Positions 1 to 64,000 of a DNA stretch of 64,000 nt are shown here, one piece after another. The translations under genes and the position numbers were made by a program. Within the stretch, counting starts at the first letter, position 1, and the number at the start of each line of letters is the position of its first letter. The DNA comes from Rubellicoccus peritrichatus. Its GTDB lineage: Bacteria > Verrucomicrobiota > Verrucomicrobiia > Opitutales > Cerasicoccaceae. The notes beneath the pieces were generated by a model. That model was not told the origin of the DNA. It did no database searches and saw only the letters and a program-made list of their open reading frames with translations. The DNA is taken from the NCBI RefSeq assembly GCF_033100135.1, contig NZ_CP136920.1:2165001-2229000 (forward strand). The letters are read 5' to 3'.

Positions 1-2
1 CA

Positions 3-53
3 TTAGGTGCTGCCGGTCTTCGTCGTTGGCGACAACGTAAAAAAGTCTCTTAG
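3..53 (+). CDS. 3' end of a PEP-CTERM sorting-domain protein (partial)
   Basis: Only the last 16 codons are in the window. Frame 3 reads LGAAGLRRWRQRKKVS and then a TAG at 51-53. A short hydrophobic stretch followed by an Arg/Lys-rich tail is the usual end of a PEP-CTERM signal, after the PEP motif and membrane helix. The same tail type ends four other proteins in this window. The PEP motif itself lies upstream of the window, so the assignment is an inference from the tail. It could also be the C-terminus of another membrane protein. Confidence 0.5.
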   Translation, partial: LGAAGLRRWRQRKKVS

Positions 54-171
54 CTGTAAGAGTAGATTGTTTTTAGGTCTTTTAGGCCGACAGTTCTGAG
101 CAGGAGCTCTGGGTCCTATATTGCTTGGATTTCATCGACAGGGCTATTTCTAGGTCTCATATTGCCCAATT

Positions 172-723
172 ATGGGTAAAGTCTACGATTCAATAGATGA
201 TAGGATTCGGAATTGGATTTTGCAGCAGAAAATGTTCTTTGTTGCAACGGCTCCCAAGGCTACAAACGGATTTGTCAACTGTTCGCCCAAAGGCTCTGAC
301 ACCTTAAGAGTCCTGGACTCTCACACGTTGGCATATTTGGACTATCTTGGAAGTGGGATCGAAACCGTTGCACACCTGAAAGAAAACGGTCGTATTGTTA
401 TCATGATGTGTGCTTTCGAAGGCTCACCCAAAATTTTTCGCTTTCACGGTAAGGGGTATGTCTATGAAAAAGAGTCAGCTGAGTATGCTTCCTTATCTCA
501 TCATTTTATAGACAGTGATGGTGTAGGGACTCGGTCGATTATCAAGATTGAGATTAATCGAATCAGTGATTCATGCGGCTGGGGGGTACCACTCTATCAA
601 TATCAGTCTGATCGTAATATGATGGAGAAAATTTTCGATGAATGGGGCGAGGAAAAGGTGATTTCTTTCAGGGACAAAATGAACCGAGAGAATATAGATG
701 GCCTGGCTGGATATGAGGGGTAA
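172..723 (+). CDS. Pyridoxamine 5'-phosphate oxidase-like FMN-binding split-barrel protein
   Basis: This 183-aa protein matches the general pyridoxamine 5'-phosphate oxidase-like flavin split barrel. Visible features are the early strand KMFFVATAPKATNGFVNCSPKG (residues about 20-41), a following YLDYLGSGIETVAHLKEN segment and an IMMCAFEGSPKIFRFHGKG strand near residue 75. Proteins of this type bind FMN, F420 or heme and carry out small redox reactions in the cytosol. The substrate cannot be told from sequence, and it should not be taken for the true vitamin B6 enzyme PdxH, which is longer and has a distinct C-terminal signature. The ATG start has no competing upstream start nearby. It stands alone between a PEP-CTERM gene end and a convergent gene. 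Confidence 0.8.
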   Translation: MGKVYDSIDDRIRNWILQQKMFFVATAPKATNGFVNCSPKGSDTLRVLDSHTLAYLDYLGSGIETVAHLKENGRIVIMMCAFEGSPKIFRFHGKGYVYEKESAEYASLSHHFIDSDGVGTRSIIKIEINRISDSCGWGVPLYQYQSDRNMMEKIFDEWGEEKVISFRDKMNRENIDGLAGYEG

Positions 724-737
724 TTTTCCCAAACCAG

Positions 738-1277
738 CTAGTAGGCATCCATTACGATATAGATTAGGAATGCGAAGCCCATGATCGCTATTGTCCAAGC
801 TGACAATATGTAAATGAGCCCGATTATGTTGCTAAGGCCACCAGTAAGAATACCAACAATGATGGCAAGAGCAGTAGCGACTAAAACTATGGTTAGGTAA
901 TCTCTTGTCCGTCTGGATAAATTGAGTAGTCGTGCTCGATCAAGATCTTCATCGGTGATGATTATTGCTTCATCATCTTCAGCAGCACGGTTTTCTTCCA
1001 GCATATCATAGACATCTACTGGGATTTCAGATTCAGGTGTTTTCTCGATTACAGGGTTATCGTTTAAATGAAGCTCCTCTGTTACAGGAAAAAGAATGCC
1101 CATCAGGCTTTCTTCATCTTTTATTGGTCTCCATTCGTGATCTTTGCCCATAGAAACCTTAGTTTCCATGCTGATCTTTCCAATATCCGCTAACTCCTTC
1201 AGTGAGCTGATGGGATAAGGGCCAAGAATTTGCCTTTGGTCCGCGTCGAATACAAATAGCTTAATATCGTTCCCCAT
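738..1277 (-). CDS. GYF_2-like domain membrane protein
   Basis: This 179-aa protein has an N-terminal domain (about residues 5-65) that resembles the GYF_2/DUF4339 fold: a leading strand, the GPYPISSLKELADIGKIS segment and a conserved Trp in EWRPIKDEE. An acidic linker with many Glu/Asp residues follows. The C-terminus holds two hydrophobic helices (about 128-150 and 155-177) that should anchor it in the inner membrane with the GYF-like domain in the cytosol. Such domains are thought to bind peptides. The partner is unknown. It is convergent with the flavoprotein gene at 172-723 and lies 32 bp downstream of the thioredoxin-like gene on the same strand, so it may share its transcript. Confidence 0.6.
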   Translation of the reverse strand: MGNDIKLFVFDADQRQILGPYPISSLKELADIGKISMETKVSMGKDHEWRPIKDEESLMGILFPVTEELHLNDNPVIEKTPESEIPVDVYDMLEENRAAEDDEAIIITDEDLDRARLLNLSRRTRDYLTIVLVATALAIIVGILTGGLSNIIGLIYILSAWTIAIMGFAFLIYIVMDAY

Positions 1278-1309
1278 CTAATTAATAAGACGTGGGAGAG
1301 TCTGTAACC

Positions 1310-1900
1310 TTATATGCTGGCTGCGAAATAATCAGGCTCGTTACCAGGTTTCCATTTGATGTTACATCCAATCGAGGGTTTCTGCACATCTTCAATAATA
1401 CGTTCACCATCCAGAACAGAATCAAGCGCTGCTCGTATGTCACTGCCAGTCACTGAGACTTGGTTTCCAGGGCGTGCTTCATCAAACTGTCCTCGGTAAG
1501 CTAGTAGACGATGCTCGTCGAAGACATAAAAATCCGGTGTACAGGCTGCTCTGTAAGCTTTGGCTACTGCCTGAGTCTCATCATAGAGATAAGGAAATGC
1601 ATACCCGGCTTCCTCAGTTTCGAGCTTCATTTTCTCCGGGCTGTCGGCCGGATATTTTTGCGCATCATTACTGCTTATAGCAAAAACTGCCACGCCTCGT
1701 TCCTGATATTCACGACCAAGACGGGCTATATCGCGCCTGAGATGCAGCACATATGGGCAGTGATTACAGATGAACATGATGAGGAAGGCTCGCGATCCAT
1801 CATACTGAGATAAGGAGACTGTTCCTCCTCTGGCATCGGGAAGCGAGAACTCGGGTGCTGGTGTGCCGAGTGGGAGCATTGTTGAGTTAACAGCTACCAT
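1310..1900 (-). CDS. Thioredoxin-like (AhpC/TSA-family) redox protein
   Basis: This 196-aa thioredoxin-fold protein has an N-terminal TPAPEFSLPDARGG motif typical of AhpC/TSA and redoxin proteins. The active-site region reads FICNHCPYVLHLR, a CxxC (Cys-Asn-His-Cys) followed by cis-Pro-type residues. This NHCP variant is typical of a conserved subfamily of short thioredoxin-like proteins. The later segments DETQAVAKAYRAACTPDFYVFD and YRGQFDEARPG complete the fold. It probably reduces disulfides or peroxides in the cytosol, since no signal peptide is visible. An alternative ATG lies seven codons downstream, at MLPLGTPAPEF. Confidence 0.85.
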   Translation of the reverse strand: MVAVNSTMLPLGTPAPEFSLPDARGGTVSLSQYDGSRAFLIMFICNHCPYVLHLRRDIARLGREYQERGVAVFAISSNDAQKYPADSPEKMKLETEEAGYAFPYLYDETQAVAKAYRAACTPDFYVFDEHRLLAYRGQFDEARPGNQVSVTGSDIRAALDSVLDGERIIEDVQKPSIGCNIKWKPGNEPDYFAASI

Positions 1901-1964
1901 AGGCTTACATCATGCGCACAAGAACAAATCTCGCAAACAAAAATCGAACTTTTGGAAAAGCGAG

Positions 1965-4544
1965 TTACTTTGTGGTCATCACAAAGACGCCATTCCAATA
2001 ATTGGGGTCGGGCGGGTGTTGTCTTAGGGTCTTGCACCTTTGCAGGAGGACAAGACTGGGATTCGTTGTGACGCCTGGAGTAATTCCTGGTTGATTTGGT
2101 TCCAGTTCAGAAGCTCTTTCGAACAGGTTTAGAGCAGGTATCCAATCCAAGGCAAAATATCTATCCAGACCTTCTTCGTAATAGCGCACGCAGTCTATTG
2201 TGGACTGGTCCATGTCCGCTGTTAGACCAACAATTTCGTACATATCTACAGGTTTCTTACGACCTTTTACCTGCCATTTATCTACAAACCGGAAAAGGAC
2301 ATCATCACCGGACTCCTTGGCTGCCTTCATGGTTTCCGCAGTCACCAGTGAATAGACACCAGCTGTTTTGGCACCACTTTCGCAGCGTGCAGCCAAATTG
2401 ACAGTGTCTCCCATCATGGTGTAGTTGAAGCGACTTTCGCTACCCATGTTGCCTACAGTTGCGTTGCCGGTATTTAGACCGATCCGCGTTTGCATCTTGC
2501 TGACAATATCAGGCCACTTATCTCCCTCATCTGCCCATTTTGCGCGTAATTCCAGCTGCCGCTTCTGAATTTTTGCCGCCGCAATACAGCCCCGGAGCTC
2601 ATGGCCAGGTAAATGCACTGGCGCATTGAACATGGCGACAATCGCATCACCGATGTATTTATCCACATAAGCACCTTCCTGCATTAGAATATCCGTCATT
2701 GCTGTTAGATACTCGTTCATCAGTGTGACCAATTGGTCGGGTTCAAGTAGTTCCGAAAACGAAGAGAAACTTTGAACATCGCTGAAGAAAGCCGTGATCC
2801 TAACATCTTCACCCCCGAGTGCTGGTTCTTCACCGCTTTCTACCATTTCAGTGACCAGTTCTGGTGAAAGGTATGTGCCGAACATACCAGTAATGCGTCC
2901 TTTTTGGCGTTCTTCAACGAAGAGTTGATATAGTGCACCAGCAGCTGTGGTTGTGATTGCTGATGCAATAGGGGCTATTAAGGGTATAAGAATATGAAGT
3001 GTGCTAAAAGTCACAAAAGATACAATGACATAGCCAACAAGTAAAATACCCGATCCTGTTTTTGCTAGAACGCTTAATTTTCCACTGTAAAGACCAAGAA
3101 TAGAGACCACAACTGTCAGTAAAAAAATAATTGTGATTTGGAGCCCGCTACTGATTCGTGTGATATAGATTCCAGACATTAGTGTTTTGACCATGTTACC
3201 ATGGACACTCACTTTGGGGACTGGAGCACTGTCGAAGGGGGTAGGGGCAAGATCTTGTAGAATAGGATCAACAGGACCTACGAGAACGATGGCGTCATTA
3301 AATTTTTTAAAGAATTCTTCAGCTTCTTCTTTGATGACACCTTCTCCATCTCGCAAATTGATGTACTGTTGGATGATATGTATTATGCTGGCGCGAGGGT
3401 TAAGATCGTGATTGATCCATTTCGAGAACCAATTGACCTCGGTGATTTGCCCTTCCTTCATCGGTGCTTTGACAAGCTCAGTTCCGTCCTTGTCACGTAT
3501 GATGAGAAAATCTTGGGTTACTTCTACTGCATCATTCGTTAATCCAAAATATTTAAGGATTAGTTCGATAGTAATATGATAAAAAGTATGATCTTGGATA
3601 TATGGCATTGATAAGAGGAAATCACCATCACTATCTCGAACAATTACGTCGTCTCCCAAAAGGACAATGTTCTCCTCCTCTTCTTCGACTTCTTCATCGA
3701 TTGTATCTTCATACTCTGCGAACTCTACTGTATCATAGAAGTATACTATCCCTTTGAGGAAGTTCAAAGTCCAATACGGCCCTTGAGAGTGCGTATAGAG
3801 AGGAAGCCAGCGCGGGACAGCATCAGCACTTTGATAGGTGTCCACTGCAATTAACCCAACTGTGCCTGGGCTATCTCCTTCTAAAGGAAGGCCTGACATT
3901 TGCCTTAATTGATCTTGTGCTAAAGGAAAAAGGTAGGTTTGTCCAATAACGGGAAAAGTTGGCATCTCTGGGAAAGTTTCATCTTCTCCAGTTTTTGCTT
4001 CTTCAGGTAGCCTCTCATTGAAGTAGTAAAGTGGCATGCGGCTTCGTTTGTAATCAATACCAGTTATTGATTCATCAATTTCGAGTTCTTCTAACGTTTT
4101 GGGCAGTTGGTGCCCGGTATAATTCGCAGCCAGGACAATATTGGGATACTTTCGAATAACATCACCTAGAAATAAATCAGCTCCCTTCACCCAGTCATCG
4201 GGCACCATTTCCGAGTTTCCTTCTCTTGAAAAAACAAAATCATAACCAATAGCTCTAGCCTTCCCGACTTCAAACAGCACACTTGCTACCTGCGCGTGGA
4301 TGCGGCGTGAATACGGCCTTTCACCTATTTTCGATATCGTTACGGCATCCAGGTCGGCGTAAGCAACTTTAACCTCAGGGACATCCAATTGACCTCTTAC
4401 TTGAAAACGCCAGTCAGTGGCAACATTCTCCAGGCGCTTGTAGTAAACGCGGAAGACGTCGAGTTGGCTGAAAAGAACCCAAAATAGAGGGATAGGGAAG
4501 AGCAAGAAGAAGAGCTTGAATTTCCCGGTTTTTGGTGCCGCCAT
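1965..4544 (-). CDS. CHASE2-domain adenylate/guanylate cyclase
   Basis: This 859-aa membrane sensor cyclase has one N-terminal transmembrane segment (about 10-28) and then a large extracytoplasmic CHASE2 domain (about 40-450) with the RLENVATDWRFQVRG and AIGYDFVFSREG stretches usual for that domain. An Asp/Glu-rich insertion lies near residue 285. Three or four hydrophobic helices (about 455-545) lead to a cytoplasmic class III cyclase domain (about 575-770). The two metal-binding Asp are visible in FFSDVQSFSSF and YIGDAIVAMF, and the transition-state region in NYTMMGDTVNLAARCE. A short TPR-like tail follows. It should make cAMP or cGMP in response to a periplasmic signal. The FecR-domain gene lies 79 bp upstream on the same strand, so the two probably form one operon. 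Confidence 0.9.
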   Translation of the reverse strand: MAAPKTGKFKLFFLLFPIPLFWVLFSQLDVFRVYYKRLENVATDWRFQVRGQLDVPEVKVAYADLDAVTISKIGERPYSRRIHAQVASVLFEVGKARAIGYDFVFSREGNSEMVPDDWVKGADLFLGDVIRKYPNIVLAANYTGHQLPKTLEELEIDESITGIDYKRSRMPLYYFNERLPEEAKTGEDETFPEMPTFPVIGQTYLFPLAQDQLRQMSGLPLEGDSPGTVGLIAVDTYQSADAVPRWLPLYTHSQGPYWTLNFLKGIVYFYDTVEFAEYEDTIDEEVEEEEENIVLLGDDVIVRDSDGDFLLSMPYIQDHTFYHITIELILKYFGLTNDAVEVTQDFLIIRDKDGTELVKAPMKEGQITEVNWFSKWINHDLNPRASIIHIIQQYINLRDGEGVIKEEAEEFFKKFNDAIVLVGPVDPILQDLAPTPFDSAPVPKVSVHGNMVKTLMSGIYITRISSGLQITIIFLLTVVVSILGLYSGKLSVLAKTGSGILLVGYVIVSFVTFSTLHILIPLIAPIASAITTTAAGALYQLFVEERQKGRITGMFGTYLSPELVTEMVESGEEPALGGEDVRITAFFSDVQSFSSFSELLEPDQLVTLMNEYLTAMTDILMQEGAYVDKYIGDAIVAMFNAPVHLPGHELRGCIAAAKIQKRQLELRAKWADEGDKWPDIVSKMQTRIGLNTGNATVGNMGSESRFNYTMMGDTVNLAARCESGAKTAGVYSLVTAETMKAAKESGDDVLFRFVDKWQVKGRKKPVDMYEIVGLTADMDQSTIDCVRYYEEGLDRYFALDWIPALNLFERASELEPNQPGITPGVTTNPSLVLLQRCKTLRQHPPDPNYWNGVFVMTTK

Positions 4545-4590
4545 GTTATGTTATGAGTGCTTTATCTACACTCACTCTTTAGTTTCTTTG

Positions 4591-4620
4591 CGCATTAACC
4601 TCGTGAATTACGCGGATGAA
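4591..4620. repeat. Dispersed CGCGTAATTC-type repeat, copy 1
   Basis: The 79-bp gap between the FecR gene and the cyclase gene holds a stretch whose minus-strand form includes TTCATCCGCGTAATTCACGA. This is close to CTCATTCGCGTAATTCGTA at 63539-63557 in this same window. Short AT/CG-rich words of this kind recur in many planctomycete and verrucomicrobial genomes. I cannot say whether it is transcribed or mobile. Confidence 0.4.
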
Positions 4621-4623
4621 AAC

Positions 4624-5505
4624 CTACTGTGGACCACTCGTCGTTGAACCTTCTCCCTGATTGGGCGTTACTGGTGCGACTATGGTATTGGGCTTCGCGC
4701 GTTGCCGATTATTGTCGTTACCACCAACTTCGCCTTCACCTTCCGGCTCAAATTCCTCTCCACTAAGAGCTTCAAAAGCCTTCTTCACATCTTCGCTATC
4801 AAGAGTCATTTCGTTGAAGAGCCTAATCGGTAGTTGGCCGGAACGGATCGCAGTAATAACTGGTTGGCCCAGAGCATTTCTTCCGATGGTCACATTTATG
4901 ACCACTTCGCTACCAACATATTGCTCTGCTCCACCTAGAGGGATGAAGAATCCGTTACCAACTGAAATACCAAAACTACCGGTTGCCTCGCCGTTCTCAC
5001 TGATCGTAACTGACATGGTCCAGACGGTTCCACGAATACCAGCGGTTCCAATTGGCGAATCGATTTCAAAAGTAGAGCCCTTATCAACATTCAACTTTTT
5101 GACTGTTCCGATAATATCGCCCTGATTCAGTCTCAGTTTCGTTTTTGAAGTTGATGGTTCGTTCTCCAGATTTTTCAAATTTGGAGTCCCTTCCTTAATG
5201 GGGGACAGCTTATGTTCTTCAATATCAAGTGTGGTATTTTTCTTGATCGTTACAGCTGAACCGTTGGGAAACAAGAGCAGTGCTGAGCCATTTTCACCTG
5301 TTTGCACTGTGACGCCTTCTGTAATTTTCATGCCCTTTTGCAATGGCTTGAAAGTTCCAGTTTGCAGATCAGATACAGTGACAGTTCCGCTAGCGCTAGC
5401 TACAAGAATTGTCGCGGGTTCCATCGCACCCGTTTGCGCGTTGATGAGCGCAAGTGGTGTGAAGAGCGTGAAAAAGAATAGCAGCCAGCGGGAACGTAGA
5501 TCCAT
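4624..5505 (-). CDS. Secreted FecR-domain protein
   Basis: This 293-aa protein has a clear signal peptide (positively charged start, hydrophobic LLFFFTLFTPLALINA, cleavage before Gln). The FecR fold follows: a segment around ATILVASASGTVTVSD, then GVTVQTGENGSALLLFPNGSAVTIKKNTTLDIEE at about residues 85-118 and the TFEIDSPIGTAGIRGT motif at about 143-158. The C-terminus is low-complexity (Glu/Gly, then Asn/Gln/Pro). Here FecR is not next to a sigma factor or TonB receptor but directly upstream of a CHASE2 cyclase. FecR-CHASE2 pairs are found in other bacteria. It most likely acts in the periplasm and may present a signal to the cyclase sensor domain, which is an inference from gene order. Confidence 0.85.
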   Translation of the reverse strand: MDLRSRWLLFFFTLFTPLALINAQTGAMEPATILVASASGTVTVSDLQTGTFKPLQKGMKITEGVTVQTGENGSALLLFPNGSAVTIKKNTTLDIEEHKLSPIKEGTPNLKNLENEPSTSKTKLRLNQGDIIGTVKKLNVDKGSTFEIDSPIGTAGIRGTVWTMSVTISENGEATGSFGISVGNGFFIPLGGAEQYVGSEVVINVTIGRNALGQPVITAIRSGQLPIRLFNEMTLDSEDVKKAFEALSGEEFEPEGEGEVGGNDNNRQRAKPNTIVAPVTPNQGEGSTTSGPQ

Positions 5506-5738
5506 GATCAGAAATCAAGTGAGTTTGAGGGTTATGACGCTATCCTGTGGCAGTTATACGGTCAAGCCTTATGGCCTGGGCTGTGTTTTCAAACCTACTC
5601 ATGTCGAAATTCTCGTCGCTTTTTGCCTCAAAATGCATGTCCTCATCTCGACAATTCTTGAATTACCTCGGTTCGAAGCCTGAATTTTTGCCTCAAAAAT
5701 CGACATCGGCTTCTCGTTCCGAGTTTTGAAGTCACTGC

Positions 5739-6623
5739 CTAGCCAATCATCAATGCCAAATTGAAAGCGATGCCGTAGAATAAGACAGATTTGGCTGTTT
5801 GGCCCAAAACCGTGTTAAAATCTTCCGCGGTAACAGCCCTTTTCAGCAAAATTGTGTTCAAGCTGGCCAAAAGCATCAAAGACATTGGAACGATGGCTGC
5901 CGCCCACCATGCTAGAATGTTCATGCCTGCCAGGACCAGTGGGATAGATAGGGCAATCAGGTAGCTGCCAGCGTAAAGCTTCAGGCCGAATCCACGTCCG
6001 AAACGCACGATGAGCGTTTTTTTGCCTGCCGGTTTGTCCTCCTCGATATCTCGGTAGTTATTGACTACGAGTAGGTTATTGATGATTAGGCCCATGCCGA
6101 GTCCTGCAATAAGCGATACTGAGGAAAAGGTTCCGGCTTGAACATAGTAGGTGAATGGAACTGCGATAAGGCCAAAGAACAGGACTACAAATACGTCTCC
6201 CCAACCGTTATAGCCCAGAGGGTAGGGGCCTCCGGTGTAGGCTATGGCGCATACTACGCTGGCGATACCGACTACAAGCAGCCACCAGCCGCCATAGTAT
6301 ATCAATCCCAATCCGACCAGGAATGCCACTGCCAGGATCGCGATTGTGGCCTGCAGCATTACCTTTGGACTTATCAGTCCTTTGGCCACGGCGCGGGTTG
6401 GGCCGATACGCTTGTTGGTATCCGTTCCTTTTATACCATCGTAGTAATCGTTGGCGTAATTGGTCCCAATCTGGATCAAAATTGCGAAGACCAGGCAGAT
6501 CAATGCTGGTGTTGAGGCGAAAGCCTGATCATGCCAGGCAAAGGCTGTCCCAAGTGCAACAGGCATAACTGCTGCAACGAGGGTTTTAGGTCGGGCCGCG
6601 AGAATCCAGGGATTGGGCATCAT
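5739..6623 (-). CDS. menA: 1,4-dihydroxy-2-naphthoate polyprenyltransferase
   Basis: This 294-aa integral membrane prenyltransferase has about eight or nine hydrophobic helices. The UbiA-family signature NDYYDGIKGTDTNKRIGPTRA (about residues 58-78) carries the Asp-rich Mg-diphosphate site. A second Asp-containing motif, NNYRDIEEDKPAGKKT, lies near residue 190. MenA joins a polyprenyl chain to 1,4-dihydroxy-2-naphthoate in menaquinone synthesis. The length is normal for MenA. Two adjacent ATG codons (6623 and 6620) can serve as start. It begins only 6 bp after the metX stop, so the two are surely co-transcribed, although their pathways are unrelated. No other men gene is in the window. Confidence 0.93.
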   Translation of the reverse strand: MMPNPWILAARPKTLVAAVMPVALGTAFAWHDQAFASTPALICLVFAILIQIGTNYANDYYDGIKGTDTNKRIGPTRAVAKGLISPKVMLQATIAILAVAFLVGLGLIYYGGWWLLVVGIASVVCAIAYTGGPYPLGYNGWGDVFVVLFFGLIAVPFTYYVQAGTFSSVSLIAGLGMGLIINNLLVVNNYRDIEEDKPAGKKTLIVRFGRGFGLKLYAGSYLIALSIPLVLAGMNILAWWAAAIVPMSLMLLASLNTILLKRAVTAEDFNTVLGQTAKSVLFYGIAFNLALMIG

Positions 6624-6629
6624 CGATGT

Positions 6630-7778
6630 TTACTGAGAGATAAAAGCACGGACCAATGCATCCAGTTCTGGTGCATCTACGAGAAATGAGTCATGGCCAA
6701 GCGACATAGATACTTCTGCGTAGGTCGCGATTTTTCCGGATCTAAGAAGAGCGTGAACAATGTCGCGATTTTGTTGAGGTGGAAAAAGCCAGTCGCTGGT
6801 GAAACCCACTACCAGTGTTTTGGCTTTTACGTCTTTAAAGGATTCTTCGAGTTTGCCATTCTTATAAAGATCAAACCGGTCCAGTGCTTTGGTGAAATAC
6901 AGGTATGTGTTCGCGTCGAAGCGGTTGACGAAGCTGGCTCCCTGGTAACGAAGATAGCTTTCAACTTCAAATTCCACATCAAACAATCCTTTTGCTCCAC
7001 TTGGTTCGGATGTTCGTCTGGCGCGGCCAAATTTGTCTTCCATACCTTCTTCTGAAAGGTATGTGATGTGTGCCATCATACGTGCGACGGCCAGGCCAAC
7101 ATTGGGGCCAGCTTCAGGATCGTAAGCTCCTCCATGCCAGTCGCGGTCCTGCACGATGGCGCTCCGTCCAACTTCATTGAATGCAATCGCCTGCGCGCTT
7201 TGTCGGGCAGTTGTGGCCATTGGCAAGGCACGGTCAAGCATGTCGGGGTACTCAATCATCCATTGCAGCACTTGCATTCCTCCCATGGAACCACCGGCGA
7301 CTGCGTAAAGTTTGGATATGCCTAAATGATCAATCAGGCGTTTTTGTGCCCGCACCATGTCTAGAATACTTATGACTGGAAAATCGAGGTTGAATGGTTC
7401 GCCTGTTTCCGGATTTATGGAACCGGGACCAGTGGAACCCTGGCAACCTCCAAGACAGTTGCTTGCAATAACGAAAAAGCGGTTTGTGTCGAACGGTTTT
7501 CCTGGGCCGATCATGTTGTTCCACCAACCAGGTTTGCGGTCTTTTAACTTGTAAACACCGGCTGCATGCTGATCTCCACTCAAAGCATGACAGATAAGAA
7601 TCGCATTGTCTTTGCTCTCGCTTAGCCGTCCATAGGTTTCGTAGCGAAGTGTGAAGCCGGGAATCGAACCGCCATTTTCAAAGTCAAAAGTATCCTCAGA
7701 GACGAAATCCACCCACTCAACAAGCCCTAACTCTCCAGGTTCGGCTTCACTTGTTTGGCTTTGTTCAGAATCGTTCAT
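6630..7778 (-). CDS. metX: Homoserine O-acetyltransferase
   Basis: This 382-aa alpha/beta-hydrolase-fold acyltransferase transfers an acetyl (or succinyl) group to homoserine, the first committed step to methionine. The nucleophile elbow reads AVAGGSMGGMQVLQW (Ser near residue 168), and earlier family motifs CHALSGDQHAAG and NCLGGCQGSTGP are present. The distal Asp (FTSDWLFPP) and His (SLGHDSFLVD) complete the triad. The acyl donor (acetyl- versus succinyl-CoA) cannot be safely read from motifs alone. It is the first gene of a pair with menA. The 48 bp upstream, before gmk, are too short for a SAM riboswitch and none is visible. Confidence 0.95.
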   Translation of the reverse strand: MNDSEQSQTSEAEPGELGLVEWVDFVSEDTFDFENGGSIPGFTLRYETYGRLSESKDNAILICHALSGDQHAAGVYKLKDRKPGWWNNMIGPGKPFDTNRFFVIASNCLGGCQGSTGPGSINPETGEPFNLDFPVISILDMVRAQKRLIDHLGISKLYAVAGGSMGGMQVLQWMIEYPDMLDRALPMATTARQSAQAIAFNEVGRSAIVQDRDWHGGAYDPEAGPNVGLAVARMMAHITYLSEEGMEDKFGRARRTSEPSGAKGLFDVEFEVESYLRYQGASFVNRFDANTYLYFTKALDRFDLYKNGKLEESFKDVKAKTLVVGFTSDWLFPPQQNRDIVHALLRSGKIATYAEVSMSLGHDSFLVDAPELDALVRAFISQ

Positions 7779-7826
7779 CTTCGAAAAACCGGGAAGATTG
7801 TTGACTCCTGTCGGAAATGGCGAGCT

Positions 7827-8423
7827 TCAAGAAGCGAGGCCCTTCTTGTCGAAATATATCTTCTGTAAGGCCGCGAAATCTTCGTCACGCGTTCCACTAA
7901 GAATTCTGTGGTCGAACTGGTCAGCTTCACGCATTTCTTTTTCAGCTACAATGAGTCGACGTTCGATCTCCTCCTTGTCATCTGAGTCTCGATCAAACAA
8001 ACGTTCCGAGAGTTGCGAGATACTTTGCGGGAGAATGAAAACTGATACCATTCTGCGGGCCAACTCAGGATTATGCTTTGTTGCATTCCGGAAGGATTCG
8101 GCACCTTGCACATCAATATTCAGAAGTAAATCGACTCCAGCATCCAATCGGCTATCGATTTCTTCTTTAAGCACACCGTAGTGCTTTCCGTGGACGAGGG
8201 CATGCTCGTAGAAGGCTTCTTGAGCGATCTTGTCTTTGAAAGATTTGTCGGTTAGAAAAAAGTAATCCTGACCATCGACTTCGCCTGTTCGTGGGCTGCG
8301 GGTTGTTGCGGTTATGACACGCTGGATATCGGGATAGGTACCTCTAAGTCGATCACATAGCGTTGTTTTACCGCTGCCGGCAGGGCCTGAAACCAATAGT
8401 AAGACTGACTTTGCTGAATCCAC
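7827..8423 (-). CDS. gmk: Guanylate kinase
   Basis: This 198-aa cytosolic kinase phosphorylates GMP to GDP. The P-loop is LLLVSGPAGSGKTTLCDRL at about residues 8-26. The GMP-binding part has TTRSPRTGEVDGQDYFFL (about 40-57). The lid and core segments LLLNIDVQGAESFR and VFILPQSISQLSERL are typical of bacterial Gmk. The start is a GTG (8421-8423), because no ATG lies at a suitable place before the P-loop. It begins 15 bp after the stop of a TPR protein gene, which suggests co-transcription. Confidence 0.94.
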   Translation of the reverse strand: MDSAKSVLLLVSGPAGSGKTTLCDRLRGTYPDIQRVITATTRSPRTGEVDGQDYFFLTDKSFKDKIAQEAFYEHALVHGKHYGVLKEEIDSRLDAGVDLLLNIDVQGAESFRNATKHNPELARRMVSVFILPQSISQLSERLFDRDSDDKEEIERRLIVAEKEMREADQFDHRILSGTRDEDFAALQKIYFDKKGLAS

Positions 8424-8438
8424 AATCGAAGTTCGTGA

Positions 8439-10079
8439 TTATTCTTCCAAATCTTTCTCGGTTATCCCGATATCATAAAGATTATCCTTACTTGAGGATG
8501 TGTTGCGTTCAGACAAGGCATCTAAACTCTCCCGTGAGTCGATAGTATCTATGCTGAGGCTCTCCGACTTTGCTGCTTCCTGGTCTTCTATTACAGTGTC
8601 TCTAAGGCTTATGATTGAAGGGTGATAGGGGTAGGTGTTCAAAGCGATGTTAAGCACCTGGGTCGCTTCCTCAAATTGCCCATTGTCATGCAAGGCTCTT
8701 GCAGCTTCCCAGAAGATCTCGGCTTCCCATTTACGTGATTCGAGAGACTCGATCAAGGCAAGGCGCGTATCCTGGCCGCGTTGTGTCACGGCTTTTAGTA
8801 TTTTGCCGAAAACCTCTTCGTAATGCTGGTCTTCATAGTTGTCTGGCAACTTGGCACTCCATGCATTGAATTGCTTTACCGCTTCTTCAAAATTGCCTTC
8901 TGTGGTCAAAGCCTGGATATAGAAAAATTCCATAGAGCTGACCAGTTCGGGGCGACGTGTCTTGCAGAACTCCAGCATTGTCTTAATACGCTCACTGTCT
9001 GGCAGGTCAGTGAGTCGAACAGCTAGATTGCTAATAGCTTTGTAATTCTGGCTGTGGTTGTTCAGGAAAAGGGTGATGTAGGCGTTGGCTTGTCGCCCTT
9101 CGTCTGCTTTGATCATTAGCATGATCGCATTGATCTGAGCATTCCAGGCTTGTGGGAAATCACGGAACAAACTCTGGAGCTGGGCCATCATCTCTGTTTT
9201 TTCTCCAGCCTCGTTCAATACAGAAGCTTTCAGAAGGAGGATGGCTGGAGTACGTTTTATTGCGTCGGGTAAATCATTCAGATGATCCAGAGCCTCATCA
9301 ACCGAACCCATTCTTGACAGCGCGGTTACTATCATATCATGGGCCTTAAATGGTGAATCCTCGTCAGCATTAATGGTTTCTGCTGTCTTTAAAAGCCCTA
9401 TGTAGTCTTCGCCCTGCAGCTGAGATAGCATCAACTGACGATAGAGAGGGTATTTGGTCTTTGGATTTTCAGCATATGTCTCAAACTCCAGTAACTTGGG
9501 AATTACTTTAACACTCAATGGATGGTTTCCGCGCAATTGAATGATTTCCAGGAGTGCGGGAACGTAGGCTTTGTCCTCTGGCATACCATAGTCCAGACCT
9601 TCTGCCAGAACTTCCGCTGCCTGCTCATACATCTGAGCGGATACGAAAAAACGAGCGAGCATCAGCCTGGCATGATGATCTTGCGGATACATGCGCAGCC
9701 CGGAGCGGTATAAATGAAATGCTACTCGGCCAAGCTGCGGATCTTTTTGTGCGTCTTCAAGCATTGCATCCGCATTAGCAATCAGCATTTGTCCCTGCAT
9801 GGGGCGGATTTGGCTCCAGCGATTGGGTAACAAGACATCCATGAACCCAATCTTACTGTGCTCGTGGCGCCCCCAATAAATAGACAAGGCCAATGCTCCA
9901 AAAATGTAGCCAAAAACCAGCAGAAAGCCAAGGTTGAGAAAAAGTCGCCCCAAATGGACATCAAAAAAGATCGCACTGGAATGTGCATGATGCCCTTTGC
10001 TGATCGAAAAAATGCGCCAGAAATGATGCCATTTTGTACGGCTGCTTTTTTTGCGGGCTCTCCTTAGGACGATTTTCAT
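8439..10079 (-). CDS. Membrane-anchored TPR protein
   Basis: This 546-aa protein has a basic N-terminal segment (about 1-40), then one transmembrane helix (about 45-70, FLNLGFLLVFGYIFGALALSI) and a long alpha-helical region of tetratricopeptide-like repeats (about 100-490). Repeat units such as HLYRSGLRMYPQDHHARLML, EEAVKQFNAWSAKLPDNYED and EEATQVLNIALNTYPYHPSI show the small/aromatic spacing of TPRs. The tail is rich in Ser and Asp. It has no catalytic motif, so it is probably a scaffold of unknown partner, with the repeats most likely outside the membrane. It lies directly upstream of gmk on the same strand. Confidence 0.75.
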   Translation of the reverse strand: MKIVLRRARKKSSRTKWHHFWRIFSISKGHHAHSSAIFFDVHLGRLFLNLGFLLVFGYIFGALALSIYWGRHEHSKIGFMDVLLPNRWSQIRPMQGQMLIANADAMLEDAQKDPQLGRVAFHLYRSGLRMYPQDHHARLMLARFFVSAQMYEQAAEVLAEGLDYGMPEDKAYVPALLEIIQLRGNHPLSVKVIPKLLEFETYAENPKTKYPLYRQLMLSQLQGEDYIGLLKTAETINADEDSPFKAHDMIVTALSRMGSVDEALDHLNDLPDAIKRTPAILLLKASVLNEAGEKTEMMAQLQSLFRDFPQAWNAQINAIMLMIKADEGRQANAYITLFLNNHSQNYKAISNLAVRLTDLPDSERIKTMLEFCKTRRPELVSSMEFFYIQALTTEGNFEEAVKQFNAWSAKLPDNYEDQHYEEVFGKILKAVTQRGQDTRLALIESLESRKWEAEIFWEAARALHDNGQFEEATQVLNIALNTYPYHPSIISLRDTVIEDQEAAKSESLSIDTIDSRESLDALSERNTSSSKDNLYDIGITEKDLEE

Positions 10080-10113
10080 AATAATCGGGGTAATTTCAAA
10101 GAGTTGTCCGGGC

Positions 10114-10755
10114 TTACTTGGCAGCCCAGGTCAATCCACGGAGAAGAAGCTCCAGGCAATCGCCTTTGAATTCACTAGGATCATGTCCGAGTGCGCTGTA
10201 AAATACGCGAGCTTTGCCCCAGGGGCGAACCCAGGCGACGGGCATTGTTGTTCCTTCCAGCCAGGGGTCTGTGGGTTGATTGACTTTTGTTGCAGCAATG
10301 ACTTCGACTGCCGGATCGATATGCATGTAATACTGCTCGGAATGCATTGGAAATGAGCTGAGACCTTTTGTAATTTCGTGGTCCGGATTTATGATATCCA
10401 CCGTGTAGTCTTTCATATTGCCTGGATGCCCAACAAATTGGCCTCCGATCATGATCTGAAACTCACAGTTGTCCCTGAATGCGTCTCCCGCACCACCATG
10501 CCAGCCAGCGAGTCCAATTCCTGATTCGATGACTTCTTTCAGGCTTTTGCCTTGCTCGAAGGTCATATTGCCCATCGTCCAGTTGGGGATGATAAGGTCA
10601 AATTGACGCAATCGATCTTGATCAAGGAATACATCAAGATCTGTTTCCATGGAAACAGAAAATTCTCTTCCTGAAAGTGCTTCGGAAACGATCTTTGAGG
10701 TTTCCTCCGGCTGGTGGCCATCCCAGCCGCCATAAACGATAAGTGCGGACTTCAT
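10114..10755 (-). CDS. ThuA-like protein (glutamine amidotransferase-like fold)
   Basis: This 213-aa protein matches the ThuA family (trehalose-utilisation-like, class I amidotransferase-like fold): an N-terminal ALIVYGGWDGHQPEE, FDLIIPNWTMGNMT, the core GIGLAGWHGGAGDAFR and the later PMHSEQYYMHIDPAVEV and PVAWVRPWGKARVFYSALGHD. These last motifs are strongly conserved in ThuA proteins from Verrucomicrobiota and Planctomycetota, where the genes go with sugar metabolism. The enzymatic reaction is not established. An open frame extends upstream to 11064, but that part runs into the MscS gene, and family alignment supports the ATG at 10755. Confidence 0.9.
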   Translation of the reverse strand: MKSALIVYGGWDGHQPEETSKIVSEALSGREFSVSMETDLDVFLDQDRLRQFDLIIPNWTMGNMTFEQGKSLKEVIESGIGLAGWHGGAGDAFRDNCEFQIMIGGQFVGHPGNMKDYTVDIINPDHEITKGLSSFPMHSEQYYMHIDPAVEVIAATKVNQPTDPWLEGTTMPVAWVRPWGKARVFYSALGHDPSEFKGDCLELLLRGLTWAAK

Positions 10756-10903
10756 ATTCGCGAAATCAAGACCACTTGTAATGAAGCGCAAGTCAATATT
10801 GTAACATATGAGTAAGAAGTCGGAGCGGAGGGCAGAAGATGGACTTTGACGACGGTCAGTATGGCAGATATGGAAAACCTTCCAGATAACCAGCTTACTT
10901 GGC

Positions 10904-12445
10904 TCAAGGAGGGGTGCTGGGACCAAAATCCCCAGGGATTTGCTCGCTGGAATCCTTCTCTCCCTGGCCTTCCCAGCGGCTCTTATATTCAACATCTGCC
11001 AGTTTACTGGCGATGGGGCCTTCCATGTAAAGACTGCGTGCGGGGAAGGCGATTGAGAGGCCACGAGCGCGAACAGCTCGCATGATATTGCAGTTTACCC
11101 GTTCACGGACCTCCATGTGAGGGACCCATGCGGTTGTCTTGGTAAAGTAATAAACCAAAATGTCCAATGAGCTTTCGCCAAAGTCCGTAAAGTTAACCAG
11201 AATAAACTCCTGTTGGACGCCTTCGTCATTTTTCAGTAACTCCTTGATATCGGCGACGATGCCTTCCATGTCATCTGCACTCGCTTCATACGAGATGCCA
11301 ACGTATTGTTTGACCCGGCGTTTGGGCATACGTGACCAGTTATTGATGTATTCATTGGCCAAAACACCGTTGGGAATCGACATGACCGTCTTCGGCCAGG
11401 TTCTCACTTTGGTGGAACGTAGCCCAATGGACTCGACGTCGCCATCTACCTGATTTCCAACAATGATCCAGTCCCCGACTTTGAAAGGGCGGTCGAGCAT
11501 GATCATAAGTGTCCCGAAAAGATTGCCAATGGTATCTTTGGAGGCAAAGGCGAGGGCGGCACCACCAAGGCCGAGAGTTGCGAGTATTCCGCTGACATTA
11601 TAGCCAAGGTTATCGATTACCATGAGGACACCGATGACTATGATGAAGGCCTTTGATGACTTCCGCATGATCGGAACAAAGCCGTGAAGTGCTGAATCCC
11701 GACTTTGGGCGATGTCATTGAGGATGTCGGCCATCACATCAATAACCCTGACCAACGCCCAAATGACTATGATCATGGAAGTCCCTCTGAAGAGATCATC
11801 CACGACGGCTTCCAGACTGCTATTGAGTGGCAGGACAAGTATCGCCAGGAAAAAACCAATCCACAGGAGGAGCAGTGAGACTGGCTTTTCCAGTGCTGTT
11901 ATCAGAACTTCGTCATGCCGGAACTTTGTTTTCTTCGTCAGTTTGTGGAGATACTTGAAAATGATATTGGTGACCAGGCCTCGGAAGATCAGGGTCAGCA
12001 TTAAAATGACAAAGCTCCAAACAATCTGTGAAACTGAGAAGCCCATGATCGTCTGACTCATGAAGCTGCGGAACTCATTTTCTACGCCGAAGATGGACAG
12101 AACATCGTTTGCGATTTCGTCCTCAAATTTGCGAGCGATTGCCGTTTGAGTTTCTCTGATCGTATTGACTGTCTGCTCTTCTTCTGCGCGATGTCCTTCA
12201 TCTGGTAAAGCATCGCCATCTGGGGCAGTGGCAGCTTTTTCACTAGCTGGAGGTTCTGCTGGTTTGGGTGCATCGTTCGCCTTCGCTGGCGTATCAGTGG
12301 CTGCAGGCGAAGGTGTCGTTGTGGCCGGCGCAGTTGGTGTTTGAGCGACCAGAACAAATGCAGAAAGTGCCTTGGTTGTTACGACACTGGCTTGGCTAGA
12401 GCATAGGCCTAGTAAAACTGCACAAAGTAGAGCGATCCTCATCAT
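10904..12445 (-). CDS. MscS-family mechanosensitive channel
   Basis: This 513-aa channel protein has a signal peptide-like N-terminus (about 1-20), then an Ala/Pro/Thr-rich stretch (about 30-85), a short helical part and four or five transmembrane helices (about 130-290). The pore-lining TM3 reads ILATLGLGGAALAFASKDTIGN, the glycine/alanine-packed helix typical of MscS. The cytoplasmic beta domain follows with DRPFKVGDWIIVGNQVDGDVESIGLRSTKVRTW and then the C-terminal alpha/beta part. It should open under membrane tension and release solutes during osmotic downshift. The nearest gene upstream is an EF-hand protein that ends in its own terminator, so it is probably a single-gene unit. Confidence 0.92.
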   Translation of the reverse strand: MMRIALLCAVLLGLCSSQASVVTTKALSAFVLVAQTPTAPATTTPSPAATDTPAKANDAPKPAEPPASEKAATAPDGDALPDEGHRAEEEQTVNTIRETQTAIARKFEDEIANDVLSIFGVENEFRSFMSQTIMGFSVSQIVWSFVILMLTLIFRGLVTNIIFKYLHKLTKKTKFRHDEVLITALEKPVSLLLLWIGFFLAILVLPLNSSLEAVVDDLFRGTSMIIVIWALVRVIDVMADILNDIAQSRDSALHGFVPIMRKSSKAFIIVIGVLMVIDNLGYNVSGILATLGLGGAALAFASKDTIGNLFGTLMIMLDRPFKVGDWIIVGNQVDGDVESIGLRSTKVRTWPKTVMSIPNGVLANEYINNWSRMPKRRVKQYVGISYEASADDMEGIVADIKELLKNDEGVQQEFILVNFTDFGESSLDILVYYFTKTTAWVPHMEVRERVNCNIMRAVRARGLSIAFPARSLYMEGPIASKLADVEYKSRWEGQGEKDSSEQIPGDFGPSTPP

Positions 12446-12480
12446 AGCACTTTATTTAAAGGGAGATGGCGAACTGGCAA

Positions 12481-12520
12481 TCAAAACAAAAAAGAAGGGC
12501 GCATTCATTGCACCCTTCTT
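12481..12520 (-). terminator. Rho-independent terminator of the EF-hand gene
   Basis: On the minus strand, a stem of about 11 bp with one mismatch (12492-12502 against 12510-12520) closes a 7-nt loop. It is followed at once by a run of T residues (TTTTTTTGTTTT). This is a canonical intrinsic terminator. It sits 37 bp after the EF-hand stop codon and shields the MscS gene from read-through. Confidence 0.85.
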
Positions 12521-12556
12521 GTCGTTTAAACCTTTATCCTGAATGAAAAAAGTTGT

Positions 12557-13135
12557 TCAAGCCGCTTCTTGACCCGAAGGAGGCTTGGGGCCACGGCCTT
12601 CTCTATCGCCCCCTCGTTGAGACTTTTGACCTCTGGGCCCTGCTTTACGCATGGCCTGTTTTGCGTTTTGTCGTTCTTCGTCAGATAGAAGCCCGTCACC
12701 ATCGGCGTCAAAGCGTTCCAGCATTTGTGCTTTGCGTTCGTCTTCAAAAGCCTGTGCCTCAGCTTGTTCCGCGGCATTGAGCTGCCCATCGCCATCAGCG
12801 TCAAAATGACGAAGTTGTCTCTGTTGACGAATGGCCTCGCGGGCTTGCTTACGCTCGTCACCAGTGAGTTTGCCATCACCATCAGCATCGAATTTTTCAA
12901 TCATTTTCTGCCGAATCTGACCCTGGCGTCCTCCTGGGCGTCTGCCTTCTGATTTCATCGTTTCTCGGGCTGACTCACGCTCGGCTTCACTGATAGTCCC
13001 GTCGCCGTCTGTGTCAAATTGCTCCATGAAATCGGCATGTGATGGAGGGCCTTGTCGTTCTTTTTGAGGCTTTGCCGCAACAATCGCGGTCCCTGCCAGT
13101 ATCATTGCTAAAGATAAGATAGTTTTGTTTTTCAT
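12557..13135 (-). CDS. Secreted EF-hand calcium-binding protein
   Basis: This 192-aa protein has a signal peptide (hydrophobic LSLAMILAGTAIVAA, cleavage near residue 21). At least four EF-hand loops follow, each starting with the Ca-coordinating D-x-D-G-D-G pattern: FDTDGDGTISEAE, FDADGDGKLTGDE, FDADGDGQLNAAE and FDADGDGLLSDEE. They are spaced about 35 residues apart and separated by Lys/Arg/Glu-rich helices. The tail is Gly/Arg/Pro-rich. It should bind calcium outside the cytosol. The target is unknown. An intrinsic terminator lies directly downstream. Confidence 0.88.
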   Translation of the reverse strand: MKNKTILSLAMILAGTAIVAAKPQKERQGPPSHADFMEQFDTDGDGTISEAERESARETMKSEGRRPGGRQGQIRQKMIEKFDADGDGKLTGDERKQAREAIRQQRQLRHFDADGDGQLNAAEQAEAQAFEDERKAQMLERFDADGDGLLSDEERQNAKQAMRKAGPRGQKSQRGGDREGRGPKPPSGQEAA

Positions 13136-13250
13136 TAAATCCTTGGTTGATTCAAATAAGGAAACCTATGTGCGGATAAAAAGTTGCAGGATACCTTTTT
13201 CAGCGAATAGGCTTTAGCAAATAAGCCGTATTTTCATCGGCATTTTTACG

Positions 13251-13601
13251 ATGTACCAGGTAACATTCAGCGATCAGAGCATGCACGAGCTAAACCAGCT
13301 CGATATTACCGTGCAGATGCCCATCGTGGAGAAGTTCTCCAGTTTAACAAAGGAGTATCTGGAGAGCGGTGGAGAGGATCTGGGGCGCTTTGATCGGGGA
13401 GGCAAGACTTTCTACCGATTGCGCGCAGGAGAGTTTCGTATCTATTTTGAAGTGCGTGGGGACACGCTTTACAGCCATTTTATTCTCCACCAGCATTCGT
13501 TGGCAGATTTTGTTTTTCGCTTTAAGTTGCCTTACCGGGAGGAAACGCTCGTGGAACAGCACCAGTCTTTCTGGAAATACCTCGAAACGTTGACCAAGTA
13601 A
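13251..13601 (+). CDS. RelE/ParE-fold protein (orphan toxin-like)
   Basis: This 116-aa protein looks like the RelE/ParE superfamily. An N-terminal strand MYQVTFSDQSM is followed by a helix with a Glu/Lys pattern, then FYRLRAGEFRIYFEVRGDTLYSHFILHQHS, the antiparallel sheet with the Arg-Ile-Tyr-Phe motif of RelE toxins. In RelE the conserved Arg and Tyr of this sheet take part in ribosome-dependent mRNA cleavage. No antitoxin gene is seen on either side, and pssA begins 5 bp after it on the same strand. The two are therefore probably one transcript. It could have a regulatory rather than toxic role. Confidence 0.7.
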   Translation: MYQVTFSDQSMHELNQLDITVQMPIVEKFSSLTKEYLESGGEDLGRFDRGGKTFYRLRAGEFRIYFEVRGDTLYSHFILHQHSLADFVFRFKLPYREETLVEQHQSFWKYLETLTK

Positions 13602-13606
13602 AAGCC

Positions 13607-14497
13607 ATGTCGGAGGAAAAAGCAGCAGTGGAAGACACGAAAGGCGTCGAGGGATCGAGTAAGGCTCAAGCCGTCGATATGCCTTACCGGGATGTGGTTG
13701 AGGCGAGTCATATTTATATTTTGCCCAATCTCTTTACCGCTGGTAACCTTTTCTTTGGCTTCATTGCTATTATCTGGTGCATTCATGGGCGTTATGTGGA
13801 TGCGACTCAGGCAGAAGCAGCCAGGTCTTATACGGAAGCTGTCTTTTTCATTTTAGCTGCGGGTCTTTGCGATGTGTTCGATGGTCGGGTTGCTCGTTTG
13901 GGAGGTAGGGAAAGCCTGTTTGGTAAGGAGTTTGATTCCATCGCTGACGTGGTTTCGTTCGGTGTGGCTCCTGCCTTGATGGTTTTCTTTCTCCTGCTTT
14001 CTCCAACCATGGGCTATGATTTCTACCGGCAAATTGGCTGGTTGGTCGGATTTATTTATCTGCTTTGTGCTGGAGTGCGTTTGGCGCGGTTTAATGTCAT
14101 CACCAATCCCTTCATCCCAGGCTCAAATGAAATCGTTAAGCCACAGGAATTCCTTGGCTTGCCTGCGCCCGCAGCTGCTGGATTGACTGCATCTCTGGTC
14201 CTGTTGGTTGTTAATTTCGATCTTCGCGGGTTCGCTCTCTTCTTGCCACCCCTGATGCTGCTGACTGCATGGCTGATGGTGAGCAAAGTGCCTTATCCAA
14301 GCTTCAAATACTTGAGCTGGAACTCCCGCATGGGCATTGAGAAATTTATTCTGCTCATCGTTGTGGTGGCAGCATTTATTACTTTTTGGCGCTGGTCGTT
14401 TGCGGTCGCCTTCATCCTCTACATTTTCTACGGTTTCTTCCGTGATCTGAGGAAGACTTATCGCAGGAAGCGTAAGCTGGCAGCTCAGGAAAATTGA
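13607..14497 (+). CDS. pssA: CDP-diacylglycerol-serine O-phosphatidyltransferase
   Basis: This 296-aa membrane enzyme forms phosphatidylserine from CDP-diacylglycerol and serine, the route to phosphatidylethanolamine. The complete CDP-alcohol phosphotransferase signature D-G-x2-A-R-x8-G-x3-D-x3-D is visible from DGRVARLGG to EFDSIAD (about residues 89-112). About eight hydrophobic helices surround it, which fits the longer PssA type seen in many Gram-negatives. An N-terminal hydrophilic extension (about 1-30) precedes the first helix. It follows the RelE-like gene with a 5-bp gap and converges on the DUF2237 gene. Confidence 0.93.
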   Translation: MSEEKAAVEDTKGVEGSSKAQAVDMPYRDVVEASHIYILPNLFTAGNLFFGFIAIIWCIHGRYVDATQAEAARSYTEAVFFILAAGLCDVFDGRVARLGGRESLFGKEFDSIADVVSFGVAPALMVFFLLLSPTMGYDFYRQIGWLVGFIYLLCAGVRLARFNVITNPFIPGSNEIVKPQEFLGLPAPAAAGLTASLVLLVVNFDLRGFALFLPPLMLLTAWLMVSKVPYPSFKYLSWNSRMGIEKFILLIVVVAAFITFWRWSFAVAFILYIFYGFFRDLRKTYRRKRKLAAQEN

Positions 14498-14517
14498 AGC
14501 GTGTTTTTATGCTTCAA
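14494..14517. terminator. Small hairpin at a convergent gene junction
   Basis: A perfect 7-bp stem (TTGAAGC at 14494-14500 against GCTTCAA at 14511-14517) with a T-rich loop spans the pssA stop codon and the stop codon of the opposite gene. It has no following T-run. It may act as a weak bidirectional end signal. Confidence 0.35.
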
Positions 14518-14887
14518 CCGCATGTGCCTTGAGATCGTCGAGGTCGATAAATTCGAGGACTGATATGTGCGAAGCTTCAAGTACAACTGCTGGAGCGACT
14601 CCCGCGTCGAAAGCTTCTTTCCAGCGAAGGACGCACAAGCACCAGCGATCGCCTGCTTTTAATCCCGGGAAACCCAATTCGGGTGAGGGAGTGATCAAGT
14701 CATTACCCCGGCTGAAGCTGAACTCCAGAAATGCATCCGTCATCACTGCACAGACTGTGTGTAAGCCTCGGTCTTCCGGGCCTGTCTGACAGTAACCATT
14801 GCGGAAAAAGCCTGTCACCGGATCGGCACAGCACAGGGTCAGTGGAGTTCCGAGGACGTTACTTTGGCGAATTTGAGGATCAGACAT
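14507..14887 (-). CDS. DUF2237 family protein
   Basis: This 126-aa cytosolic protein carries the conserved DUF2237 (COG3651) features: SNVLGTPLTLCCADPVTGFF near the start, then GPEDRGLHTVCAVMTDAFLEFS, SRGNDLITPSPELGFPGLK and GDRWCLCVLRWKEA, with conserved Cys residues. These proteins are widespread and have no established function. An open frame continues upstream to 14989, but the family begins near MSDPQIRQSN, so the ATG at 14887 is chosen. It is convergent with pssA and divergent from purN. Confidence 0.85.
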   Translation of the reverse strand: MSDPQIRQSNVLGTPLTLCCADPVTGFFRNGYCQTGPEDRGLHTVCAVMTDAFLEFSFSRGNDLITPSPELGFPGLKAGDRWCLCVLRWKEAFDAGVAPAVVLEASHISVLEFIDLDDLKAHAVEA

Positions 14888-14989
14888 GCGGTAAATATAG
14901 TTGGTGGAATCAAGATAACTGCAAGCTCGGGAGCAATTATTCGCAAATGAGTTGCACAGCATGCACTCATTCCCTACGCCAATAGTCAT

Positions 14990-15586
14990 ATGTTTCGTGT
15001 GGTCATTTTAGGTTCAGGGCGTGGCAGCAACGCTGAGGCGATTCTGCAGGCTCAGGAAGATGGCACTCTGGGGCTCGCTCGTGTGGTGGGAGTCTTCTCT
15101 GACAAGCCCGAGGCTGGCATCCTCAAACTGGGCGCACGCTTTGATTTGCCCGCATTCTACCTTGATCCCGGCAAATACAAGACGAAGCTATCCAATGAAG
15201 CCGAGCGTCATTGGATAGAAATGATCGATCAGCTCAGTCCCGACCTGATTGTTTTGGCGGGGTATATGCGTGTGATCAAGGAGCCTTTCCTCAAGGCATT
15301 TTCAGACCGAATCATCAATCTCCACCCAAGCCTGCTTCCAAAGTATCCTGGGTTGAACGGCATTGGCCAGGCCTTTGATTCCGATGACAAGGAAACAGGC
15401 TGCACCGTTCATTGGGTCAACGCAGAGGTTGATGGAGGTGAAGTAATCGATCAAGCCCGCGTCCCAATCTACGAAGATGATACTTTGGAAGCCCTTGAAA
15501 CCCGTGTCCACGAAGCGGAGCATAGCTTATTGCCTGCGGTAATTTGCCGTATTGCGGAAGAACGTATGTTCGGGCCATCGATTTAG
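14990..15586 (+). CDS. purN: Phosphoribosylglycinamide formyltransferase
   Basis: This 198-aa enzyme transfers the formyl group of 10-formyl-tetrahydrofolate to glycinamide ribonucleotide in purine synthesis. The phosphate loop GSGRGSNAEAIL is at residues 6-17. The folate site and catalytic region contain INLHPSLLPKYPG (His) and VDGGEVIDQ (Asp, near residue 150), with DLIVLAGYMRV between. The length is normal. The ATG at 14990 fits the family start. It is followed after an imperfect inverted repeat by prmA on the same strand. Confidence 0.95.
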   Translation: MFRVVILGSGRGSNAEAILQAQEDGTLGLARVVGVFSDKPEAGILKLGARFDLPAFYLDPGKYKTKLSNEAERHWIEMIDQLSPDLIVLAGYMRVIKEPFLKAFSDRIINLHPSLLPKYPGLNGIGQAFDSDDKETGCTVHWVNAEVDGGEVIDQARVPIYEDDTLEALETRVHEAEHSLLPAVICRIAEERMFGPSI

Positions 15587-15600
15587 GGAGTAAATCAGTC

Positions 15601-15698
15601 AGAAGTGAGAAGTCGGAAGAGTTTTCTATTTGCCATTTTTCATTCAACAACTTTTCACTTCATCCTCTTTCTGCCTTCTCTCTTCTGACTTCTTACTT
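15601..15698. repeat. Imperfect inverted repeat with GAAGT/ACTTC words between purN and prmA
   Basis: The 119-bp purN-prmA gap holds a left arm at 15601-15621 and a right arm at about 15680-15698 that are reverse complements apart from about three differences. The loop (about 58 bp) is T-rich and has further CTTC and TTTTCA words. Repeats built from AGAAGT/CAGAAG words recur between genes in related genomes. A similar short word lies at about 10808-10840. It could form a long hairpin in the transcript. Confidence 0.45.
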
Positions 15699-15705
15699 TC
15701 TTTAA

Positions 15706-16590
15706 ATGTATACCGTTCAATGTGAAATCCCGGAGTCTCTGGCTGATGAGCTGGAAGCACTGCTTTGCGAAAACGTTCGTTCCTCATGGAGTCTCCATCA
15801 GGATAAAGTCGGCCAACCTTTTAAGCTGAAAGGCTTTTTCGAAGAAGACGGCGAAGCAGAGACTGCCTATGCTGAGCTGCGTGCCGATTGTAAGACTTTG
15901 CCGGAAAATCCGGAGTTCGGGTCGATTGAAGACCGTGAATGGAAGGAAGCTTACAAGGCGTTTATCAAGCCATGGGATCATAAAGGCCTTCATTGGGTTC
16001 CTGCCTGGCAACGCGAAACTTATGTCGTTCCTGCTGATGAGGTTGCCGTTTATTTGGATGCAGGTTTGGCTTTTGGGACTGGCAGCCATGAGACAACCCG
16101 TCTGATGGCGCGACGACTGATTGATTTTCGTGCCGAGAAGGGAAATGCTTTTTCATCTCAGAACATCATCGATGCGGGGTGTGGCTCGGGCATTCTCGCG
16201 ATATCAGCTCAAAAGCTCGGGGCGCATCACCTCTACGGTTTCGATCGTGATCCTGAAGCAATTCGAGTCAGTAATGAGAACATCGTGTTCAACGACCTGC
16301 CTGCTAATTCGATTCCTTTTGAAGAAGGCGGTATTGAGCAATGCCTCGGCAATCGCACCGCCGATTTGATTCTCGCGAACATTCAGGCCGACGTTCTTAA
16401 AATTCACGCTGAGTCATTCATTGAAAGCACCAACAAGGACGGAACGCTTGCCCTCAGTGGCATCCTTGCCAGGGAGCTCGATGAGGTTCGCGAATGCTTC
16501 GATGCGATCGCAAAGGCCCAATGGGATGCCTTCAAAATCGATACCCGAACCGACGGCGAGTGGTCGGACCTGGTGCTGTTCCGCAAGTAG
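15706..16590 (+). CDS. prmA: Ribosomal protein L11 methyltransferase
   Basis: This 294-aa SAM-dependent methyltransferase modifies L11 lysine/N-terminal amines. The N-terminal substrate domain (about 1-95) leads into the PrmA-specific VYLDAGLAFGTGSHETTRLM segment (about residues 110-129). The SAM-binding core reads IIDAGCGSGILAISAQKLGA, followed by GFDRDPEAIRVSNENI. DLILANIQADVL is the family variant of the catalytic NPP-like loop. The length fits PrmA. It lies downstream of purN across an inverted repeat. Confidence 0.92.
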   Translation: MYTVQCEIPESLADELEALLCENVRSSWSLHQDKVGQPFKLKGFFEEDGEAETAYAELRADCKTLPENPEFGSIEDREWKEAYKAFIKPWDHKGLHWVPAWQRETYVVPADEVAVYLDAGLAFGTGSHETTRLMARRLIDFRAEKGNAFSSQNIIDAGCGSGILAISAQKLGAHHLYGFDRDPEAIRVSNENIVFNDLPANSIPFEEGGIEQCLGNRTADLILANIQADVLKIHAESFIESTNKDGTLALSGILARELDEVRECFDAIAKAQWDAFKIDTRTDGEWSDLVLFRK

Positions 16591-16612
16591 TTAACTGTAG
16601 TCGTAAGCTCTT

Positions 16613-17251
16613 CTAAGATTTGCGATAACGTTTCATCATTACGAAGGCTAAGCCGAATACGCTGGCTATGAGGGCGTAAGTGCCTGGCTCTGGGACCGTA
16701 TTGATTGCCAGTGTGACTGCAGTATGATCAATCCTGTACTGTCCATCGCTTGGCCCTGCTGCAGTCGCAAAACGTATAATGGCAAAATCTCCTCCGCTAA
16801 AGGTATTGTCACTGAGAACGATTGACTGGTTCGCATAGACTCCAGGACTACTGACAGTTGCGCCGGTGTTGATCGCTGCAGTGCCTTGCCAAAGTGCAAG
16901 GTTTGTCGTCGTTGCGCCTGGCATGGAATCATCCGCAAATGTTCCTATATACTCGACTGTGAAGGGTTCGGGGTTTGATGAAAATTCAGTGACGGTATAG
17001 TTTAGGGCAAAAGTTGCATTGTTGAGCTCTTCAGTGGTAAACCCGGAAAGGTCAAAAGACACGTAACCTGTCAGTGTAATGATAGGGGTTGGGTGCCCGG
17101 TGCCCAGAAATGGATTACTTGGTGACCATTGGCTGGTTGCAATAGTCCCTTGTGTTGCCGAAGGGACGATTGTGATTATCGCATGCGATTGTAAGGTGGC
17201 GAATAGCGTCCAAAGGGTGATTGATGTGAAAAGTAGTAGTTTTGATTTCAT
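16613..17251 (-). CDS. PEP-CTERM protein of unknown function
   Basis: This 212-aa protein has a signal peptide (LLFTSITLWTLFATLQSHA) and a C-terminal PEP-CTERM signal: VPEPGTYALIAS, a hydrophobic helix and a basic end (KRYRKS). Exosortases recognise and cut such signals, releasing or anchoring the protein at the outer surface. The middle part (about 25-185) is Ser/Thr/Asn-rich, beta-type, with no recognised domain. It is convergent with prmA, only 22 bp away, and has a long AT-rich leader upstream. Confidence 0.85.
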   Translation of the reverse strand: MKSKLLLFTSITLWTLFATLQSHAIITIVPSATQGTIATSQWSPSNPFLGTGHPTPIITLTGYVSFDLSGFTTEELNNATFALNYTVTEFSSNPEPFTVEYIGTFADDSMPGATTTNLALWQGTAAINTGATVSSPGVYANQSIVLSDNTFSGGDFAIIRFATAAGPSDGQYRIDHTAVTLAINTVPEPGTYALIASVFGLAFVMMKRYRKS

Positions 17252-17585
17252 AGTTTATACGATTGGTAGTGTATTGTTGGGAATATCAGTATGCATTGTT
17301 ATTTTGTTTATGCAAAACATTAAATATTTATTTAGTTATTTTTTAAATTTATATTGTTGAATAAAATGTATATCCATTTGGCAGTGGATACGGTTGCATG
17401 GCATCCGTTTTGATCCCTTGCGATTAAAGCTTTCGGAATGATCAAGGCGTATATAAAACACTCTCAGGATGTTCTAATGCCATTTCGCATTGTGTTTATG
17501 GGCAATAGCCATTGCTCATCTTTATCCACCGTTTTGGTGAAGGTGAGCGCTGAGACGAGGGGGAGTGAGTCGCAGAGATAAATCT
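17252..17585. other. AT-rich intergenic stretch without a gene
   Basis: This 334-bp region lies between the start of a PEP-CTERM gene and the end of a small membrane-protein gene, both on the minus strand. The half next to the PEP-CTERM start is strongly AT-rich (TTTATTTAGTTATTTTTTAAATTT-like runs) and most likely holds its promoter. I see no conserved gene, RNA or clear hairpin. Confidence 0.4.
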
Positions 17586-18167
17586 TCAGAATGAATGAAG
17601 CGGACTCTTGGCGGCCTTTGTATCGTTTTTAACAAGCTTCACGATTCCCCATATCGAAAGACCGATACCGGCTACGGCTATCAGCATTCCGATGCCGAAT
17701 GCACCAAAGGCCAACCCGACAATTTTAAGCACACTAAACTCAGAAAAGGAGAAGACTCGGGCGTCAGAATCACCAGTGACACGAATTGTCAGTGTGCCCG
17801 GGGCAGTGACCTCCACATAGCCAATGGTGTTCTTTGTGCTGCTTCCAGTGCTTGAAGACATCATGGTGTTGCTAGTGAATTTCAGCTCTTCTCCCGCTTC
17901 GTCTTTGATCGATATTTGCAGGCCATCCGGGAGACTTTCTGAACGATTGTAGCTTTTTCCGTCAAAGATCGTTTGATAGTCGTTCCAGAGGTAGTAGCGG
18001 GCGGGTTTCTCTATTTCAAATTGATGTTCACCGGGAATGATGAACTGTCTTTTGTCTGAATCATCCAGTGCCAGAATTACAGGGATGATGACAGCAAGTG
18101 GAGCAACGAATGCACCAACGATAAAGATGACGATTCCGGAGATGAGCGTTTTGAGTCCTTTTTTCAT
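17586..18167 (-). CDS. Small two-helix membrane protein
   Basis: This 193-aa protein was not recognised. It has a transmembrane helix at about 8-33 (LISGIVIFIVGAFVAPLAVIIP), a central beta-rich, probably extracytoplasmic part (about 38-135) with EHQFEIEKPARYYLWNDY and a Ser/Thr-rich stretch, and a second hydrophobic region (about 148-178, Gly/Ala/Ile-rich). A basic tail follows. The central part ends in YVEVTAPGTLTIRVTG, which looks like a small beta-sandwich. The next gene upstream (18201-18482) is another small membrane protein on the same strand with a 33-bp gap, so they may be co-transcribed. Confidence 0.55.
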   Translation of the reverse strand: MKKGLKTLISGIVIFIVGAFVAPLAVIIPVILALDDSDKRQFIIPGEHQFEIEKPARYYLWNDYQTIFDGKSYNRSESLPDGLQISIKDEAGEELKFTSNTMMSSSTGSSTKNTIGYVEVTAPGTLTIRVTGDSDARVFSFSEFSVLKIVGLAFGAFGIGMLIAVAGIGLSIWGIVKLVKNDTKAAKSPLHSF

Positions 18168-18200
18168 TTTGGCGAATGCCGCATGAAATAATGTAGCAGA

Positions 18201-18482
18201 TTAGCTGAGACTTGGTTCGCTGCTCCTTTTATTCCAGAAAGCAATGAAGAAGGGTAAAAATAAAAAGTAAGCTGTCCAGGATAGATGCTTCCATGGAGAG
18301 GTAAGCAGCAAGGTCGCTGTTAATTGAGCCAACACTGCCAAAAGCAAAATACTGGCCATGAGCGCATTGAATATCGTTTCTTTGGGATGGGAATGATAGC
18401 GGAAACCGATGTAAGTACCAATAATGCCTGCGCCAATACCGAAGTTAGCCCCAACGATAGCAACAGTTGTATTTATATCCAC
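18201..18482 (-). CDS. Small three-helix membrane protein
   Basis: This 93-aa protein is almost entirely hydrophobic, with helices at about 6-26 (VAIVGANFGIGAGIIGTYIGF), 38-60 and 66-86, and an HSHP turn between the first two. It was not recognised. The start is a GTG (18480-18482) preceded at a good distance by an AAAGGA ribosome-binding site, which supports this start over any internal codon. It is in the same direction as the membrane protein at 17586-18167. Confidence 0.5.
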   Translation of the reverse strand: MDINTTVAIVGANFGIGAGIIGTYIGFRYHSHPKETIFNALMASILLLAVLAQLTATLLLTSPWKHLSWTAYFLFLPFFIAFWNKRSSEPSLS

Positions 18483-18544
18483 TTGTTATTCCTTTCCGTC
18501 TTATGATGAATTGTAGAGAAAAGAATATTATCTCAGATGACTTA

Positions 18545-19036
18545 TTAGGTGTCTAGTTGAATTTGCCAATAGCCCACGTCCAGCCACTCCTCGAACTTGA
18601 AGCCAACTTGCTCGTAGTGTGCCACTTTCTTCATCCCGAATTTTTCATGAAGTGCGACACTTGCTGCATTGGGGAGTGTGACTCCTCCAATGACCACGTG
18701 CATTCGCATCGCCTTGAGTTCATCAAACAAGGCTTCATAAAGCTTTGTTCCTAATCCTTTTGATCTGTGTTGATGCGATAAGTATACCGACACCTCAGCA
18801 GTATGTTTGTAAGCACTTCTTTCGTTCCATTTCGAAGAGTAGGCATACCCAACAACAGATTCTGATTCGAGTGCCACATACCATGAGAATCCGGCTGAAT
18901 TCGATTTTTCAATTCGTTGGATGATATCTTCCGCATCAATCGGGTCTTCCTCAAATGTAATAACTGTATTCTCTATGTAATAATTATAGATTTGAGCTAT
19001 GCTTGTGGCATCATCGAATGTGGCTTTGCGTATCAT
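18545..19036 (-). CDS. GNAT N-acetyltransferase (phosphinothricin acetyltransferase-like)
   Basis: This 163-aa cytosolic acetyltransferase has an N-terminal IRKATFDDATSIAQIYNYYIENTVITFEE segment that matches the phosphinothricin/methionine-sulfoximine type of GNAT. The central AEVSVYLSHQHRSKGLGTKLYEAL carries the acetyl-CoA-binding RxxGxG/A loop (about residues 92-98). The C-terminal ASVALHEKFGMKKVAHYEQVGFKF completes the fold. These enzymes acetylate amino groups of small amino-acid-like compounds. The real substrate is not known. It stands alone upstream of a 178-bp gap before the acs end. Confidence 0.85.
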   Translation of the reverse strand: MIRKATFDDATSIAQIYNYYIENTVITFEEDPIDAEDIIQRIEKSNSAGFSWYVALESESVVGYAYSSKWNERSAYKHTAEVSVYLSHQHRSKGLGTKLYEALFDELKAMRMHVVIGGVTLPNAASVALHEKFGMKKVAHYEQVGFKFEEWLDVGYWQIQLDT

Positions 19037-19214
19037 TGGTTTATTGGGCTAACACCTTAAAGTGTTTGGAAGGTACTTCAATGGCTTATTCCATGGAGTG
19101 GTGTGTGAAAGCGTTAACCAGGTACAAGCTACACCCGTTCCCTTTTTTAGTGGAATGTTTCTGAATAAGGCCTGCTGAATCGTGGCGACTGGGCGCAGCC
19201 GCTTCCAATCGGTT

Positions 19215-21167
19215 TTAGCCCTTGATCTTATCCTTGAGAATCTCGACGACGGATGGATCGGCCAGGGTGCTGATGTTGCCCAGTGGACGATCCTCTGCGA
19301 TGTCGCGAAGGAGGCGACGCATGATTTTGCCGGAGCGTGTCTTGGGCAGATCGCCTGAGAAAATGATTTTCTCAGGACGGGCAAACTTGCCGATCTTGCT
19401 ATCGACCATACTCGTCAATTCCTTTCGCATGACATCTTCGTCTCCTTCCGCGCCAGTGCGGATAATGACAAAGGCGACAAGGCCCTGGCCTTTGATCTCA
19501 TGAGGCACCCCGATGACGGCGCTTTCCGCAACTGCCGGGTGTTCCACAAAAACGCTCTCAAGTTCGGCGGTACCGATGCGGTGGCCGGATACATTGACGA
19601 CATCATCGACGCGGCCAGTGATCCAAAAGTAACCATCTTCGTCTTTGATCGCACCATCACCAGGGAAGTAATACTTGCCGTCCCACTTGCACCAGTAAGT
19701 GCTCTTGTAACGCTCCGGGTCTCCATAAATTCCGCGCAGCATTGATGGCCATGGTTTGCGAATGGCGAGAATGCCGCGTTCGACTTCGTTACCATCTTCG
19801 TCGAGCACTGCTGCATCGATTCCAGGGAAGGGCACTGTTGCTGAGCCGGGCTTTGTAGCAATGGCACCAGGAAGCGGGGTCAGCATGTGGCCACCAGTTT
19901 CAGTCTGCCACCAAGTATCAACAATCGGGCACTTTTCTGCACCGATCATACGGTGATACCACATCCAGGCTTCTGGATTGATCGGCTCACCAACGGTTCC
20001 GAGCAGGCGCAGGCTGGACAGGTCGTGCTTGGTCACATGATCGTCGCCCCATTTCATGAAGGCGCGAATTGCGGTTGGAGCGGTGTAAAAGATACTGACC
20101 TTATATTTCTCAACAATTTCCCAGAAGCGGTTTTCCGCCGGGTAGTTGGGAGCGCCTTCATACATCACCTGGCTGACACCATTCTGCATCGGCCCATAGA
20201 CGATGTAGCTGTGGCCGGTGATCCAGCCGACGTCGGCGGTGCACCAGTAGACGTCTTTTTCGGGCTTGAGGTCAAAAGTGAGCTTGGAGGTTAGGTAAGT
20301 GCCAACCATGTAACCACCAGTTGTGTGCATGATGCCCTTGGGCTTGCCAGTTGAACCGCTGGTGTAGAGGAGGAAGAGCATGTCTTCTGCATCCATTTCC
20401 TCGGGAGCGCATTCGTCAGAGGCATTTTTGGCAAGGTCGTGATACCAATGGTCGCGACCTTCAACCCAGCCGTGGGCAAATGGTTCCTTTTCCGGGTGAC
20501 GCTGAACAACGAGCACGTTTTTGATGCATTCGCAATCGGCGATGCCTTCGTCTACGATGTTCTTGGTCAACAGCTCCTTTCCGCGGCGATAAGTTCCGTC
20601 GGAGGTGATGACTGCCTTGGAGGAAGCATCGAGGACACGGTCTTTGATACTCTCAGCCGAGAATCCGGCAAAAATGACGCTATGGACCGCACCAATGCGG
20701 GCGCAGGCGAGGGTGGCGATGGCCAGCTCGGGAACCATTGGGAGGTAAACCGCAACACTGTCACCCTTGCCGATGCCCATTGCCTTGAGAGCGTTGGCGA
20801 AGCGACTGACTTCCTTTTGCATATCGGCGTAGGTCAGCACGCGGCTGTCGCCCGGCTCGCCTTCCCAATAAATGGCGACACGGTCACCATTGCCCGCTTC
20901 AACATGGCGGTCGATGCAGTTGACGGTAATGTTGGTTTTGCCGCCGGTAAACCACTTATAGAAAGGTGCGTCTGACTCATCGAGCACCTTGTCCCACGGC
21001 TTCATCCAGGTCAGCTCACTGGCGACTTCACTCCAGAAGCCTTCCGGATCATCGATGCTGCGTTTATGCAGGGCACGATAAGCCTCCAGACTTCCAAGAT
21101 GGGACTGCGACGCGAAGTCGGCAGTGGGTTGAAACAAGCGGGTTTCCGAGACAGTGGGTTCTGACAT
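19215..21167 (-). CDS. acs: Acetyl-CoA synthetase
   Basis: This 650-aa AMP-forming ligase activates acetate to acetyl-CoA in two steps. The P-loop-like A3 motif is LLYTSGSTGKPKGIMH (about 260-275). The TWWQTETGGHMLTPLPGA motif (A5) and the WITGRVDDVVNVSGHRIGT hinge/A8 region follow. The conserved lysine target of acetylation lies in PKTRSGKIMRRLLRDI near the C-terminus. The N-terminal WFTGGKTNITVNCIDRH element is typical for Acs. The length is standard. It is a single-gene unit, divergent from queA. No acetate kinase or acuABC genes are nearby. Confidence 0.96.
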   Translation of the reverse strand: MSEPTVSETRLFQPTADFASQSHLGSLEAYRALHKRSIDDPEGFWSEVASELTWMKPWDKVLDESDAPFYKWFTGGKTNITVNCIDRHVEAGNGDRVAIYWEGEPGDSRVLTYADMQKEVSRFANALKAMGIGKGDSVAVYLPMVPELAIATLACARIGAVHSVIFAGFSAESIKDRVLDASSKAVITSDGTYRRGKELLTKNIVDEGIADCECIKNVLVVQRHPEKEPFAHGWVEGRDHWYHDLAKNASDECAPEEMDAEDMLFLLYTSGSTGKPKGIMHTTGGYMVGTYLTSKLTFDLKPEKDVYWCTADVGWITGHSYIVYGPMQNGVSQVMYEGAPNYPAENRFWEIVEKYKVSIFYTAPTAIRAFMKWGDDHVTKHDLSSLRLLGTVGEPINPEAWMWYHRMIGAEKCPIVDTWWQTETGGHMLTPLPGAIATKPGSATVPFPGIDAAVLDEDGNEVERGILAIRKPWPSMLRGIYGDPERYKSTYWCKWDGKYYFPGDGAIKDEDGYFWITGRVDDVVNVSGHRIGTAELESVFVEHPAVAESAVIGVPHEIKGQGLVAFVIIRTGAEGDEDVMRKELTSMVDSKIGKFARPEKIIFSGDLPKTRSGKIMRRLLRDIAEDRPLGNISTLADPSVVEILKDKIKG

Positions 21168-21209
21168 AGGGGAGGAGAGCTAAGACGGAAAACGGTAGTT
21201 TGGAAAGGA

Positions 21210-21291
21210 AATTGCCACCAAGACGTCAAGGCCACAGGGTTCGTTATAGTGATGATAAGTTTTTCTTAACTGATTGCCTCTGTGGCAAACC
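21210..21291. repeat. Degenerate repeat words upstream of queA
   Basis: The acs-queA divergent gap has a GCCACCAAGACGTCAAGGCCAC word at about 21216-21237 and CTCTGTGGCAAACCAC at about 21279-21294. These belong to the same vocabulary as the long inverted repeat at 22441-22624 on the other side of queA. They look like a decayed copy of a dispersed element. The queA promoter must also lie here. Confidence 0.35.
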
Positions 21292-21350
21292 ACATCACCT
21301 TTGATTGCGCTTGACTCGCATCCGTCAGTTTGGCGGCTTCCATGCTGTCA

Positions 21351-22436
21351 ATGAAAACGGCTGCACTTGATTTCCACCTTCCACCTGAGTTGATTGCGCA
21401 GGAGCCTGCTGCGCGAAGAGACGAGTCGCGTTTATTGGTCGTCGATCGTTCAAATGGGAAGATCGAGCATGCGGTCTTTAAGGATTTGCCAAACTTTCTG
21501 CCTCAGCCTTGTCGGCTGTTTCGCAACAACGCCACGGTTTTTAAAGCGCGTCTGCGTGGACGACGTGATGGCGGTGGAGCGGTTGAATGCCTATTGCTCG
21601 AACCAGGAGTGGAGCCTGGTCTTTTCTGGTGCCTGTTACGTCCGGGTAAACGATTACAGCCGGGAAAGTCTTTCACTTTGGGGCTAGGCGAAGCGACTTG
21701 CCAGGTCGTTAATAAAAACGACGAAGGCGAATATCTCGTTAAGTTCCTGGAGAATGATGAAGTGGTTGATCCTTTGGACGTAGCCGAACGCTTTGGGGAA
21801 ATGCCCTTACCACCTTACATCGAACGCGGCTCGGGTGAAGACCATCGGTTACAGGATCTTGATCCAACACGCTACCAAACGGTCTATGCTGATCCACAAA
21901 ACCGTGTTGCTGCTGCCGCACCTACTGCAGGGCTTCATTTCACTCCGGAGTTATTCAAACAGCTCGAGATTGGTGGATCACGTTTTTATGATCTTACCTT
22001 ACACGTCGGTCTCGGCACCTTTCAACCTGTCTCGGTGGATGACTTGAATGACCATCACATTCATGAGGAGTTTTATTCGATTCCGTCGGAAACAGTTGCG
22101 GCACTAAAGCCGGATGCGTCTGGCGGCCCAAGGGTGATGGTTGGCACGACATCAGTCCGATCAGCAGAAGACTTTGCCAAAAAAAATAAATCTTACGAGG
22201 GCGGCACATGGTCGACACGAGCAGATCTTTTCATCCGTCCGCCTTTTGATTTTCAAGTCACGGACCATCTGATCACCAACTTCCATCTGCCACGCTCAAC
22301 CCTGCTTTGCCTCGTGGCATCATTTCTTGATCCCAAAGACGAAACCGGACTCGAACAACTGAAAGCCATCTATGCCGAGGCAATTGAGCAGCGTTATCGT
22401 TTTTTCAGTTACGGTGATGCGATGCTGATTTTGTGA
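21351..22436 (+). CDS. queA: S-adenosylmethionine:tRNA ribosyltransferase-isomerase
   Basis: This 361-aa enzyme moves the ribosyl part of SAM onto 7-aminomethyl-7-deazaguanine in tRNA, forming epoxyqueuosine. Conserved segments are LPPELIAQEPAARRDESRLLVVDR at the start, RLFRNNATVFKARLRG, LPPYIERGSGEDHRLQDLDPTRYQTVYA and VAAAAPTAGLHFTPELF, then LHVGLGTFQPV and ITNFHLPRSTLLCLV near the end. All are usual QueA signatures. Three starts are possible (TTG 21330, ATG 21342, ATG 21351). The last gives the typical N-terminus, but no strong ribosome-binding site decides it. It converges on an FAD protein gene across a long inverted repeat. Confidence 0.94.
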   Translation: MKTAALDFHLPPELIAQEPAARRDESRLLVVDRSNGKIEHAVFKDLPNFLPQPCRLFRNNATVFKARLRGRRDGGGAVECLLLEPGVEPGLFWCLLRPGKRLQPGKSFTLGLGEATCQVVNKNDEGEYLVKFLENDEVVDPLDVAERFGEMPLPPYIERGSGEDHRLQDLDPTRYQTVYADPQNRVAAAAPTAGLHFTPELFKQLEIGGSRFYDLTLHVGLGTFQPVSVDDLNDHHIHEEFYSIPSETVAALKPDASGGPRVMVGTTSVRSAEDFAKKNKSYEGGTWSTRADLFIRPPFDFQVTDHLITNFHLPRSTLLCLVASFLDPKDETGLEQLKAIYAEAIEQRYRFFSYGDAMLIL

Positions 22437-22440
22437 CTTA

Positions 22441-22624
22441 TTTGGACACAGAGAGCACAGAGGAGGCACAGAGAACACGGAGTCTTAATCTATCTATTGT
22501 GACATTGTAATCGGTGCATAGAATATTTAAATTCACGTATCTCTCAGCATGACAATCACAGCTTTCAAATTCTCGATACCATCTCCGTAATCTCTGTGCC
22601 TCCTCTGTGCTCTCTGTGTCCAAA
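22441..22624. repeat. Long inverted repeat of CACAGAG/CTCTGTG type
   Basis: Left arm 22441-22474 and right arm 22591-22624 are perfect reverse complements over 34 bp, and another ACGGAG block extends the pairing to about 42 bp (22441-22482 and 22583-22624). The arms are made of repeated CACAGAG/GCACAGAGG words. The loop is about 100 bp and not coding. There is no T-run beside either arm, so it is not an ordinary intrinsic terminator, though it sits exactly between the stops of two convergent genes. Repeats with these words occur in many PVC and other genomes. Confidence 0.85.
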
Positions 22625-22630
22625 ACTACG

Positions 22631-23845
22631 TCACGCCATCGCCATACCTGCAAGGTAGCCAGTGGTCCAGGCGGACTGTAAATTGTAGCCACCCGTGATT
22701 CCGTCGATGTCGAGGGTTTCGCCGGCGAAGTAAAGCCCCGGGACTTTACGGCTTTCCATTGTTTTGAAGTTTACCTCCTTAAGGCTGACACCTCCACAGG
22801 TAACGAACTCTTCTTTGTTTGTACTTTTTCCAGTGACTTCAAATGAGCCGCAGAAGAGTTCATCAACGAGTGCACGTTCCTGGCTTTTAGGTAAGTGGCT
22901 CCAACGTTGCTCGCGGGATATTCCAGCTGCCTGAACAAGCCGTTCCCAAAGACGGGATGGGATATCGAAAGCTGGATTTGAGGCGACCAGTTTTTTGGCC
23001 CAATCCTGACGAAGCGTCTTTAGTTTAGATTGGATGGCTTCGCGGTTTTCGATTGAAGTCCAGTTGATGCGGATCGAGAAATGATAATCCTTTTCCGCCA
23101 GCTCTCTTGCCCCCCATGCCGAGAGCTTCAGAATTCCGGGTCCACTCAAGCCCCAGTGTGTAATGAGAACCGGGCCGGTGTTTGTCAGTTTGGTTCCTGG
23201 AATTGAAATCGTGCCCGTTGGAACTGAAATGCCGGCGAGTCCGTCAATTCGAGCATCATCAATGTTAAAAGTAAATAGTGACGGAGCCAACGGAGTGATA
23301 GTATGGCCAAGTGCTTCGATGCTTTCCACGAGAGTGCCGTTTTTCAGTCCACCAATCGCAACCAGAACTTGGTCCGCCGGATGGACTTCTCCTGATGCAC
23401 TGATCGTAAAGCCGTTGTCTTTCTGGTGAAGAGTGGATACCCGGGATCGAAGTTCGGTTTGAATGTCCAGCTTTTCCGCTTCATTGACAAGGCAGTCGAT
23501 GATGGTTTGCGAATTGTCTGTTGTGGGAAAAATACGACCATCGGCTTCCGTTTTGAGAGTGACTCCGCGATCGGCAAACCAGTCAATTGTATCCTGAGGC
23601 TGCCATGCATAGAACGGGCCACGGAGCGTGCGCTGGCCACGGGGATAGGCTTCGATTAAAGCAATGGGGTCATAACAGGCGTGAGTTACATTGCAGCGTC
23701 CGCCACCGGATATTCCGACTTTTGTCAGAACACGTGAGCTTGCTTCCAGAATAGTAACATCCGCTTGCGGATTCTGCGCCTTGCAGGTCAGGGCTGCAAA
23801 GAAACCGGCCGCTCCACCGCCAACGATGATAATGCGTTTGCTCAT
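22631..23845 (-). CDS. HI0933-type NAD(P)/FAD-dependent oxidoreductase
   Basis: This 404-aa flavoprotein has a Rossmann FAD-binding motif IIIVGGGAAGFFAALTC at the very start and the family-specific KVGISGGGRCNVTHACYD (about 50-66). The closing motifs FVTCGGVSLKEVNFKTME and VPGLYFAGETLDIDGITGGYNLQ are diagnostic of the HI0933/YhiN group. Substrate and role are unknown for the family. An open frame extends 22 codons further upstream, but the FAD motif and the ATG at 23845 fix the start. It is convergent with queA. Confidence 0.9.
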   Translation of the reverse strand: MSKRIIIVGGGAAGFFAALTCKAQNPQADVTILEASSRVLTKVGISGGGRCNVTHACYDPIALIEAYPRGQRTLRGPFYAWQPQDTIDWFADRGVTLKTEADGRIFPTTDNSQTIIDCLVNEAEKLDIQTELRSRVSTLHQKDNGFTISASGEVHPADQVLVAIGGLKNGTLVESIEALGHTITPLAPSLFTFNIDDARIDGLAGISVPTGTISIPGTKLTNTGPVLITHWGLSGPGILKLSAWGARELAEKDYHFSIRINWTSIENREAIQSKLKTLRQDWAKKLVASNPAFDIPSRLWERLVQAAGISREQRWSHLPKSQERALVDELFCGSFEVTGKSTNKEEFVTCGGVSLKEVNFKTMESRKVPGLYFAGETLDIDGITGGYNLQSAWTTGYLAGMAMA

Positions 23846-23969
23846 GTTTGAGGTGACTCTGGTGATAAGATTAGTTTTAATTGGGCCAAGAGAAATCTTT
23901 TGTATGCCCACCTTTTGTGTTTAGCAGAATGTAGTTGCGGCTTGGGCGAGGGTTGGTTGCCATGGCCGC

Positions 23970-25367
23970 ATGCCAATTCTTCGAAAAGCATTTTTCCAAT
24001 TTGTTAGTTCTGCCCTTCTAGTCGTTGTTTTCTCTGCCTTTGCAAAAGCAGAGGTGGACTTTGAGAAACTCTTTGATGAGCGCCTTAGCAGTGTGGTTGC
24101 GGTTGAGTTCTTTATCCAGCAGGAAGTCGAACGTGAGCCCGCGATTGCCATTGGTTTGGTTTTCGATGAAGAGGGGCGGGTTGTACTGCTGGATACTGCA
24201 ATTCCGTCATGGCTGCCGCCTGAGCGATTCAGAGACTTCCGTGTTCACCATCTGGGTGAGGATGCCGAGGGATATGAAGCCACTTATCTTGGGCAGGATT
24301 ATTTGACGGGCTATCATTTCATTCAGATTGAGGAGAATCAGGAGGCGTTTACCTCGGTTGCCAAGTTCGGCAGTGCGTTGCCGAAGCGCGGTGATCTGAT
24401 TTGGGGAATTGGCGTAATGGGTAAGCAATGGGCTTTCCTGCCGTATTTCCTCAGTGGACGATTGAGTGCGGTTGAGCCGTTGCCTTGGGACATTGGATTC
24501 AGTGATACTCCCGTAGCTTCGCCAGGTTCGGTTGTTTTCGATGAGTCTGGAACATTTGTTGGCTGGGCTGGGTCTCCTGTGACTCAGGACAAGGTGATTT
24601 TCCTTGGAAATGACCGTCACCGGGCGGCGATTCAGGATGTTCGTGAATCAACCATGTTTCTGACCGCGGAGGAGTTTTATAAACACATTCAACGGGTTCC
24701 CTCAAAGCCGATTGGCGATCCGCGTCCCTGGTTGGGCGTCAGTGGCATGCAGCCTCTGGACCGCGAGGCAGCGACATATCTCGGTTTGGAAAAACAGGGT
24801 AGTCTTGTTATCAGCGATGTGATTGAGGAAGGCCCGGCTGAGGCTGCCGGCCTTCAAAGCCGCGACATCATTGTTGCACTGGATGGCGAGCCTTTACCGA
24901 AGCTAAAACCGGATTTTGTCGTGCCGCGTTATTTTGAGCGTAAGGTTTTAACCAAGGACATCGGCGATACGATCAAGATGACAGTGATTCGTGGAGATGA
25001 AACGATGGAAATTGATGCGAACCTGATTCAACAACCGACTCCTCTGAAAGAAGCGCAGCGTGTTTATTTTCCTGAGCTTGGTTTGGCTATTCGCGAATTC
25101 ACGCTTTATGATGGAATTGCACGTCGGATCTTACGTTCGAGTGATGAGGGCGTGATTGTTGATTTTGTTAAACCAAACAGCCAGGTGAACTCGGCTGGTC
25201 TTGTGTCCGGAGACTGGATCAAGGAGGTGGATGGACAGAAGGTGAAAGACTTTGCCGAAGCTGAGGCTATCTTTACCAAGCTGGAAGAAGAGCAAACTGA
25301 CGCCGACTTTGTTATTCTGGTCAGTCGCAATGGCGAAACGAAAGTACTTCGGGTGAAGCGTAAGTAG
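23970..25367 (+). CDS. Exported trypsin-fold PDZ protein, probably a pseudoprotease
   Basis: This 465-aa protein has a signal peptide (residues about 1-27, ending AFAKA). A region of about 30-235 aligns in outline with the DegP/HtrA protease domain. Two PDZ domains follow (about 245-345 and 365-460), seen in PRPWLGVSGMQPL with GSLVISDVIEEGPAEAAGLQSRDIIVALDG and in GVIVDFVKPNSQVNSAGLVSGDWIKEVDG. The protease triad is not visible: VVLLDTAIPSW stands where the His motif would be, and ASPGSVVFDESG where GNSGGPLF would be. It would thus be a periplasmic PDZ chaperone or adaptor, not a protease. It is divergent from the flavoprotein gene. Confidence 0.75.
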   Translation: MPILRKAFFQFVSSALLVVVFSAFAKAEVDFEKLFDERLSSVVAVEFFIQQEVEREPAIAIGLVFDEEGRVVLLDTAIPSWLPPERFRDFRVHHLGEDAEGYEATYLGQDYLTGYHFIQIEENQEAFTSVAKFGSALPKRGDLIWGIGVMGKQWAFLPYFLSGRLSAVEPLPWDIGFSDTPVASPGSVVFDESGTFVGWAGSPVTQDKVIFLGNDRHRAAIQDVRESTMFLTAEEFYKHIQRVPSKPIGDPRPWLGVSGMQPLDREAATYLGLEKQGSLVISDVIEEGPAEAAGLQSRDIIVALDGEPLPKLKPDFVVPRYFERKVLTKDIGDTIKMTVIRGDETMEIDANLIQQPTPLKEAQRVYFPELGLAIREFTLYDGIARRILRSSDEGVIVDFVKPNSQVNSAGLVSGDWIKEVDGQKVKDFAEAEAIFTKLEEEQTDADFVILVSRNGETKVLRVKRK

Positions 25368-25397
25368 TGCTTTCTTTGGGCGATACTTTTGAGAATG

Positions 25398-26081
25398 CTA
25401 TGGCGAATCACCGTTTTTACTATCCAGGAGCTTATGCTCAATCGCCACGTCATGGAGCTTTAGATAAAGCTCTCTGCTAATCCATGCATCGGTGGCAGCG
25501 TAACTGATCTGGTTTTGAGTGAGGTTCTTTTTGGCCCAATTGCTGATCTGCGCGCCTTTTGAGACACGTTTGCTGAGGAAAAGTGCAACCAGGCTGCGGA
25601 GTCCAGTGTTGGCGACACCAATTTTCTTAGAGAGCACATTAATTTCTGCGAAGCCATCGGCTTCGAAATCTTCGATTTCCTTTAGCCGTTTTACATCATC
25701 ATGGAGGGCAACGCCGACTTTGGTGATATCCCTGCTTTGGAGCAATGGACGTATGCAGCCAAGCCCACCAAGGCGATCGAGTTGAAAGATAAAAGCTTCT
25801 TCGTTGCCAGCGAACTGGACGATTGAGGGAGGATAGTTATCCCCTTTCTTGAAGGAGGGGCGTGATTCGGTGTCGAAGCCCAGTACGCTTGACTGGCTGA
25901 GTCTGGAGACCGCGATATCAGCCGAATCTGGCGTTGTTATGATATGAACTCTTCCGTTAAACCGAGCCAGCGGCAGTTGGTTTATCTCATCTTTACTGAT
26001 TCGCTTCGGTATGCCGGGGAGGGCTTCTTCAGGTTCAGCGTCCGATTCCTGGATGTTTGTTTGCGTATTATCTTTTTCCAC
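25398..26081 (-). CDS. DEDDy 3'-5' exonuclease (RNase D-like)
   Basis: This 227-aa protein has an N-terminal Gln/Glu/Asp-rich part (about 1-40) and then a DnaQ/RNase D exonuclease domain. Exo I is VLGFDTESRPSF (Asp and Glu), Exo II is KVGVALHDDVKRL and Exo III is YAATDAWISRELY with the Tyr of the DEDDy type. No HRDC domain is present, so it is much shorter than RNase D and fits the stand-alone 3'-5' exonuclease group. It may trim RNA. The start is a GTG (26079-26081), as no ATG lies upstream of the domain. It is 15 bp from an MBL-fold gene on the same strand and probably in one operon. Confidence 0.85.
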   Translation of the reverse strand: MEKDNTQTNIQESDAEPEEALPGIPKRISKDEINQLPLARFNGRVHIITTPDSADIAVSRLSQSSVLGFDTESRPSFKKGDNYPPSIVQFAGNEEAFIFQLDRLGGLGCIRPLLQSRDITKVGVALHDDVKRLKEIEDFEADGFAEINVLSKKIGVANTGLRSLVALFLSKRVSKGAQISNWAKKNLTQNQISYAATDAWISRELYLKLHDVAIEHKLLDSKNGDSP

Positions 26082-26096
26082 GTGGAGCTTCTACTC

Positions 26097-27083
26097 TCAA
26101 ATATCTATTTCCAGACCATCATATGCCAAAATAATGTCTTTAGGGCAAAGGTCGTTTCCTAATTTTTTTCCAGCCTCCTGGTGGTAGATATTACAATACA
26201 TCCGGGTGTTGAACAAAAATTCCTCCAACTCCTGGTCACTACTGGTTGGTTCATGATGAAAGATGGCCAGTGTTTTGACATGGGATCGAGCGGCCAGCTC
26301 CACACCCATGACGTTGCTGGAGTGCCCCCAGTTTGCCTTGGTAAAGGTGGCATCGGCCATGGTGTACTGGGCGTCAAAGATCAACAAATCTGCATTGGCG
26401 AAAAACTTGAGGAATGGATAATCATCGTCGTATGCTTCGTGTTTATGCTCTGAATCGGTCGAATATACGACAGCTTTGCCATCCTTCTCGAAACGATAGC
26501 CGTAGGAGGTCCCGGGGTGGATTTGCTCAATTGCAGTTACTTCATAGCCACAGACTGAGTAGGGCGTGCATGGTGGCTGCAGGTCGAATTCGATATCCGC
26601 AGAAAGTCCTTCGAATTTCACTGGGAATACCGGTGGCTGCATTTGGGAGCGAAAAAACTCCTCTGTCCGCTCATGATAGCTGTGGATGATAATTTTGTTC
26701 CCTTTGATGAAGGCTGGAACAAAAAAGGGAAATCCCTGCAGGTGGTCCCAATGCAGGTGGGTCATGAAAAAATGATAGGTAGATGGAATTTTGGCCTGGC
26801 CGGTTTTCACCAGGTGCACACCCAAGTCACGCAGTCCAGAGCCGCAATCGCACAACACGTACTCGTTTTCTGTGCCTTCGAGCTGGAGGCAGGAGGTATT
26901 GCTTCCATAGGTTCCAGAGACGGAGAACGGCAGTTCTTCATCCATGAAACGGTTAATTGCCTCATCGGAATCCAGCTTCTTTCCATGTCCTGCTTTCAGG
27001 GCATGGAAAACTTTCTCCCGTATTGTGGCAGCTGTAAAAGGTGCGGGAAGAGATCCCTGCGTTCCCCAAAAATGGACTTTCAT
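26097..27083 (-). CDS. MBL-fold metallohydrolase
   Basis: This 328-aa protein is a metallo-beta-lactamase-fold hydrolase. The metal-binding HxHxDH motif is FFMTHLHWDHLQGFPFFVP (about 118-136). Other ligands lie in AVVYSTDSEHKHE, LLIFDAQYT and LAIFHHEP. The N-terminal KVHFWGTQGSLPAPF and FSVSGTYGSNTSCLQL are typical of a group related to cyclic-nucleotide phosphodiesterase-like MBL proteins (an inference). The cyclase gene in this window is not adjacent, so no link is claimed. It is upstream of and co-directional with the DEDDy exonuclease. Confidence 0.82.
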   Translation of the reverse strand: MKVHFWGTQGSLPAPFTAATIREKVFHALKAGHGKKLDSDEAINRFMDEELPFSVSGTYGSNTSCLQLEGTENEYVLCDCGSGLRDLGVHLVKTGQAKIPSTYHFFMTHLHWDHLQGFPFFVPAFIKGNKIIIHSYHERTEEFFRSQMQPPVFPVKFEGLSADIEFDLQPPCTPYSVCGYEVTAIEQIHPGTSYGYRFEKDGKAVVYSTDSEHKHEAYDDDYPFLKFFANADLLIFDAQYTMADATFTKANWGHSSNVMGVELAARSHVKTLAIFHHEPTSSDQELEEFLFNTRMYCNIYHQEAGKKLGNDLCPKDIILAYDGLEIDI

Positions 27084-27489
27084 CTGGTCTCAAATAGAAA
27101 GCTGAGCGTGGTTGGAGGGAACTTACGCATGTCGCCTGAACGTGGCCAGACAAAATCTGTAAAGGTTTCTACTTCAACAGCTGCCGGCACTGTTTGGCTG
27201 GAATAATCGCAAGGATTTTAGGTTCATATTCAATAAGGAGACACTGTTTATGTCGCATTTTGGTTCAATTAAGGAATTCGGAGGCTCAATTTCGCTATTC
27301 AGAGAAGCATTTAGAGGCTTTCGGCCATGGATCGGCTCACGATTTACACAGTTCGCTTAAATCGAGGATTGTCTATTATATCCTAAGGTTTAAGGTCATT
27401 ATTCCGATATATTCCACCGAGAATATAAGAACCACACCACTACATCATCTAGGGCATAATGCCCAGTCTCCTTTGGCTTAAAATTGTCA
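27084..27489. other. Divergent intergenic region upstream of the giant surface protein
   Basis: These 406 bp lie between the MBL-fold gene (minus) and the 1767-aa gene (plus). Both promoters must be here. I see no operator palindrome, riboswitch or small gene. The last 100 bp before the giant gene are AT-rich and lead into its signal-peptide start at ATG 27490. Confidence 0.4.
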
Positions 27490-30400
27490 ATGAAGAGCAA
27501 ACCTCTATACCCGTACCTAAAATGGTACAATATTCCCAAGGTATTTTGGGGGGTTGCGCTATGTTTTTCCTCTTTGCAGGCGCAGTTTGTGTATTTTGAG
27601 AGTTTTCGTGATGAGACAGCTCCTGGATGGACCTTGACCGAAGGTGGGACCACTCCGGGAGCACGTTTGACAGCAGGAGCAACCCCTACAGCTCAAGACC
27701 CGGAAAGTGGTGATCCGGAGCTAGATACCTCCGGTAACGGTTGGTTGCGCCTCGGTACAACAACCGGGAATCAGGATAATGCTGCTTATCTCGACACGAG
27801 TATTCCGTCATCCGCTAATGAAATCACCGTTTCATTTGATTTTACTGCCTGGGATACGAGTAGTGGCACTGGTGCGGATGGCCTTTCGGTTTTCCTTTGG
27901 GATGCCGATGTCACTTACGATGAAGGCGCCAATGGTGGATCTCTGGGTTATGCTCAGAAAACTGGCGTTACCGGTTTGGATGGGGCTTTTGTTGGCGTTG
28001 GTTTAGATGTTTGGGGTAATTTCTCAAATGCTACTGAAGGGCGAACAGGTTCTGATCCGTCAATGACTTCCGGCGGCTCAAGTGCAAACCCAGGGTTCCT
28101 ACCGAATCAGGTGGTTGTTCGTGGCCCAGATGACAGTGCGCTTCAGGATGGCACGGGTAATTACTACTATCTTGCTGGTACGGGCGGCAATAACTACACA
28201 ACTGCTGGCGATGATGCGATTCAGGATCTTGTTGATTTTAATCCAGGCAATGGTAATTTGGCTTTCCCAACACAGGACTTTCGTCCCGACCAGGATGCGA
28301 CTCAATACCGTCGCTTCGAAATGACGCTTGATGAAAATGACCTCCTGACGGTTTCAATTGAGTTCGGTTTTGGGACTGGCTTGATTGAACTCTACACTGT
28401 GGATTTGTCGACCTTCACGAGGCCTGAAAACTTGCGCATTGGTTTCGGAGCGGCCACCGGTGGTGTTAATCAGGTTTACGAAGTTCGTAACTTGCTAGTG
28501 ACCGCAGATGGACTGGATGATACATGGTATTGGACAGATGCGCAGGTAAGTAATGATCGTCTTTGGAGTTCTGCCACTAACTGGACGCCGCAATCTGTTC
28601 CAGGTGAGGCAGGGAACCTTTATGCTGATGTGGTTTTTTCCAACCAGTTTTCCACTTCGCCTTTGGAGAATGCAACGATCACAGTAGATGGTGGAAACAA
28701 GACACTGGCTGATATCTTTTTCAGCGGGCAGTACGGCTTCACTCTGGATCCGGATACGAATCAGACCTTCATCATGGATACCAATGGTTCGGGCGCGTCG
28801 GAGATTAACATTCTCAATAATCCGGAGGGTAATGCCAACCATGCGATTAACTTGGATCTGGATCTACAGAACAATCTTGAAGTTAACAATTTGGTCGATC
28901 AGACACTGACGCTTGCCGGTGATGTTGATACAAACGGCAACGATATCACAGTTAACTCTGTCGGAACCACGACAATGTCTGGTGTTATCAGCGAAGGTGC
29001 AGATGTTGTGAAAGAAGGTAATGGCACTTTGGTTCTGTCGGGCAATAATACCTACACAGGTACGACCACGATCACCGATGGCATCATCCAAATTGAAAAC
29101 AGTAATGGTTTGGGGAACTCAAGTGGCAATACCGTTGTGCAGGATGGAGGCACACTTGCTTTGGCAGGTGGCATTTCTGTTCCCGTTGGTGAGCAAATAG
29201 ATATCGCTGGTGCAGGTGAGGCTGGCCTCGGTGCGATTTCCAATACTTCAGGTAGTAATACGTGGGCTGGTGATGTTGACTTGACTGCTGACTCAACCAT
29301 TGGAGCCCAGGCTGGCACGCTTACTTTCAATGCGGCGGACGATATTGATGCGGCAGGGTTTGATCTGACTTTCAATACACAAAGCGGATCGACCATCGAT
29401 GTTGAGCGTCTCATCACCGATAGTGCGGGGACCAGCGACATGATAATCGAAGGCGAGGGCACAACCATTTTTAACGCCAACAACACTTACTCTGGCGAAA
29501 CCATTGTTAATGGTGGCACGTTACAGATCGAAAATGCAGGCGGTTTGGGTGATACCACTAATGGCACAACCGTAAACGATGGAGGCACGTTGGCATTTGC
29601 CAATGGCGTTACCGTTTCTTCTGCTGAAACTTATACCGTGACCGGTAATGGTGCCGCAGGTAAAGCATCTATCTGGAGTGAAAGCGGCAACAACGAAGTT
29701 GATGGACAGATTACCATCACGGGTGGCAGTGCGACTTTTGGCGCTGAGGCAGGTTCACGTATTCGTCTTGATGGTGGCATTGCCGGAGCGGATCAGGATG
29801 CAATCGTAACAGGTGATGGCACGGTTGTTTGGGCCAACCCGACGAGTTACACAGGAGACACGATAATCAATAGTGGAACTTTACTTTTTGAAGATGGAGA
29901 CAATCGCATCAATGATGCTTCCGATGTCATTGTGAATGCTGGTGGCCTGCTCGACATGAATGACCGCAGCGATACGGTTGCCTCGGTTTCAGGAGCAGGA
30001 AGTATTGATTTGGGAAATGCAACCCTCACGGCGGGTGGTGGCAATGTGGATACAACATTCTCAGGTGATATATCCGGTACCGGTAATTTTACCAAAGCTG
30101 GCACGGGAACCACGACCTTCTCCGGTTCCAATACATTCACTGGAGAACTCAGTGTCGATGCTGGCACGGTTGCGATTGGTGCCGATAATGTCTTCTCCGA
30201 TTCAATGGATCTTCGTCTGGATGGCGGCACTTTTGCAACAGATGGTTTTGCGGATACATTGGATAACCTTATTTTGGATTCCAATTCTATCATCGATTTC
30301 ATGGGGACAACAGGTGGTTTCCTGACCTTTGATGATATGACTCGCAATGGCGGCACACTCACGGTCGACAATTGGGCAGGCAGTCTTTCAGGCACGGGAA

Positions 30401-32793
30401 ATACTCGTTTGCTTGTGACTGCATCCAGTCTGGGCGGTGACTTGATTAACAACATCGATTTCTCCGGTTATGGCGGTGCCCAGTTGATTAATATCAGTGG
30501 CAGCCTCTACGAAGTTGTGCCAACGATTACCGGGTTTGCCATTTGGGATGATGGCGCGGGCAATAACCAATGGGAAAATGCTGCCAACTGGGTTGGTGAT
30601 GTCGTTCCAACAAATGCCCCTGGCGCCCAGCTTTACTTTGGCGATGATGCAGGAAACTCACAACAAACTGTTGTGCTCAATGGTAACAGTCGGACTGTCG
30701 GTAATATGATTATCGATGGAACCGGAAACCGTAATTACCGCTTTCGTGCAAATGGAGGTGCCCAGGATTTGACTTTCGATAATAATGGTTCGCAGGCAAC
30801 TTTGATTGTTACTGGGACAGAGGCCAACAGCATTGGTTTTAGCAACAATGCGAATCGTCGGATAAACATTGTTATGGATGATGACTTGTTAATTTCCAAT
30901 AACTCGACTGATGCAACGGGACTGACCTTTGGAACTTCGAATGGTGGTCATACATTTGATACCAATGGAAATGCCCTTACCGTTACTGGTTCGAGCACGA
31001 CCGTCATCCATAATCAAATTACCGATACTGGCAGTATTACACTCGATGGTCCGGGCACGCTGAATCTGACTGATACGAATAATACATATTCCGGCGGGAC
31101 AATACTCAATGATGGAACACTGGTTGCGTCGAGTGATGCTGCTTTGGGAACCGGCACCCTGACGATCAATGGCGGGACTCTTAGTGCTGGCAGTGCTGAC
31201 CGGACTTTAACCAACGCTTACGCAATCAATAATTCGTTTACGGTTGGGGATTTCGATGGCAGCGATCTTGAGCTTTCAGGCAATGGCACTATCGCAGCTG
31301 GTGATCAAAGTGTAACGGTTGATACTGGACTTACTTTTACAGTGTCTGGTGACCTGACCGGAGCCGGTGCATTCATAAAAGAAGGCGATGGCACGACCGT
31401 CTTCTCTGGAGACAACAGTACTTTTTCCGGTGGCCTCACGGTTAATGACGGCACGGTTCAAACAAATGTCACAACTGCGGTTACGCTTGGTGGAACCCAG
31501 GCAAACGAGAACTACCTCGGGTCTGGCGATGTTACCGTCAATTCAGGTGGTACACTTGATATTGATACAACACAGGATGTGGATCTTGTTTCAGGAGCGA
31601 CCTTTACCAACACCGGTGGTATCGTCACTGTAGATGCTGATACAGATTTTTTCCAGAATGGCACCTTTGACCAGTCAGGTGGCACAACCACGATAAATGT
31701 CACGGATGACTACGAAATCGGCTCAGGAGCATCGCTCGCTGTTTCCGGAGGCACGATGACAATTAACGCCGATGACCAGTTTACCACCAGCGGTGGCGGT
31801 GGCACTGTTTCGGTTAGTAATGGTGGAACACTCAATGTTGACATATCCACAGTCGGTGGCGCCGAAGATAATTTTTTCCTCAATCAGAACGATACTCTGA
31901 CTGTCGATGGTAGCGGCACTGCTTTGAACATCACAGGTGAGAGTGATTCGAATATCGATCTGGAAGGCCGAGTCAATATCACCAACAGTGGTGTGGTCGA
32001 AGTCTTTGCCGGCGAAACCAATCTTTCGGATACAACAATTCTTGATGGTGGTTCCACGGGAACGGCAGGCACATTGATTGTTCATGGCGACTTGAATGTT
32101 CAAACGCCCGGTCTGGCCAACGATCCGAATATTACAATCAATGCCGACAGTGGTGATACCGAAATCGCTGCGATTAGTGGAATCGAATCGATCGAGAACA
32201 TCGGCACACTGACCAAGACGGGTGTTGGCACGACCACGATCAATTCAAGTGTGAATAATATTCAGGCCGATAACATTCTTATTAACGGAGGCACTTTCCT
32301 CAACGGTGCGAGTGACCAGATTGAGAATGAAACGCCGATGGAGTTGGCAGGTGCCGAATGGGCCACTGGTGGTTTTGATGAAGTGCTCGGCACATTGACC
32401 TTATCGGATACATCGACCATCGATCTCGGCAATGGTGATAGTGTGGTCAATTTTGCTGATAGTTCAGGACAGGCATGGACGGGAGATACAATCGCTTTTG
32501 TTGAAAACTGGACCGGCTCTGCGAGTGGTGGTGGCACGGATCAGCTCATATTTGGCAATAGCAGCAGTGCCCTGACCCAAGGGCAGCTCAATCAGATTGT
32601 TTTCGTCAACCCAGCTGGCTTTGCTTCAGGCTGGTACAGTGCTCAGATTCTTTCGACAGGGGAAGTCGTTCCCCTCAATCCCGTTCCAGAGCCATCGACC
32701 TACGCATTCGGTGGTGCATTAATTGGTTTACTGGCGTGGATCGAAAGGAAGCGCTTGCGCAGTTACCTCAGTCGGCTAAAGTCGGCTGAATGA
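27490..32793 (+). CDS. Giant PEP-CTERM protein with autotransporter-associated beta-strand repeats
   Basis: This 1767-aa exported surface protein starts at ATG 27490 (an upstream TTG at 27484 is possible). The signal peptide covers about residues 1-30 and is followed by a legume-lectin-like carbohydrate-binding domain (about 35-340: FDFTAWDTSSGTGADGLSV and GVGLDVWGNFSN). From about 370 to 1680 it consists of Gly/Asn/Thr-rich beta repeats. At least seven have the PATR pattern, a V-x-GxGTxxxSGxNTYTG core and following GGTL, for example NGTLVLSGNNTYTG, GTTIFNANNTYSGE, GTTTFSGSNTFTGE and GTLNLTDTNNTYSGG. The end carries VPEPSTYAFGGALIGLLAW and a basic tail, a PEP-CTERM signal. It overlaps the next gene by four bases. 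Confidence 0.9.
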   Translation: MKSKPLYPYLKWYNIPKVFWGVALCFSSLQAQFVYFESFRDETAPGWTLTEGGTTPGARLTAGATPTAQDPESGDPELDTSGNGWLRLGTTTGNQDNAAYLDTSIPSSANEITVSFDFTAWDTSSGTGADGLSVFLWDADVTYDEGANGGSLGYAQKTGVTGLDGAFVGVGLDVWGNFSNATEGRTGSDPSMTSGGSSANPGFLPNQVVVRGPDDSALQDGTGNYYYLAGTGGNNYTTAGDDAIQDLVDFNPGNGNLAFPTQDFRPDQDATQYRRFEMTLDENDLLTVSIEFGFGTGLIELYTVDLSTFTRPENLRIGFGAATGGVNQVYEVRNLLVTADGLDDTWYWTDAQVSNDRLWSSATNWTPQSVPGEAGNLYADVVFSNQFSTSPLENATITVDGGNKTLADIFFSGQYGFTLDPDTNQTFIMDTNGSGASEINILNNPEGNANHAINLDLDLQNNLEVNNLVDQTLTLAGDVDTNGNDITVNSVGTTTMSGVISEGADVVKEGNGTLVLSGNNTYTGTTTITDGIIQIENSNGLGNSSGNTVVQDGGTLALAGGISVPVGEQIDIAGAGEAGLGAISNTSGSNTWAGDVDLTADSTIGAQAGTLTFNAADDIDAAGFDLTFNTQSGSTIDVERLITDSAGTSDMIIEGEGTTIFNANNTYSGETIVNGGTLQIENAGGLGDTTNGTTVNDGGTLAFANGVTVSSAETYTVTGNGAAGKASIWSESGNNEVDGQITITGGSATFGAEAGSRIRLDGGIAGADQDAIVTGDGTVVWANPTSYTGDTIINSGTLLFEDGDNRINDASDVIVNAGGLLDMNDRSDTVASVSGAGSIDLGNATLTAGGGNVDTTFSGDISGTGNFTKAGTGTTTFSGSNTFTGELSVDAGTVAIGADNVFSDSMDLRLDGGTFATDGFADTLDNLILDSNSIIDFMGTTGGFLTFDDMTRNGGTLTVDNWAGSLSGTGNTRLLVTASSLGGDLINNIDFSGYGGAQLINISGSLYEVVPTITGFAIWDDGAGNNQWENAANWVGDVVPTNAPGAQLYFGDDAGNSQQTVVLNGNSRTVGNMIIDGTGNRNYRFRANGGAQDLTFDNNGSQATLIVTGTEANSIGFSNNANRRINIVMDDDLLISNNSTDATGLTFGTSNGGHTFDTNGNALTVTGSSTTVIHNQITDTGSITLDGPGTLNLTDTNNTYSGGTILNDGTLVASSDAALGTGTLTINGGTLSAGSADRTLTNAYAINNSFTVGDFDGSDLELSGNGTIAAGDQSVTVDTGLTFTVSGDLTGAGAFIKEGDGTTVFSGDNSTFSGGLTVNDGTVQTNVTTAVTLGGTQANENYLGSGDVTVNSGGTLDIDTTQDVDLVSGATFTNTGGIVTVDADTDFFQNGTFDQSGGTTTINVTDDYEIGSGASLAVSGGTMTINADDQFTTSGGGGTVSVSNGGTLNVDISTVGGAEDNFFLNQNDTLTVDGSGTALNITGESDSNIDLEGRVNITNSGVVEVFAGETNLSDTTILDGGSTGTAGTLIVHGDLNVQTPGLANDPNITINADSGDTEIAAISGIESIENIGTLTKTGVGTTTINSSVNNIQADNILINGGTFLNGASDQIENETPMELAGAEWATGGFDEVLGTLTLSDTSTIDLGNGDSVVNFADSSGQAWTGDTIAFVENWTGSASGGGTDQLIFGNSSSALTQGQLNQIVFVNPAGFASGWYSAQILSTGEVVPLNPVPEPSTYAFGGALIGLLAWIERKRLRSYLSRLKSAE

Positions 32794-33074
32794 GTAAGAT
32801 AAAACCGACCGTCACGATCTGTTATTGTCCTGGTTGCAATTGGTTGTTGCGTGCTTCATGGATGGGGCAGGAGCTCCTATCCACTTTTTCTACGAGTCTT
32901 GGCGGAGTTACGCTCATACCGAGTGATGTTGGCGGTGTCTTTGAAATTTGCATTGATGACGTAATCATCTGGGAGCGCAAACGAGACGGTGGTTTTCCCG
33001 ATGCAAAGACGCTCAAAAAACGCGTCCGCGATATCATCGAGCCAGAGCGTGACCTTGGCCATCTGGATGCATAG
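32790..33074 (+). CDS. SelT/SelW/SelH-like (Rdx) family protein
   Basis: This 94-aa thioredoxin-like protein has a CxxC motif in ICYCPGCNWLLRASW (about residues 10-24). The C-terminal FEICIDDVIIWERKRDGGFPDAKTLKKRVRD has the Gly-Gly-Phe-Pro motif that marks SelW/Rdx proteins. In eukaryotes these are selenoproteins. Here the position is Cys, with no UGA. The role in bacteria is not settled, probably redox. Its ATG overlaps the giant gene stop as ATGA, which implies translational coupling with a surface protein it has no evident link to. A start slightly downstream is unlikely, because the ATG gives the full family length. Confidence 0.85.
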   Translation: MSKIKPTVTICYCPGCNWLLRASWMGQELLSTFSTSLGGVTLIPSDVGGVFEICIDDVIIWERKRDGGFPDAKTLKKRVRDIIEPERDLGHLDA

Positions 33075-33140
33075 ATTTCTGTTCATCACGTTCGGACTCG
33101 ATTCTTCCCTCTTTTGCCTGCTCACTCCCGACTTGTATTA

Positions 33141-33800
33141 ATGAATTCAGAACTGACCAAATGGTTTCCCGATCTTCCGGGCAAAACCTCGGAAAAACTA
33201 ACCGGTTATGCCGCGTTGATGCGTGAGTGGAATGAGAAAATCAACCTCGTCTCCCGTAAAGACATCGAGGCCTTCGAGGTGAACCATCTGGCGCCATGTG
33301 TTGCGATTACGCACAAACTCAATTTGATGGACGGAGCACGCGTTCTGGATGTTGGAACCGGTGGTGGCCTGCCAGGGCTTGTTATGGCGATTTGCTATCC
33401 GCAAGCACGCTTTCTGCTTGTCGATTCTGTTGGCAAAAAGATTCGTGTGGTTGATGACATCGCGAAACGTCTTGAGCTTAAAAACGTTGAAGCTCGTCAT
33501 TGTCGTGTTGAGACGATAAACAAGGAGTTCGATTTCATCACTGGCCGCGCAGTGACTGCGCTGCCTCGCTTTATCTCATGGATTAAGAAGAAGGGCCGTA
33601 AAGGCAAAAAACACTCCCTTGAAAATGGATTGCTTTATTGGAAGGGTGGACCGTTGGACGACGACTTAAAAAGCCTTGGCATCACGCCACGTCATGTCTG
33701 GCAGTTGGAAGAGCTTCTTTCCGGCGGTACCTATCCAGAGAAATACATTGTGCATTTTGCCGCTCAGGATCTGGCCAGAGCAAAAGTATTGATCTCTTAG
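33141..33800 (+). CDS. rsmG: 16S rRNA (guanine-527-N7)-methyltransferase
   Basis: This 219-aa SAM-dependent enzyme methylates N7 of G527 of 16S rRNA. The SAM motif is ARVLDVGTGGGLPGLVMAICYP (about residues 65-86), followed by FLLVDSVGKKIRVVDDIAKRL. The N-terminal segment KLTGYAALMREWNEKINLVSRKDIEAFEVNHL is the usual GidB signature. EFDFITGRAVTALPRFISW follows. ATG 33141 gives the standard length, and an extension to 33114 is not supported. It lies 66 bp after the SelT/W/H-like gene and ends at a strong inverted repeat. Confidence 0.94.
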   Translation: MNSELTKWFPDLPGKTSEKLTGYAALMREWNEKINLVSRKDIEAFEVNHLAPCVAITHKLNLMDGARVLDVGTGGGLPGLVMAICYPQARFLLVDSVGKKIRVVDDIAKRLELKNVEARHCRVETINKEFDFITGRAVTALPRFISWIKKKGRKGKKHSLENGLLYWKGGPLDDDLKSLGITPRHVWQLEELLSGGTYPEKYIVHFAAQDLARAKVLIS

Positions 33801-33865
33801 GTAGGGCGCAGTCTCCAGACAAGCCGCCGCCGTGACGTTCGGCTTGTCTGGAGACTGCGCCCTAC
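33801..33865. repeat. Perfect 26-bp inverted repeat between convergent genes
   Basis: Left arm 33801-33826 and right arm 33840-33865 are exact reverse complements. The loop is 13 nt. The arms contain the word GTAGGGCGCAGTCTCCAGAC. There is no T-run after either arm. It starts 1 bp after the rsmG stop codon and ends 21 bp before the stop of an MFS transporter on the other strand. It may help end transcription from both sides, but its exact sequence symmetry and length suggest a dispersed palindromic repeat. Confidence 0.9.
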
Positions 33866-33886
33866 CCAATAATTGCTTTCGATTGT

Positions 33887-35245
33887 TTATGAACCAACCT
33901 CTTTCGGTGAGAGCTTTCTCTGTGGATTATCTGCTTTGAATGAAGCGATTAATAAAATGACACAACTAACAATGAAGGCCCAGGTTGCGGGAGCGTAGGC
34001 ACCGGTTATCTCTTGGGAAAGACTCCAGATGATGGGAGCAACTGCGCTTGCCATGACTAATGCCAGCATGGCCCAGCCACTGATTTTACCTAAATGTCTT
34101 CTGCCGAAAAAGCGGGGATAAGCAACGGCCATGAGCGTGCCAAAGCAAGCCCAGGAAACCCCACCACCTATGACGAATGCGGCAATCCCCAGAGTCGATG
34201 GCAGCGAGATTAAGCCGGCTGCACTGATCGCCATGGTAATGGTCATGATACTCAGGGAATGCTTGAGTCGTGTCTTGCTCGTCAGCCAGCCGATCAAAAA
34301 GCCAGTTGGGATATTCACGAGGGTCATGACGAGGAAAAGTTTGAAGAAGTTATCTGCTGATAGACCGGATTCACGGGCAACATCGACGGCGTGAAAACTG
34401 AAGGCTGTTGCATATATCCCGTTCAGGCAGAAGGTGAGGGTGAAGACCCAGAATGAAAACGTTCGGATAGCTTCACGATCCGTGAACTCATGATGGATTG
34501 TGAATTCCGGATCTCCTGGGCCTTCAGGTGTATCTGGCAGATCTTCACCATCCATTTGCAAGCCACACTCCTCTGGATTATCCCGATACAATAGCCAACT
34601 GGCTGTCGTCATGAAAAACAACATGTAGAGACCACAGGCTACCCAAGCTCCACGCCAGCCTACGATTTCTACAAGCTCATATAGAAGCAGAGGTGAACTC
34701 GCAAAGCAGACTGATGCAAAGCTGCCGCTGACTGCACTTGCCAGTCCACGTTTTCGATTAAACCATTTACCAATGAGTGCACGCGCAATTAAAGTGATGA
34801 CGCCTTGTCCGATGAAACGGATTAGAAAAAAACCGAATGCAATCAGGACAAATGCCAGCCAGGGTTTGGGATTATCGGATGGATTTAACGCATCGTACAA
34901 TCGATCGCATGATGCCATGTAGAACAGTGCCAGCCCAAAAGCCACCTGACTGATGACACCAAGTGGCCTTGCTCCGAAACGGTCAAAATAGCCACCGATT
35001 TTAGGTAGAAGCAAACCACCTCCAATCGTTCCGACCATGTATGCGCCGGACAAGCCGATCCGCGAAAGGTCCAGATGCGTTAGCAGTTGTTCCGTGAACG
35101 GGCCAACGCCAGCGGTTTGTCCGGGAATGCTGCTGCTGACTCCAAGCACCGATGCTCCGACGATAATCCAGCCATAAAACACCGGAGAATTCCGTGGCGA
35201 AAATGGAAAGTCAGGCTGTAGTACTTTCGGTGTTTGATGTGACAT
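33887..35245 (-). CDS. MFS transporter (OFA/monocarboxylate-like)
   Basis: This 452-aa carrier has 12 predicted hydrophobic helices and a long hydrophilic central loop (about 205-250). The segment FYGWIIVGASVLGVSSSIPGQTAGVGPFTEQL (about 24-54) in helix 1 is typical of the oxalate/formate and monocarboxylate-type MFS branch. A GxxxxDRxG/R-like motif A appears as GYFDRFGARP (about 107-116). The substrate is not certain; organic acids are possible. It is convergent with rsmG and has argA 92 bp upstream on the same strand, so it may have a separate promoter. Confidence 0.88.
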   Translation of the reverse strand: MSHQTPKVLQPDFPFSPRNSPVFYGWIIVGASVLGVSSSIPGQTAGVGPFTEQLLTHLDLSRIGLSGAYMVGTIGGGLLLPKIGGYFDRFGARPLGVISQVAFGLALFYMASCDRLYDALNPSDNPKPWLAFVLIAFGFFLIRFIGQGVITLIARALIGKWFNRKRGLASAVSGSFASVCFASSPLLLYELVEIVGWRGAWVACGLYMLFFMTTASWLLYRDNPEECGLQMDGEDLPDTPEGPGDPEFTIHHEFTDREAIRTFSFWVFTLTFCLNGIYATAFSFHAVDVARESGLSADNFFKLFLVMTLVNIPTGFLIGWLTSKTRLKHSLSIMTITMAISAAGLISLPSTLGIAAFVIGGGVSWACFGTLMAVAYPRFFGRRHLGKISGWAMLALVMASAVAPIIWSLSQEITGAYAPATWAFIVSCVILLIASFKADNPQRKLSPKEVGS

Positions 35246-35337
35246 GTGGCAAAACCGGGAAGAATCATCTCATCCGGACCGACATGCAACTCTCACTTCT
35301 GAAATTATTTGTAAAGCTGGAGTTGAGCAGGGTAACC

Positions 35338-36639
35338 CTATAGCTCTTTGATCAAAACCTTGGATTGACGTCCATTGGAGGCATGGTCGGCTTTTTTAGC
35401 TTCAGGTAAGTCATCGGTGGTGCCGATTTTGAAACCACAGACATCGGTGAAAAAAGTTGCGGTTTGAGTGCTGAGTGCGATGACGCGTTTGAAATCTTTT
35501 TTAGCTGCAGTTTTCAGGGCGTATTCGACCAGCTTTTTGCCCACACCTTTGCCTTGGTAAAAAGGTTGGACAAGTACAGCGCCCAGCTCGGCGGTCGATC
35601 CGTCATCAAGATCAGAGATGCTGGTGCAACCGATCAGGCTTTCATCCACTTCATAGACAAAGAAGTTTTCGATGTGGTGTTCCAACGCCTCACGTGTCCG
35701 GTAGCGCAGGGCATCGGAGCGAGCGGCATTGCGAATAATGCCATGCAAAGCCTCGATATCCCGTTTCTTCGCTGCGCGTATTTGCTGATACTCGTTGGCG
35801 TGAATCATCGTACCAAGGCCGACCTTGTCGAAGACCTCGATCAGGAGGCAGCCATCGACTCGGCCATCGAGAATGTGTGCCCGGGTGACACCTTTCTCAA
35901 GTGCATTGTAGGCGTAACGTGCTTTGGACAAAACACGTTCGTCGATGCCGTTTTCGTGTCGCTTGAGCAGAGCCCCAAGGTCCTCCATTGGGATATTGCG
36001 ATACGTTTCTCCGCCAGCCATCAGGCCGGGATGCGGAGTCAGAAAAATAAGCTTTGAGGCATCCAGTCGTGCAGCCAGATCTGCCGCAAGGAGGTCACTA
36101 TTGACACGCAGGCTTTCGCCATCGCGTCCAAAGAGCACAGGCCCGAAAACGGGAATCGTGTCACGTTCCATCAGGCGTTCAAGCAACGCGAGGTCTACCT
36201 TGTCGAGCTTGCCTGTGTGTTGGTGGTCCACTCCGTCAACGATCCCCATCGGCACAGCGCGGGCCAATCCAGCCTCGACCGATGTCAGGCCGTTTTGTTG
36301 TAGTTCGCCCACAATGCGATGGCCAACTTCACCTGCCGCTCGCAAAGCGAGTTTCAGAGTAGTTTCATCGGTTGGGCCAGAACCATAGGCGTCGCTGATG
36401 GGCGTCGTGGTTTCTTCGGCAATCATTTTGATCTGTTTGCCGATGCCATGAACCAGCACCACGCGCACTGCCAGGCTCTTCAATACCGCAATGTCCGTGA
36501 TGATGTTCTGAAAGTTCTCATGCGCAGCTACACTCCCGTCCACCGCGATGACAAAGGTCTGATCGCGGAATTGCGGGACATAGTGTAAGATGCCCCGGAG
36601 GTCCACCGGGTGGAGTCGCTCTGCATGTTCATTTGACAT
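35338..36639 (-). CDS. argA: N-acetylglutamate synthase
   Basis: This 433-aa protein combines an N-terminal amino-acid-kinase fold (about 20-290: VIAVDGSVAAHENFQNIITDIA, VLVHGIGKQI, VFGPVLFGRDGESL, FLTPHPGLMAGGE) with a C-terminal GNAT domain (about 295-425: LGAVLVQPFYQGKGVGKKLVEYAL as acetyl-CoA loop). This is the classic ArgA architecture that acetylates glutamate in the first step of arginine synthesis. The kinase part serves as the arginine-sensing domain in known ArgA. No other arg gene is in the window. It is divergent from a Xer recombinase gene, with 64 bp between, so both promoters share that space. Confidence 0.93.
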   Translation of the reverse strand: MSNEHAERLHPVDLRGILHYVPQFRDQTFVIAVDGSVAAHENFQNIITDIAVLKSLAVRVVLVHGIGKQIKMIAEETTTPISDAYGSGPTDETTLKLALRAAGEVGHRIVGELQQNGLTSVEAGLARAVPMGIVDGVDHQHTGKLDKVDLALLERLMERDTIPVFGPVLFGRDGESLRVNSDLLAADLAARLDASKLIFLTPHPGLMAGGETYRNIPMEDLGALLKRHENGIDERVLSKARYAYNALEKGVTRAHILDGRVDGCLLIEVFDKVGLGTMIHANEYQQIRAAKKRDIEALHGIIRNAARSDALRYRTREALEHHIENFFVYEVDESLIGCTSISDLDDGSTAELGAVLVQPFYQGKGVGKKLVEYALKTAAKKDFKRVIALSTQTATFFTDVCGFKIGTTDDLPEAKKADHASNGRQSKVLIKEL

Positions 36640-36703
36640 AATGAGCGGTTAGCATCGGATGTTCTGGCCCTTGCGTAAAGCGGGAAAACTTTACATCTGA
36701 AAG

Positions 36704-37651
36704 ATGCTTCCTGATGATAAGTTCATGCCTGCACCGATTCCAAAGAGCTTGAGTCTTGAGATTGACGATTTTATCGCCTTTCTTGAGCTGGAGCGCGGGC
36801 TTTCAAAGAATACTTATGATTCTTATCGAAGCGATATCGAACAGTTCGCCGCCTTTCTTTGTGAAAAGAAAATTACCGACTGGACCAAGGTTCAAGGAGC
36901 AGAGGCGGCCGAATGGCTGGTCGAGATGACAGATGGTGGCTTTTCACAGAAGTCACAGGCGCGTAAGCTTTCGGCCTTGAGGATGTTTGCCCGCTATCTG
37001 GTGAAAGAGAGTGTTCGAAAAGATGATTTTTCCGATCTCGTCGTTGGCCCAAAACTGCGCCGCTCATTACCCCACGTATTGGAAATTCAGGAAGTTGGTC
37101 GCTTGCTGGAGGCACCCGATGAAGCCACGCCTCAGGGATTGCGTGACCGGGCCATGCTTGAGCTGATGTATTCCAGTGGCTTGCGTGTGTCTGAGTTGTG
37201 CGGACTGCTGCTCCAAAGCGTTGATCTGGAAAACGGCATCGTGCGTGTGTTTGGCAAAGGCTCCAAGGAGCGCGTGGTGCCACTTGGGCAGGCGGCGACT
37301 GACGCCTTGGAACGTTATCTGGACAGTGGCCGACCGAAATTAGTGAAGCCCAGAACTGGCAGTGACCTTTTTCTAAGTCAGTGGGGGAGGGCGATTTCGC
37401 GAAAGACTTTTTGGGTGCTGATTAAACAGCATACTGCAACTGCGGGAATTGAAAAACCAGTCAAGCCCCATACGCTCAGGCATTCCTTCGCAACCCATCT
37501 TTTGCAGGGTGGGGCAGACTTGCGTGCGATCCAGGAAATGCTTGGCCATGCTGATATTGCGACCACTCAAATATACGCCGGAGTCAAAGGACATACGCTA
37601 CTGGAAGAGCACGCTTCATTTCACCCACGCAAGGATCAGGTGAAAAACTAG
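36704..37651 (+). CDS. Tyrosine recombinase XerC/XerD type
   Basis: This 315-aa site-specific recombinase has an N-terminal SAM-like core-binding domain (about 15-105: FIAFLELERGLSKNTYDSYRSDI). The catalytic domain follows (about 115-305) with Arg in YSSGLRVSELCGL, His-x-x-Arg in HTLRHSFATHLLQGG, His in MLGHADIATTQIY and the nucleophile Tyr in IYAGV. All key residues are there. The length and motifs fit chromosome-dimer resolution (XerC/XerD), which acts at dif. I cannot tell C from D, and no dif-like site is claimed. ATG 36704 is used; 36725 is an alternative. Confidence 0.92.
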   Translation: MLPDDKFMPAPIPKSLSLEIDDFIAFLELERGLSKNTYDSYRSDIEQFAAFLCEKKITDWTKVQGAEAAEWLVEMTDGGFSQKSQARKLSALRMFARYLVKESVRKDDFSDLVVGPKLRRSLPHVLEIQEVGRLLEAPDEATPQGLRDRAMLELMYSSGLRVSELCGLLLQSVDLENGIVRVFGKGSKERVVPLGQAATDALERYLDSGRPKLVKPRTGSDLFLSQWGRAISRKTFWVLIKQHTATAGIEKPVKPHTLRHSFATHLLQGGADLRAIQEMLGHADIATTQIYAGVKGHTLLEEHASFHPRKDQVKN

Positions 37652-37698
37652 GGAACCCGAAAGTTTATCAGCAAGTCCTACCTATCCAATTCTCACTG

Positions 37699-38124
37699 AT
37701 GAATTCCATAATCGCAAAAATGTTAATCCTGCTTTTGCTGCCTGTGGTTCCGGCGGCCTTGAATACATGGTTGAATCCCGATATGCCTCCCTGGACGGAG
37801 ACAAGCCTTGAGGAAGATGAAGTGAATCTCTCAATGGTTGAAGCATGGCCAGAGCAACCGCTTTGGATTGATGCGCGTTCAACAGAAGCGTTTGAAGCGG
37901 ATCATATTTCGGGAGCGGTTAATTTAAACCTGGATCATTTTGAAGACCAGATGATTGCTTTCCTCGATGTTTGGCAACCGAATCAACAGATCGTCATTTA
38001 CTGTGACAGTCGTCAGTGCGGTGCCAGCAAAGAAGTTGCTCAACGCCTGCGTGACGACATGGGTATCGACAACATTTATGTGCTGAAAGGAGGCTGGCAG
38101 GAATGGCTGGATTCCAAACAGTAA
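37699..38124 (+). CDS. Rhodanese-like protein
   Basis: This 141-aa protein has an N-terminal hydrophobic segment (about 1-22) that may be a signal anchor, then a rhodanese domain: WPEQPLWIDARSTEAFEADHISGAVNLNL and the active-site loop IVIYCDSRQCGASKEVAQRL (about 100-116) with the catalytic Cys likely in YCDSRQCG. The end YVLKGGWQEWLDS is typical. It may move sulfur or act in thiol chemistry outside the cytosol. It overlaps the MauE-like gene by 22 bp, so the two are translated together and probably work together. Confidence 0.85.
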   Translation: MNSIIAKMLILLLLPVVPAALNTWLNPDMPPWTETSLEEDEVNLSMVEAWPEQPLWIDARSTEAFEADHISGAVNLNLDHFEDQMIAFLDVWQPNQQIVIYCDSRQCGASKEVAQRLRDDMGIDNIYVLKGGWQEWLDSKQ

Positions 38125-38549
38125 CCCTCTGGAGCCTGCGTATCGTGATGGCAGGCCTTTTCCTCTACGCCGGTGCCATCAAGGTGATGAGCCCTGGTGC
38201 TTTTTTAGCTGACATCGAGAGTTATCGTATTCTTCCGTATCAGCCCTCGCTCATCGTCGCACTCTATCTTCCGTTTCTCGAAATCGCTTTGGCTATTGCT
38301 TTGTTGATCCCACGATGGAGCCGTCCCTCAGCACTGATCTTGAGTGCAATGCTGTTTGTTTTCCTCGTTGCCATTATTTCCGCCTGGATGCGCGGGTTGG
38401 ACATCTCCTGCGGCTGCTTCGGTAAACAGGAAGTTAATACAAATTACCCCTGGCTGGTGATCCGGGATTTGCTGATGCTGGGGGCGTCGGTATGGATTTC
38501 AATTCGTAGTGGTTTGAAGGATACTCCCAATGTTGTCCTTAAAGAGTAA
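38103..38549 (+). CDS. MauE/DoxX-like membrane protein
   Basis: This 148-aa membrane protein has four predicted helices. The pattern LRIVMAGLFLYAGAIKVMSPGAFLADIESYRILP at the start and the ISCGCFGKQEVN motif with vicinal Cys (about 105-116) are characteristic for MauE-like redox-associated proteins, which in known systems handle disulfides or quinone-linked thiol oxidation in the membrane. It follows a rhodanese-like gene with a 22-bp overlap. Its 3' end overlaps the convergent beta-helix gene by 51 bp. Confidence 0.85.
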   Translation: MAGFQTVTLWSLRIVMAGLFLYAGAIKVMSPGAFLADIESYRILPYQPSLIVALYLPFLEIALAIALLIPRWSRPSALILSAMLFVFLVAIISAWMRGLDISCGCFGKQEVNTNYPWLVIRDLLMLGASVWISIRSGLKDTPNVVLKE

Positions 38550-39578
38550 GTTTTCGCCGTGTTCGCCGAGGTCGATGTTGAGCTCCTTCATGGCACCTTT
38601 ACCCATCACGTTGTCCTTTATGATGCAGTCGGTTAGGCTTTTATAAATAATGCAGGAGTCCGGAGTGAAACGCCCTTTGCCGAGATCATCCTGTCCAGCC
38701 GCCATTTGATTGCCAACCATCACGATACCGCTGGCACCTTCGAGGTAGACGTGTGTATTGGATAGACGTTCTTTGGCGGTTTTTCCACTGCGGCGAAAGA
38801 TGTTTCCCGTAATTGTCATATCATGACAGGGATTTCTTTCTCCATCACGTATTTGTGGGCGAATGTCGATGGCAGGACCGAAGGAACGGTCAATGAAGTT
38901 GCCCGTGATATTGTAGTCGTAAGCGTAGCGCAAGACGATGCCACCAGCACCATTCCATTCGATGCGATTACCCGTCATGGTAACTGAGGCATTGCATTCC
39001 CAGCCGCCGTAGCCTGCACGTCCATTGCCAGAAAGCCAGTTGTCGAGCACGAACCCATCCCATCCATTCTGGCAGAGCCCGTCTTCGACATTGTGGCTCA
39101 ACATATTGTGACGAATGGTGAAGCACCATACCTTTTCAAGTTTTACTCCGCAGCCAGTAAAGCCATGCACTTTGGTTCGTTCGATACGTTGCGTATCTTC
39201 CTGTTCTCCAATATCCGACTTGTCGTTGAGGATGCCATGCATGCCTTTGCCGATGCGGTTACCTAGCAGCACTAATCCATCGATGGTTGAGCCAATAGCG
39301 CCGGTTATGTCGATGAGGCAATTTACGTTGGGGTCACATGCCTCGATGAGCGTCGCACCATGGGAGTTACCACGATAGCCCCAAGTGGGGTGAGCATAGA
39401 GCCCAACGAAAGGTTTCATTTTTAGATGGCTAATTAGATAGTGCCCATCTGGCACGCAGAGCGTTCCACCTCCTTTTTCAGCCAATGCATCCACTGCCTT
39501 CTGGAAAGCAACGGTATCATCAGTTTCGCCATCTCCTTTGGCTCCAAATTTAGTCAAAAGGTTGTCGTGAGAGTCCAT
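38499..39578 (-). CDS. Right-handed beta-helix protein (pectate-lyase-superfamily-like)
   Basis: This 359-aa protein starts with FGAKGDGETDDTVAFQKAVDAL, the N-terminal motif of the pectate lyase 3 superfamily, and then GGTLCVPDGHYLIS. A long series of parallel beta-helix strands follows, with repeats like ITGNFIDRS, VTMTGNRIEWNGAGGIVLRYAYDYN and MTITGNIFRRSG. No signal peptide is visible, which is unusual for a polysaccharide-cleaving enzyme, so it may act on intracellular oligosaccharides or as an isomerase or lyase. A 12-bp palindrome lies in its promoter region (39615-39626). Specificity is unknown. Confidence 0.8.
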   Translation of the reverse strand: MDSHDNLLTKFGAKGDGETDDTVAFQKAVDALAEKGGGTLCVPDGHYLISHLKMKPFVGLYAHPTWGYRGNSHGATLIEACDPNVNCLIDITGAIGSTIDGLVLLGNRIGKGMHGILNDKSDIGEQEDTQRIERTKVHGFTGCGVKLEKVWCFTIRHNMLSHNVEDGLCQNGWDGFVLDNWLSGNGRAGYGGWECNASVTMTGNRIEWNGAGGIVLRYAYDYNITGNFIDRSFGPAIDIRPQIRDGERNPCHDMTITGNIFRRSGKTAKERLSNTHVYLEGASGIVMVGNQMAAGQDDLGKGRFTPDSCIIYKSLTDCIIKDNVMGKGAMKELNIDLGEHGENLLFKDNIGSILQTTTN

Positions 39579-39614
39579 AGATTTTTAACAAGGGGTTATG
39601 GGTTAGGATATGTC

Positions 39615-39626
39615 GCTCACGTGAGC
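39615..39626. promoter_or_regulatory. LacI-type palindrome upstream of beta-helix gene
   Basis: GCTCACGTGAGC is a perfect 12-bp palindrome 37-48 bp upstream of the beta-helix ATG. Even-symmetry palindromes with central CG are typical of LacI/GalR operators, and the sequence context is like those upstream of glycan genes in related genomes. No LacI gene is in the window, so the regulator must be elsewhere. By chance a 12-bp palindrome is expected now and then, so the evidence is moderate. Confidence 0.5.
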
Positions 39627-39699
39627 ATTGCTGCAACTTTTGAATGCCCCCGCTCCTTTAACTCGGCAAATGTTCGAGCGGTCATGTCAGAACTGGATA

Positions 39700-40560
39700 T
39701 CAGTGCTCTCGTTCCGCTAAATCCAAAATCGCTTCTTTAATCAGTTCGGGGGCTGACCAGGGAATGAAGTGGTTGAGTTCGGGGTGGAGCCGAATATCGG
39801 CAGATGTGTTCGTCAGCATCTTTTGTGCGTATTGGGCATTGGCAGGTGGAACGAGGGTATCTTTCTCGCCCTGAATCACGATGACGGGGATTATTATTTC
39901 TGACCAACGTGGTGTCTGCTTTTCCAATTCTCCTTTCAGTGGAAGGATTTCCTGATTGGTCACATCGAGTGCTTCCGGGACCATCCAGCGGAAGAGCAGC
40001 CAGTCCGCCGGGTATTGATACCATTTGGTTCTCTCGAGTTGCGGGTCAATCGATGGGGCAACCAGAATGAGACCGCGCACTTTATCCGGCTTGTCCATTG
40101 CCATTTGAACTGCGACGGGCCCGCCGAGTGAATGGCCGACAAGAATTGTGCCATTTGGGCGGGCAATATCAAGTGTTGGGGAGAGAAAGGTGGCTTGCTC
40201 TTGAAGGCTGGGCATGGGAGTTCCCGGATTGCTCCCACCATAACCCGGCCGATCCACGGAGACCATACGAACGTGTTCCCGCAATGTCTTGTCTGCCATG
40301 AAGTCGGTAAAAGCATCCCATGATCCAGGTGCGCCATGGATGAAGATAACCAGTGGCTTTGTGTTGTCAGCTGGTGCCGTGTCGGCAAAGCGTAGGTTGC
40401 CGTTTGGGCGTTGGATGTCTGCTATAGCCGGAGTTTCAAGTCCCTCACTGGCGAAAACGGCAGTGATTTGCTCGGGCGTCGATTGGAAAGAGCCGCAGCC
40501 GGATAACAAGAGAGCCAGGGCAATCAGAGGGGAGGCAATGACTTTGAACAAAAAGCCCAT
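39700..40560 (-). CDS. Alpha/beta-hydrolase lipoprotein
   Basis: This 286-aa protein begins with a lipoprotein signal peptide with lipobox LLSGC (Cys near residue 22), so it is attached to a membrane outside the cytosol. The alpha/beta-hydrolase domain follows: LVIFIHGAPGSWDAFTDFM (oxyanion), VSVDRPGYGGS, the nucleophile elbow LVGHSLGGPVAVQM (Ser near residue 144), then VIVIQGEKDTLVPP (Asp) and LNHFIPWS (His). All triad residues are in place. The substrate is unknown, probably an ester. It is on the same strand as the beta-helix gene but upstream neighbours do not suggest a pathway. Confidence 0.88.
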   Translation of the reverse strand: MGFLFKVIASPLIALALLLSGCGSFQSTPEQITAVFASEGLETPAIADIQRPNGNLRFADTAPADNTKPLVIFIHGAPGSWDAFTDFMADKTLREHVRMVSVDRPGYGGSNPGTPMPSLQEQATFLSPTLDIARPNGTILVGHSLGGPVAVQMAMDKPDKVRGLILVAPSIDPQLERTKWYQYPADWLLFRWMVPEALDVTNQEILPLKGELEKQTPRWSEIIIPVIVIQGEKDTLVPPANAQYAQKMLTNTSADIRLHPELNHFIPWSAPELIKEAILDLAEREH

Positions 40561-40613
40561 GGCTTTAAAGACTCGCCAGAGCCGCTTTCCTTACAGGAAT
40601 ACGTTTTGGTGGG

Positions 40614-41093
40614 CTAAATTTCTTCCGAGACGGAAGCGTCGTCGCCTCCAAAGGTGAGCAATCCACTGGAGTACTCTGTCCCGAAAGTCTGTTGAAGACT
40701 CATGACCTGATAGATGGCGGAGATGACCTCCTGGTCGTTCAAACTGGATAGTGGATGAATAAAAGCAGCGTATACGGTGCCATTGCTGGTCGCATAGCGT
40801 GCATCCAGTGCGCCGTGGAAGTTGGACTCCAGCATCGCGTCTTTCTGGGCTTCGGTTACATCATCAAACTGGATAACGGGGGAGATAATGCGCATGCGGT
40901 TGTGCGTCTCGTCATAAATGCAGATCAAGGGAATGTCTTTGACGATGAATTGGATTACATTGGCATCACCTTCGCTTTCGTCGGCAACAGTTTCGATGAT
41001 GCGGTGCAAATCAGCGCCGGTCATGGGCTCAGGCGCACCGTTGGATATTGGATAAAAGGTCATCAGAATGATTATGGTTAAGAGAGATTTCAT
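40614..41093 (-). CDS. Small exported protein of unknown function
   Basis: This 159-aa protein has a signal peptide (LLTIIILMTFYPISNG). The mature part has an alpha/beta layout (HRIIETVADESEGDANVIQFIVKD, IPLICIYDETHNRMRIISPV, EAQKDAMLESNFHGALDARYATSNGTVYAAFIHPL). This order of a first helix, beta strands and a second helix with Asp-Ala-Arg resembles the YbjN/CesT-like chaperone fold, but I do not claim membership. ATG 41093 is preferred, because it starts the signal peptide directly. It is on the same strand as the lipoprotein hydrolase, 53 bp upstream of it, so the two may be co-transcribed. Confidence 0.55.
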   Translation of the reverse strand: MKSLLTIIILMTFYPISNGAPEPMTGADLHRIIETVADESEGDANVIQFIVKDIPLICIYDETHNRMRIISPVIQFDDVTEAQKDAMLESNFHGALDARYATSNGTVYAAFIHPLSSLNDQEVISAIYQVMSLQQTFGTEYSSGLLTFGGDDASVSEEI

Positions 41094-41338
41094 AATTGGT
41101 TTGTCCGGAAGCATAAATGCGTGGCCTAATAGACCGCATATTTTGTCCGGCTAGACAAACCCTTTGGCTTCCAGGACATCAAATATGGAGCATATGCCAT
41201 CGACTATGCCTCTAAGCCCATGGCCTAAGGCGCTTTGGAAGTGGACTTATGCTTCTTTGCCGTTTGAACGAATGAATGTGGGGCAGCCTTTGATTTCCGC
41301 TTGTGCTGTGGTCCTGCTGACGTTTTCTTTGTGGTCAC

Positions 41339-42550
41339 ATGGAGACGGGAAAAACAGATACCACTACTACAGCGCCGAAACCATCTGATGTTGCGAAAGT
41401 GCCAAAGATCAAAGTGCTGATGGTCGATGACCAGGCCATGGTCTGTGAGGCAGTGCGGCGTATGCTGGTCGATGAGGCGGATATTGAGTTTCACTGCCTG
41501 ACCGAGCCGACCAAGGCGATTGAGACCGCTTTGGAAATCAAACCAACCGTCATCCTGCAGGATCTGGTCATGCCGGATGTTGATGGCCTGACATTGGTCA
41601 AGTTTTTCAGAGCCAAGCCGGAGTTGAAGGAGGTTCCCATGATCGTTCTTTCCTCAAAGGAGGAACCAGAGACGAAAAAGAAGGCTTTCGAACTCGGTGC
41701 CAATGATTACATGGTCAAACTCCCGGACAAACTGGAAGTTCTGGCCCGGATTCGCTACCACTCGAAGGGTTACATCAATTTACTTCAACGCAACGCGGCT
41801 CAAGCTGCCCTTCAGGCCGAGCTCGATGAGGCGGCACGTTATGTGAAGGCGCTTTTTCCGGATCGTATTGACGATAGTGCGGTTTCGACCGATTGGGTCT
41901 TTATCTCATCAACGGACCTGGCAGGCGATTCCTTTGGCTATTACTGGCTGGATGACGATACCTTTGTGATATACCTGCTGGATGTTTGCGGTCATGGCGT
42001 TGGGGCGGCCCTTCACTCCGTTTCAGCACTGAATGTGTTACGCTCGCAGTCGCTCCCCGGCGTTGATTTCAAAGATCCGGGGGCTGTCTTGTCAGCTTTG
42101 AATGAAGCTTTCGACATGGATAAGCACAATCAGATGTATTTCACTATGTGGTACGGAGTTTACGATAAGAACACGCGTTCCCTGAAATATGCCTCCGGTG
42201 GTCATCCACCTTCAGTGCTTGTTCCAGCCATCGAAAAGCCAAATGGCGAGTTAACCACGCTGGCCACTCCCGGCATGGTTGTTGGTGGCATGCAAGGTGT
42301 GCCATTTCCAAGTGATGAGATTACAGTTGGAGCCGGAGACTTGCTTTATGTCTTCAGTGATGGCGTCTATGAAGTCGATTACAAGGATGGCTCTGGTATG
42401 ATGACTGAGGAGGAGTTCAGCCGTCAGTTGCATGCGGCTCCAGATGCCGGGAAGTCTAAAATGGACAGTATGGTCGACTGGGTTCGTGAGGCCCAGGGCC
42501 GGGACGCTTTTGAGGACGACTTTTCACTGATGGAAGTGAAGTTTAAGTAG
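41339..42550 (+). CDS. Response regulator with PP2C/SpoIIE-type phosphatase
   Basis: This 403-aa cytosolic protein has a receiver domain (about 22-145) with acidic pocket MVDDQ, phospho-Asp in LQDLVMPDVDG and the Lys in LPDKLEVLARI. A linker with a helical coil (about 150-180) leads to a PPM/SpoIIE phosphatase domain (about 185-400). Key Asp are visible in DLAGDSFGYYWLDDDTFVIYLLDVCGHGVGAALHS, LLYVFSDGVYEV and DDFSLMEV. This is an RsbU/SpoIIE-type output that dephosphorylates an anti-anti-sigma factor. It is followed 35 bp downstream by an RsbW-like kinase gene. No STAS protein is near. Confidence 0.92.
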   Translation: METGKTDTTTTAPKPSDVAKVPKIKVLMVDDQAMVCEAVRRMLVDEADIEFHCLTEPTKAIETALEIKPTVILQDLVMPDVDGLTLVKFFRAKPELKEVPMIVLSSKEEPETKKKAFELGANDYMVKLPDKLEVLARIRYHSKGYINLLQRNAAQAALQAELDEAARYVKALFPDRIDDSAVSTDWVFISSTDLAGDSFGYYWLDDDTFVIYLLDVCGHGVGAALHSVSALNVLRSQSLPGVDFKDPGAVLSALNEAFDMDKHNQMYFTMWYGVYDKNTRSLKYASGGHPPSVLVPAIEKPNGELTTLATPGMVVGGMQGVPFPSDEITVGAGDLLYVFSDGVYEVDYKDGSGMMTEEEFSRQLHAAPDAGKSKMDSMVDWVREAQGRDAFEDDFSLMEVKFK

Positions 42551-42585
42551 AGCCCATCTTGCCCGATAAACGAGAATTCAATATC

Positions 42586-43011
42586 ATGCATTTTAAATAC
42601 AGTCACGATTTGAAGGAATTGAGCCAACTCGCTGTTGATCTGGAGGCTTTTGGTGAAGAGAATGCAATCAATCCTGCGATCATTCCCTGTTTTAACCTCT
42701 GCCTGGACGAAGTCCTGACGAACATCATTTCTTACGGATACGATGATGGTCCTGAGCATGCCGCCCATTTGACGCTGTCGTTGGCAGACGAGATTATGAC
42801 GGCTGAGATTCGCGATGAAGGCCGAGCTTTTAATCCACTCGAAGATGCACCCGAGCCAGATTTGGAATCGGAGATTGAAGACCGCGATATCGGTGGCCTG
42901 GGAATTCATTTCTGTAAGGAAATGATGGATAAGCTGGAATACCGGCGCGAAGGCGACTGGAACATTCTGACCATGAGTAAGTCCGTCGCTTTGCCCGCGC
43001 TGGATGATTGA
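42586..43011 (+). CDS. RsbW-like ATP-binding anti-sigma kinase
   Basis: This 141-aa protein is a GHKL-type ATP-binding domain of the RsbW/SpoIIAB group: an N-terminal helix, then FNLCLDEVLTNIISYGYDD (N-box with Glu and Asn), IRDEGRAFNPLEDAPEP (G1) and DIGGLGIHFCKEMMDKLEYRREGDWNILTMSK (G2 region). It should phosphorylate an anti-anti-sigma factor or hold a sigma factor. A TTG at 42559 would add nine residues; the ATG is preferred. It directly follows the SpoIIE-type response regulator, its functional opposite. Confidence 0.85.
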   Translation: MHFKYSHDLKELSQLAVDLEAFGEENAINPAIIPCFNLCLDEVLTNIISYGYDDGPEHAAHLTLSLADEIMTAEIRDEGRAFNPLEDAPEPDLESEIEDRDIGGLGIHFCKEMMDKLEYRREGDWNILTMSKSVALPALDD

Positions 43012-43144
43012 TTAATCGAATTGTAATTGGTTTATTCTCACCGCTTTTTACTGGCCAAACCAAGAGGGCAAAGGTAATGCATTGAATTCTTGCTTGCAGT
43101 TCGGATTTCGCCAGCTGCCTGTCACAATTTTATAGATTAAACAT

Positions 43145-43810
43145 ATGGGAAACGAACTCTTCGGATTTGATATTGATCAACAGTGGGATTACGAGAATGG
43201 CTTTTATTTGACCAGTCATGTGACTCGCATTCCTAAAATGCTTGCGCACTTCAAGTTGTATGAATCGATACTCAACTTGCCAGGGCACATTGTCGAATGT
43301 GGCGTTTTTAAGGGTGCTTCCTTGATTCGGTTTTCTACATTTCGTGAAGTTCTTGAAAGCCCCCATTCTAGAAAGATCATCGGTTTCGATGCATTTGGGA
43401 AGTTTCCCGGGCAGAAGGAAGAAGATGATGAGGTTTTCATTAAAAAATTTGAAAATGCTGCAGGAGATGGGATTTCCACAGATGAATTAAAAAAGGTTTT
43501 TGCCTACAAAGGGTTTGAAAACTTCGACCTTGTGCAGGGGGATGTCATTGAAACCATACCACAATATGTTGCGGAGCATCCGGAATTGAAGATTGCTCTT
43601 TTGCATATTGATGTAGATGTCTACAAGCCATCTGTTGCCATCCTCGAAAATCTCTATGATCGAGTTGTGACCGGTGGTCTTATCGTATTTGATGACTACG
43701 GAACAGTTGCAGGAGAAACGAAAGCAATCGATGAGTTTTTTGCAGGAAAAGATGTGGTGATAGAGAAACTGCCTATTTCACATATTCCGGCATATGTGAG
43801 AAAGAAGTAG
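43145..43810 (+). CDS. TylF/MycF-like O-methyltransferase
   Basis: This 221-aa SAM-dependent methyltransferase fits the TylF/macrocin O-methyltransferase family. The SAM motif is GHIVECGVFKGASLIRFSTF (about 39-58), with IIGFDAFGKFPGQKEEDDEVF following. The acidic metal/acceptor site is in LLHIDVDVYKPSVAILENLYDRVVTGGLIVFDDYGT. Family members methylate sugars, often in surface polysaccharide or antibiotic synthesis. The gene is alone between two long gaps and is more AT-rich than most neighbours, which hints at horizontal gain. Confidence 0.85.
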   Translation: MGNELFGFDIDQQWDYENGFYLTSHVTRIPKMLAHFKLYESILNLPGHIVECGVFKGASLIRFSTFREVLESPHSRKIIGFDAFGKFPGQKEEDDEVFIKKFENAAGDGISTDELKKVFAYKGFENFDLVQGDVIETIPQYVAEHPELKIALLHIDVDVYKPSVAILENLYDRVVTGGLIVFDDYGTVAGETKAIDEFFAGKDVVIEKLPISHIPAYVRKK

Positions 43811-44276
43811 GACTGCCAGCCCTACGATTTTCTGCTACAGTTGAAGTTGAATGCCCGTTAGTTCTGGTATTTACTTTTGCTGTACTGGGTTCATTTTCAT
43901 GGATTGCACCCATCATTTAGGTCCTCGTTAGGGATCTTGACCGGTATTTGATCATGTTAATAAAGCTGTCGAATGAACAGGTAATGCATGTGCTGCTGAA
44001 ACGCGTATAGCTAAGCCGTAGAACTTATACATTTTGTTCAATTAGTTATGCATTCTTTTCTCGATCCTTTTGTTTAAAAGGGATAGAAGGCGTTGGGATT
44101 TCTGAAGTACTTCAACCACCTTGACTTTAAGCCTGCTATTACGTTTGATGTATTTATAGATTTATTATCTATTGTTACAGTTATATCCACTGCCCACATC
44201 GTTCTTTATCCCATGTGCGAGTATTACAGCCGGGTCGTTGAAAGATGTGGAGAATGTAGTGAATGAAATCCCCAGA
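43811..44276. other. Long AT-rich intergenic stretch
   Basis: These 466 bp between the methyltransferase and the modular esterase hold no gene, RNA or strong hairpin that I can support. A TTG-initiated frame from 44172 runs into the esterase, but its product before ATG 44277 has no signal peptide. The last 150 bp are AT-rich and probably carry the esterase promoter. Confidence 0.4.
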
Positions 44277-46631
44277 ATGAAAGTTAATATGATTAAGTTA
44301 AATATGCCCCGAATATCTATTCGCAGTCTGCTGCTTGTTGCGCTTGTTTATCCTCTCTTTTCAGCACTGCCAGTGATGGGTGCGACGAGTGACTTTACGG
44401 AAGAATCTTATAACAATACTTTGGATAGCAATAGGCTGTATTATTATCTTCAATTCCTTCCACTCGGCTATGACGCAACGGATACTAGCAAACAGTATCC
44501 AGTCATCGTTTATCTCCACGGTAATGGGCTTCATCATAAGGATAATGGAAATGGTAATTATACGAGTTACTTTGGTGACCTTTCCAGGCATTATAACCAA
44601 GGGCCGGCCAGGGTTATTACAAGTGGTGATAATACCTCGATGACATTTACTACAACAAATGGAGATGAGTCATTTATCGTTCTATGTCTGCAGCAGAGGA
44701 CAGGTAGAAATGGTTGGCAGGGAAAACAGGTTATACCATTCGTTGACCATGCTCTAGCTTCATTGAATATTGATCCGAATCGCGTGTATCTTACCGGCCA
44801 TAGCATGGGTGGTAACGGTACCTGGAAGGTGGCCACATCAAGTGAGAATAACCCCAATCGCTTTGCTGCTATTGCACCTGTAGCTGCCAACGGTACGAAT
44901 ACTCAGATGGGGGTTGATGCCGCTGGACATGGGCTCCCTGTTTGGGCCTTTACGAGTAACAATGATGGGTCAGCTCTTTATTATGGGACAACACGCCCTA
45001 TTAATTCGATGCTTGGTTTAAATGCTGATCCAACACCTCGTGTTACCGCGTATGTCGGTGCAAGTCATGGGAAGACTGAAGAGTACGCATACTCTATTGC
45101 TTCGACTAGTCGATCCACGTTTGCCTTAGCAGGAGACCCTGTTGATCCAAACGGTAGTCCTCCTGTGACTACGTTGCTGCCAGTCGATTTTGCACTGACG
45201 CCGCACTCCAGTCTGTATGAATGGTTTTTGACGCAAAGTCTGGGTACAACGCCACCTCCGCCACCTCCAACAAACCAAGCGCCTATGGCAGATGCAGGCC
45301 TGGATCAAAGCGTTGTTCTTGCGCAGGGGGTGAGTCAGGTTGTGGTTAACCTGGCTGGAGTGATTAGTGATGATATGCTTCCTAATGGAACTCTGAATGG
45401 ACAATGGAGTCTGCTGTCCGGCCCTACGGGTGTTGGAGTCACTTTTGCTGATAGTACCTCGCCAACAACGACAGCAACATTTGTTGCGCTCGGTACATAT
45501 GAACTACAACTGGAAGCGGATGATTCAGCGTTAACAGACGTGGATACCGTTGTGATTACGATAACGGCAGAGCCTGTTTCCGGCGAGGAACGTCGTATTC
45601 TTTTTGATTTGGGACCTTCTTCAACATTTACAGCCGGTAACTGGAATAACATCAACAACTCCGGTGCGGGGGTGAAGATAGCCGACGCCATAGATGATAC
45701 TGGTGCCTCGACGGGAATTCAATTTGAGGTGACTTCGGCATTCACAGCCACCAACGGTAGCGGTAAGGTTGCCAGTGACCCGTATCCGGAAACGGCTCAG
45801 CGGGATAGCTTCAATGTGAACTCCAGCACGACGGCAACCTTTGTCCTGAGCGGTCTTGATGCAGCGAACTTTTATGATCTGTCGTTTTTTGGATCCCGCT
45901 CGGGAACAACAATTCGTGAAGGGGAGGTGACGGTCAACGCATTGCCCAGTCAGAATTATAATGCAGCCAATAATATCAGTACTGTCGTGACCTTCACTGA
46001 TGTTGTGCCTGATAGTTCGGGGGAGATTACAGTCACTTTCAATACTTATAATGGTTCAGGGCATGCTTATCTCGGTGTGGTCGATATTCTTGAGAAAGTG
46101 CCTGAACCAGCTGGTGGTTTCAGAGTCGTGTTTGATCTCGGCACTACCAATTTTGTAACAGCTGGCAATTACAACAATGTCACCGACCCAGGTCTCGGGG
46201 TTCATATATCCGATGCAATTGATGATCAAGGGGAACTTACTGGTGTGAGTCTGGAAATCACCAATGCATTTGTGAATCCCAATGGAAGTGGAATTGAGGA
46301 TGATGTGATATATCCATCAAGCGTTCAGCGTGACTCGCTTTTTGTCGCCGGTACAGATGATGCACAAGTTGTTCTTGGTGGATTGGACAGTGCGGACACT
46401 TACACAATCTATCTCTTTGGGTCTCGCGCTTTTGGAGGCGATAAGACAGTGGAATTCAGTTTGGACGGGGGTCTGACCTGGATTGATTTAAACTGCTCCA
46501 ATAACGTAGACACAGTGATTGAGTTTCCCAATCAGTCACCAGATGCTCAGGGGGAGTTCGTCATCGACGTGCAGGCTGATGACGGTTCTGGTTTTGGCTA
46601 CTTGGGGGCAATCGAGTTGATCAAGAATTAG
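44277..46631 (+). CDS. Exported modular esterase with tandem C-terminal domains
   Basis: This 784-aa protein has a signal peptide (LLLVALVYPLFSALPVMG). The alpha/beta-hydrolase domain (about 40-320) includes VIVYLHGNG, the nucleophile elbow LTGHSMGGNGTWK (Ser176) and VTAYVGASHGKTEEYAYS; it resembles PHB-depolymerase/feruloyl-esterase-like carboxylesterases. A Pro-rich linker follows near residue 325, then a PKD/Ig-like domain (about 330-435, ADAGLDQSV). Two homologous modules end the protein (about 436-605 and 615-784), both starting with a FDLG pattern, an AGN(W/Y)NN motif and then ADAIDD/SDAIDD. They may bind carbohydrate. ATG 44277 is chosen. Confidence 0.82.
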   Translation: MKVNMIKLNMPRISIRSLLLVALVYPLFSALPVMGATSDFTEESYNNTLDSNRLYYYLQFLPLGYDATDTSKQYPVIVYLHGNGLHHKDNGNGNYTSYFGDLSRHYNQGPARVITSGDNTSMTFTTTNGDESFIVLCLQQRTGRNGWQGKQVIPFVDHALASLNIDPNRVYLTGHSMGGNGTWKVATSSENNPNRFAAIAPVAANGTNTQMGVDAAGHGLPVWAFTSNNDGSALYYGTTRPINSMLGLNADPTPRVTAYVGASHGKTEEYAYSIASTSRSTFALAGDPVDPNGSPPVTTLLPVDFALTPHSSLYEWFLTQSLGTTPPPPPPTNQAPMADAGLDQSVVLAQGVSQVVVNLAGVISDDMLPNGTLNGQWSLLSGPTGVGVTFADSTSPTTTATFVALGTYELQLEADDSALTDVDTVVITITAEPVSGEERRILFDLGPSSTFTAGNWNNINNSGAGVKIADAIDDTGASTGIQFEVTSAFTATNGSGKVASDPYPETAQRDSFNVNSSTTATFVLSGLDAANFYDLSFFGSRSGTTIREGEVTVNALPSQNYNAANNISTVVTFTDVVPDSSGEITVTFNTYNGSGHAYLGVVDILEKVPEPAGGFRVVFDLGTTNFVTAGNYNNVTDPGLGVHISDAIDDQGELTGVSLEITNAFVNPNGSGIEDDVIYPSSVQRDSLFVAGTDDAQVVLGGLDSADTYTIYLFGSRAFGGDKTVEFSLDGGLTWIDLNCSNNVDTVIEFPNQSPDAQGEFVIDVQADDGSGFGYLGAIELIKN

Positions 46632-46664
46632 GATCGCATTTCTAGTTTCTGCTTCGACAACTTG

Positions 46665-46703
46665 GCATCCGGGGTGGGTTCACACTTGCCTCGGATGCTT
46701 TTT
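46665..46703 (+). terminator. Rho-independent terminator of the modular esterase gene
   Basis: A stem of at least 7 bp (GCATCCG at 46665-46671 against CGGATGC at 46692-46698) encloses a 20-nt loop and is followed immediately by five T residues. It lies 33 bp after the esterase stop codon. Confidence 0.7.
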
Positions 46704-46799
46704 CTACTGTTTGCTGAGCGCCTGTCATAGCGAAGCAGTTTCCCGGTGAAGCAAACGAGTTCCTTCGGATCTTACTGCCGGTCTGTGCTTCGGTAAACG

Positions 46800-47759
46800 T
46801 TAGTTTTTATCCTGAGCGAATTTCGCTGCGGCATCTGGATCGGTTGCATGAAGGCCTGTTCCGACAATGTAAGTTTTGCCACGATAGGTCGCAGCCTTTG
46901 CATAGTACCATTTCGGATCACCGTAGCCTTCCTCTGCCAGTTTTTGATTGCGAACTGGCCATGTGTCATAGGTCCACATACCAGTGCGTTGGTTCATCAC
47001 TTTTCCTATAATTCCAAAAACAAATGCAGATTCATCTTTGGTGTATTTAGAAGGGGCCAGAGTTCGGTTAAAACCTGAGTCATAAGCTAGTGAACCGTCG
47101 GAGTTCAGCACGAAAATATGAGATTTAGGGAATTGAAAAATCCAACTCTGCTTGTTAAACGTTTCGAATGCTTTTTCTCCACTGATCTGCACCAGGTCGA
47201 CAGCATCGCTGACCATTTTCTGGACGAATTGACGTTCCATACCCCAGTTTTCCTGGCCGGCACAAAGGACATAATTGTGTCCCTCCAGATTGGGAAGTGT
47301 CATGACATAGAAGTCTCCCGAGCCATCATTGAAGGGGTCATGCACGATATGCAGATTACGCGTGTAGGTTTTGGATGTATTATCGAGTGTCTTAACCATT
47401 GCCGCATGAGCAAACGCTTTCCCGTTAATCTCACGTGGATCCAAAAAGTAACCTGCTTCATCTTTGTTATCATAACTGCTGGGGCTGGCTACGATTTCAC
47501 CTGAATTGACATGAAGGACGAAGAGCCCGAAGTTGTCGCGATTCCAGGGGCCGGTATCGTTTTGTTGAAAAGCCTTTATGGCAGCTTCAGGATCTTTTTT
47601 TAACAAGTCCGCCGCCTTGTTGATCATATAGATGACTTGTGATGCGCTGATTTGCTCGGATTGATATGAGGTAGCAAACGTCGACTGCTCCATTAATTCC
47701 TGAGCACGAATGGATGTGATTATAATAGAGATTCCGGCCAGTAAGAACAGTAACTTCAT
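46800..47759 (-). CDS. Exported cache-domain protein
   Basis: This 319-aa protein has a signal peptide (LLFLLAGISIIITSIRA). Two small-molecule-binding cache-like domains follow: about 30-160 (FGLFVLHVNSGEIVASPSSYDN, VKTLDNTSKTYTRNLHIVHDP) and about 175-310 (IFVLNSDGSLAYDSGFN, GMWTYDTWPVRNQKLAEEGYG). Cache domains usually sit in membrane receptors, but here no transmembrane, kinase or methyl-accepting part exists. It may thus be a periplasmic ligand-binding partner of another receptor. It is convergent with the esterase gene. Confidence 0.75.
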   Translation of the reverse strand: MKLLFLLAGISIIITSIRAQELMEQSTFATSYQSEQISASQVIYMINKAADLLKKDPEAAIKAFQQNDTGPWNRDNFGLFVLHVNSGEIVASPSSYDNKDEAGYFLDPREINGKAFAHAAMVKTLDNTSKTYTRNLHIVHDPFNDGSGDFYVMTLPNLEGHNYVLCAGQENWGMERQFVQKMVSDAVDLVQISGEKAFETFNKQSWIFQFPKSHIFVLNSDGSLAYDSGFNRTLAPSKYTKDESAFVFGIIGKVMNQRTGMWTYDTWPVRNQKLAEEGYGDPKWYYAKAATYRGKTYIVGTGLHATDPDAAAKFAQDKN

Positions 47760-48058
47760 GAAGTTCAGTTAAATAGGTGCGATGATACAGACAAGGCCTA
47801 TGTTTGTGACGATACCGTAACGAATACAGCGATGCTTTTGATGCTGATTACCATTTGGTTAGAGTAAAAAAATCGATTTTTTCTGGACACTGACCGAGCG
47901 TTCACTAAATTAGGGGTCAAGAGCGTTGGATTCCCTCTCTCGTGTCCGATCCGAGATGCATATGCCAACGCGAAGGTGTGTTACCTTCCAGCGCGTTTAA
48001 GGCACGCGTTAATATGCCCAGCCATTGATCGGGGTTTCATTCAACCATATTGAATCCC
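47760..48058. other. Intergenic region before a small gene pair
   Basis: This 299-bp gap between divergent genes holds the promoters for the cache protein and for the small pair. A 6-bp hairpin (GAAGGT/ACCTTC around 47972-47988) is visible. I see no conserved RNA. Confidence 0.3.
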
Positions 48059-48235
48059 ATGAAAGACACTGTATGTATAGAAATACCTGCGATGGTCGCT
48101 GATGCGGCTGATCGTTATGTTAGCGAAACCGGAGAAGGTCTTGAGCAACTCGCCAAGAGGCTTCTCATCGTATTCCTGAATAAGAAGGCTGTAGGTGAGG
48201 CCACGGAAGTAGCGAAAGGAGGGCGTGATGGGTAG
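48059..48235 (+). CDS. Small protein of unknown function (first of an overlapping pair)
   Basis: This 58-aa protein was not recognised. It has a short strand VCIEIPAMVADAADRYVSETGEGLEQLAKRLLI with a following helix and a Lys/Gly-rich tail, a size and layout that remind of small DNA-binding antitoxins, without a diagnostic motif. ATG 48059 is used; a TTG lies nine bases upstream. Its end overlaps the next gene by 8 bp, so both are translated together. Confidence 0.5.
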   Translation: MKDTVCIEIPAMVADAADRYVSETGEGLEQLAKRLLIVFLNKKAVGEATEVAKGGRDG

Positions 48236-48632
48236 TCATCAACTCCTATATCAACCGAGGTGCTATTACTATCGCCTCATCTTCCATCGTGAGCCATCTG
48301 CTGAGACGGTTCGCACGCAAGGTTTTGTCCTTTGTCAGGACAGCGAAAAGGTAATCAAGTTCGCTCGTGATATTGGACTGGCGGTGCCTGATCAACTCGA
48401 GTTGGTGATTAATGATGCCCGGGAGGCTTTTATCGATAGATATAAGGACATGGCCAAGGTACGTTGGTTTGGCCTGGAGCTGTGTCGTTTGATCGAGCCA
48501 CTCTATGATGATATCCGAGATTTTGGACGTTTGCTGGGAGTGGATTTGGACCCTCCAAAGTTCTATCATCCGCCGACAGATGAAGTTCAAGCACTCATGA
48601 TGAGGCCATGGGGCGACTCACTGGCGGGGTGA
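48228..48632 (+). CDS. Protein of unknown function (second of an overlapping pair)
   Basis: This 134-aa cytosolic protein was not recognised. The N-terminus YQPRCYYYRLIFHREPSAET has many Tyr and Arg residues; the middle IDRYKDMAKVRWFGLELCRLIEPLYDDIRDFGRLLGVDL is helical. The end has several Pro and ends with MMRPWGDSLAG. ATG 48228 is used; a GTG lies directly before it. It is coupled with the small gene before it. The antitoxin-toxin idea is tempting but unsupported by any known toxin motif. Confidence 0.5.
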   Translation: MGSHQLLYQPRCYYYRLIFHREPSAETVRTQGFVLCQDSEKVIKFARDIGLAVPDQLELVINDAREAFIDRYKDMAKVRWFGLELCRLIEPLYDDIRDFGRLLGVDLDPPKFYHPPTDEVQALMMRPWGDSLAG

Positions 48633-48686
48633 TATTAAGAGTCTGGTTTCGGCTGTATCAGCCCAAGCTTTCATCTTGATCTGATC

Positions 48687-51581
48687 TCAGCTTTCCGGAG
48701 AAAGTGTGCTGTTGCTGATGGCGAGTTTAGCTACCTGCGACAATGCTTCACGCCCCCATACCATGATCGTATGTTCGCCAGCATCGAGTTCGATCTTTTG
48801 TGGATAGGCTTCCTTGTGGATGCTAGAAGTCTGCCAGGCCCAGTGTGAGGCTGCTTTTATTGCAAAAGCCCAAAGTGTGCGTTCTCCTTCGTCGATTTGG
48901 ACGAAAAAGCTGTCGTGTGCCGGAGCACCGGGACCAGGAACCGAAATCAATCCATGCAGATAATAAGTTCCAGGCTGATCGATTGAGACGTTAACTTTGA
49001 TGAAGGATTTGTCAGCTTCGCTCCTCGATTCAGGGGCTTGCAGAAAACTTGGCGTTGGTGCGTCGTTGCTTTCGACAACGGTGAAACCGCTGTGTTCAAG
49101 ATCGACAGCATCGAAAACTTTCATGAACAGCTTTTGAGGACGTACCCGTGCTTTGATGAAAGAAGTGCGATTGTATCCAGAGTCAGTGCGGACGGTAACA
49201 GCCCCTTGCAAGAGACCTTCCTTTTTATTTGCTGGATCAATTGAAAGCGTCACTTCATGAGGATTGCCATCGCAGGGGCCTGAAGTTGGCGAAACTATGA
49301 GCCATGGTGTGTCTGTAATGATGCGCCATCTGGAACCAGTAGATGCTGGGGCGTTGATTGCGATTGTCGCACTTGCTGTTTCTGCATGGCCAATCGTCAT
49401 TGCTAAATGCACCCGCATTGGTAGTAACGAAATGGAGTTTGGACGGACTGGGAAAAGTGATTCTGCTCCGAATGGAATTGCACCAATGTCAGGCTCTTTG
49501 CCGGTGTGATTGTCATTTACCGTAGGCAGGATTTGGCCTGCATCAATTGCTGGTGATTGATCAGTAAGGCGGTAGTCTCCAGCTGAGCGGTTTTGAAATT
49601 TCTCAGAGCCAATGACTCCGTTTTTTTGCCACTTGGGAAGTGCAGGGTCTAATGAATTTGGGCGCAGCATATCGTAGTCAAAATCACCATAAGAAACTTG
49701 TGGATACAGGATTTCGCCTAGGGCAAAAAGATTGTTACGGGTTTGGACAGGTGTTGGACCCTTGCCCCAGTTACCTCCACGTAGGGCCTTGCCATTGCTA
49801 TAGATGGTATTATGAAAGAAGAAATTCTGTCCTGGGTTCTCCTTTTTATTTCCTCCTATCTTCAGTGCAAAGTTTGTTTCCCCACGCTCCTCGCCTTCAA
49901 GCACGATGAGATTGCGATAAATATATGAGGGGCCGTAGAGGGTAGGGGCGGTACTGATGCCGCAATAGCTGCTCTCGATCCAGTTATTGAACATGCGGAT
50001 GTTCATCTGGCCGCCGTCGAGTTCAATTCCATCATCGTTACTGAAAAACATGATGTTGCCGGCAATGTCGGTATCGCGATAAGGTCCTCCCTGAACTTTG
50101 TTATTATAGGCAGCTTCAATCGTATCGTTAAAACGATGATCTTCGCCGCCAATCAAGTCGTTGTTGCGGATGACATGATTGCCGTCTGACATCGACATGA
50201 TGATCGAGGTTGGCCCAAGCGGATGGCCGTTTTTCCAGGATGTGGCGCGTCCTCGTGGGTTGTGGATGAAGCAGTCTTCGACGACAACTCTGGCTGCTCC
50301 GGCGGTGATACGGACTCCCGCTTGCAGGTTGATTCGATTGCCTTCCTCGTCCATATAGAAAGGACCCTTTCCCCATTTCTTGTTTGTCGAGGGAAGCAGT
50401 TCTCCGACTTGGCCCCATTGGGATATGTCGCAGCGGCGAATACGTATATCGGTCGATTCGTTGATTTTAATTGCGTCCTTGATACCTCCTTTGATTGTCA
50501 GGCCTTCAATGATAACATGATGGACTCCCTTGAGCAGAATTGCATTTTCACCATTCTTCTCTGCATTCAATATCGATGGGGAGCTTGGATCTGTTGTGTA
50601 ACGAACCCAGCCATCCTTTGTGCCGCTTTGATCAATAATGAGAGGTTCGTTGCTCACGCCTGGAGGAAGATGGATTGTCCTGGCGATCGGAACATCGCTT
50701 TTCCAGGTTTGGGCTGTTGTCATGGCTGGCGCAACTGGATCTTTGAGGTTTGGATCTTCCATCGAAGCTTTAATTTCATACTCCGTATCTTCCTCAAGAT
50801 TCAGAAGGCTTCCTCTCAATTGTTTGGTCACATCATGCCAAACCATGTCCAATGCAGGGCGCCATTCCGCTTTACCTTTCTTACGGAAAACAATTTTGCC
50901 AGTTGTGAATTTACTCATTTCACCAGTGATGTCCGCATAAATGCCAATTGAATTGAATGTCGGTACGGCCTCGAGTTTGGCAAACTCAGGAGGAGTGCGA
51001 ATCCGTTCGCTGGCAGGAATCACTGAAACGTTTGAAAACCATAGAGACTTACCGATATTTTTTTTGGTCTGATAAAAGCGAAGGAGAATCGCGATTGCAT
51101 CTGCTTCTCCGACGTCGAATTCCTTAGTCACACGATTCCATTCTACGCCTGATTCTCGTGCACTGATTCGGGTTATCTCTTTGTTGTTTTTCAGGAGCTT
51201 AATTTGCAGAAAGCCATTTTCGGCTTTCCCGGATTTTACCCAACCCTCTAGGAAATAAATCTGACCTGGTGTTACAGGAATCTTTTGAAGGATTTGGCCC
51301 TGGCCTTTGCCGGCGGCATCAATGGTTACCTTAAGGCTGCCAGATGCACCTTCTGGCTTTTCCATTGTGTCATAACTGACGGACGTATTGCTACCGATGA
51401 CTCTCCAATCCACGGGTTTTCCATCCTGTGTGTTGGAGAAGTTTCCGTTCTTAACCAAATTGGAGTCAGCTTGAGCGGCATTTGGACTGAGAAAGAGGGT
51501 AGAGGTGGCTATGCCCAGATAGAGTGTCGTTACCATTAGGCGCTGAGTTAGTCGATTTGTCATCTTCAGGGTTTTGAACAT
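48687..51581 (-). CDS. Secreted beta-helix protein with N-terminal CBM-like and C-terminal BACON-like domains
   Basis: This 964-aa exported protein has a signal peptide (about 1-38, ending NAAQA). A carbohydrate-binding-like beta-sandwich (about 40-190: LVKNGNFSNTQDGKPVDWRV) and an Fn3-like stretch follow. A long parallel beta-helix (about 290-690) has repeats VHHVIIEGLTIKGG, STDIRIRRCDISQ and ARVVVEDCFIHNPRG, similar to polysaccharide lyases. A BACON-like module (about 740-810: WRIITDTPWLIVSPTSGPC) and a C-terminal sugar-binding-like domain (about 825-955) end it. The substrate is unknown. A TGACTnAGTCA palindrome lies 24-36 bp upstream of its ATG. Confidence 0.8.
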   Translation of the reverse strand: MFKTLKMTNRLTQRLMVTTLYLGIATSTLFLSPNAAQADSNLVKNGNFSNTQDGKPVDWRVIGSNTSVSYDTMEKPEGASGSLKVTIDAAGKGQGQILQKIPVTPGQIYFLEGWVKSGKAENGFLQIKLLKNNKEITRISARESGVEWNRVTKEFDVGEADAIAILLRFYQTKKNIGKSLWFSNVSVIPASERIRTPPEFAKLEAVPTFNSIGIYADITGEMSKFTTGKIVFRKKGKAEWRPALDMVWHDVTKQLRGSLLNLEEDTEYEIKASMEDPNLKDPVAPAMTTAQTWKSDVPIARTIHLPPGVSNEPLIIDQSGTKDGWVRYTTDPSSPSILNAEKNGENAILLKGVHHVIIEGLTIKGGIKDAIKINESTDIRIRRCDISQWGQVGELLPSTNKKWGKGPFYMDEEGNRINLQAGVRITAGAARVVVEDCFIHNPRGRATSWKNGHPLGPTSIIMSMSDGNHVIRNNDLIGGEDHRFNDTIEAAYNNKVQGGPYRDTDIAGNIMFFSNDDGIELDGGQMNIRMFNNWIESSYCGISTAPTLYGPSYIYRNLIVLEGEERGETNFALKIGGNKKENPGQNFFFHNTIYSNGKALRGGNWGKGPTPVQTRNNLFALGEILYPQVSYGDFDYDMLRPNSLDPALPKWQKNGVIGSEKFQNRSAGDYRLTDQSPAIDAGQILPTVNDNHTGKEPDIGAIPFGAESLFPVRPNSISLLPMRVHLAMTIGHAETASATIAINAPASTGSRWRIITDTPWLIVSPTSGPCDGNPHEVTLSIDPANKKEGLLQGAVTVRTDSGYNRTSFIKARVRPQKLFMKVFDAVDLEHSGFTVVESNDAPTPSFLQAPESRSEADKSFIKVNVSIDQPGTYYLHGLISVPGPGAPAHDSFFVQIDEGERTLWAFAIKAASHWAWQTSSIHKEAYPQKIELDAGEHTIMVWGREALSQVAKLAISNSTLSPES

Positions 51582-51604
51582 AGCATTGAATGCTCTATTT
51601 GAAT

Positions 51605-51617
51605 CTGACTAAGTCAA
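51605..51617. promoter_or_regulatory. Candidate GntR operator, site 1 (beta-helix gene)
   Basis: The top strand reads CTGACTAAGTCAA; the minus strand reads TTGACTTAGTCAG, so the palindrome core TGACTnAGTCA is exact. It is 24-36 bp upstream of the beta-helix ATG, a place where it would overlap the promoter or the 5' leader. It is one of four such sites in 4 kb around the GntR-SBP gene. Confidence 0.7.
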
Positions 51618-51682
51618 TAAAATTCCGCATAACTAAAAGGAAATCTCTGTGGATGTTCTTATAGCGCTTGCGCGTGGAAACT

Positions 51683-53053
51683 CTACTTTGAGCGATAAAA
51701 AACGCTCCCGATATGCCCAGTGTTGTTTCCTGTGCCTTCAATGCCGAGTATGGTGCGCGCGGCCTGGGCGAGTTCGTTAAGTCCCTCTTCAAGGTCAATC
51801 CCATCCCTAAGTATACGTGTAATTCCCTTCAGCACAAGTGCACCAGGAAAAGGCGGCTCAAGATTGAATTCGGTTGAGATTTTGGCGACTTCAACTGCAA
51901 AAAGTGCGTCACGTGGATCGTCGAGATCTAGACTCTTGAAAGCGGAACTCTTACGGATAGGAATATTGTGTTTCCATTGGCCGAGATAGTCCTGAACCTT
52001 CTCTGAGAGCATGGCTGTGATGTACTTCTTTGCGAGCTCAGGTGAGGTGCATGACTTGCGAACACAAACCAAGTCTGTCGCTTGTGCAGTACAATCGACT
52101 CCACCTTGAAATACGGGAAGCGGTGTTGTGCTCCAATCATCAAAATCAGAGCGGATAATGTGGTCCATATAATGGCGTCCCGAAAGGTGCATGGCTGCCT
52201 GACCAGAGAGAAATGCCTGCCGAAAGTGTTCCTCTGTATAAGGTTCGCCAGCAACAAGATCACCAAGCTCACGGAACAGGCGAAGGCCTTCTTTGACTTC
52301 CGGGCTATCTATTGCAACAGGGTCCTGCTCTTCGGGGCAGAAAAGTTTTCCTCCTGCACGAATGATAAATGTCATGAACGGGTGCTGACCTGGATACCAG
52401 TTAATGATCTGATTTTCAGGCAGTATTTTCCTCAGCTTTTTTACACAATCGGTGAACTCCGCCCAGGTCCATCCTGGCTGAGGTAATTTACAACCTGCTT
52501 TTTCAAAGAGCTTGGGATTGAAGAAGATAACGCGCGGTGAAAAAGCGAAAGGAATTCCAACAATTTTCCCATTAATTTCGAAGGGGCGAAATGGTTTTTC
52601 AAAGAAGAGACTACGGTCATCATAGCATTCAGCGAAGATATCAGAAAGATCCATATAGTCATGATACTCTGTTAATACATGACTAGTTGTCCGTACTTCG
52701 AGCGTCCCGCGTTTGAAGGCAAAAGTACTGCGGAGGCCCGGAATGGAATCTTCAATCAATTCCAGCATTTGGGGGAGCCAGGGGAGGTACTCGACTGGAT
52801 TGTAGACACAGATGTTTTCTGACAGGATACGCGTTTCCCAGTTTGGCTGAACGAAGGTGCCTTTGCGTGAGTGCGAATGCAGCACACCATCCTGGCAAAG
52901 TGATTCAACCGCCTGCTGGACTTTGAGGAAGGAGATGTTCAGTTGTTCCGCAATTTCACGGGCCGCAGGGATTTTATCACCTGTTTTAATCTTTCCATCC
53001 TCAAGCATTGAAAGGATGTGACTGCGGACGATTGAAACTTTGTTCTGGGTCAT
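51683..53053 (-). CDS. GntR-type regulator fused to an extracellular-solute-binding-like domain
   Basis: This 456-aa protein has an N-terminal GntR winged helix (about 5-72: IVRSHILSMLEDGKIKTGDKIPAAREIAEQLNIS and LCQDGVLHSHSRKGTFVQ). The rest (about 80-430) looks like a type 1 ABC sugar-binding protein: FEINGKIVGIPFAFSPRVIFFNPKLFEKAG, WTWAEFTDCVKKLRKI, FLSGQAAMHLSGR and LAKKYITAMLSEKVQDYL. No signal peptide exists, so the sugar-binding domain is cytosolic and probably serves as effector sensor. Its own promoter has a TTGACTGAGTCAG palindrome 50-62 bp upstream, suggesting autoregulation. Confidence 0.88.
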   Translation of the reverse strand: MTQNKVSIVRSHILSMLEDGKIKTGDKIPAAREIAEQLNISFLKVQQAVESLCQDGVLHSHSRKGTFVQPNWETRILSENICVYNPVEYLPWLPQMLELIEDSIPGLRSTFAFKRGTLEVRTTSHVLTEYHDYMDLSDIFAECYDDRSLFFEKPFRPFEINGKIVGIPFAFSPRVIFFNPKLFEKAGCKLPQPGWTWAEFTDCVKKLRKILPENQIINWYPGQHPFMTFIIRAGGKLFCPEEQDPVAIDSPEVKEGLRLFRELGDLVAGEPYTEEHFRQAFLSGQAAMHLSGRHYMDHIIRSDFDDWSTTPLPVFQGGVDCTAQATDLVCVRKSCTSPELAKKYITAMLSEKVQDYLGQWKHNIPIRKSSAFKSLDLDDPRDALFAVEVAKISTEFNLEPPFPGALVLKGITRILRDGIDLEEGLNELAQAARTILGIEGTGNNTGHIGSVFYRSK

Positions 53054-53102
53054 TCGAAAAGCTAAAGATATGGGTTAAGCCTCAGTGGTAAAATCTCTCA
53101 AT

Positions 53103-53115
53103 TTGACTGAGTCAG
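53103..53115. promoter_or_regulatory. Candidate GntR operator, site 2 (own gene)
   Basis: The top strand reads TTGACTGAGTCAG, core TGACTnAGTCA exact, 50-62 bp upstream of the GntR-SBP start codon. The position fits autoregulation. Confidence 0.7.
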
Positions 53116-53248
53116 TTTCCCAATCCTAGATCGCTTTTGCTTTTGAACAAGCGGAAAGTTAAGGGCAGAATAATTGTTTTCCGCAAACGATGTCTATTGA
53201 TCTCAAGTGCTTATTTGCCTCATCATTCGCGAAGGTGCTTTAGGCTTA

Positions 53249-54022
53249 TCATTCAACAAGCCACTCGGTAAGTGGTGTGTTTTTTCGACGCAACTCAATA
53301 ACGAATGCTTCTGCAATGACTTCTGCGCCTTTCTTTGAGAGGTGGGAATTGTCGTTTTTTCCCTTGGGATAGTAGTTGTTTTCTCCAGGTTTCAGGTGAA
53401 GGAAAATTTGTTTGGAGCCTTCAATTCCCAGCGCCTGAATGATACTTCCGGAGGCCCTGTGCATATCAACGAGTGGAACATTCAGTGCTTGGGCGATTTC
53501 CCGGGCGGCCAATGGATACTCACCCAAAGTATCCTTGAGTGTGCCATCTTTGTGAAATCTTCTTCGGTATATTGATGTGGCAATAATAGGATTTGCGCCG
53601 TACTCTTTTGTCTCGAGAATATATTCTTGGAGTAGGTTCTTATATTCGGTTTTTGCTTCCGCGAAGATGTTAGGCTTTTGTTTTTTTTGATCATTGTGAC
53701 CAAATTGAATAAGAACCCAGTCTCCCTCATTGATCTCTTGCTTGGCTGTTTCCCAATGCCCATCAATCATGAAGCTTTTGGCACTTCGCCCTCCTTTTGC
53801 ATGGTTTTTAATGCTGACGCCTTCTTTGAAATAGCGGTGCAGCGCTTCGCCCCATCCGTATTCGGGATTGCCGCTTGAATGGTCACGCGACGCCATCGTG
53901 GAATCGCCAATAAGGTGCAGGGTTGGAGGGGATTTTGCTTCAGCTTGATATATCAAGCAGTAGTAACCAAGTAGAATTAATACGGTTACTTTAAAGTATT
54001 GATAGACACTGGCCTTGATCAA
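53249..54022 (-). CDS. Rhamnogalacturonan acetylesterase-like SGNH hydrolase
   Basis: This 257-aa exported protein has a signal peptide (VTVLILLGYYCLIYQAEA). The SGNH esterase motifs are all present: block I LHLIGDSTMASRD with the Ser nucleophile, block II KNHAKGGRSAKSF (Gly), block III LIQFGHNDQKKQKP (Asn) and block V NDNSHLSKKGAEVIAEA with Asp and His. The spacing fits family CE12 enzymes, which remove acetyl groups from rhamnogalacturonan. The start is a TTG whose bases overlap the TGA of the Gfo/Idh gene (TTGA), which means tight coupling. The substrate is likely an acetylated pectin-like glycan. Confidence 0.85.
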   Translation of the reverse strand: MIKASVYQYFKVTVLILLGYYCLIYQAEAKSPPTLHLIGDSTMASRDHSSGNPEYGWGEALHRYFKEGVSIKNHAKGGRSAKSFMIDGHWETAKQEINEGDWVLIQFGHNDQKKQKPNIFAEAKTEYKNLLQEYILETKEYGANPIIATSIYRRRFHKDGTLKDTLGEYPLAAREIAQALNVPLVDMHRASGSIIQALGIEGSKQIFLHLKPGENNYYPKGKNDNSHLSKKGAEVIAEAFVIELRRKNTPLTEWLVE

Positions 54023-55314
54023 ATTTCTCGAAAGGTTGGAAAATGTTTGTAGTCACTTAAGTCAATGAGTTTTCCTGATTGGGCCCAGGGAACGCCTAGT
54101 TCAGAGAATAGCTTTTCTTTTCGAAAGGCGGTTTGAATGGTTGCATCAAGTTCTTTGACGATCGTTTTAATTTCTCCGTCCGTATTGATTTTCTCAATGT
54201 ACTGTGCTGGGATTTCATGGATGGACGAAGATTCGTGCGCACCATTGACGCAAAGAGTTTGGGCTTTGGCGATATCAAGCCCGCATATGAAAGCGTTTGA
54301 ATTGTTGATGCGTTCAGCCAGTCTTGGAATTATCTGCTGACGAAGGCTGGCCGGCTGCTCGCAGTTGATTTCATGCACTTCGTCATTGGCGGTGCGAAGC
54401 GTGGCTTTTTGAAATGTCCAGTGCACCTCGCCGGATTCTCCAATTACAGTGATTTCTGGGTTCAATATACCACTGGAACTATGTGTGGCATAAAAATACA
54501 GTGAGATGTCATCATTTGTACTAATGCGCATGCATGCTGTATCTGCGCTTTCGATCGATCTTGCGCGATAAAGTTCGGCTTGGATGTTGGCTATTTCTGC
54601 TGATTTGGACAACTCCTTGCCTGCCAGGAAACAGATCATGTTCAATTGGTGTCCAATTGCATTATTAAAGGGAGAGTCCAGCATCCAGTCTTGGCCTACG
54701 CGGAGTCGACCTGCCCAGTTGTTACGCGTGTAATAGGAGTCAAAGCGCGGCCAAAGGCCACGGCATTTGATGGATTTTATTTTTCCTATCTTACCGTTGA
54801 TAATGGCTTCCTTCATCCACAGGGTTTCCGAGGCATACATGGTTTGATAACCGACGGCGACAAATTGATTAGAGCGCCGCTCTGTCTCTTGCATTGCATT
54901 TACTTCCTGAATGGTTGCTGCAGCGGGCTTTTCGACAAAGACATTAGCGCCTGCACGTAGCGCAGCAATTGTCATTGGGGTATGCAGATGGATTCCGGTT
55001 GGGATAAAGCAAAGATCGATCTGGCCATCAAGTTCTTGTAGCATCTGTCGGTAGTCCTGATACAGTTTGCCGCCCATGGATCCGATGAGAGAACATTTCT
55101 CGGCTTCTTCTTCCTGATTGATGACAGTTGCAGCAAGTAATTTCAGCCGGCTTGATTCCATTGCATTCGAAATCATTGTGAAATGAACTTGTGCAAATCC
55201 CGATACTCCTATGAGGGCAACTCGGAGCGGCGAACCCTTGTCCAAGCTGCGTCCAGGCTTGTGAGGTATGTGCTCAGGAGGGGCAAGGAGCGTTGAGTTC
55301 GGGCTTGGCTGCAT
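54019..55314 (-). CDS. Gfo/Idh/MocA-family oxidoreductase
   Basis: This 431-aa protein has the NAD(P)-binding Rossmann pattern in VALIGVSGFAQVHFTMI (about 33-49) and the family EKP motif in VFVEKPAAATIQEVNAM (about 124-140). The C-terminal alpha/beta domain (about 150-430) includes DWMLDSPFNNAIGHQLNMI, where the catalytic His would be. It should oxidise, reduce or epimerise a sugar. The longer TTG frame to 55371 is not preferred. It precedes the SGNH esterase with a four-base overlap, and its upstream region carries the best copy of the palindrome (55483-55495). Confidence 0.86.
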   Translation of the reverse strand: MQPSPNSTLLAPPEHIPHKPGRSLDKGSPLRVALIGVSGFAQVHFTMISNAMESSRLKLLAATVINQEEEAEKCSLIGSMGGKLYQDYRQMLQELDGQIDLCFIPTGIHLHTPMTIAALRAGANVFVEKPAAATIQEVNAMQETERRSNQFVAVGYQTMYASETLWMKEAIINGKIGKIKSIKCRGLWPRFDSYYTRNNWAGRLRVGQDWMLDSPFNNAIGHQLNMICFLAGKELSKSAEIANIQAELYRARSIESADTACMRISTNDDISLYFYATHSSSGILNPEITVIGESGEVHWTFQKATLRTANDEVHEINCEQPASLRQQIIPRLAERINNSNAFICGLDIAKAQTLCVNGAHESSSIHEIPAQYIEKINTDGEIKTIVKELDATIQTAFRKEKLFSELGVPWAQSGKLIDLSDYKHFPTFREI

Positions 55315-55482
55315 TTTTGGTAAATAGAGAAATTTGCTTTTGGTAACTCGATGGAAATACTGTAAGTCCAAGCGATGGATGCTGGATCTTGGTGTCCTTC
55401 CAATGTCTGTAAGTTGTTTGCTCTTAACTTATTATGTTTTTCGTGCTGATGAGTTTATTGCATTCTTATGGCTTTTCCATAT

Positions 55483-55495
55483 TTGACTAAGTCAA
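55483..55495. promoter_or_regulatory. Candidate GntR operator, site 3 (Gfo/Idh-esterase operon)
   Basis: TTGACTAAGTCAA is a perfect 13-bp palindrome apart from its central base, 169 bp upstream of the Gfo/Idh ATG. Each half holds TTGACT, close to a -35 hexamer in both directions, so binding could block a promoter. Confidence 0.75.
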
Positions 55496-55638
55496 TATGG
55501 GCGTCAATCATTTTTAACAATCTAATCTGATCGAGAATATTTTCAGTCTAAGATGTCACTAAGAATTAGATCACAGGCAATAATGGCGTTTCGGCCTTAT
55601 CTGGTTAAAAATAGAGAAAATAAGCTAATATCATTTTA

Positions 55639-55651
55639 TTGACATAGTCAA
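55639..55651. promoter_or_regulatory. Candidate GntR operator, site 4 (LamG PEP-CTERM gene)
   Basis: TTGACATAGTCAA differs from the TTGACTnAGTCAA palindrome at one base and lies 83-95 bp upstream of the PEP-CTERM ATG. Its first half is an exact TTGACA -35 hexamer, so operator and promoter probably overlap. Confidence 0.65.
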
Positions 55652-55733
55652 TTGATTGATTCAATATGTTCACTGTGAAATCATGCTAGCGCTATGGTTC
55701 TCACTGATTTTTAACCCCAATAAATGGAAGTAC

Positions 55734-56660
55734 ATGAACTCAGTAATAAATAATCCAATCCCCTCTCTTAAAGGCATTTTAAAGAAGGCTTCATTTGCAT
55801 TATCCCTTTGTGGTCTTGCCAGTAGTCTGTGTTCCGCAGGACTCCTATTTGAGTATGATGCCGCTGCGGACACACCAGGAAATGGTTCCTGGATGGATGA
55901 GCAGGGAAACCAGAACCTTACCTTTGTTTCAGGTTCGCCTTCTCCAGTGGATGTTAGTGGAGACAGTAATTACTTTACCGCTGCCTATAAGTTCGGAGGC
56001 GCTTCTTCTGTTATTGGGGGCAATGCAGGTAACTCCAGTTGGCCGGCACTAGGCCTTCTTACTGGTAGTACCTATGAGATGTGGGTTCGTCCCACTGCAA
56101 TACCTGTTGGGGATCGGCAAATACTATTGGAGTTAGGGAGTTCATTTCGCGGACTTTCGATCAGCCTTGATACCGATGGATCTGTGTTGGGTTTGGTTAA
56201 GAATGGCAGTGCAAATACAAGTCCGAATATAGTCGTTAATACTTCCGATATTACTTCGACTCTCACTGCAGGTGAGTTTGTGCAAGTTGTTTTCCGGTTC
56301 GATAACGATACTATTAATACCGAGTCGACTGGATCGTTTTTCATCAATGGTGTATCAAATGGTGCAACTACAATTGCCAGTGACCTTACGTTTCAGGCCA
56401 ATGATGTTTCTGGTCTTGGAAGGGAATTCAGCCAGACAGGTGGCACGCAGCGTGACAGCGGTACCTATGCCAGAAGCACCTTCACCAACTATGATGGCCA
56501 GTACGCTTTGGTTCGCATCTACGATAATGCTTTGAGCGATGCAGATATTCTTGCGAATTACAATGCAATCGCTATTCCAGAACCTTCCACATACGCCATG
56601 ATATTCAGTGGTTTGATGCTGGGCCTTGTGATGATTCGTCGACGTATCGCAGGCCGCTGA
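55734..56660 (+). CDS. LamG-like PEP-CTERM protein
   Basis: This 308-aa exported protein begins with a basic start and hydrophobic ASFALSLCGLASSLCSA (signal peptide). The middle part (about 35-270) resembles a concanavalin/LamG sandwich: YDAAADTPGNGSWMDEQGNQNLTF, STYEMWVRPTAIPVGDRQILLELGSS and YDGQYALVRIYDNALSDADILANYNA, the last of which is the usual LamG end. The C-terminus IPEPSTYAMIFSGLMLGLVMIRRR is a PEP-CTERM signal. ATG 55734 is chosen, with GGAAG upstream as ribosome-binding site. It is convergent with the sulfatase and preceded by palindrome site 4. Confidence 0.87.
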   Translation: MNSVINNPIPSLKGILKKASFALSLCGLASSLCSAGLLFEYDAAADTPGNGSWMDEQGNQNLTFVSGSPSPVDVSGDSNYFTAAYKFGGASSVIGGNAGNSSWPALGLLTGSTYEMWVRPTAIPVGDRQILLELGSSFRGLSISLDTDGSVLGLVKNGSANTSPNIVVNTSDITSTLTAGEFVQVVFRFDNDTINTESTGSFFINGVSNGATTIASDLTFQANDVSGLGREFSQTGGTQRDSGTYARSTFTNYDGQYALVRIYDNALSDADILANYNAIAIPEPSTYAMIFSGLMLGLVMIRRRIAGR

Positions 56661-56677
56661 ATTATTATCATACGCCG

Positions 56678-58111
56678 TTATTTCCTGTCTCCCCAGAAAA
56701 CTTTAGGAGGCTTGTTTCCGCATGGTGTCAGTGATTCAACCACATAGCTGACATCTTCACGGGTTGAAAGATTTTCAGCCATTAGTATGCGCATTTCGCT
56801 AATTTCATGAGCCGTAGCAGAAAGGTCTTTCGTTTCATTTGGGTCTATTTGCAGATTAAACAATTGCTCTTCGTTTGTTTTCGGGAACCAAATATATTTC
56901 CATCGATCGGTTACAATCCAAAGATTTGAATGTGCGCTGAAGCATTGGCCAAAAATGTGGTCACGTGTTTTTATCGATGTTTCACCACGGACATGATTGG
57001 CCAGGGATTTGCCATCCATGCACTCGGGTATTTCCAGGCCCGCGAGATCAAGTAATGTTGGTGCAACATCTTCCCAGCAAACAAGTTCATTGGTTCTGCC
57101 GGAGTTGATCTCCGTATTAATGCCGCTGATGAAGAATGGTACTCGGGCTGATGCTTCGTAGCCGAGTGACTTGCGGAAGAGGTGATGATCACCCAGCATT
57201 TCTCCATGATCTGAACTGAACAGTATATAGGCAGGATCTTGTGCTAGTTCGGGAATGCCCATCCACTGTTCAAGAATATGAGCGATGCAATCATCGATGT
57301 GATTAATCAAGGCATAGTAGGCTGCTTTGGCACGACGCATGACTTCCACGTCAAATGGCCCGGCAACTGCATCGGCAGAAAGCCCTTGGGCTGGTGCTAA
57401 CGGAGCCCATTCCCCAATTGTAGCATCAGGCAGGTCTTTTCTTAGGTAGCGGTCAAAGTAGTGTTGAAGTGGTATAAATGGAGGGTGAGGGTGAAAGAAT
57501 GATAGATGTAGAAATAATGGACAGGTCGGGTCTCGCCTCTGGGTTAGCAGCTCTGTCGTTTCTTCTATGACCCAGTTATTCCAGTTGAGAGAATCTTCCA
57601 TTCCCCAAGGTGCGACTAGGCGTCCGTTTCCATTGATGCCCTGGTAATGAGGATGTTGTGTGACGCCCTTATGTTGAAGCCAACGGACGTAGTCATTACG
57701 CTTTTGATACGGACTCTTTGGGCGCCAGTTGCTTGTTTCTGAGAGTGTGATATTATCAAAGCCAAAACGTTTGCCTTGTGGGTGCATATGGAACTTGCCG
57801 ATCAGCTCAGTTTGATAACCTGCATCCCGCAAACAACCGGGTAAAGTTGCTGGTGGATCAAAATCGACTCCGTCCTGATAGTGACGTAGGCCATGTGTGT
57901 CCGGACTCAATCCGGAAAGCAAAGTTCGCCGCGCCGGGATGCAAACCGGGCAAGTGATGTAAGCCTTGTTGAAGTTGACACCGCGGCTTGCGAGATGATC
58001 CAGATTCGGTGTTTCCAAATCATTGTTACCATTGATTCCAAGACAGTCACCGCGTTGTTGGTCGGTTGTGATGAGAATAATATGAGGGCGGCCAGACTTG
58101 GGTTTGAGCAT
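56678..58111 (-). CDS. Family S1-type sulfatase (Cys/formylglycine)
   Basis: This 477-aa sulfatase has the N-terminal metal site HIILITTDQQRGDCLG (Asp), the formylglycine motif C-x-P-x-R in CPVCIPARRTLLSG (Cys57) and the ILFSSDHGEMLGDH motif, with HLSFFHPHPPFIP between. The Cys type requires oxidation to formylglycine by a maturase, not in this window. It removes sulfate esters, here probably from a marine glycan. No signal peptide is seen, so it may act on oligosaccharides in the cytosol or periplasm after uptake. A GTG start at 58132 is an alternative. It is convergent with the LamG gene. Confidence 0.9.
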   Translation of the reverse strand: MLKPKSGRPHIILITTDQQRGDCLGINGNNDLETPNLDHLASRGVNFNKAYITCPVCIPARRTLLSGLSPDTHGLRHYQDGVDFDPPATLPGCLRDAGYQTELIGKFHMHPQGKRFGFDNITLSETSNWRPKSPYQKRNDYVRWLQHKGVTQHPHYQGINGNGRLVAPWGMEDSLNWNNWVIEETTELLTQRRDPTCPLFLHLSFFHPHPPFIPLQHYFDRYLRKDLPDATIGEWAPLAPAQGLSADAVAGPFDVEVMRRAKAAYYALINHIDDCIAHILEQWMGIPELAQDPAYILFSSDHGEMLGDHHLFRKSLGYEASARVPFFISGINTEINSGRTNELVCWEDVAPTLLDLAGLEIPECMDGKSLANHVRGETSIKTRDHIFGQCFSAHSNLWIVTDRWKYIWFPKTNEEQLFNLQIDPNETKDLSATAHEISEMRILMAENLSTREDVSYVVESLTPCGNKPPKVFWGDRK

Positions 58112-58203
58112 CTTCCCATTAAAGAATTCCACTTTCCTTTGAACAAGGGCGTTCGCTTATAGAATTCATTTGAAAAGTTGCACAAATGGAGCATCCGAAT
58201 GCG

Positions 58204-58216
58204 GAGTCTGTGACTC
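58204..58216. promoter_or_regulatory. Palindrome GAGTC-TGT-GACTC in a divergent promoter region
   Basis: A 5-bp inverted repeat with a 3-bp spacer lies between the divergent sulfatase and PEP-CTERM genes. Its half-sites are AGTC/GACT, the inverse order of the TGACT/AGTCA sites of the GntR locus. A second palindrome TCATCA-TTC-TGATGA is at 58315-58329, 62 bp before the PEP-CTERM ATG. Both could be operators, at low certainty. Confidence 0.3.
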
Positions 58217-58390
58217 TTTTGAGTGAAGGAATTCAAGCGTTCATCATGGAGTTACATAATGAGATATGCCAGGATTTCGTTTTTAATAGATTGATCAGTG
58301 AGACGATTGAAACCTCATCATTCTGATGAATTGATTCCCCGCTTACCCTTTCGTTTTTAAATCCAAACCCCAATAAATAAGAAATGCCTT

Positions 58391-59251
58391 ATGTTCTATA
58401 ATATCAAGAAATACACATTGATGTCTTCTGCAGTGCTTGGACTTGCCACCTTGGCGGGTGCCCAGGTTCTGATGCTGAACTTTCGTAATACCGGTGGCCC
58501 TTCGAGTGGCAATTTGACTAACAGTCCATACAATACTGAGAATCCAGGCTTCGCGGATACAACATGGAACAATGTGTCCAACTCAGATGTAGGCTCGGGC
58601 CTCTTTTGGGCAGATGGTACTGCTGCGACAGGGATTGGATTTGATCTTGGTGTCGCTAATCTTGATGTGAGTACCGTGGTCGATCTTTCTACTGCTGTCG
58701 GTAGTGCGAACAATCTCGGGACGATCGTCAATACGGGTATTTATGCGGGGGACTCAATTGCTACTGGCGGAATATTCAATGGTAGTACTACGGATCGTTT
58801 TGAGTTAGGGCTGCAGGTCACTGGTTTGACCGCGGGAACCTACGAAGTCTATGTGACTGGTCGTAATACTAACGCGAATAATTCAGCGACGCTGCCTTAC
58901 ACCTACTATGCATCTGGTGGTGTCTCTGGTGCCAACTTTGACTTTGCCGATTATGATAGCGCGAGTGTTAGTTTTAGTGGGAGCACTGATGCCACGGCAG
59001 CATGGGTTGAAGCTGGGAATGCTGATGCGAACTATGGGAAATTTATTGTTTCAATCAGTGCCGGTGAAGCACTGAATATCGTTTCGAATGGAGATGGTGG
59101 TCAGGGCACTGGTGGCAGTCCGGTTGGTACGGCGAATCGTGGTTTTTTAAATTCTGTGCAAATCGTTGCTGTTCCTGAGCCAGGAACCTGGGCACTTATG
59201 TTTGGTATAGCAGTCTTTGTTTGTGTTGTTATTCGACGAAAACTTGCCTGA
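58391..59251 (+). CDS. PEP-CTERM protein of unknown function
   Basis: This 286-aa exported protein has a short signal peptide (LMSSAVLGLATLAGA). The body (about 25-255) is a Gly/Asn/Thr-rich beta structure with FELGLQVTGLTAGTYEVYVTGR, reminiscent of carbohydrate-binding sandwiches, with no domain I can name. It ends in VPEPGTWALMFGIAVFVCVVIRR, a PEP-CTERM signal. It is divergent from the sulfatase and convergent with the AraC regulator. The 5' region has short palindromes (58204-58216 and 58315-58329). Confidence 0.85.
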   Translation: MFYNIKKYTLMSSAVLGLATLAGAQVLMLNFRNTGGPSSGNLTNSPYNTENPGFADTTWNNVSNSDVGSGLFWADGTAATGIGFDLGVANLDVSTVVDLSTAVGSANNLGTIVNTGIYAGDSIATGGIFNGSTTDRFELGLQVTGLTAGTYEVYVTGRNTNANNSATLPYTYYASGGVSGANFDFADYDSASVSFSGSTDATAAWVEAGNADANYGKFIVSISAGEALNIVSNGDGGQGTGGSPVGTANRGFLNSVQIVAVPEPGTWALMFGIAVFVCVVIRRKLA

Positions 59252-59288
59252 CTTTTTTGACCTGGAAAATATTGGATCCGGGCTTCGC

Positions 59289-60197
59289 CTATTCGGAGTC
59301 CGGTTTCAGTTTGTTCGCTTCCCGGTACTCTCTCGGGGACAGTCCGGTCTTACTGCGAAACCAGCGGGAGAAGTAGCTCAGAGAGTTGAATCCCAAATTA
59401 TAAGAAAGCTGCTTAACCGGAATTGACGAAGTTTGAAGCTGGGCCGTTGCTGTCTGCATGCGCCTTTGATCGAGGTATTGCTTAGGGGTTTGGCCAAATT
59501 CTTTGGTGAATAGTCGATCCAGTTGACTGATGCTTAAATGAACTGCATCAGCCAGTTCTTTCTCAACGAATTCAAGATCGAGTGGATGCCTGTCTATGAG
59601 GCGGGCTGCTTCAAAAACGCGTTCATCCATGTGCTCAAGGCGCGGTGATGAGGCATTAAGCGTTTCACTGATTTCCACCAGGCATCCTAGCCAGGCAATG
59701 AAGCGTTCGCGAATTCGCAGATGATCACCAAGGTTACCCCGGGAAAAACGAAAGCGTGTGTTGGCTTCGGGCATTATTTCTTCAATGGCGTCGAGCATAT
59801 GAATCGCCTTTTCCTCGAGCTTAGGGAAATCAGCGCTGGGGAACGATAAGGCGACATCCCAGTCAAGGCATGGTTTTCCATCTGGCCATTCAATTGCAAA
59901 ACGAATGGATAGGATTTCTGCATCTTCTGAAAAGTCTCGCCGCTTGATTGCATCTCCGGGCAACACCCAATGTCCTTCATCAGCAGTGATCGTTCCAAAA
60001 TCTGTTTCAACCAAAACAGAGCCTTTGCGGATTAGATAAGCAGGATGATTATCGGGATATTCTTTGGGGGTCAGTGTCAGGTACTGAGGCCTGACCTTTC
60101 CCTCATAGACCCAATAAAGCTCGGTTTTCAGATGAGCCCAGTCACTCATCCTTATTTGACCTGTATTAGACTTATGTACGGTCCCGCCTTTTCCCAT
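59289..60197 (-). CDS. AraC-family transcriptional regulator
   Basis: This 302-aa regulator has an N-terminal cupin-like sensor domain (about 20-130: RKGSVLVETDFGTITADEGHWVLPGD) and a C-terminal AraC/XylS double helix-turn-helix (about 200-295: LADAVHLSISQLDRLFTKEFG and KQLSYNLGFNSLSYFSRWFRSKTGLSPREYR). It probably senses a sugar or a related compound. The ATG at 60197 is used; 60149 would remove 16 residues with little family loss. It follows the double-FAD oxidoreductase gene by 56 bp on the same strand and may be its regulator and operon partner. Confidence 0.88.
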   Translation of the reverse strand: MGKGGTVHKSNTGQIRMSDWAHLKTELYWVYEGKVRPQYLTLTPKEYPDNHPAYLIRKGSVLVETDFGTITADEGHWVLPGDAIKRRDFSEDAEILSIRFAIEWPDGKPCLDWDVALSFPSADFPKLEEKAIHMLDAIEEIMPEANTRFRFSRGNLGDHLRIRERFIAWLGCLVEISETLNASSPRLEHMDERVFEAARLIDRHPLDLEFVEKELADAVHLSISQLDRLFTKEFGQTPKQYLDQRRMQTATAQLQTSSIPVKQLSYNLGFNSLSYFSRWFRSKTGLSPREYREANKLKPDSE

Positions 60198-60253
60198 TTA
60201 AGGCAATTCAAGTCGCATAATGAAGCAGTGTCAACCGATCTGAAAAGCCTGGC

Positions 60254-63133
60254 TCAGGCTTCAATATAATCGGCACAAGCACTCAGAATTGCGCTGGCAT
60301 GGCGGGCAAAGTGCCCCCGGCAATCTCTGGAGTAGTCTTCGAGTATAGCTTTTCCTCTGTGCTGGAAATCGCCACAGTTAAATAACGCCCGTGCGAGATG
60401 GAGTTCCCTTAATGCCTGATTGCGGACTTCATTCTCGTTCATATCATCAGTAAGGGCCGCTTGTGCCGCGGTGATATCCTTTTGGGCATGGCCGGTATAG
60501 CCGGGGCGGTCGAGTAGCTCTGCGATGGCACATGCCACTGAGCCGTTAGGATGTCGCGTGTAAAGTGTTTCCGTGGCCATCGTTATGGCACGCGAATGCG
60601 AAAACTCGGCATCCTGCGGTAGCGTTTGAATTTTATCCAGTATGCATGACCAGGCGCTGCTGTCACTCGAATTGCCCAACGATACAAGTAAACTATCAAG
60701 CTCGGACATTGTCATGCCGAACTGTCCCATCCCCCGGTAATCCCATCCTTTGTCCCAATTCCGTTTCTCGATTTCGGCGATGAGCTCATCTTGTCCGTCA
60801 TTGTCTCCCAGAAGTGAAAGCAACTGGGCGTAGCGGAGACTGCGTTCAGAATGGTCGCCTTTTACTGGAGCATAAGCATCACGCAAGAGTGGCACGCTGA
60901 GTTCCGCTTCGTGAAGGATGAGGGATACACCAGCGAGACTGTTCCAATCCTCCTGAATCGCATTTTCCAGCACTTCCTTTGAGACCGGGAAATTGTCTGT
61001 GTCCGTTAAGACACGTTCAGGCAGTCCACCGATTTCGACAAGATGCCTTTGGGCGGCTTTAATATCCAGTTTGCGTAAGGGCGTGTCATTCAACGCAGAT
61101 TGAGCGGCGAGATAACCGGCGATGTAACCTTGGTTTTGTACATCGGCTTGCATGCGGATGACGGGGAGGGCGTCGCGGTGAGCGCTGACTCCGAGTCCCG
61201 TTACCAGAACTCCGTCCAAGCCTTGAGGGAGTAGGGTGCGTAGCGGCACATCGGCCCACATTGTGATGCCTTCTGTTGGTGGGATCAGCATGAAGACAGG
61301 GTCAATAGTGAAGCCATGCGAATCAAAGTTCGATGTTGCGACGCATATGGTGTCCGGGAAGCGGCGGTTAAATAATATGTCGACAGGATTCAATGTGATA
61401 TCACCAACAATTTGCCGCCTTTCGCGTGAATCAACGAGCTCACCACAATCAAACTCATTTTTAAATTTTAATTTAGCACTGACAAAGAACGCGGTTGCAT
61501 CCGTAACATCGGTATCGTCAGAAAAATTATGATCCGAGTTGTTATAGTTGCGCCCTGGCTTCACACCCGCGAGCCCAGTTCCCTGAACGGCAATGTGATC
61601 TTTCCCGATTATACGGGTGTGGGCTCCAGCTGCTGCGGGAATATCTGAACAGCCGGTGCTGTCGACGACACAACCTGCTTTGAGCAAGCCAAAGCCAAAT
61701 GGTCCTGCAACAAGAATTCCGTTGACGCGTCCATCAACGACCCATGTTCCGACACATAATGTATTAAACCAGAATGTGCAACCTTCCTGATATCCCGTCC
61801 GATGATACCATTCACACTTTGCACTGACGGACCACTGACCGTCGGCTTGCTGATACTCTTTTTCTGTTTCAAGACTGGCAACACCACGGTCGATTTCAGA
61901 AGTGAAGCCGACTCGATTGCCAAACCAGTATTTTGCGATCTGGCCCATTGTGCCGACACCGCCTAGTCCTGAAGTGACTTCGATTACAATCGTGCGCGCA
62001 CCTGCGCGAGCGGCGCCGATTGCGGCGGGCGCACCTCCTGTTCCGCCACCGGCAACAATGACATCAAAGCTCCCCAGGACGGGAACCTTATTTGGCGTGA
62101 AGGAGATTGTACTGCAGGCTTTCGTATTAGGGCGTAGTGCGTCATGCAGCGTGCGGATTTCTCCTTCGTTTATTTCCTCAGCACCATGGCAGTAGACTTG
62201 AGCGTTACTTGAGTATTCAGATATCGGAATATCATTTGCGGCCTGCTTGCCCAGTTGATCGCCGAGCTCCATCGCGACGGATGGTTGCGTAAATGCAAAC
62301 TCAGCACCATTGGGGAGCCGGGTTGCTTCGGAGAGAGCGAGCAGGCCTGGCCAGACTAACAAATTCTGATATGATGGAAGTGCTTGGGTTGGTCTTAGGC
62401 ACGGTGAGATGGCAGATTGCCTGCGATATTCATCAGGAACCCAGTAGCGTTCGGCCAGTTGGCTTTGAGCTTGCGCGATGGAAGTTGGGCTGCCGTTGCC
62501 AAAGTCGACTTCAGTGGTGTAACGTCTGGCACTAAGGGAATACTCATCTGTTTGAAATCCTGGGAGTTTCTGTGGCGCTTCGACATCAGTTGCATCCCTG
62601 CCTTCACCATTGCAGAATGTAGTGTACTCAACCTTTTGCGGTCCCTTTTTTTGCCTCAGCTCTTTATGGCCCGACTGTTGCAGGACCAAGCCCTCCATCG
62701 TTGCATCGACTACCAGGTGAGCCCGGACCGCTTGGCGCCCGGAGCGGTTGGCAATGACAGCTCCGCATACTTTTTCTGATTGATCGGTCAGGACTCCAGC
62801 GGTCAGGCAGTTAAATAAAAACGGTATTCCGGCCTTCACCATCTGCTGTTCCAATGTTACTTTTACATGCAGTGGAGTTGGGGGCATTTTGCCGCTGAAG
62901 AAGATGTCCCGGGCCAACTTGGAATCACTTTGGAATGCTTCATCAGGCCAGAATCGAAAAGCGGCGCAGATATCCTCGCCGAGGTATGGGCGGGAGGCGA
63001 TGAGATAAACTTTCTTCCCGGCATTCCTTGCTGACAAGGCAAGGGCAACGCCTGCCGTGGTTCCGCCAACAACGAGAATGTCAACGTCTGCTACGACGGG
63101 CAATTCATGCAGGGAATTTGGATTTACTTCCAT
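60254..63133 (-). CDS. Large FAD-dependent oxidoreductase with two Rossmann FAD domains
   Basis: This 959-aa protein has two FAD-binding Rossmann motifs: ILVVGGTTAGVALALSARNAG near the N-terminus (about 18-38) and VIVAGGGTGGAPAAIGAARAGA near residue 360. Later segments VDILFNRRFPDTICVATSN and GVLVTGLGVSAHRDALPVIRMQADVQNQGYIAGYLA are typical of the FAD_oxidored group of the PVC bacteria. A helical C-terminal domain (about 720-950) resembles HEAT/TPR-type repeats. ATG 63133 is chosen before the first FAD motif; an ATG at 63217 would add 28 basic residues. It may oxidise a sugar-derived compound. Confidence 0.82.
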   Translation of the reverse strand: MEVNPNSLHELPVVADVDILVVGGTTAGVALALSARNAGKKVYLIASRPYLGEDICAAFRFWPDEAFQSDSKLARDIFFSGKMPPTPLHVKVTLEQQMVKAGIPFLFNCLTAGVLTDQSEKVCGAVIANRSGRQAVRAHLVVDATMEGLVLQQSGHKELRQKKGPQKVEYTTFCNGEGRDATDVEAPQKLPGFQTDEYSLSARRYTTEVDFGNGSPTSIAQAQSQLAERYWVPDEYRRQSAISPCLRPTQALPSYQNLLVWPGLLALSEATRLPNGAEFAFTQPSVAMELGDQLGKQAANDIPISEYSSNAQVYCHGAEEINEGEIRTLHDALRPNTKACSTISFTPNKVPVLGSFDVIVAGGGTGGAPAAIGAARAGARTIVIEVTSGLGGVGTMGQIAKYWFGNRVGFTSEIDRGVASLETEKEYQQADGQWSVSAKCEWYHRTGYQEGCTFWFNTLCVGTWVVDGRVNGILVAGPFGFGLLKAGCVVDSTGCSDIPAAAGAHTRIIGKDHIAVQGTGLAGVKPGRNYNNSDHNFSDDTDVTDATAFFVSAKLKFKNEFDCGELVDSRERRQIVGDITLNPVDILFNRRFPDTICVATSNFDSHGFTIDPVFMLIPPTEGITMWADVPLRTLLPQGLDGVLVTGLGVSAHRDALPVIRMQADVQNQGYIAGYLAAQSALNDTPLRKLDIKAAQRHLVEIGGLPERVLTDTDNFPVSKEVLENAIQEDWNSLAGVSLILHEAELSVPLLRDAYAPVKGDHSERSLRYAQLLSLLGDNDGQDELIAEIEKRNWDKGWDYRGMGQFGMTMSELDSLLVSLGNSSDSSAWSCILDKIQTLPQDAEFSHSRAITMATETLYTRHPNGSVACAIAELLDRPGYTGHAQKDITAAQAALTDDMNENEVRNQALRELHLARALFNCGDFQHRGKAILEDYSRDCRGHFARHASAILSACADYIEA

Positions 63134-63217
63134 CCCTATAGATTTTGGAGATACAAACTGGCTCAACAATCTGAAACGCCTCCACGATACACGCAAACTG
63201 TTGTATAATTTGCGCAT

Positions 63218-63690
63218 GTCGCGGATTGCTACTATGACGCCCCGTTTTTCCTTGGGGCTTCTAAGTTCAACGACAGAACCCTAGCGCGCGTGGTGCCATT
63301 TAAAACGTGAATCCAGCTTCTCAGTCCAAGAGGAAGCTCTTTGCAACTTAAGACCTATCATCAAAGCGCCTCGCTACACAGTCCCTCCTCATCCAGTGGA
63401 TTTGCCGCTGAACCCTGCCTCGTGGATATCTTGAGGCGTAAAACATACGGCTAGAGTGCGCGACTAAACCCGCTATGTCAGTAATTAGCTATTACACAAA
63501 TCCTAACGAATGCAATAACGATACGTTGGGCATTCGTGCTCATTCGCGTAATTCGTATTTAGTAACACTTAGTAAGGCAAGACGGCAACGGGAATCTCGT
63601 GGGCTGGAGCGACACTAGCCTACGCAGCCAGACTCTGGTAAGGTGCCTGATGACACGTTTACTAAAGATCTGCCGCTTGGTTAGCCATAC
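63218..63690. other. Intergenic region with repeat words and no gene
   Basis: Between the FAD oxidoreductase and the terminator of the last gene there are about 470 bp without a gene I can support. The stretch 63530-63562 holds a CATTCGTGCTCATTCGCGTAATTCGTA word of the CGCGTAATTC family. I do not see a tRNA or other RNA gene, though a conserved-structure search would be needed to exclude it. Confidence 0.4.
63530..63562. repeat. Dispersed CGCGTAATTC-type repeat, copy 2
   Basis: The words ATTCGTGCTCATTCGCGTAA and then TTCGTATTTA follow one another here. The same core is found on the minus strand at 4591-4620. It is part of a family of short words recurring between genes in related genomes. 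Confidence 0.45.
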
Positions 63691-63725
63691 AAAAAAACGA
63701 CGGCAATCCCCACTGCCGCCGTTTT
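63691..63725 (-). terminator. Rho-independent terminator of the last gene
   Basis: On the minus strand, CGGCGGCA pairs with TGCCGTCG (one G-T pair) around a short loop, flanked by AAAA before and a run of seven T after. It is 28 bp downstream of the stop codon at 63754. Confidence 0.8.
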
Positions 63726-63753
63726 GTTTGATTTGATTTCTTTGCGTTTTGAT

Positions 63754-64000
63754 CTAAAGGGAATCAGAAATCGTAATGTTATCGAACTGGAATGTGGCTG
63801 GTTGCGATGTTGTGCATCGGAAGTAGAGGTCCGTCAGGCTGCTGTTGCTGAAATTGGCAAAGCGCACCGTGTTATCGAACAGCAGGGTGGTGTCGCACCA
63901 GAGGGAGTTCGAGAGGTGGTCCACATCGTAAGGATTACCATCGGGTCCGATGTAAGTCTGGGTCACGCCTGAGGTATTCAAATACCAGGTGACGCGGACG
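63754..64000 (-). CDS. 3' part of an unidentified gene (partial)
   Basis: The open frame runs to the window edge and codes at least 81 residues. The readable part begins VRVTWYLNTSGVTQ and then YIGPDGNPYDVDHLSNSLWCD, and ends with FQFDNITISDSL. The FDNI(T/S)I ending is typical of carbohydrate-binding or LamG-like surface proteins of Verrucomicrobiota (inference). No PEP-CTERM tail is present. A terminator follows 28 bp downstream. Confidence 0.6.
   Translation of the reverse strand, partial: VRVTWYLNTSGVTQTYIGPDGNPYDVDHLSNSLWCDTTLLFDNTVRFANFSNSSLTDLYFRCTTSQPATFQFDNITISDSL

Follow-up and report, generated by a model that had tools for sequence, protein, structure and literature searches.

What kind of sequence occupies the gap between queA and the convergent flavoprotein gene next to it in Rubellicoccus peritrichatus, and what could have placed it there, are the questions raised by this locus. 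The window (the whole stretch of DNA analysed, 64,000 nucleotides in length) comprises positions 2165001 – 2229000 of the 5.80-Mb single-contig genome, and the intergenic gap between the two genes, from stop codon to stop codon, is filled by one large inverted repeat. The features concerned are, in window coordinates:

21211 – 21291, no strand: possible one-armed relic of the repeat family (subfamily A); right end TTTGCCACAGAGGCA at 15/15 positions, left arm at chance level
21330 – 22436, + strand: queA ORF (NF001140, TIGR00113), the stop codon of which ends 4 bp ahead of the element
22441 – 22482, + strand: left arm of the element (subfamily B), with TTTGGA followed by the words CACAGAG, CACAGAG, CACAGAG and CACGGAG at spacings of 9-11-9, including a GAGG spacer
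22483 – 22582, no strand: loop of 100 bp, in which tblastn detected no remnant of a GxxExxY gene (see below)
22583 – 22624, - strand: right arm, carrying the left-arm words on the opposite strand, the innermost being degenerate
22631 – 23911, - strand: gene for a FAD-binding enzyme (flavoprotein) of the TIGR00275 family, with its stop codon 6 bp beyond the element

A repeat search of the window returned arms of 42 nt each, 95% complementary and 100 nt apart, and inspection of the sequence shows that their outer 34 bp pair perfectly. Each arm is itself an array of words, laid out as CACAGAG NN CACAGAG GAGG CACAGAG NN CACGGAG. In both the repeat search and the fold, the terminal inverted repeats form a single stem, and the predicted RNA fold of the element (-90.3 kcal/mol) is far more stable than that of 200 dinucleotide shuffles (-39.1 ± 3.9; z = -13.2). 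With two mismatches allowed, the two-word CACAGAG pattern has four matches in the window, compared to 0.46 expected, and all four (4/4) lie inside the element. The sequence-only reading, which had described a large inverted repeat of CACAGAG words between convergent genes, with internally repetitive arms that are perfect over 34 bp (about 42 bp with mismatches), a 100-bp loop and no T-tract, is borne out in each of these points, and the repeat is real at 22441 – 22624. On inspection, no T-tract was seen on either side of the stem, on either strand, and a Rho-independent terminator was rejected because the stem lacks a T run.

It had also been suggested that queA is framed by pieces of the same family, as related words occur at 21210 – 21291. 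The right end of that region agrees with the family terminus TTTGCCACAGAGGCA at 15/15 positions, but its inverted repeat is no better than chance, 171 of 500 random 100-bp windows scoring equally high, so that it can be no more than a one-armed relic. The framing of queA is therefore weak, one terminus standing and the inverted repeat falling away. Relatives are too distant for an empty-site comparison beside queA.

The arms are far from unique to this site. The pattern CACAGAGNNCACAGAG, with at most one mismatch, has 88 matches in the genome compared to one for the reversed pattern, which supports the earlier suggestion of a dispersed, possibly mobile repeat family and is the opposite of a single-copy sequence. 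In a genome-wide arm search (97 of 100 arms, those of at least 15 bp, being retained), these matches resolved into 73 word-array loci, 22 of them pairs, in every case facing and never outward; the loops of these pairs are 8 – 180 bp in length. By simple ORF calling, 45 of the loci are in co-directional gaps, 10 in convergent and 9 in divergent gaps, 3 are at stretch edges, and 6 of the 73 lie inside ORFs, i.e. the family is multi-copy and mostly extragenic. Of the two main arm types, type A has TTTGCC and three words at a spacing of 8 – 9, and type B, to which the window element belongs, has TTTGGA or TTAGGA and four words at 9-11-9; the leaders seen in the flanks of family arms are TTTGGA, TTTGCC and TTAACC. 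The gene-less copies at 1680764 and 4639645 align edge to edge (172 bp, 80%), as do those at 2501633 and 4836097 (168 bp, 87%), with differing flanks in both cases. Since several copies align in this way, loops included, within unrelated flanks, the gene-less elements disperse as units.

Hairpins of this kind could instead be useful to the host, as transcript ends, mRNA stabilisers or decouplers, selection having produced or retained them where they are, without mobility. The many loci that lie directly after stop codons, the strong RNA fold of the window element and its position exactly between convergent genes would all agree with such a role, but copies with homologous loops occur at different places, 9 of the 73 loci lie between divergent genes, and the T-tract is absent, all of which makes it an unlikely explanation.

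The reading preferred here, with a probability of about 0.6, is that the inverted repeat of the window belongs, as a gene-less (non-autonomous) copy, to a family of mobile hairpins whose gene-bearing form encodes a GxxExxY protein (PF13366, TIGR04256). The R. peritrichatus genome carries six full copies of GxxExxY and one fragment, and inverted word arrays flank 6/6 of the full genes. Gene-bearing cassettes are about 430 – 500 bp in size and, like the gene-less elements, have two facing arms of near-identical 7-bp words at a rhythm of 8 – 11 bp; each of the six here has its own word (CACGGAG, CGCAAAG, CACAGAT-like, CGGGAAG, CACAAAA and CACAAAG, assigned by eye). In the cassette at 5225722 – 5226069, CACAAAG words follow the 9-11-9 rhythm of the window element on both sides, with the spacer GAGG (as in the window element) in the left arm and CAGG in the right. 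Gene-bearing and gene-less elements within one genome thus have ends in common, though the word differs. In another genome of the phylum, G004, the arms of a gene-less hairpin (L161) are almost identical to those of a GxxExxY cassette (L137). The GxxExxY family is carried by the gene-bearing cassettes, the window element being gene-less, and tblastn found no GxxExxY remnants in the gene-less loops of the R. peritrichatus genome.

The arms were assessed more widely by aligning the 180 bp upstream of each GxxExxY gene to the reverse complement of the 180 bp downstream, with 451 shifted windows from the same loci as controls. The 77 loci comprise 6 from R. peritrichatus, 12 from named MAGs, 54 from a sample of the phylum and 5 from plasmid records (5 of 8 plasmid matches). 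Those of the phylum sample are the best-scoring places and 24 further ones rather than a random draw (50, as 30 + 20 chosen, from more than 150 listed places, and 4 others), and the statistics are exclusive of the GxxExxY fragment (L037) and a cut-off named locus (L129). The median arm score is 21.5, compared to 10.0 for the controls; 70/77 loci exceed the 95% control level (own genome 6/6, named 10/12, phylum sample 50/54, plasmid 4/5) and 63/77 the 99% level, with 7/77 having no inverted repeat above control level. The named and plasmid loci include Desulfobacterota, Planctomycetota, Myxococcota, Bacteroidota, Gemmatimonadota and Sphingomonas, some phyla being assigned from record titles. 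When the upstream flank of one locus was paired with the downstream flank of another (376 pairs), the median fell at 10.0, indicating that an upstream arm matches the downstream arm of its own cassette; arms are alike within an element and not between elements. Neighbouring genes within 250 bp are on the same strand as GxxExxY in 50/57 cases upstream and 49/64 downstream, and the cassettes mostly ride in operons in the reading direction.

The AlphaFold2 model of the protein is a confidently predicted small domain (pLDDT 95.9, pTM 0.88), and D63, E73, K75 and Q87 are invariant in 41 GxxExxY sequences, which is the PD-(D/E)XK pattern. Foldseek returned weak matches for the model, the best being SSO0001 (E = 0.012), a Cas4-type nuclease, followed by an alkaline exonuclease and, further down, the R2 retrotransposon protein. 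Judged from the invariant residues and from a dN/dS of ~0.1 among the genes of three cassettes (L121, L123 and L124), the predicted nuclease is under selection.

The same three cassettes, which come from the MAGs of three sulfate reducers, share ~91% identity as far as their ends, from GCTCACGCAAAGG to CTTTGCGTGAGA, and have non-homologous flanks; another pair, L146 and L185, is 88% identical, also in unrelated flanks. The number of words varies among L121, L123 and L124, and this, as well as arms that match within and not between elements, is what might be seen if each hairpin had grown de novo at its own site, by slippage and template switching between arms, so that word identity would reflect mutation rather than transposition. 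Such an origin is very unlikely given the 91% identical cassettes in unrelated flanks, the loops shared between copies, and the recurrence of the same words and leader (TTTGCC or TTTGGA) at many sites of one genome.

Gain and loss of these elements can be followed at one junction, between gatA and gatB, in 20 parsed species of one genus (loci L205 – L254; word states assigned by eye; the set is without G002 and G029, which were unparsed, G003, G005, G007, G009 and others, which were not entered, and G231, which has no locus). Two species have GxxExxY cassettes with CACAGAG words, nine have gene-less word hairpins (CACGAAA, GTAGCGAG, CTCCAAGC, CACGGAA or CACGAAT), four are empty, and five have other inserts, either non-palindromic or GC-rich, of 85 – 97 bp. 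At empty sites the two genes overlap by 1 – 4 bp; the inserts begin directly after the gatA stop codon and part it from the gatB start, and a TGA/ATGA duplication fits this arrangement, for which selection is an explanation too. Three times in the gene tree an empty species has a filled one as its sister, and a species with GxxExxY groups as sister to one with a hairpin. Such differences in presence between sister species also speak against immobile hairpins preserved for host use. R. peritrichatus has a gene-less CACAGAG hairpin at its own gatA/gatB junction, a site that holds a GxxExxY cassette in two members of its family. For two pairs of genomes with GxxExxY at the same site (G153/G183 and G004/G008), synonymous sites have reached saturation in the cassette gene, with a dS of 0.39 – 0.74 in its flanks, which would suit repeated insertion, though the genes are short. 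From these sequence comparisons, the family to which the GxxExxY cassettes belong is very probably mobile.

The gatA/gatB junction is a hot spot, at which sister species carry different word hairpins or GxxExxY. The gene-less inserts of five genomes (G234, G222, G108, G223 and G235) contain a short ATG-started ORF that ends in the ATGA of gatB, which may be a chance occurrence or may keep translation coupled.

At the genome level, 193 genomes of the phylum, all at least 90% complete, were scored for GxxExxY (109/193) and for the exact two-word repeat pattern (54/193). Both occur in 53 genomes, the repeat only in 1, GxxExxY only in 56 and neither in 83 (Fisher p = 1.8e-15, uncorrected for phylogeny or genome size); the repeat is thus present in 53/109 genomes with GxxExxY vs 1/84 without. 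The 56/109 GxxExxY genomes in which the exact pattern is missing may have other words in its place. Two other genes were also frequent among the 54 repeat genomes, with weaker odds than GxxExxY: S23p (52/54, p = 9e-6) and the RAYT-type gene Y1_Tnp (49/54, p = 5e-4), both p values being uncorrected for shared ancestry. Gene-less copies can lie far from gene-bearing ones, as in viral contigs no GxxExxY gene lies within 800 bp of any of 43 CACAGAG sites (several on duplicate contigs). Plasmids and phages were rejected as vehicles: of 72,556 plasmid records just 8 contain GxxExxY, and of 50,697 phage records none.

A REP-associated tyrosine transposase had been proposed as the partner, and a REP/BIME-type family mobilised by such a RAYT would also consist of dispersed, mostly intergenic palindromes in a genome with Y1_Tnp genes. 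This expectation failed: of the three Y1_Tnp matches in the R. peritrichatus genome none (0/3) has CACAGAG arms, and 5/54 repeat-bearing genomes (G001, G004, G050, G110, G182) are devoid of any Y1_Tnp match. In addition, neither the GTAG nor the CGTC tag by which REPs are defined (PMC3733652) is present at the arm ends in the family arm flanks of this genome. RAYT/REP membership was rejected on these three counts, mobilisation by a RAYT is highly improbable, and the partner that fits the hairpin family is the GxxExxY PD-(D/E)XK nuclease. The resemblance to REP/REPIN sequences and RAYTs is one of plan, in that a genome with short palindromes dispersed near gene ends also has a partner gene for a small single-domain nuclease, but here that gene is of the PD-(D/E)XK rather than the HUH tyrosine transposase type, and the arms are untagged word arrays of changeable sequence. 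The best of the three Y1_Tnp matches, a RAYT-like gene at 2542337 – 2542678, is accompanied by a separate set of long inverted repeats (~80 bp) that bear no relation to CACAGAG.

GxxExxY is not the only gene found between inverted word arrays. Dispersed genes for S23p (TIGR02436, the rRNA intervening-sequence protein), examined in protein-coding regions of the same phylum (L255 – L284, L041 and L042; n = 32), have inverted arrays above the 95% control level in 25/32 cases, with words such as AGTGGCT, TAGGCAAT, AGACCTG and GCTTAGA. CRCNRAN arrays on both sides were found at 45/77 GxxExxY loci (controls 1/451) and at 0/32 S23p loci (controls 0/192), so that the hairpin format is common to both and each gene has its own set of words. 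S23p is similar to Avd, a diversity-generating retroelement protein.

The same format around the unrelated S23p fits a passenger role for either gene. The hairpin itself could be the mobile unit, moved by other host or trans-acting machinery (e.g. RNA-templated copying), with GxxExxY and S23p as alternative loop passengers or regulators. Gene-less hairpins far outnumber gene-bearing ones, in keeping with this, and an element of G004 (L160:1440 – 1860) has CACAGAG arms around an open frame of 105 aa, for which no Pfam match reached the cut-off and which might be a third passenger gene. Against this, the lexicons sort by gene, which is not expected of a neutral passenger, and 53/54 repeat genomes encode GxxExxY; the explanation is considered possible with the odds against it.

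Under the preferred reading, of a gene-less member of a GxxExxY-encoding family, the nuclease might recognise or cut the hairpin, as a DNA cruciform, as a single strand or during RNA-templated copying, and would move its own cassette and, in trans, the gene-less elements into gaps between genes. The arms would fold in the transcript too, and insertions between co-transcribed genes would for this reason be tolerated. That GxxExxY is the moving enzyme is put forward at only a little short of an even chance.

Because such hairpins bracket GxxExxY in this and many other genomes, the family seems to be a mobile element of a type not yet described and not a usual REP. Full-text searches of the literature (exclusive of subscription papers and preprints) found, among the matches listed, no description of a CACAGAG-type family and no link between GxxExxY and flanking repeats; PMC8934634 mentions GxxExxY beside a reverse transcriptase. 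A parallel can be drawn with the intervening sequences of 23S rRNA, described in PMC4990558 as inverted-repeat hairpins of ~430 – 450 nt around a short ORF, and called selfish, that of Coxiella having a 28-bp stem around S23p. The hairpin around a short ORF is shared with the present elements, and the dispersed S23p genes have similar arms, but the family described here lies in gaps between protein genes, the window element being in the queA/flavoprotein gap and not within a 23S rRNA gene, and contains GxxExxY or no gene at all. For 20 GxxExxY loci, no exact empty sites as rRNA insertions, and no Rfam matches, were found.

MITEs and other small palindromic elements, among them Correia elements, the cyanobacterial SDR and RPE, are, like the CACAGAG hairpins, gene-less inverted repeats with a presumed trans-acting partner. 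Unlike all of these, no transposase partner was found for the CACAGAG family, its arms are internally repetitive, and it has no fixed terminal sequence.

A broader proposal, plausible but tentative and somewhat under an even chance, is that these elements represent an undescribed mobile class with ends set by rhythm and not by sequence: two arrays that face each other, built of words that can stand in for one another and are rewritten jointly in the two arms, would enclose one of two unrelated genes (the GxxExxY nuclease or the four-helix S23p), each with its own lexicon, and the gene-less hairpins would be their parasites. If so, rRNA intervening sequences would be special cases, and the widespread GxxExxY would gain a function. 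That words differ between elements and are nevertheless matched between arms raises the question of whether gene conversion, template switching or selection for pairing is responsible. The role of GxxExxY (TIGR04256), present in 109/193 genomes of the phylum and in several other phyla, is not given in the literature searched; with the gene located in mobile hairpin cassettes, its function becomes open to direct testing, and the puzzling repeats of the CACAGAG type acquire a possible origin and are tied to the old question of where rRNA intervening sequences and S23p came from.

Two further features of the R. peritrichatus copies may be added. CACAGAG loci near 288510 and 4455676, and near 938633 and 2409006, share 785 – 922 bp at ~83% identity, which exceeds the length of the hairpins. 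At other loci (e.g. 1226278, 1264078, 3500248 and 5530477), CACAGAG arms are followed by CGCAGAT or CGCAAAG arrays, forming composite or nested elements.
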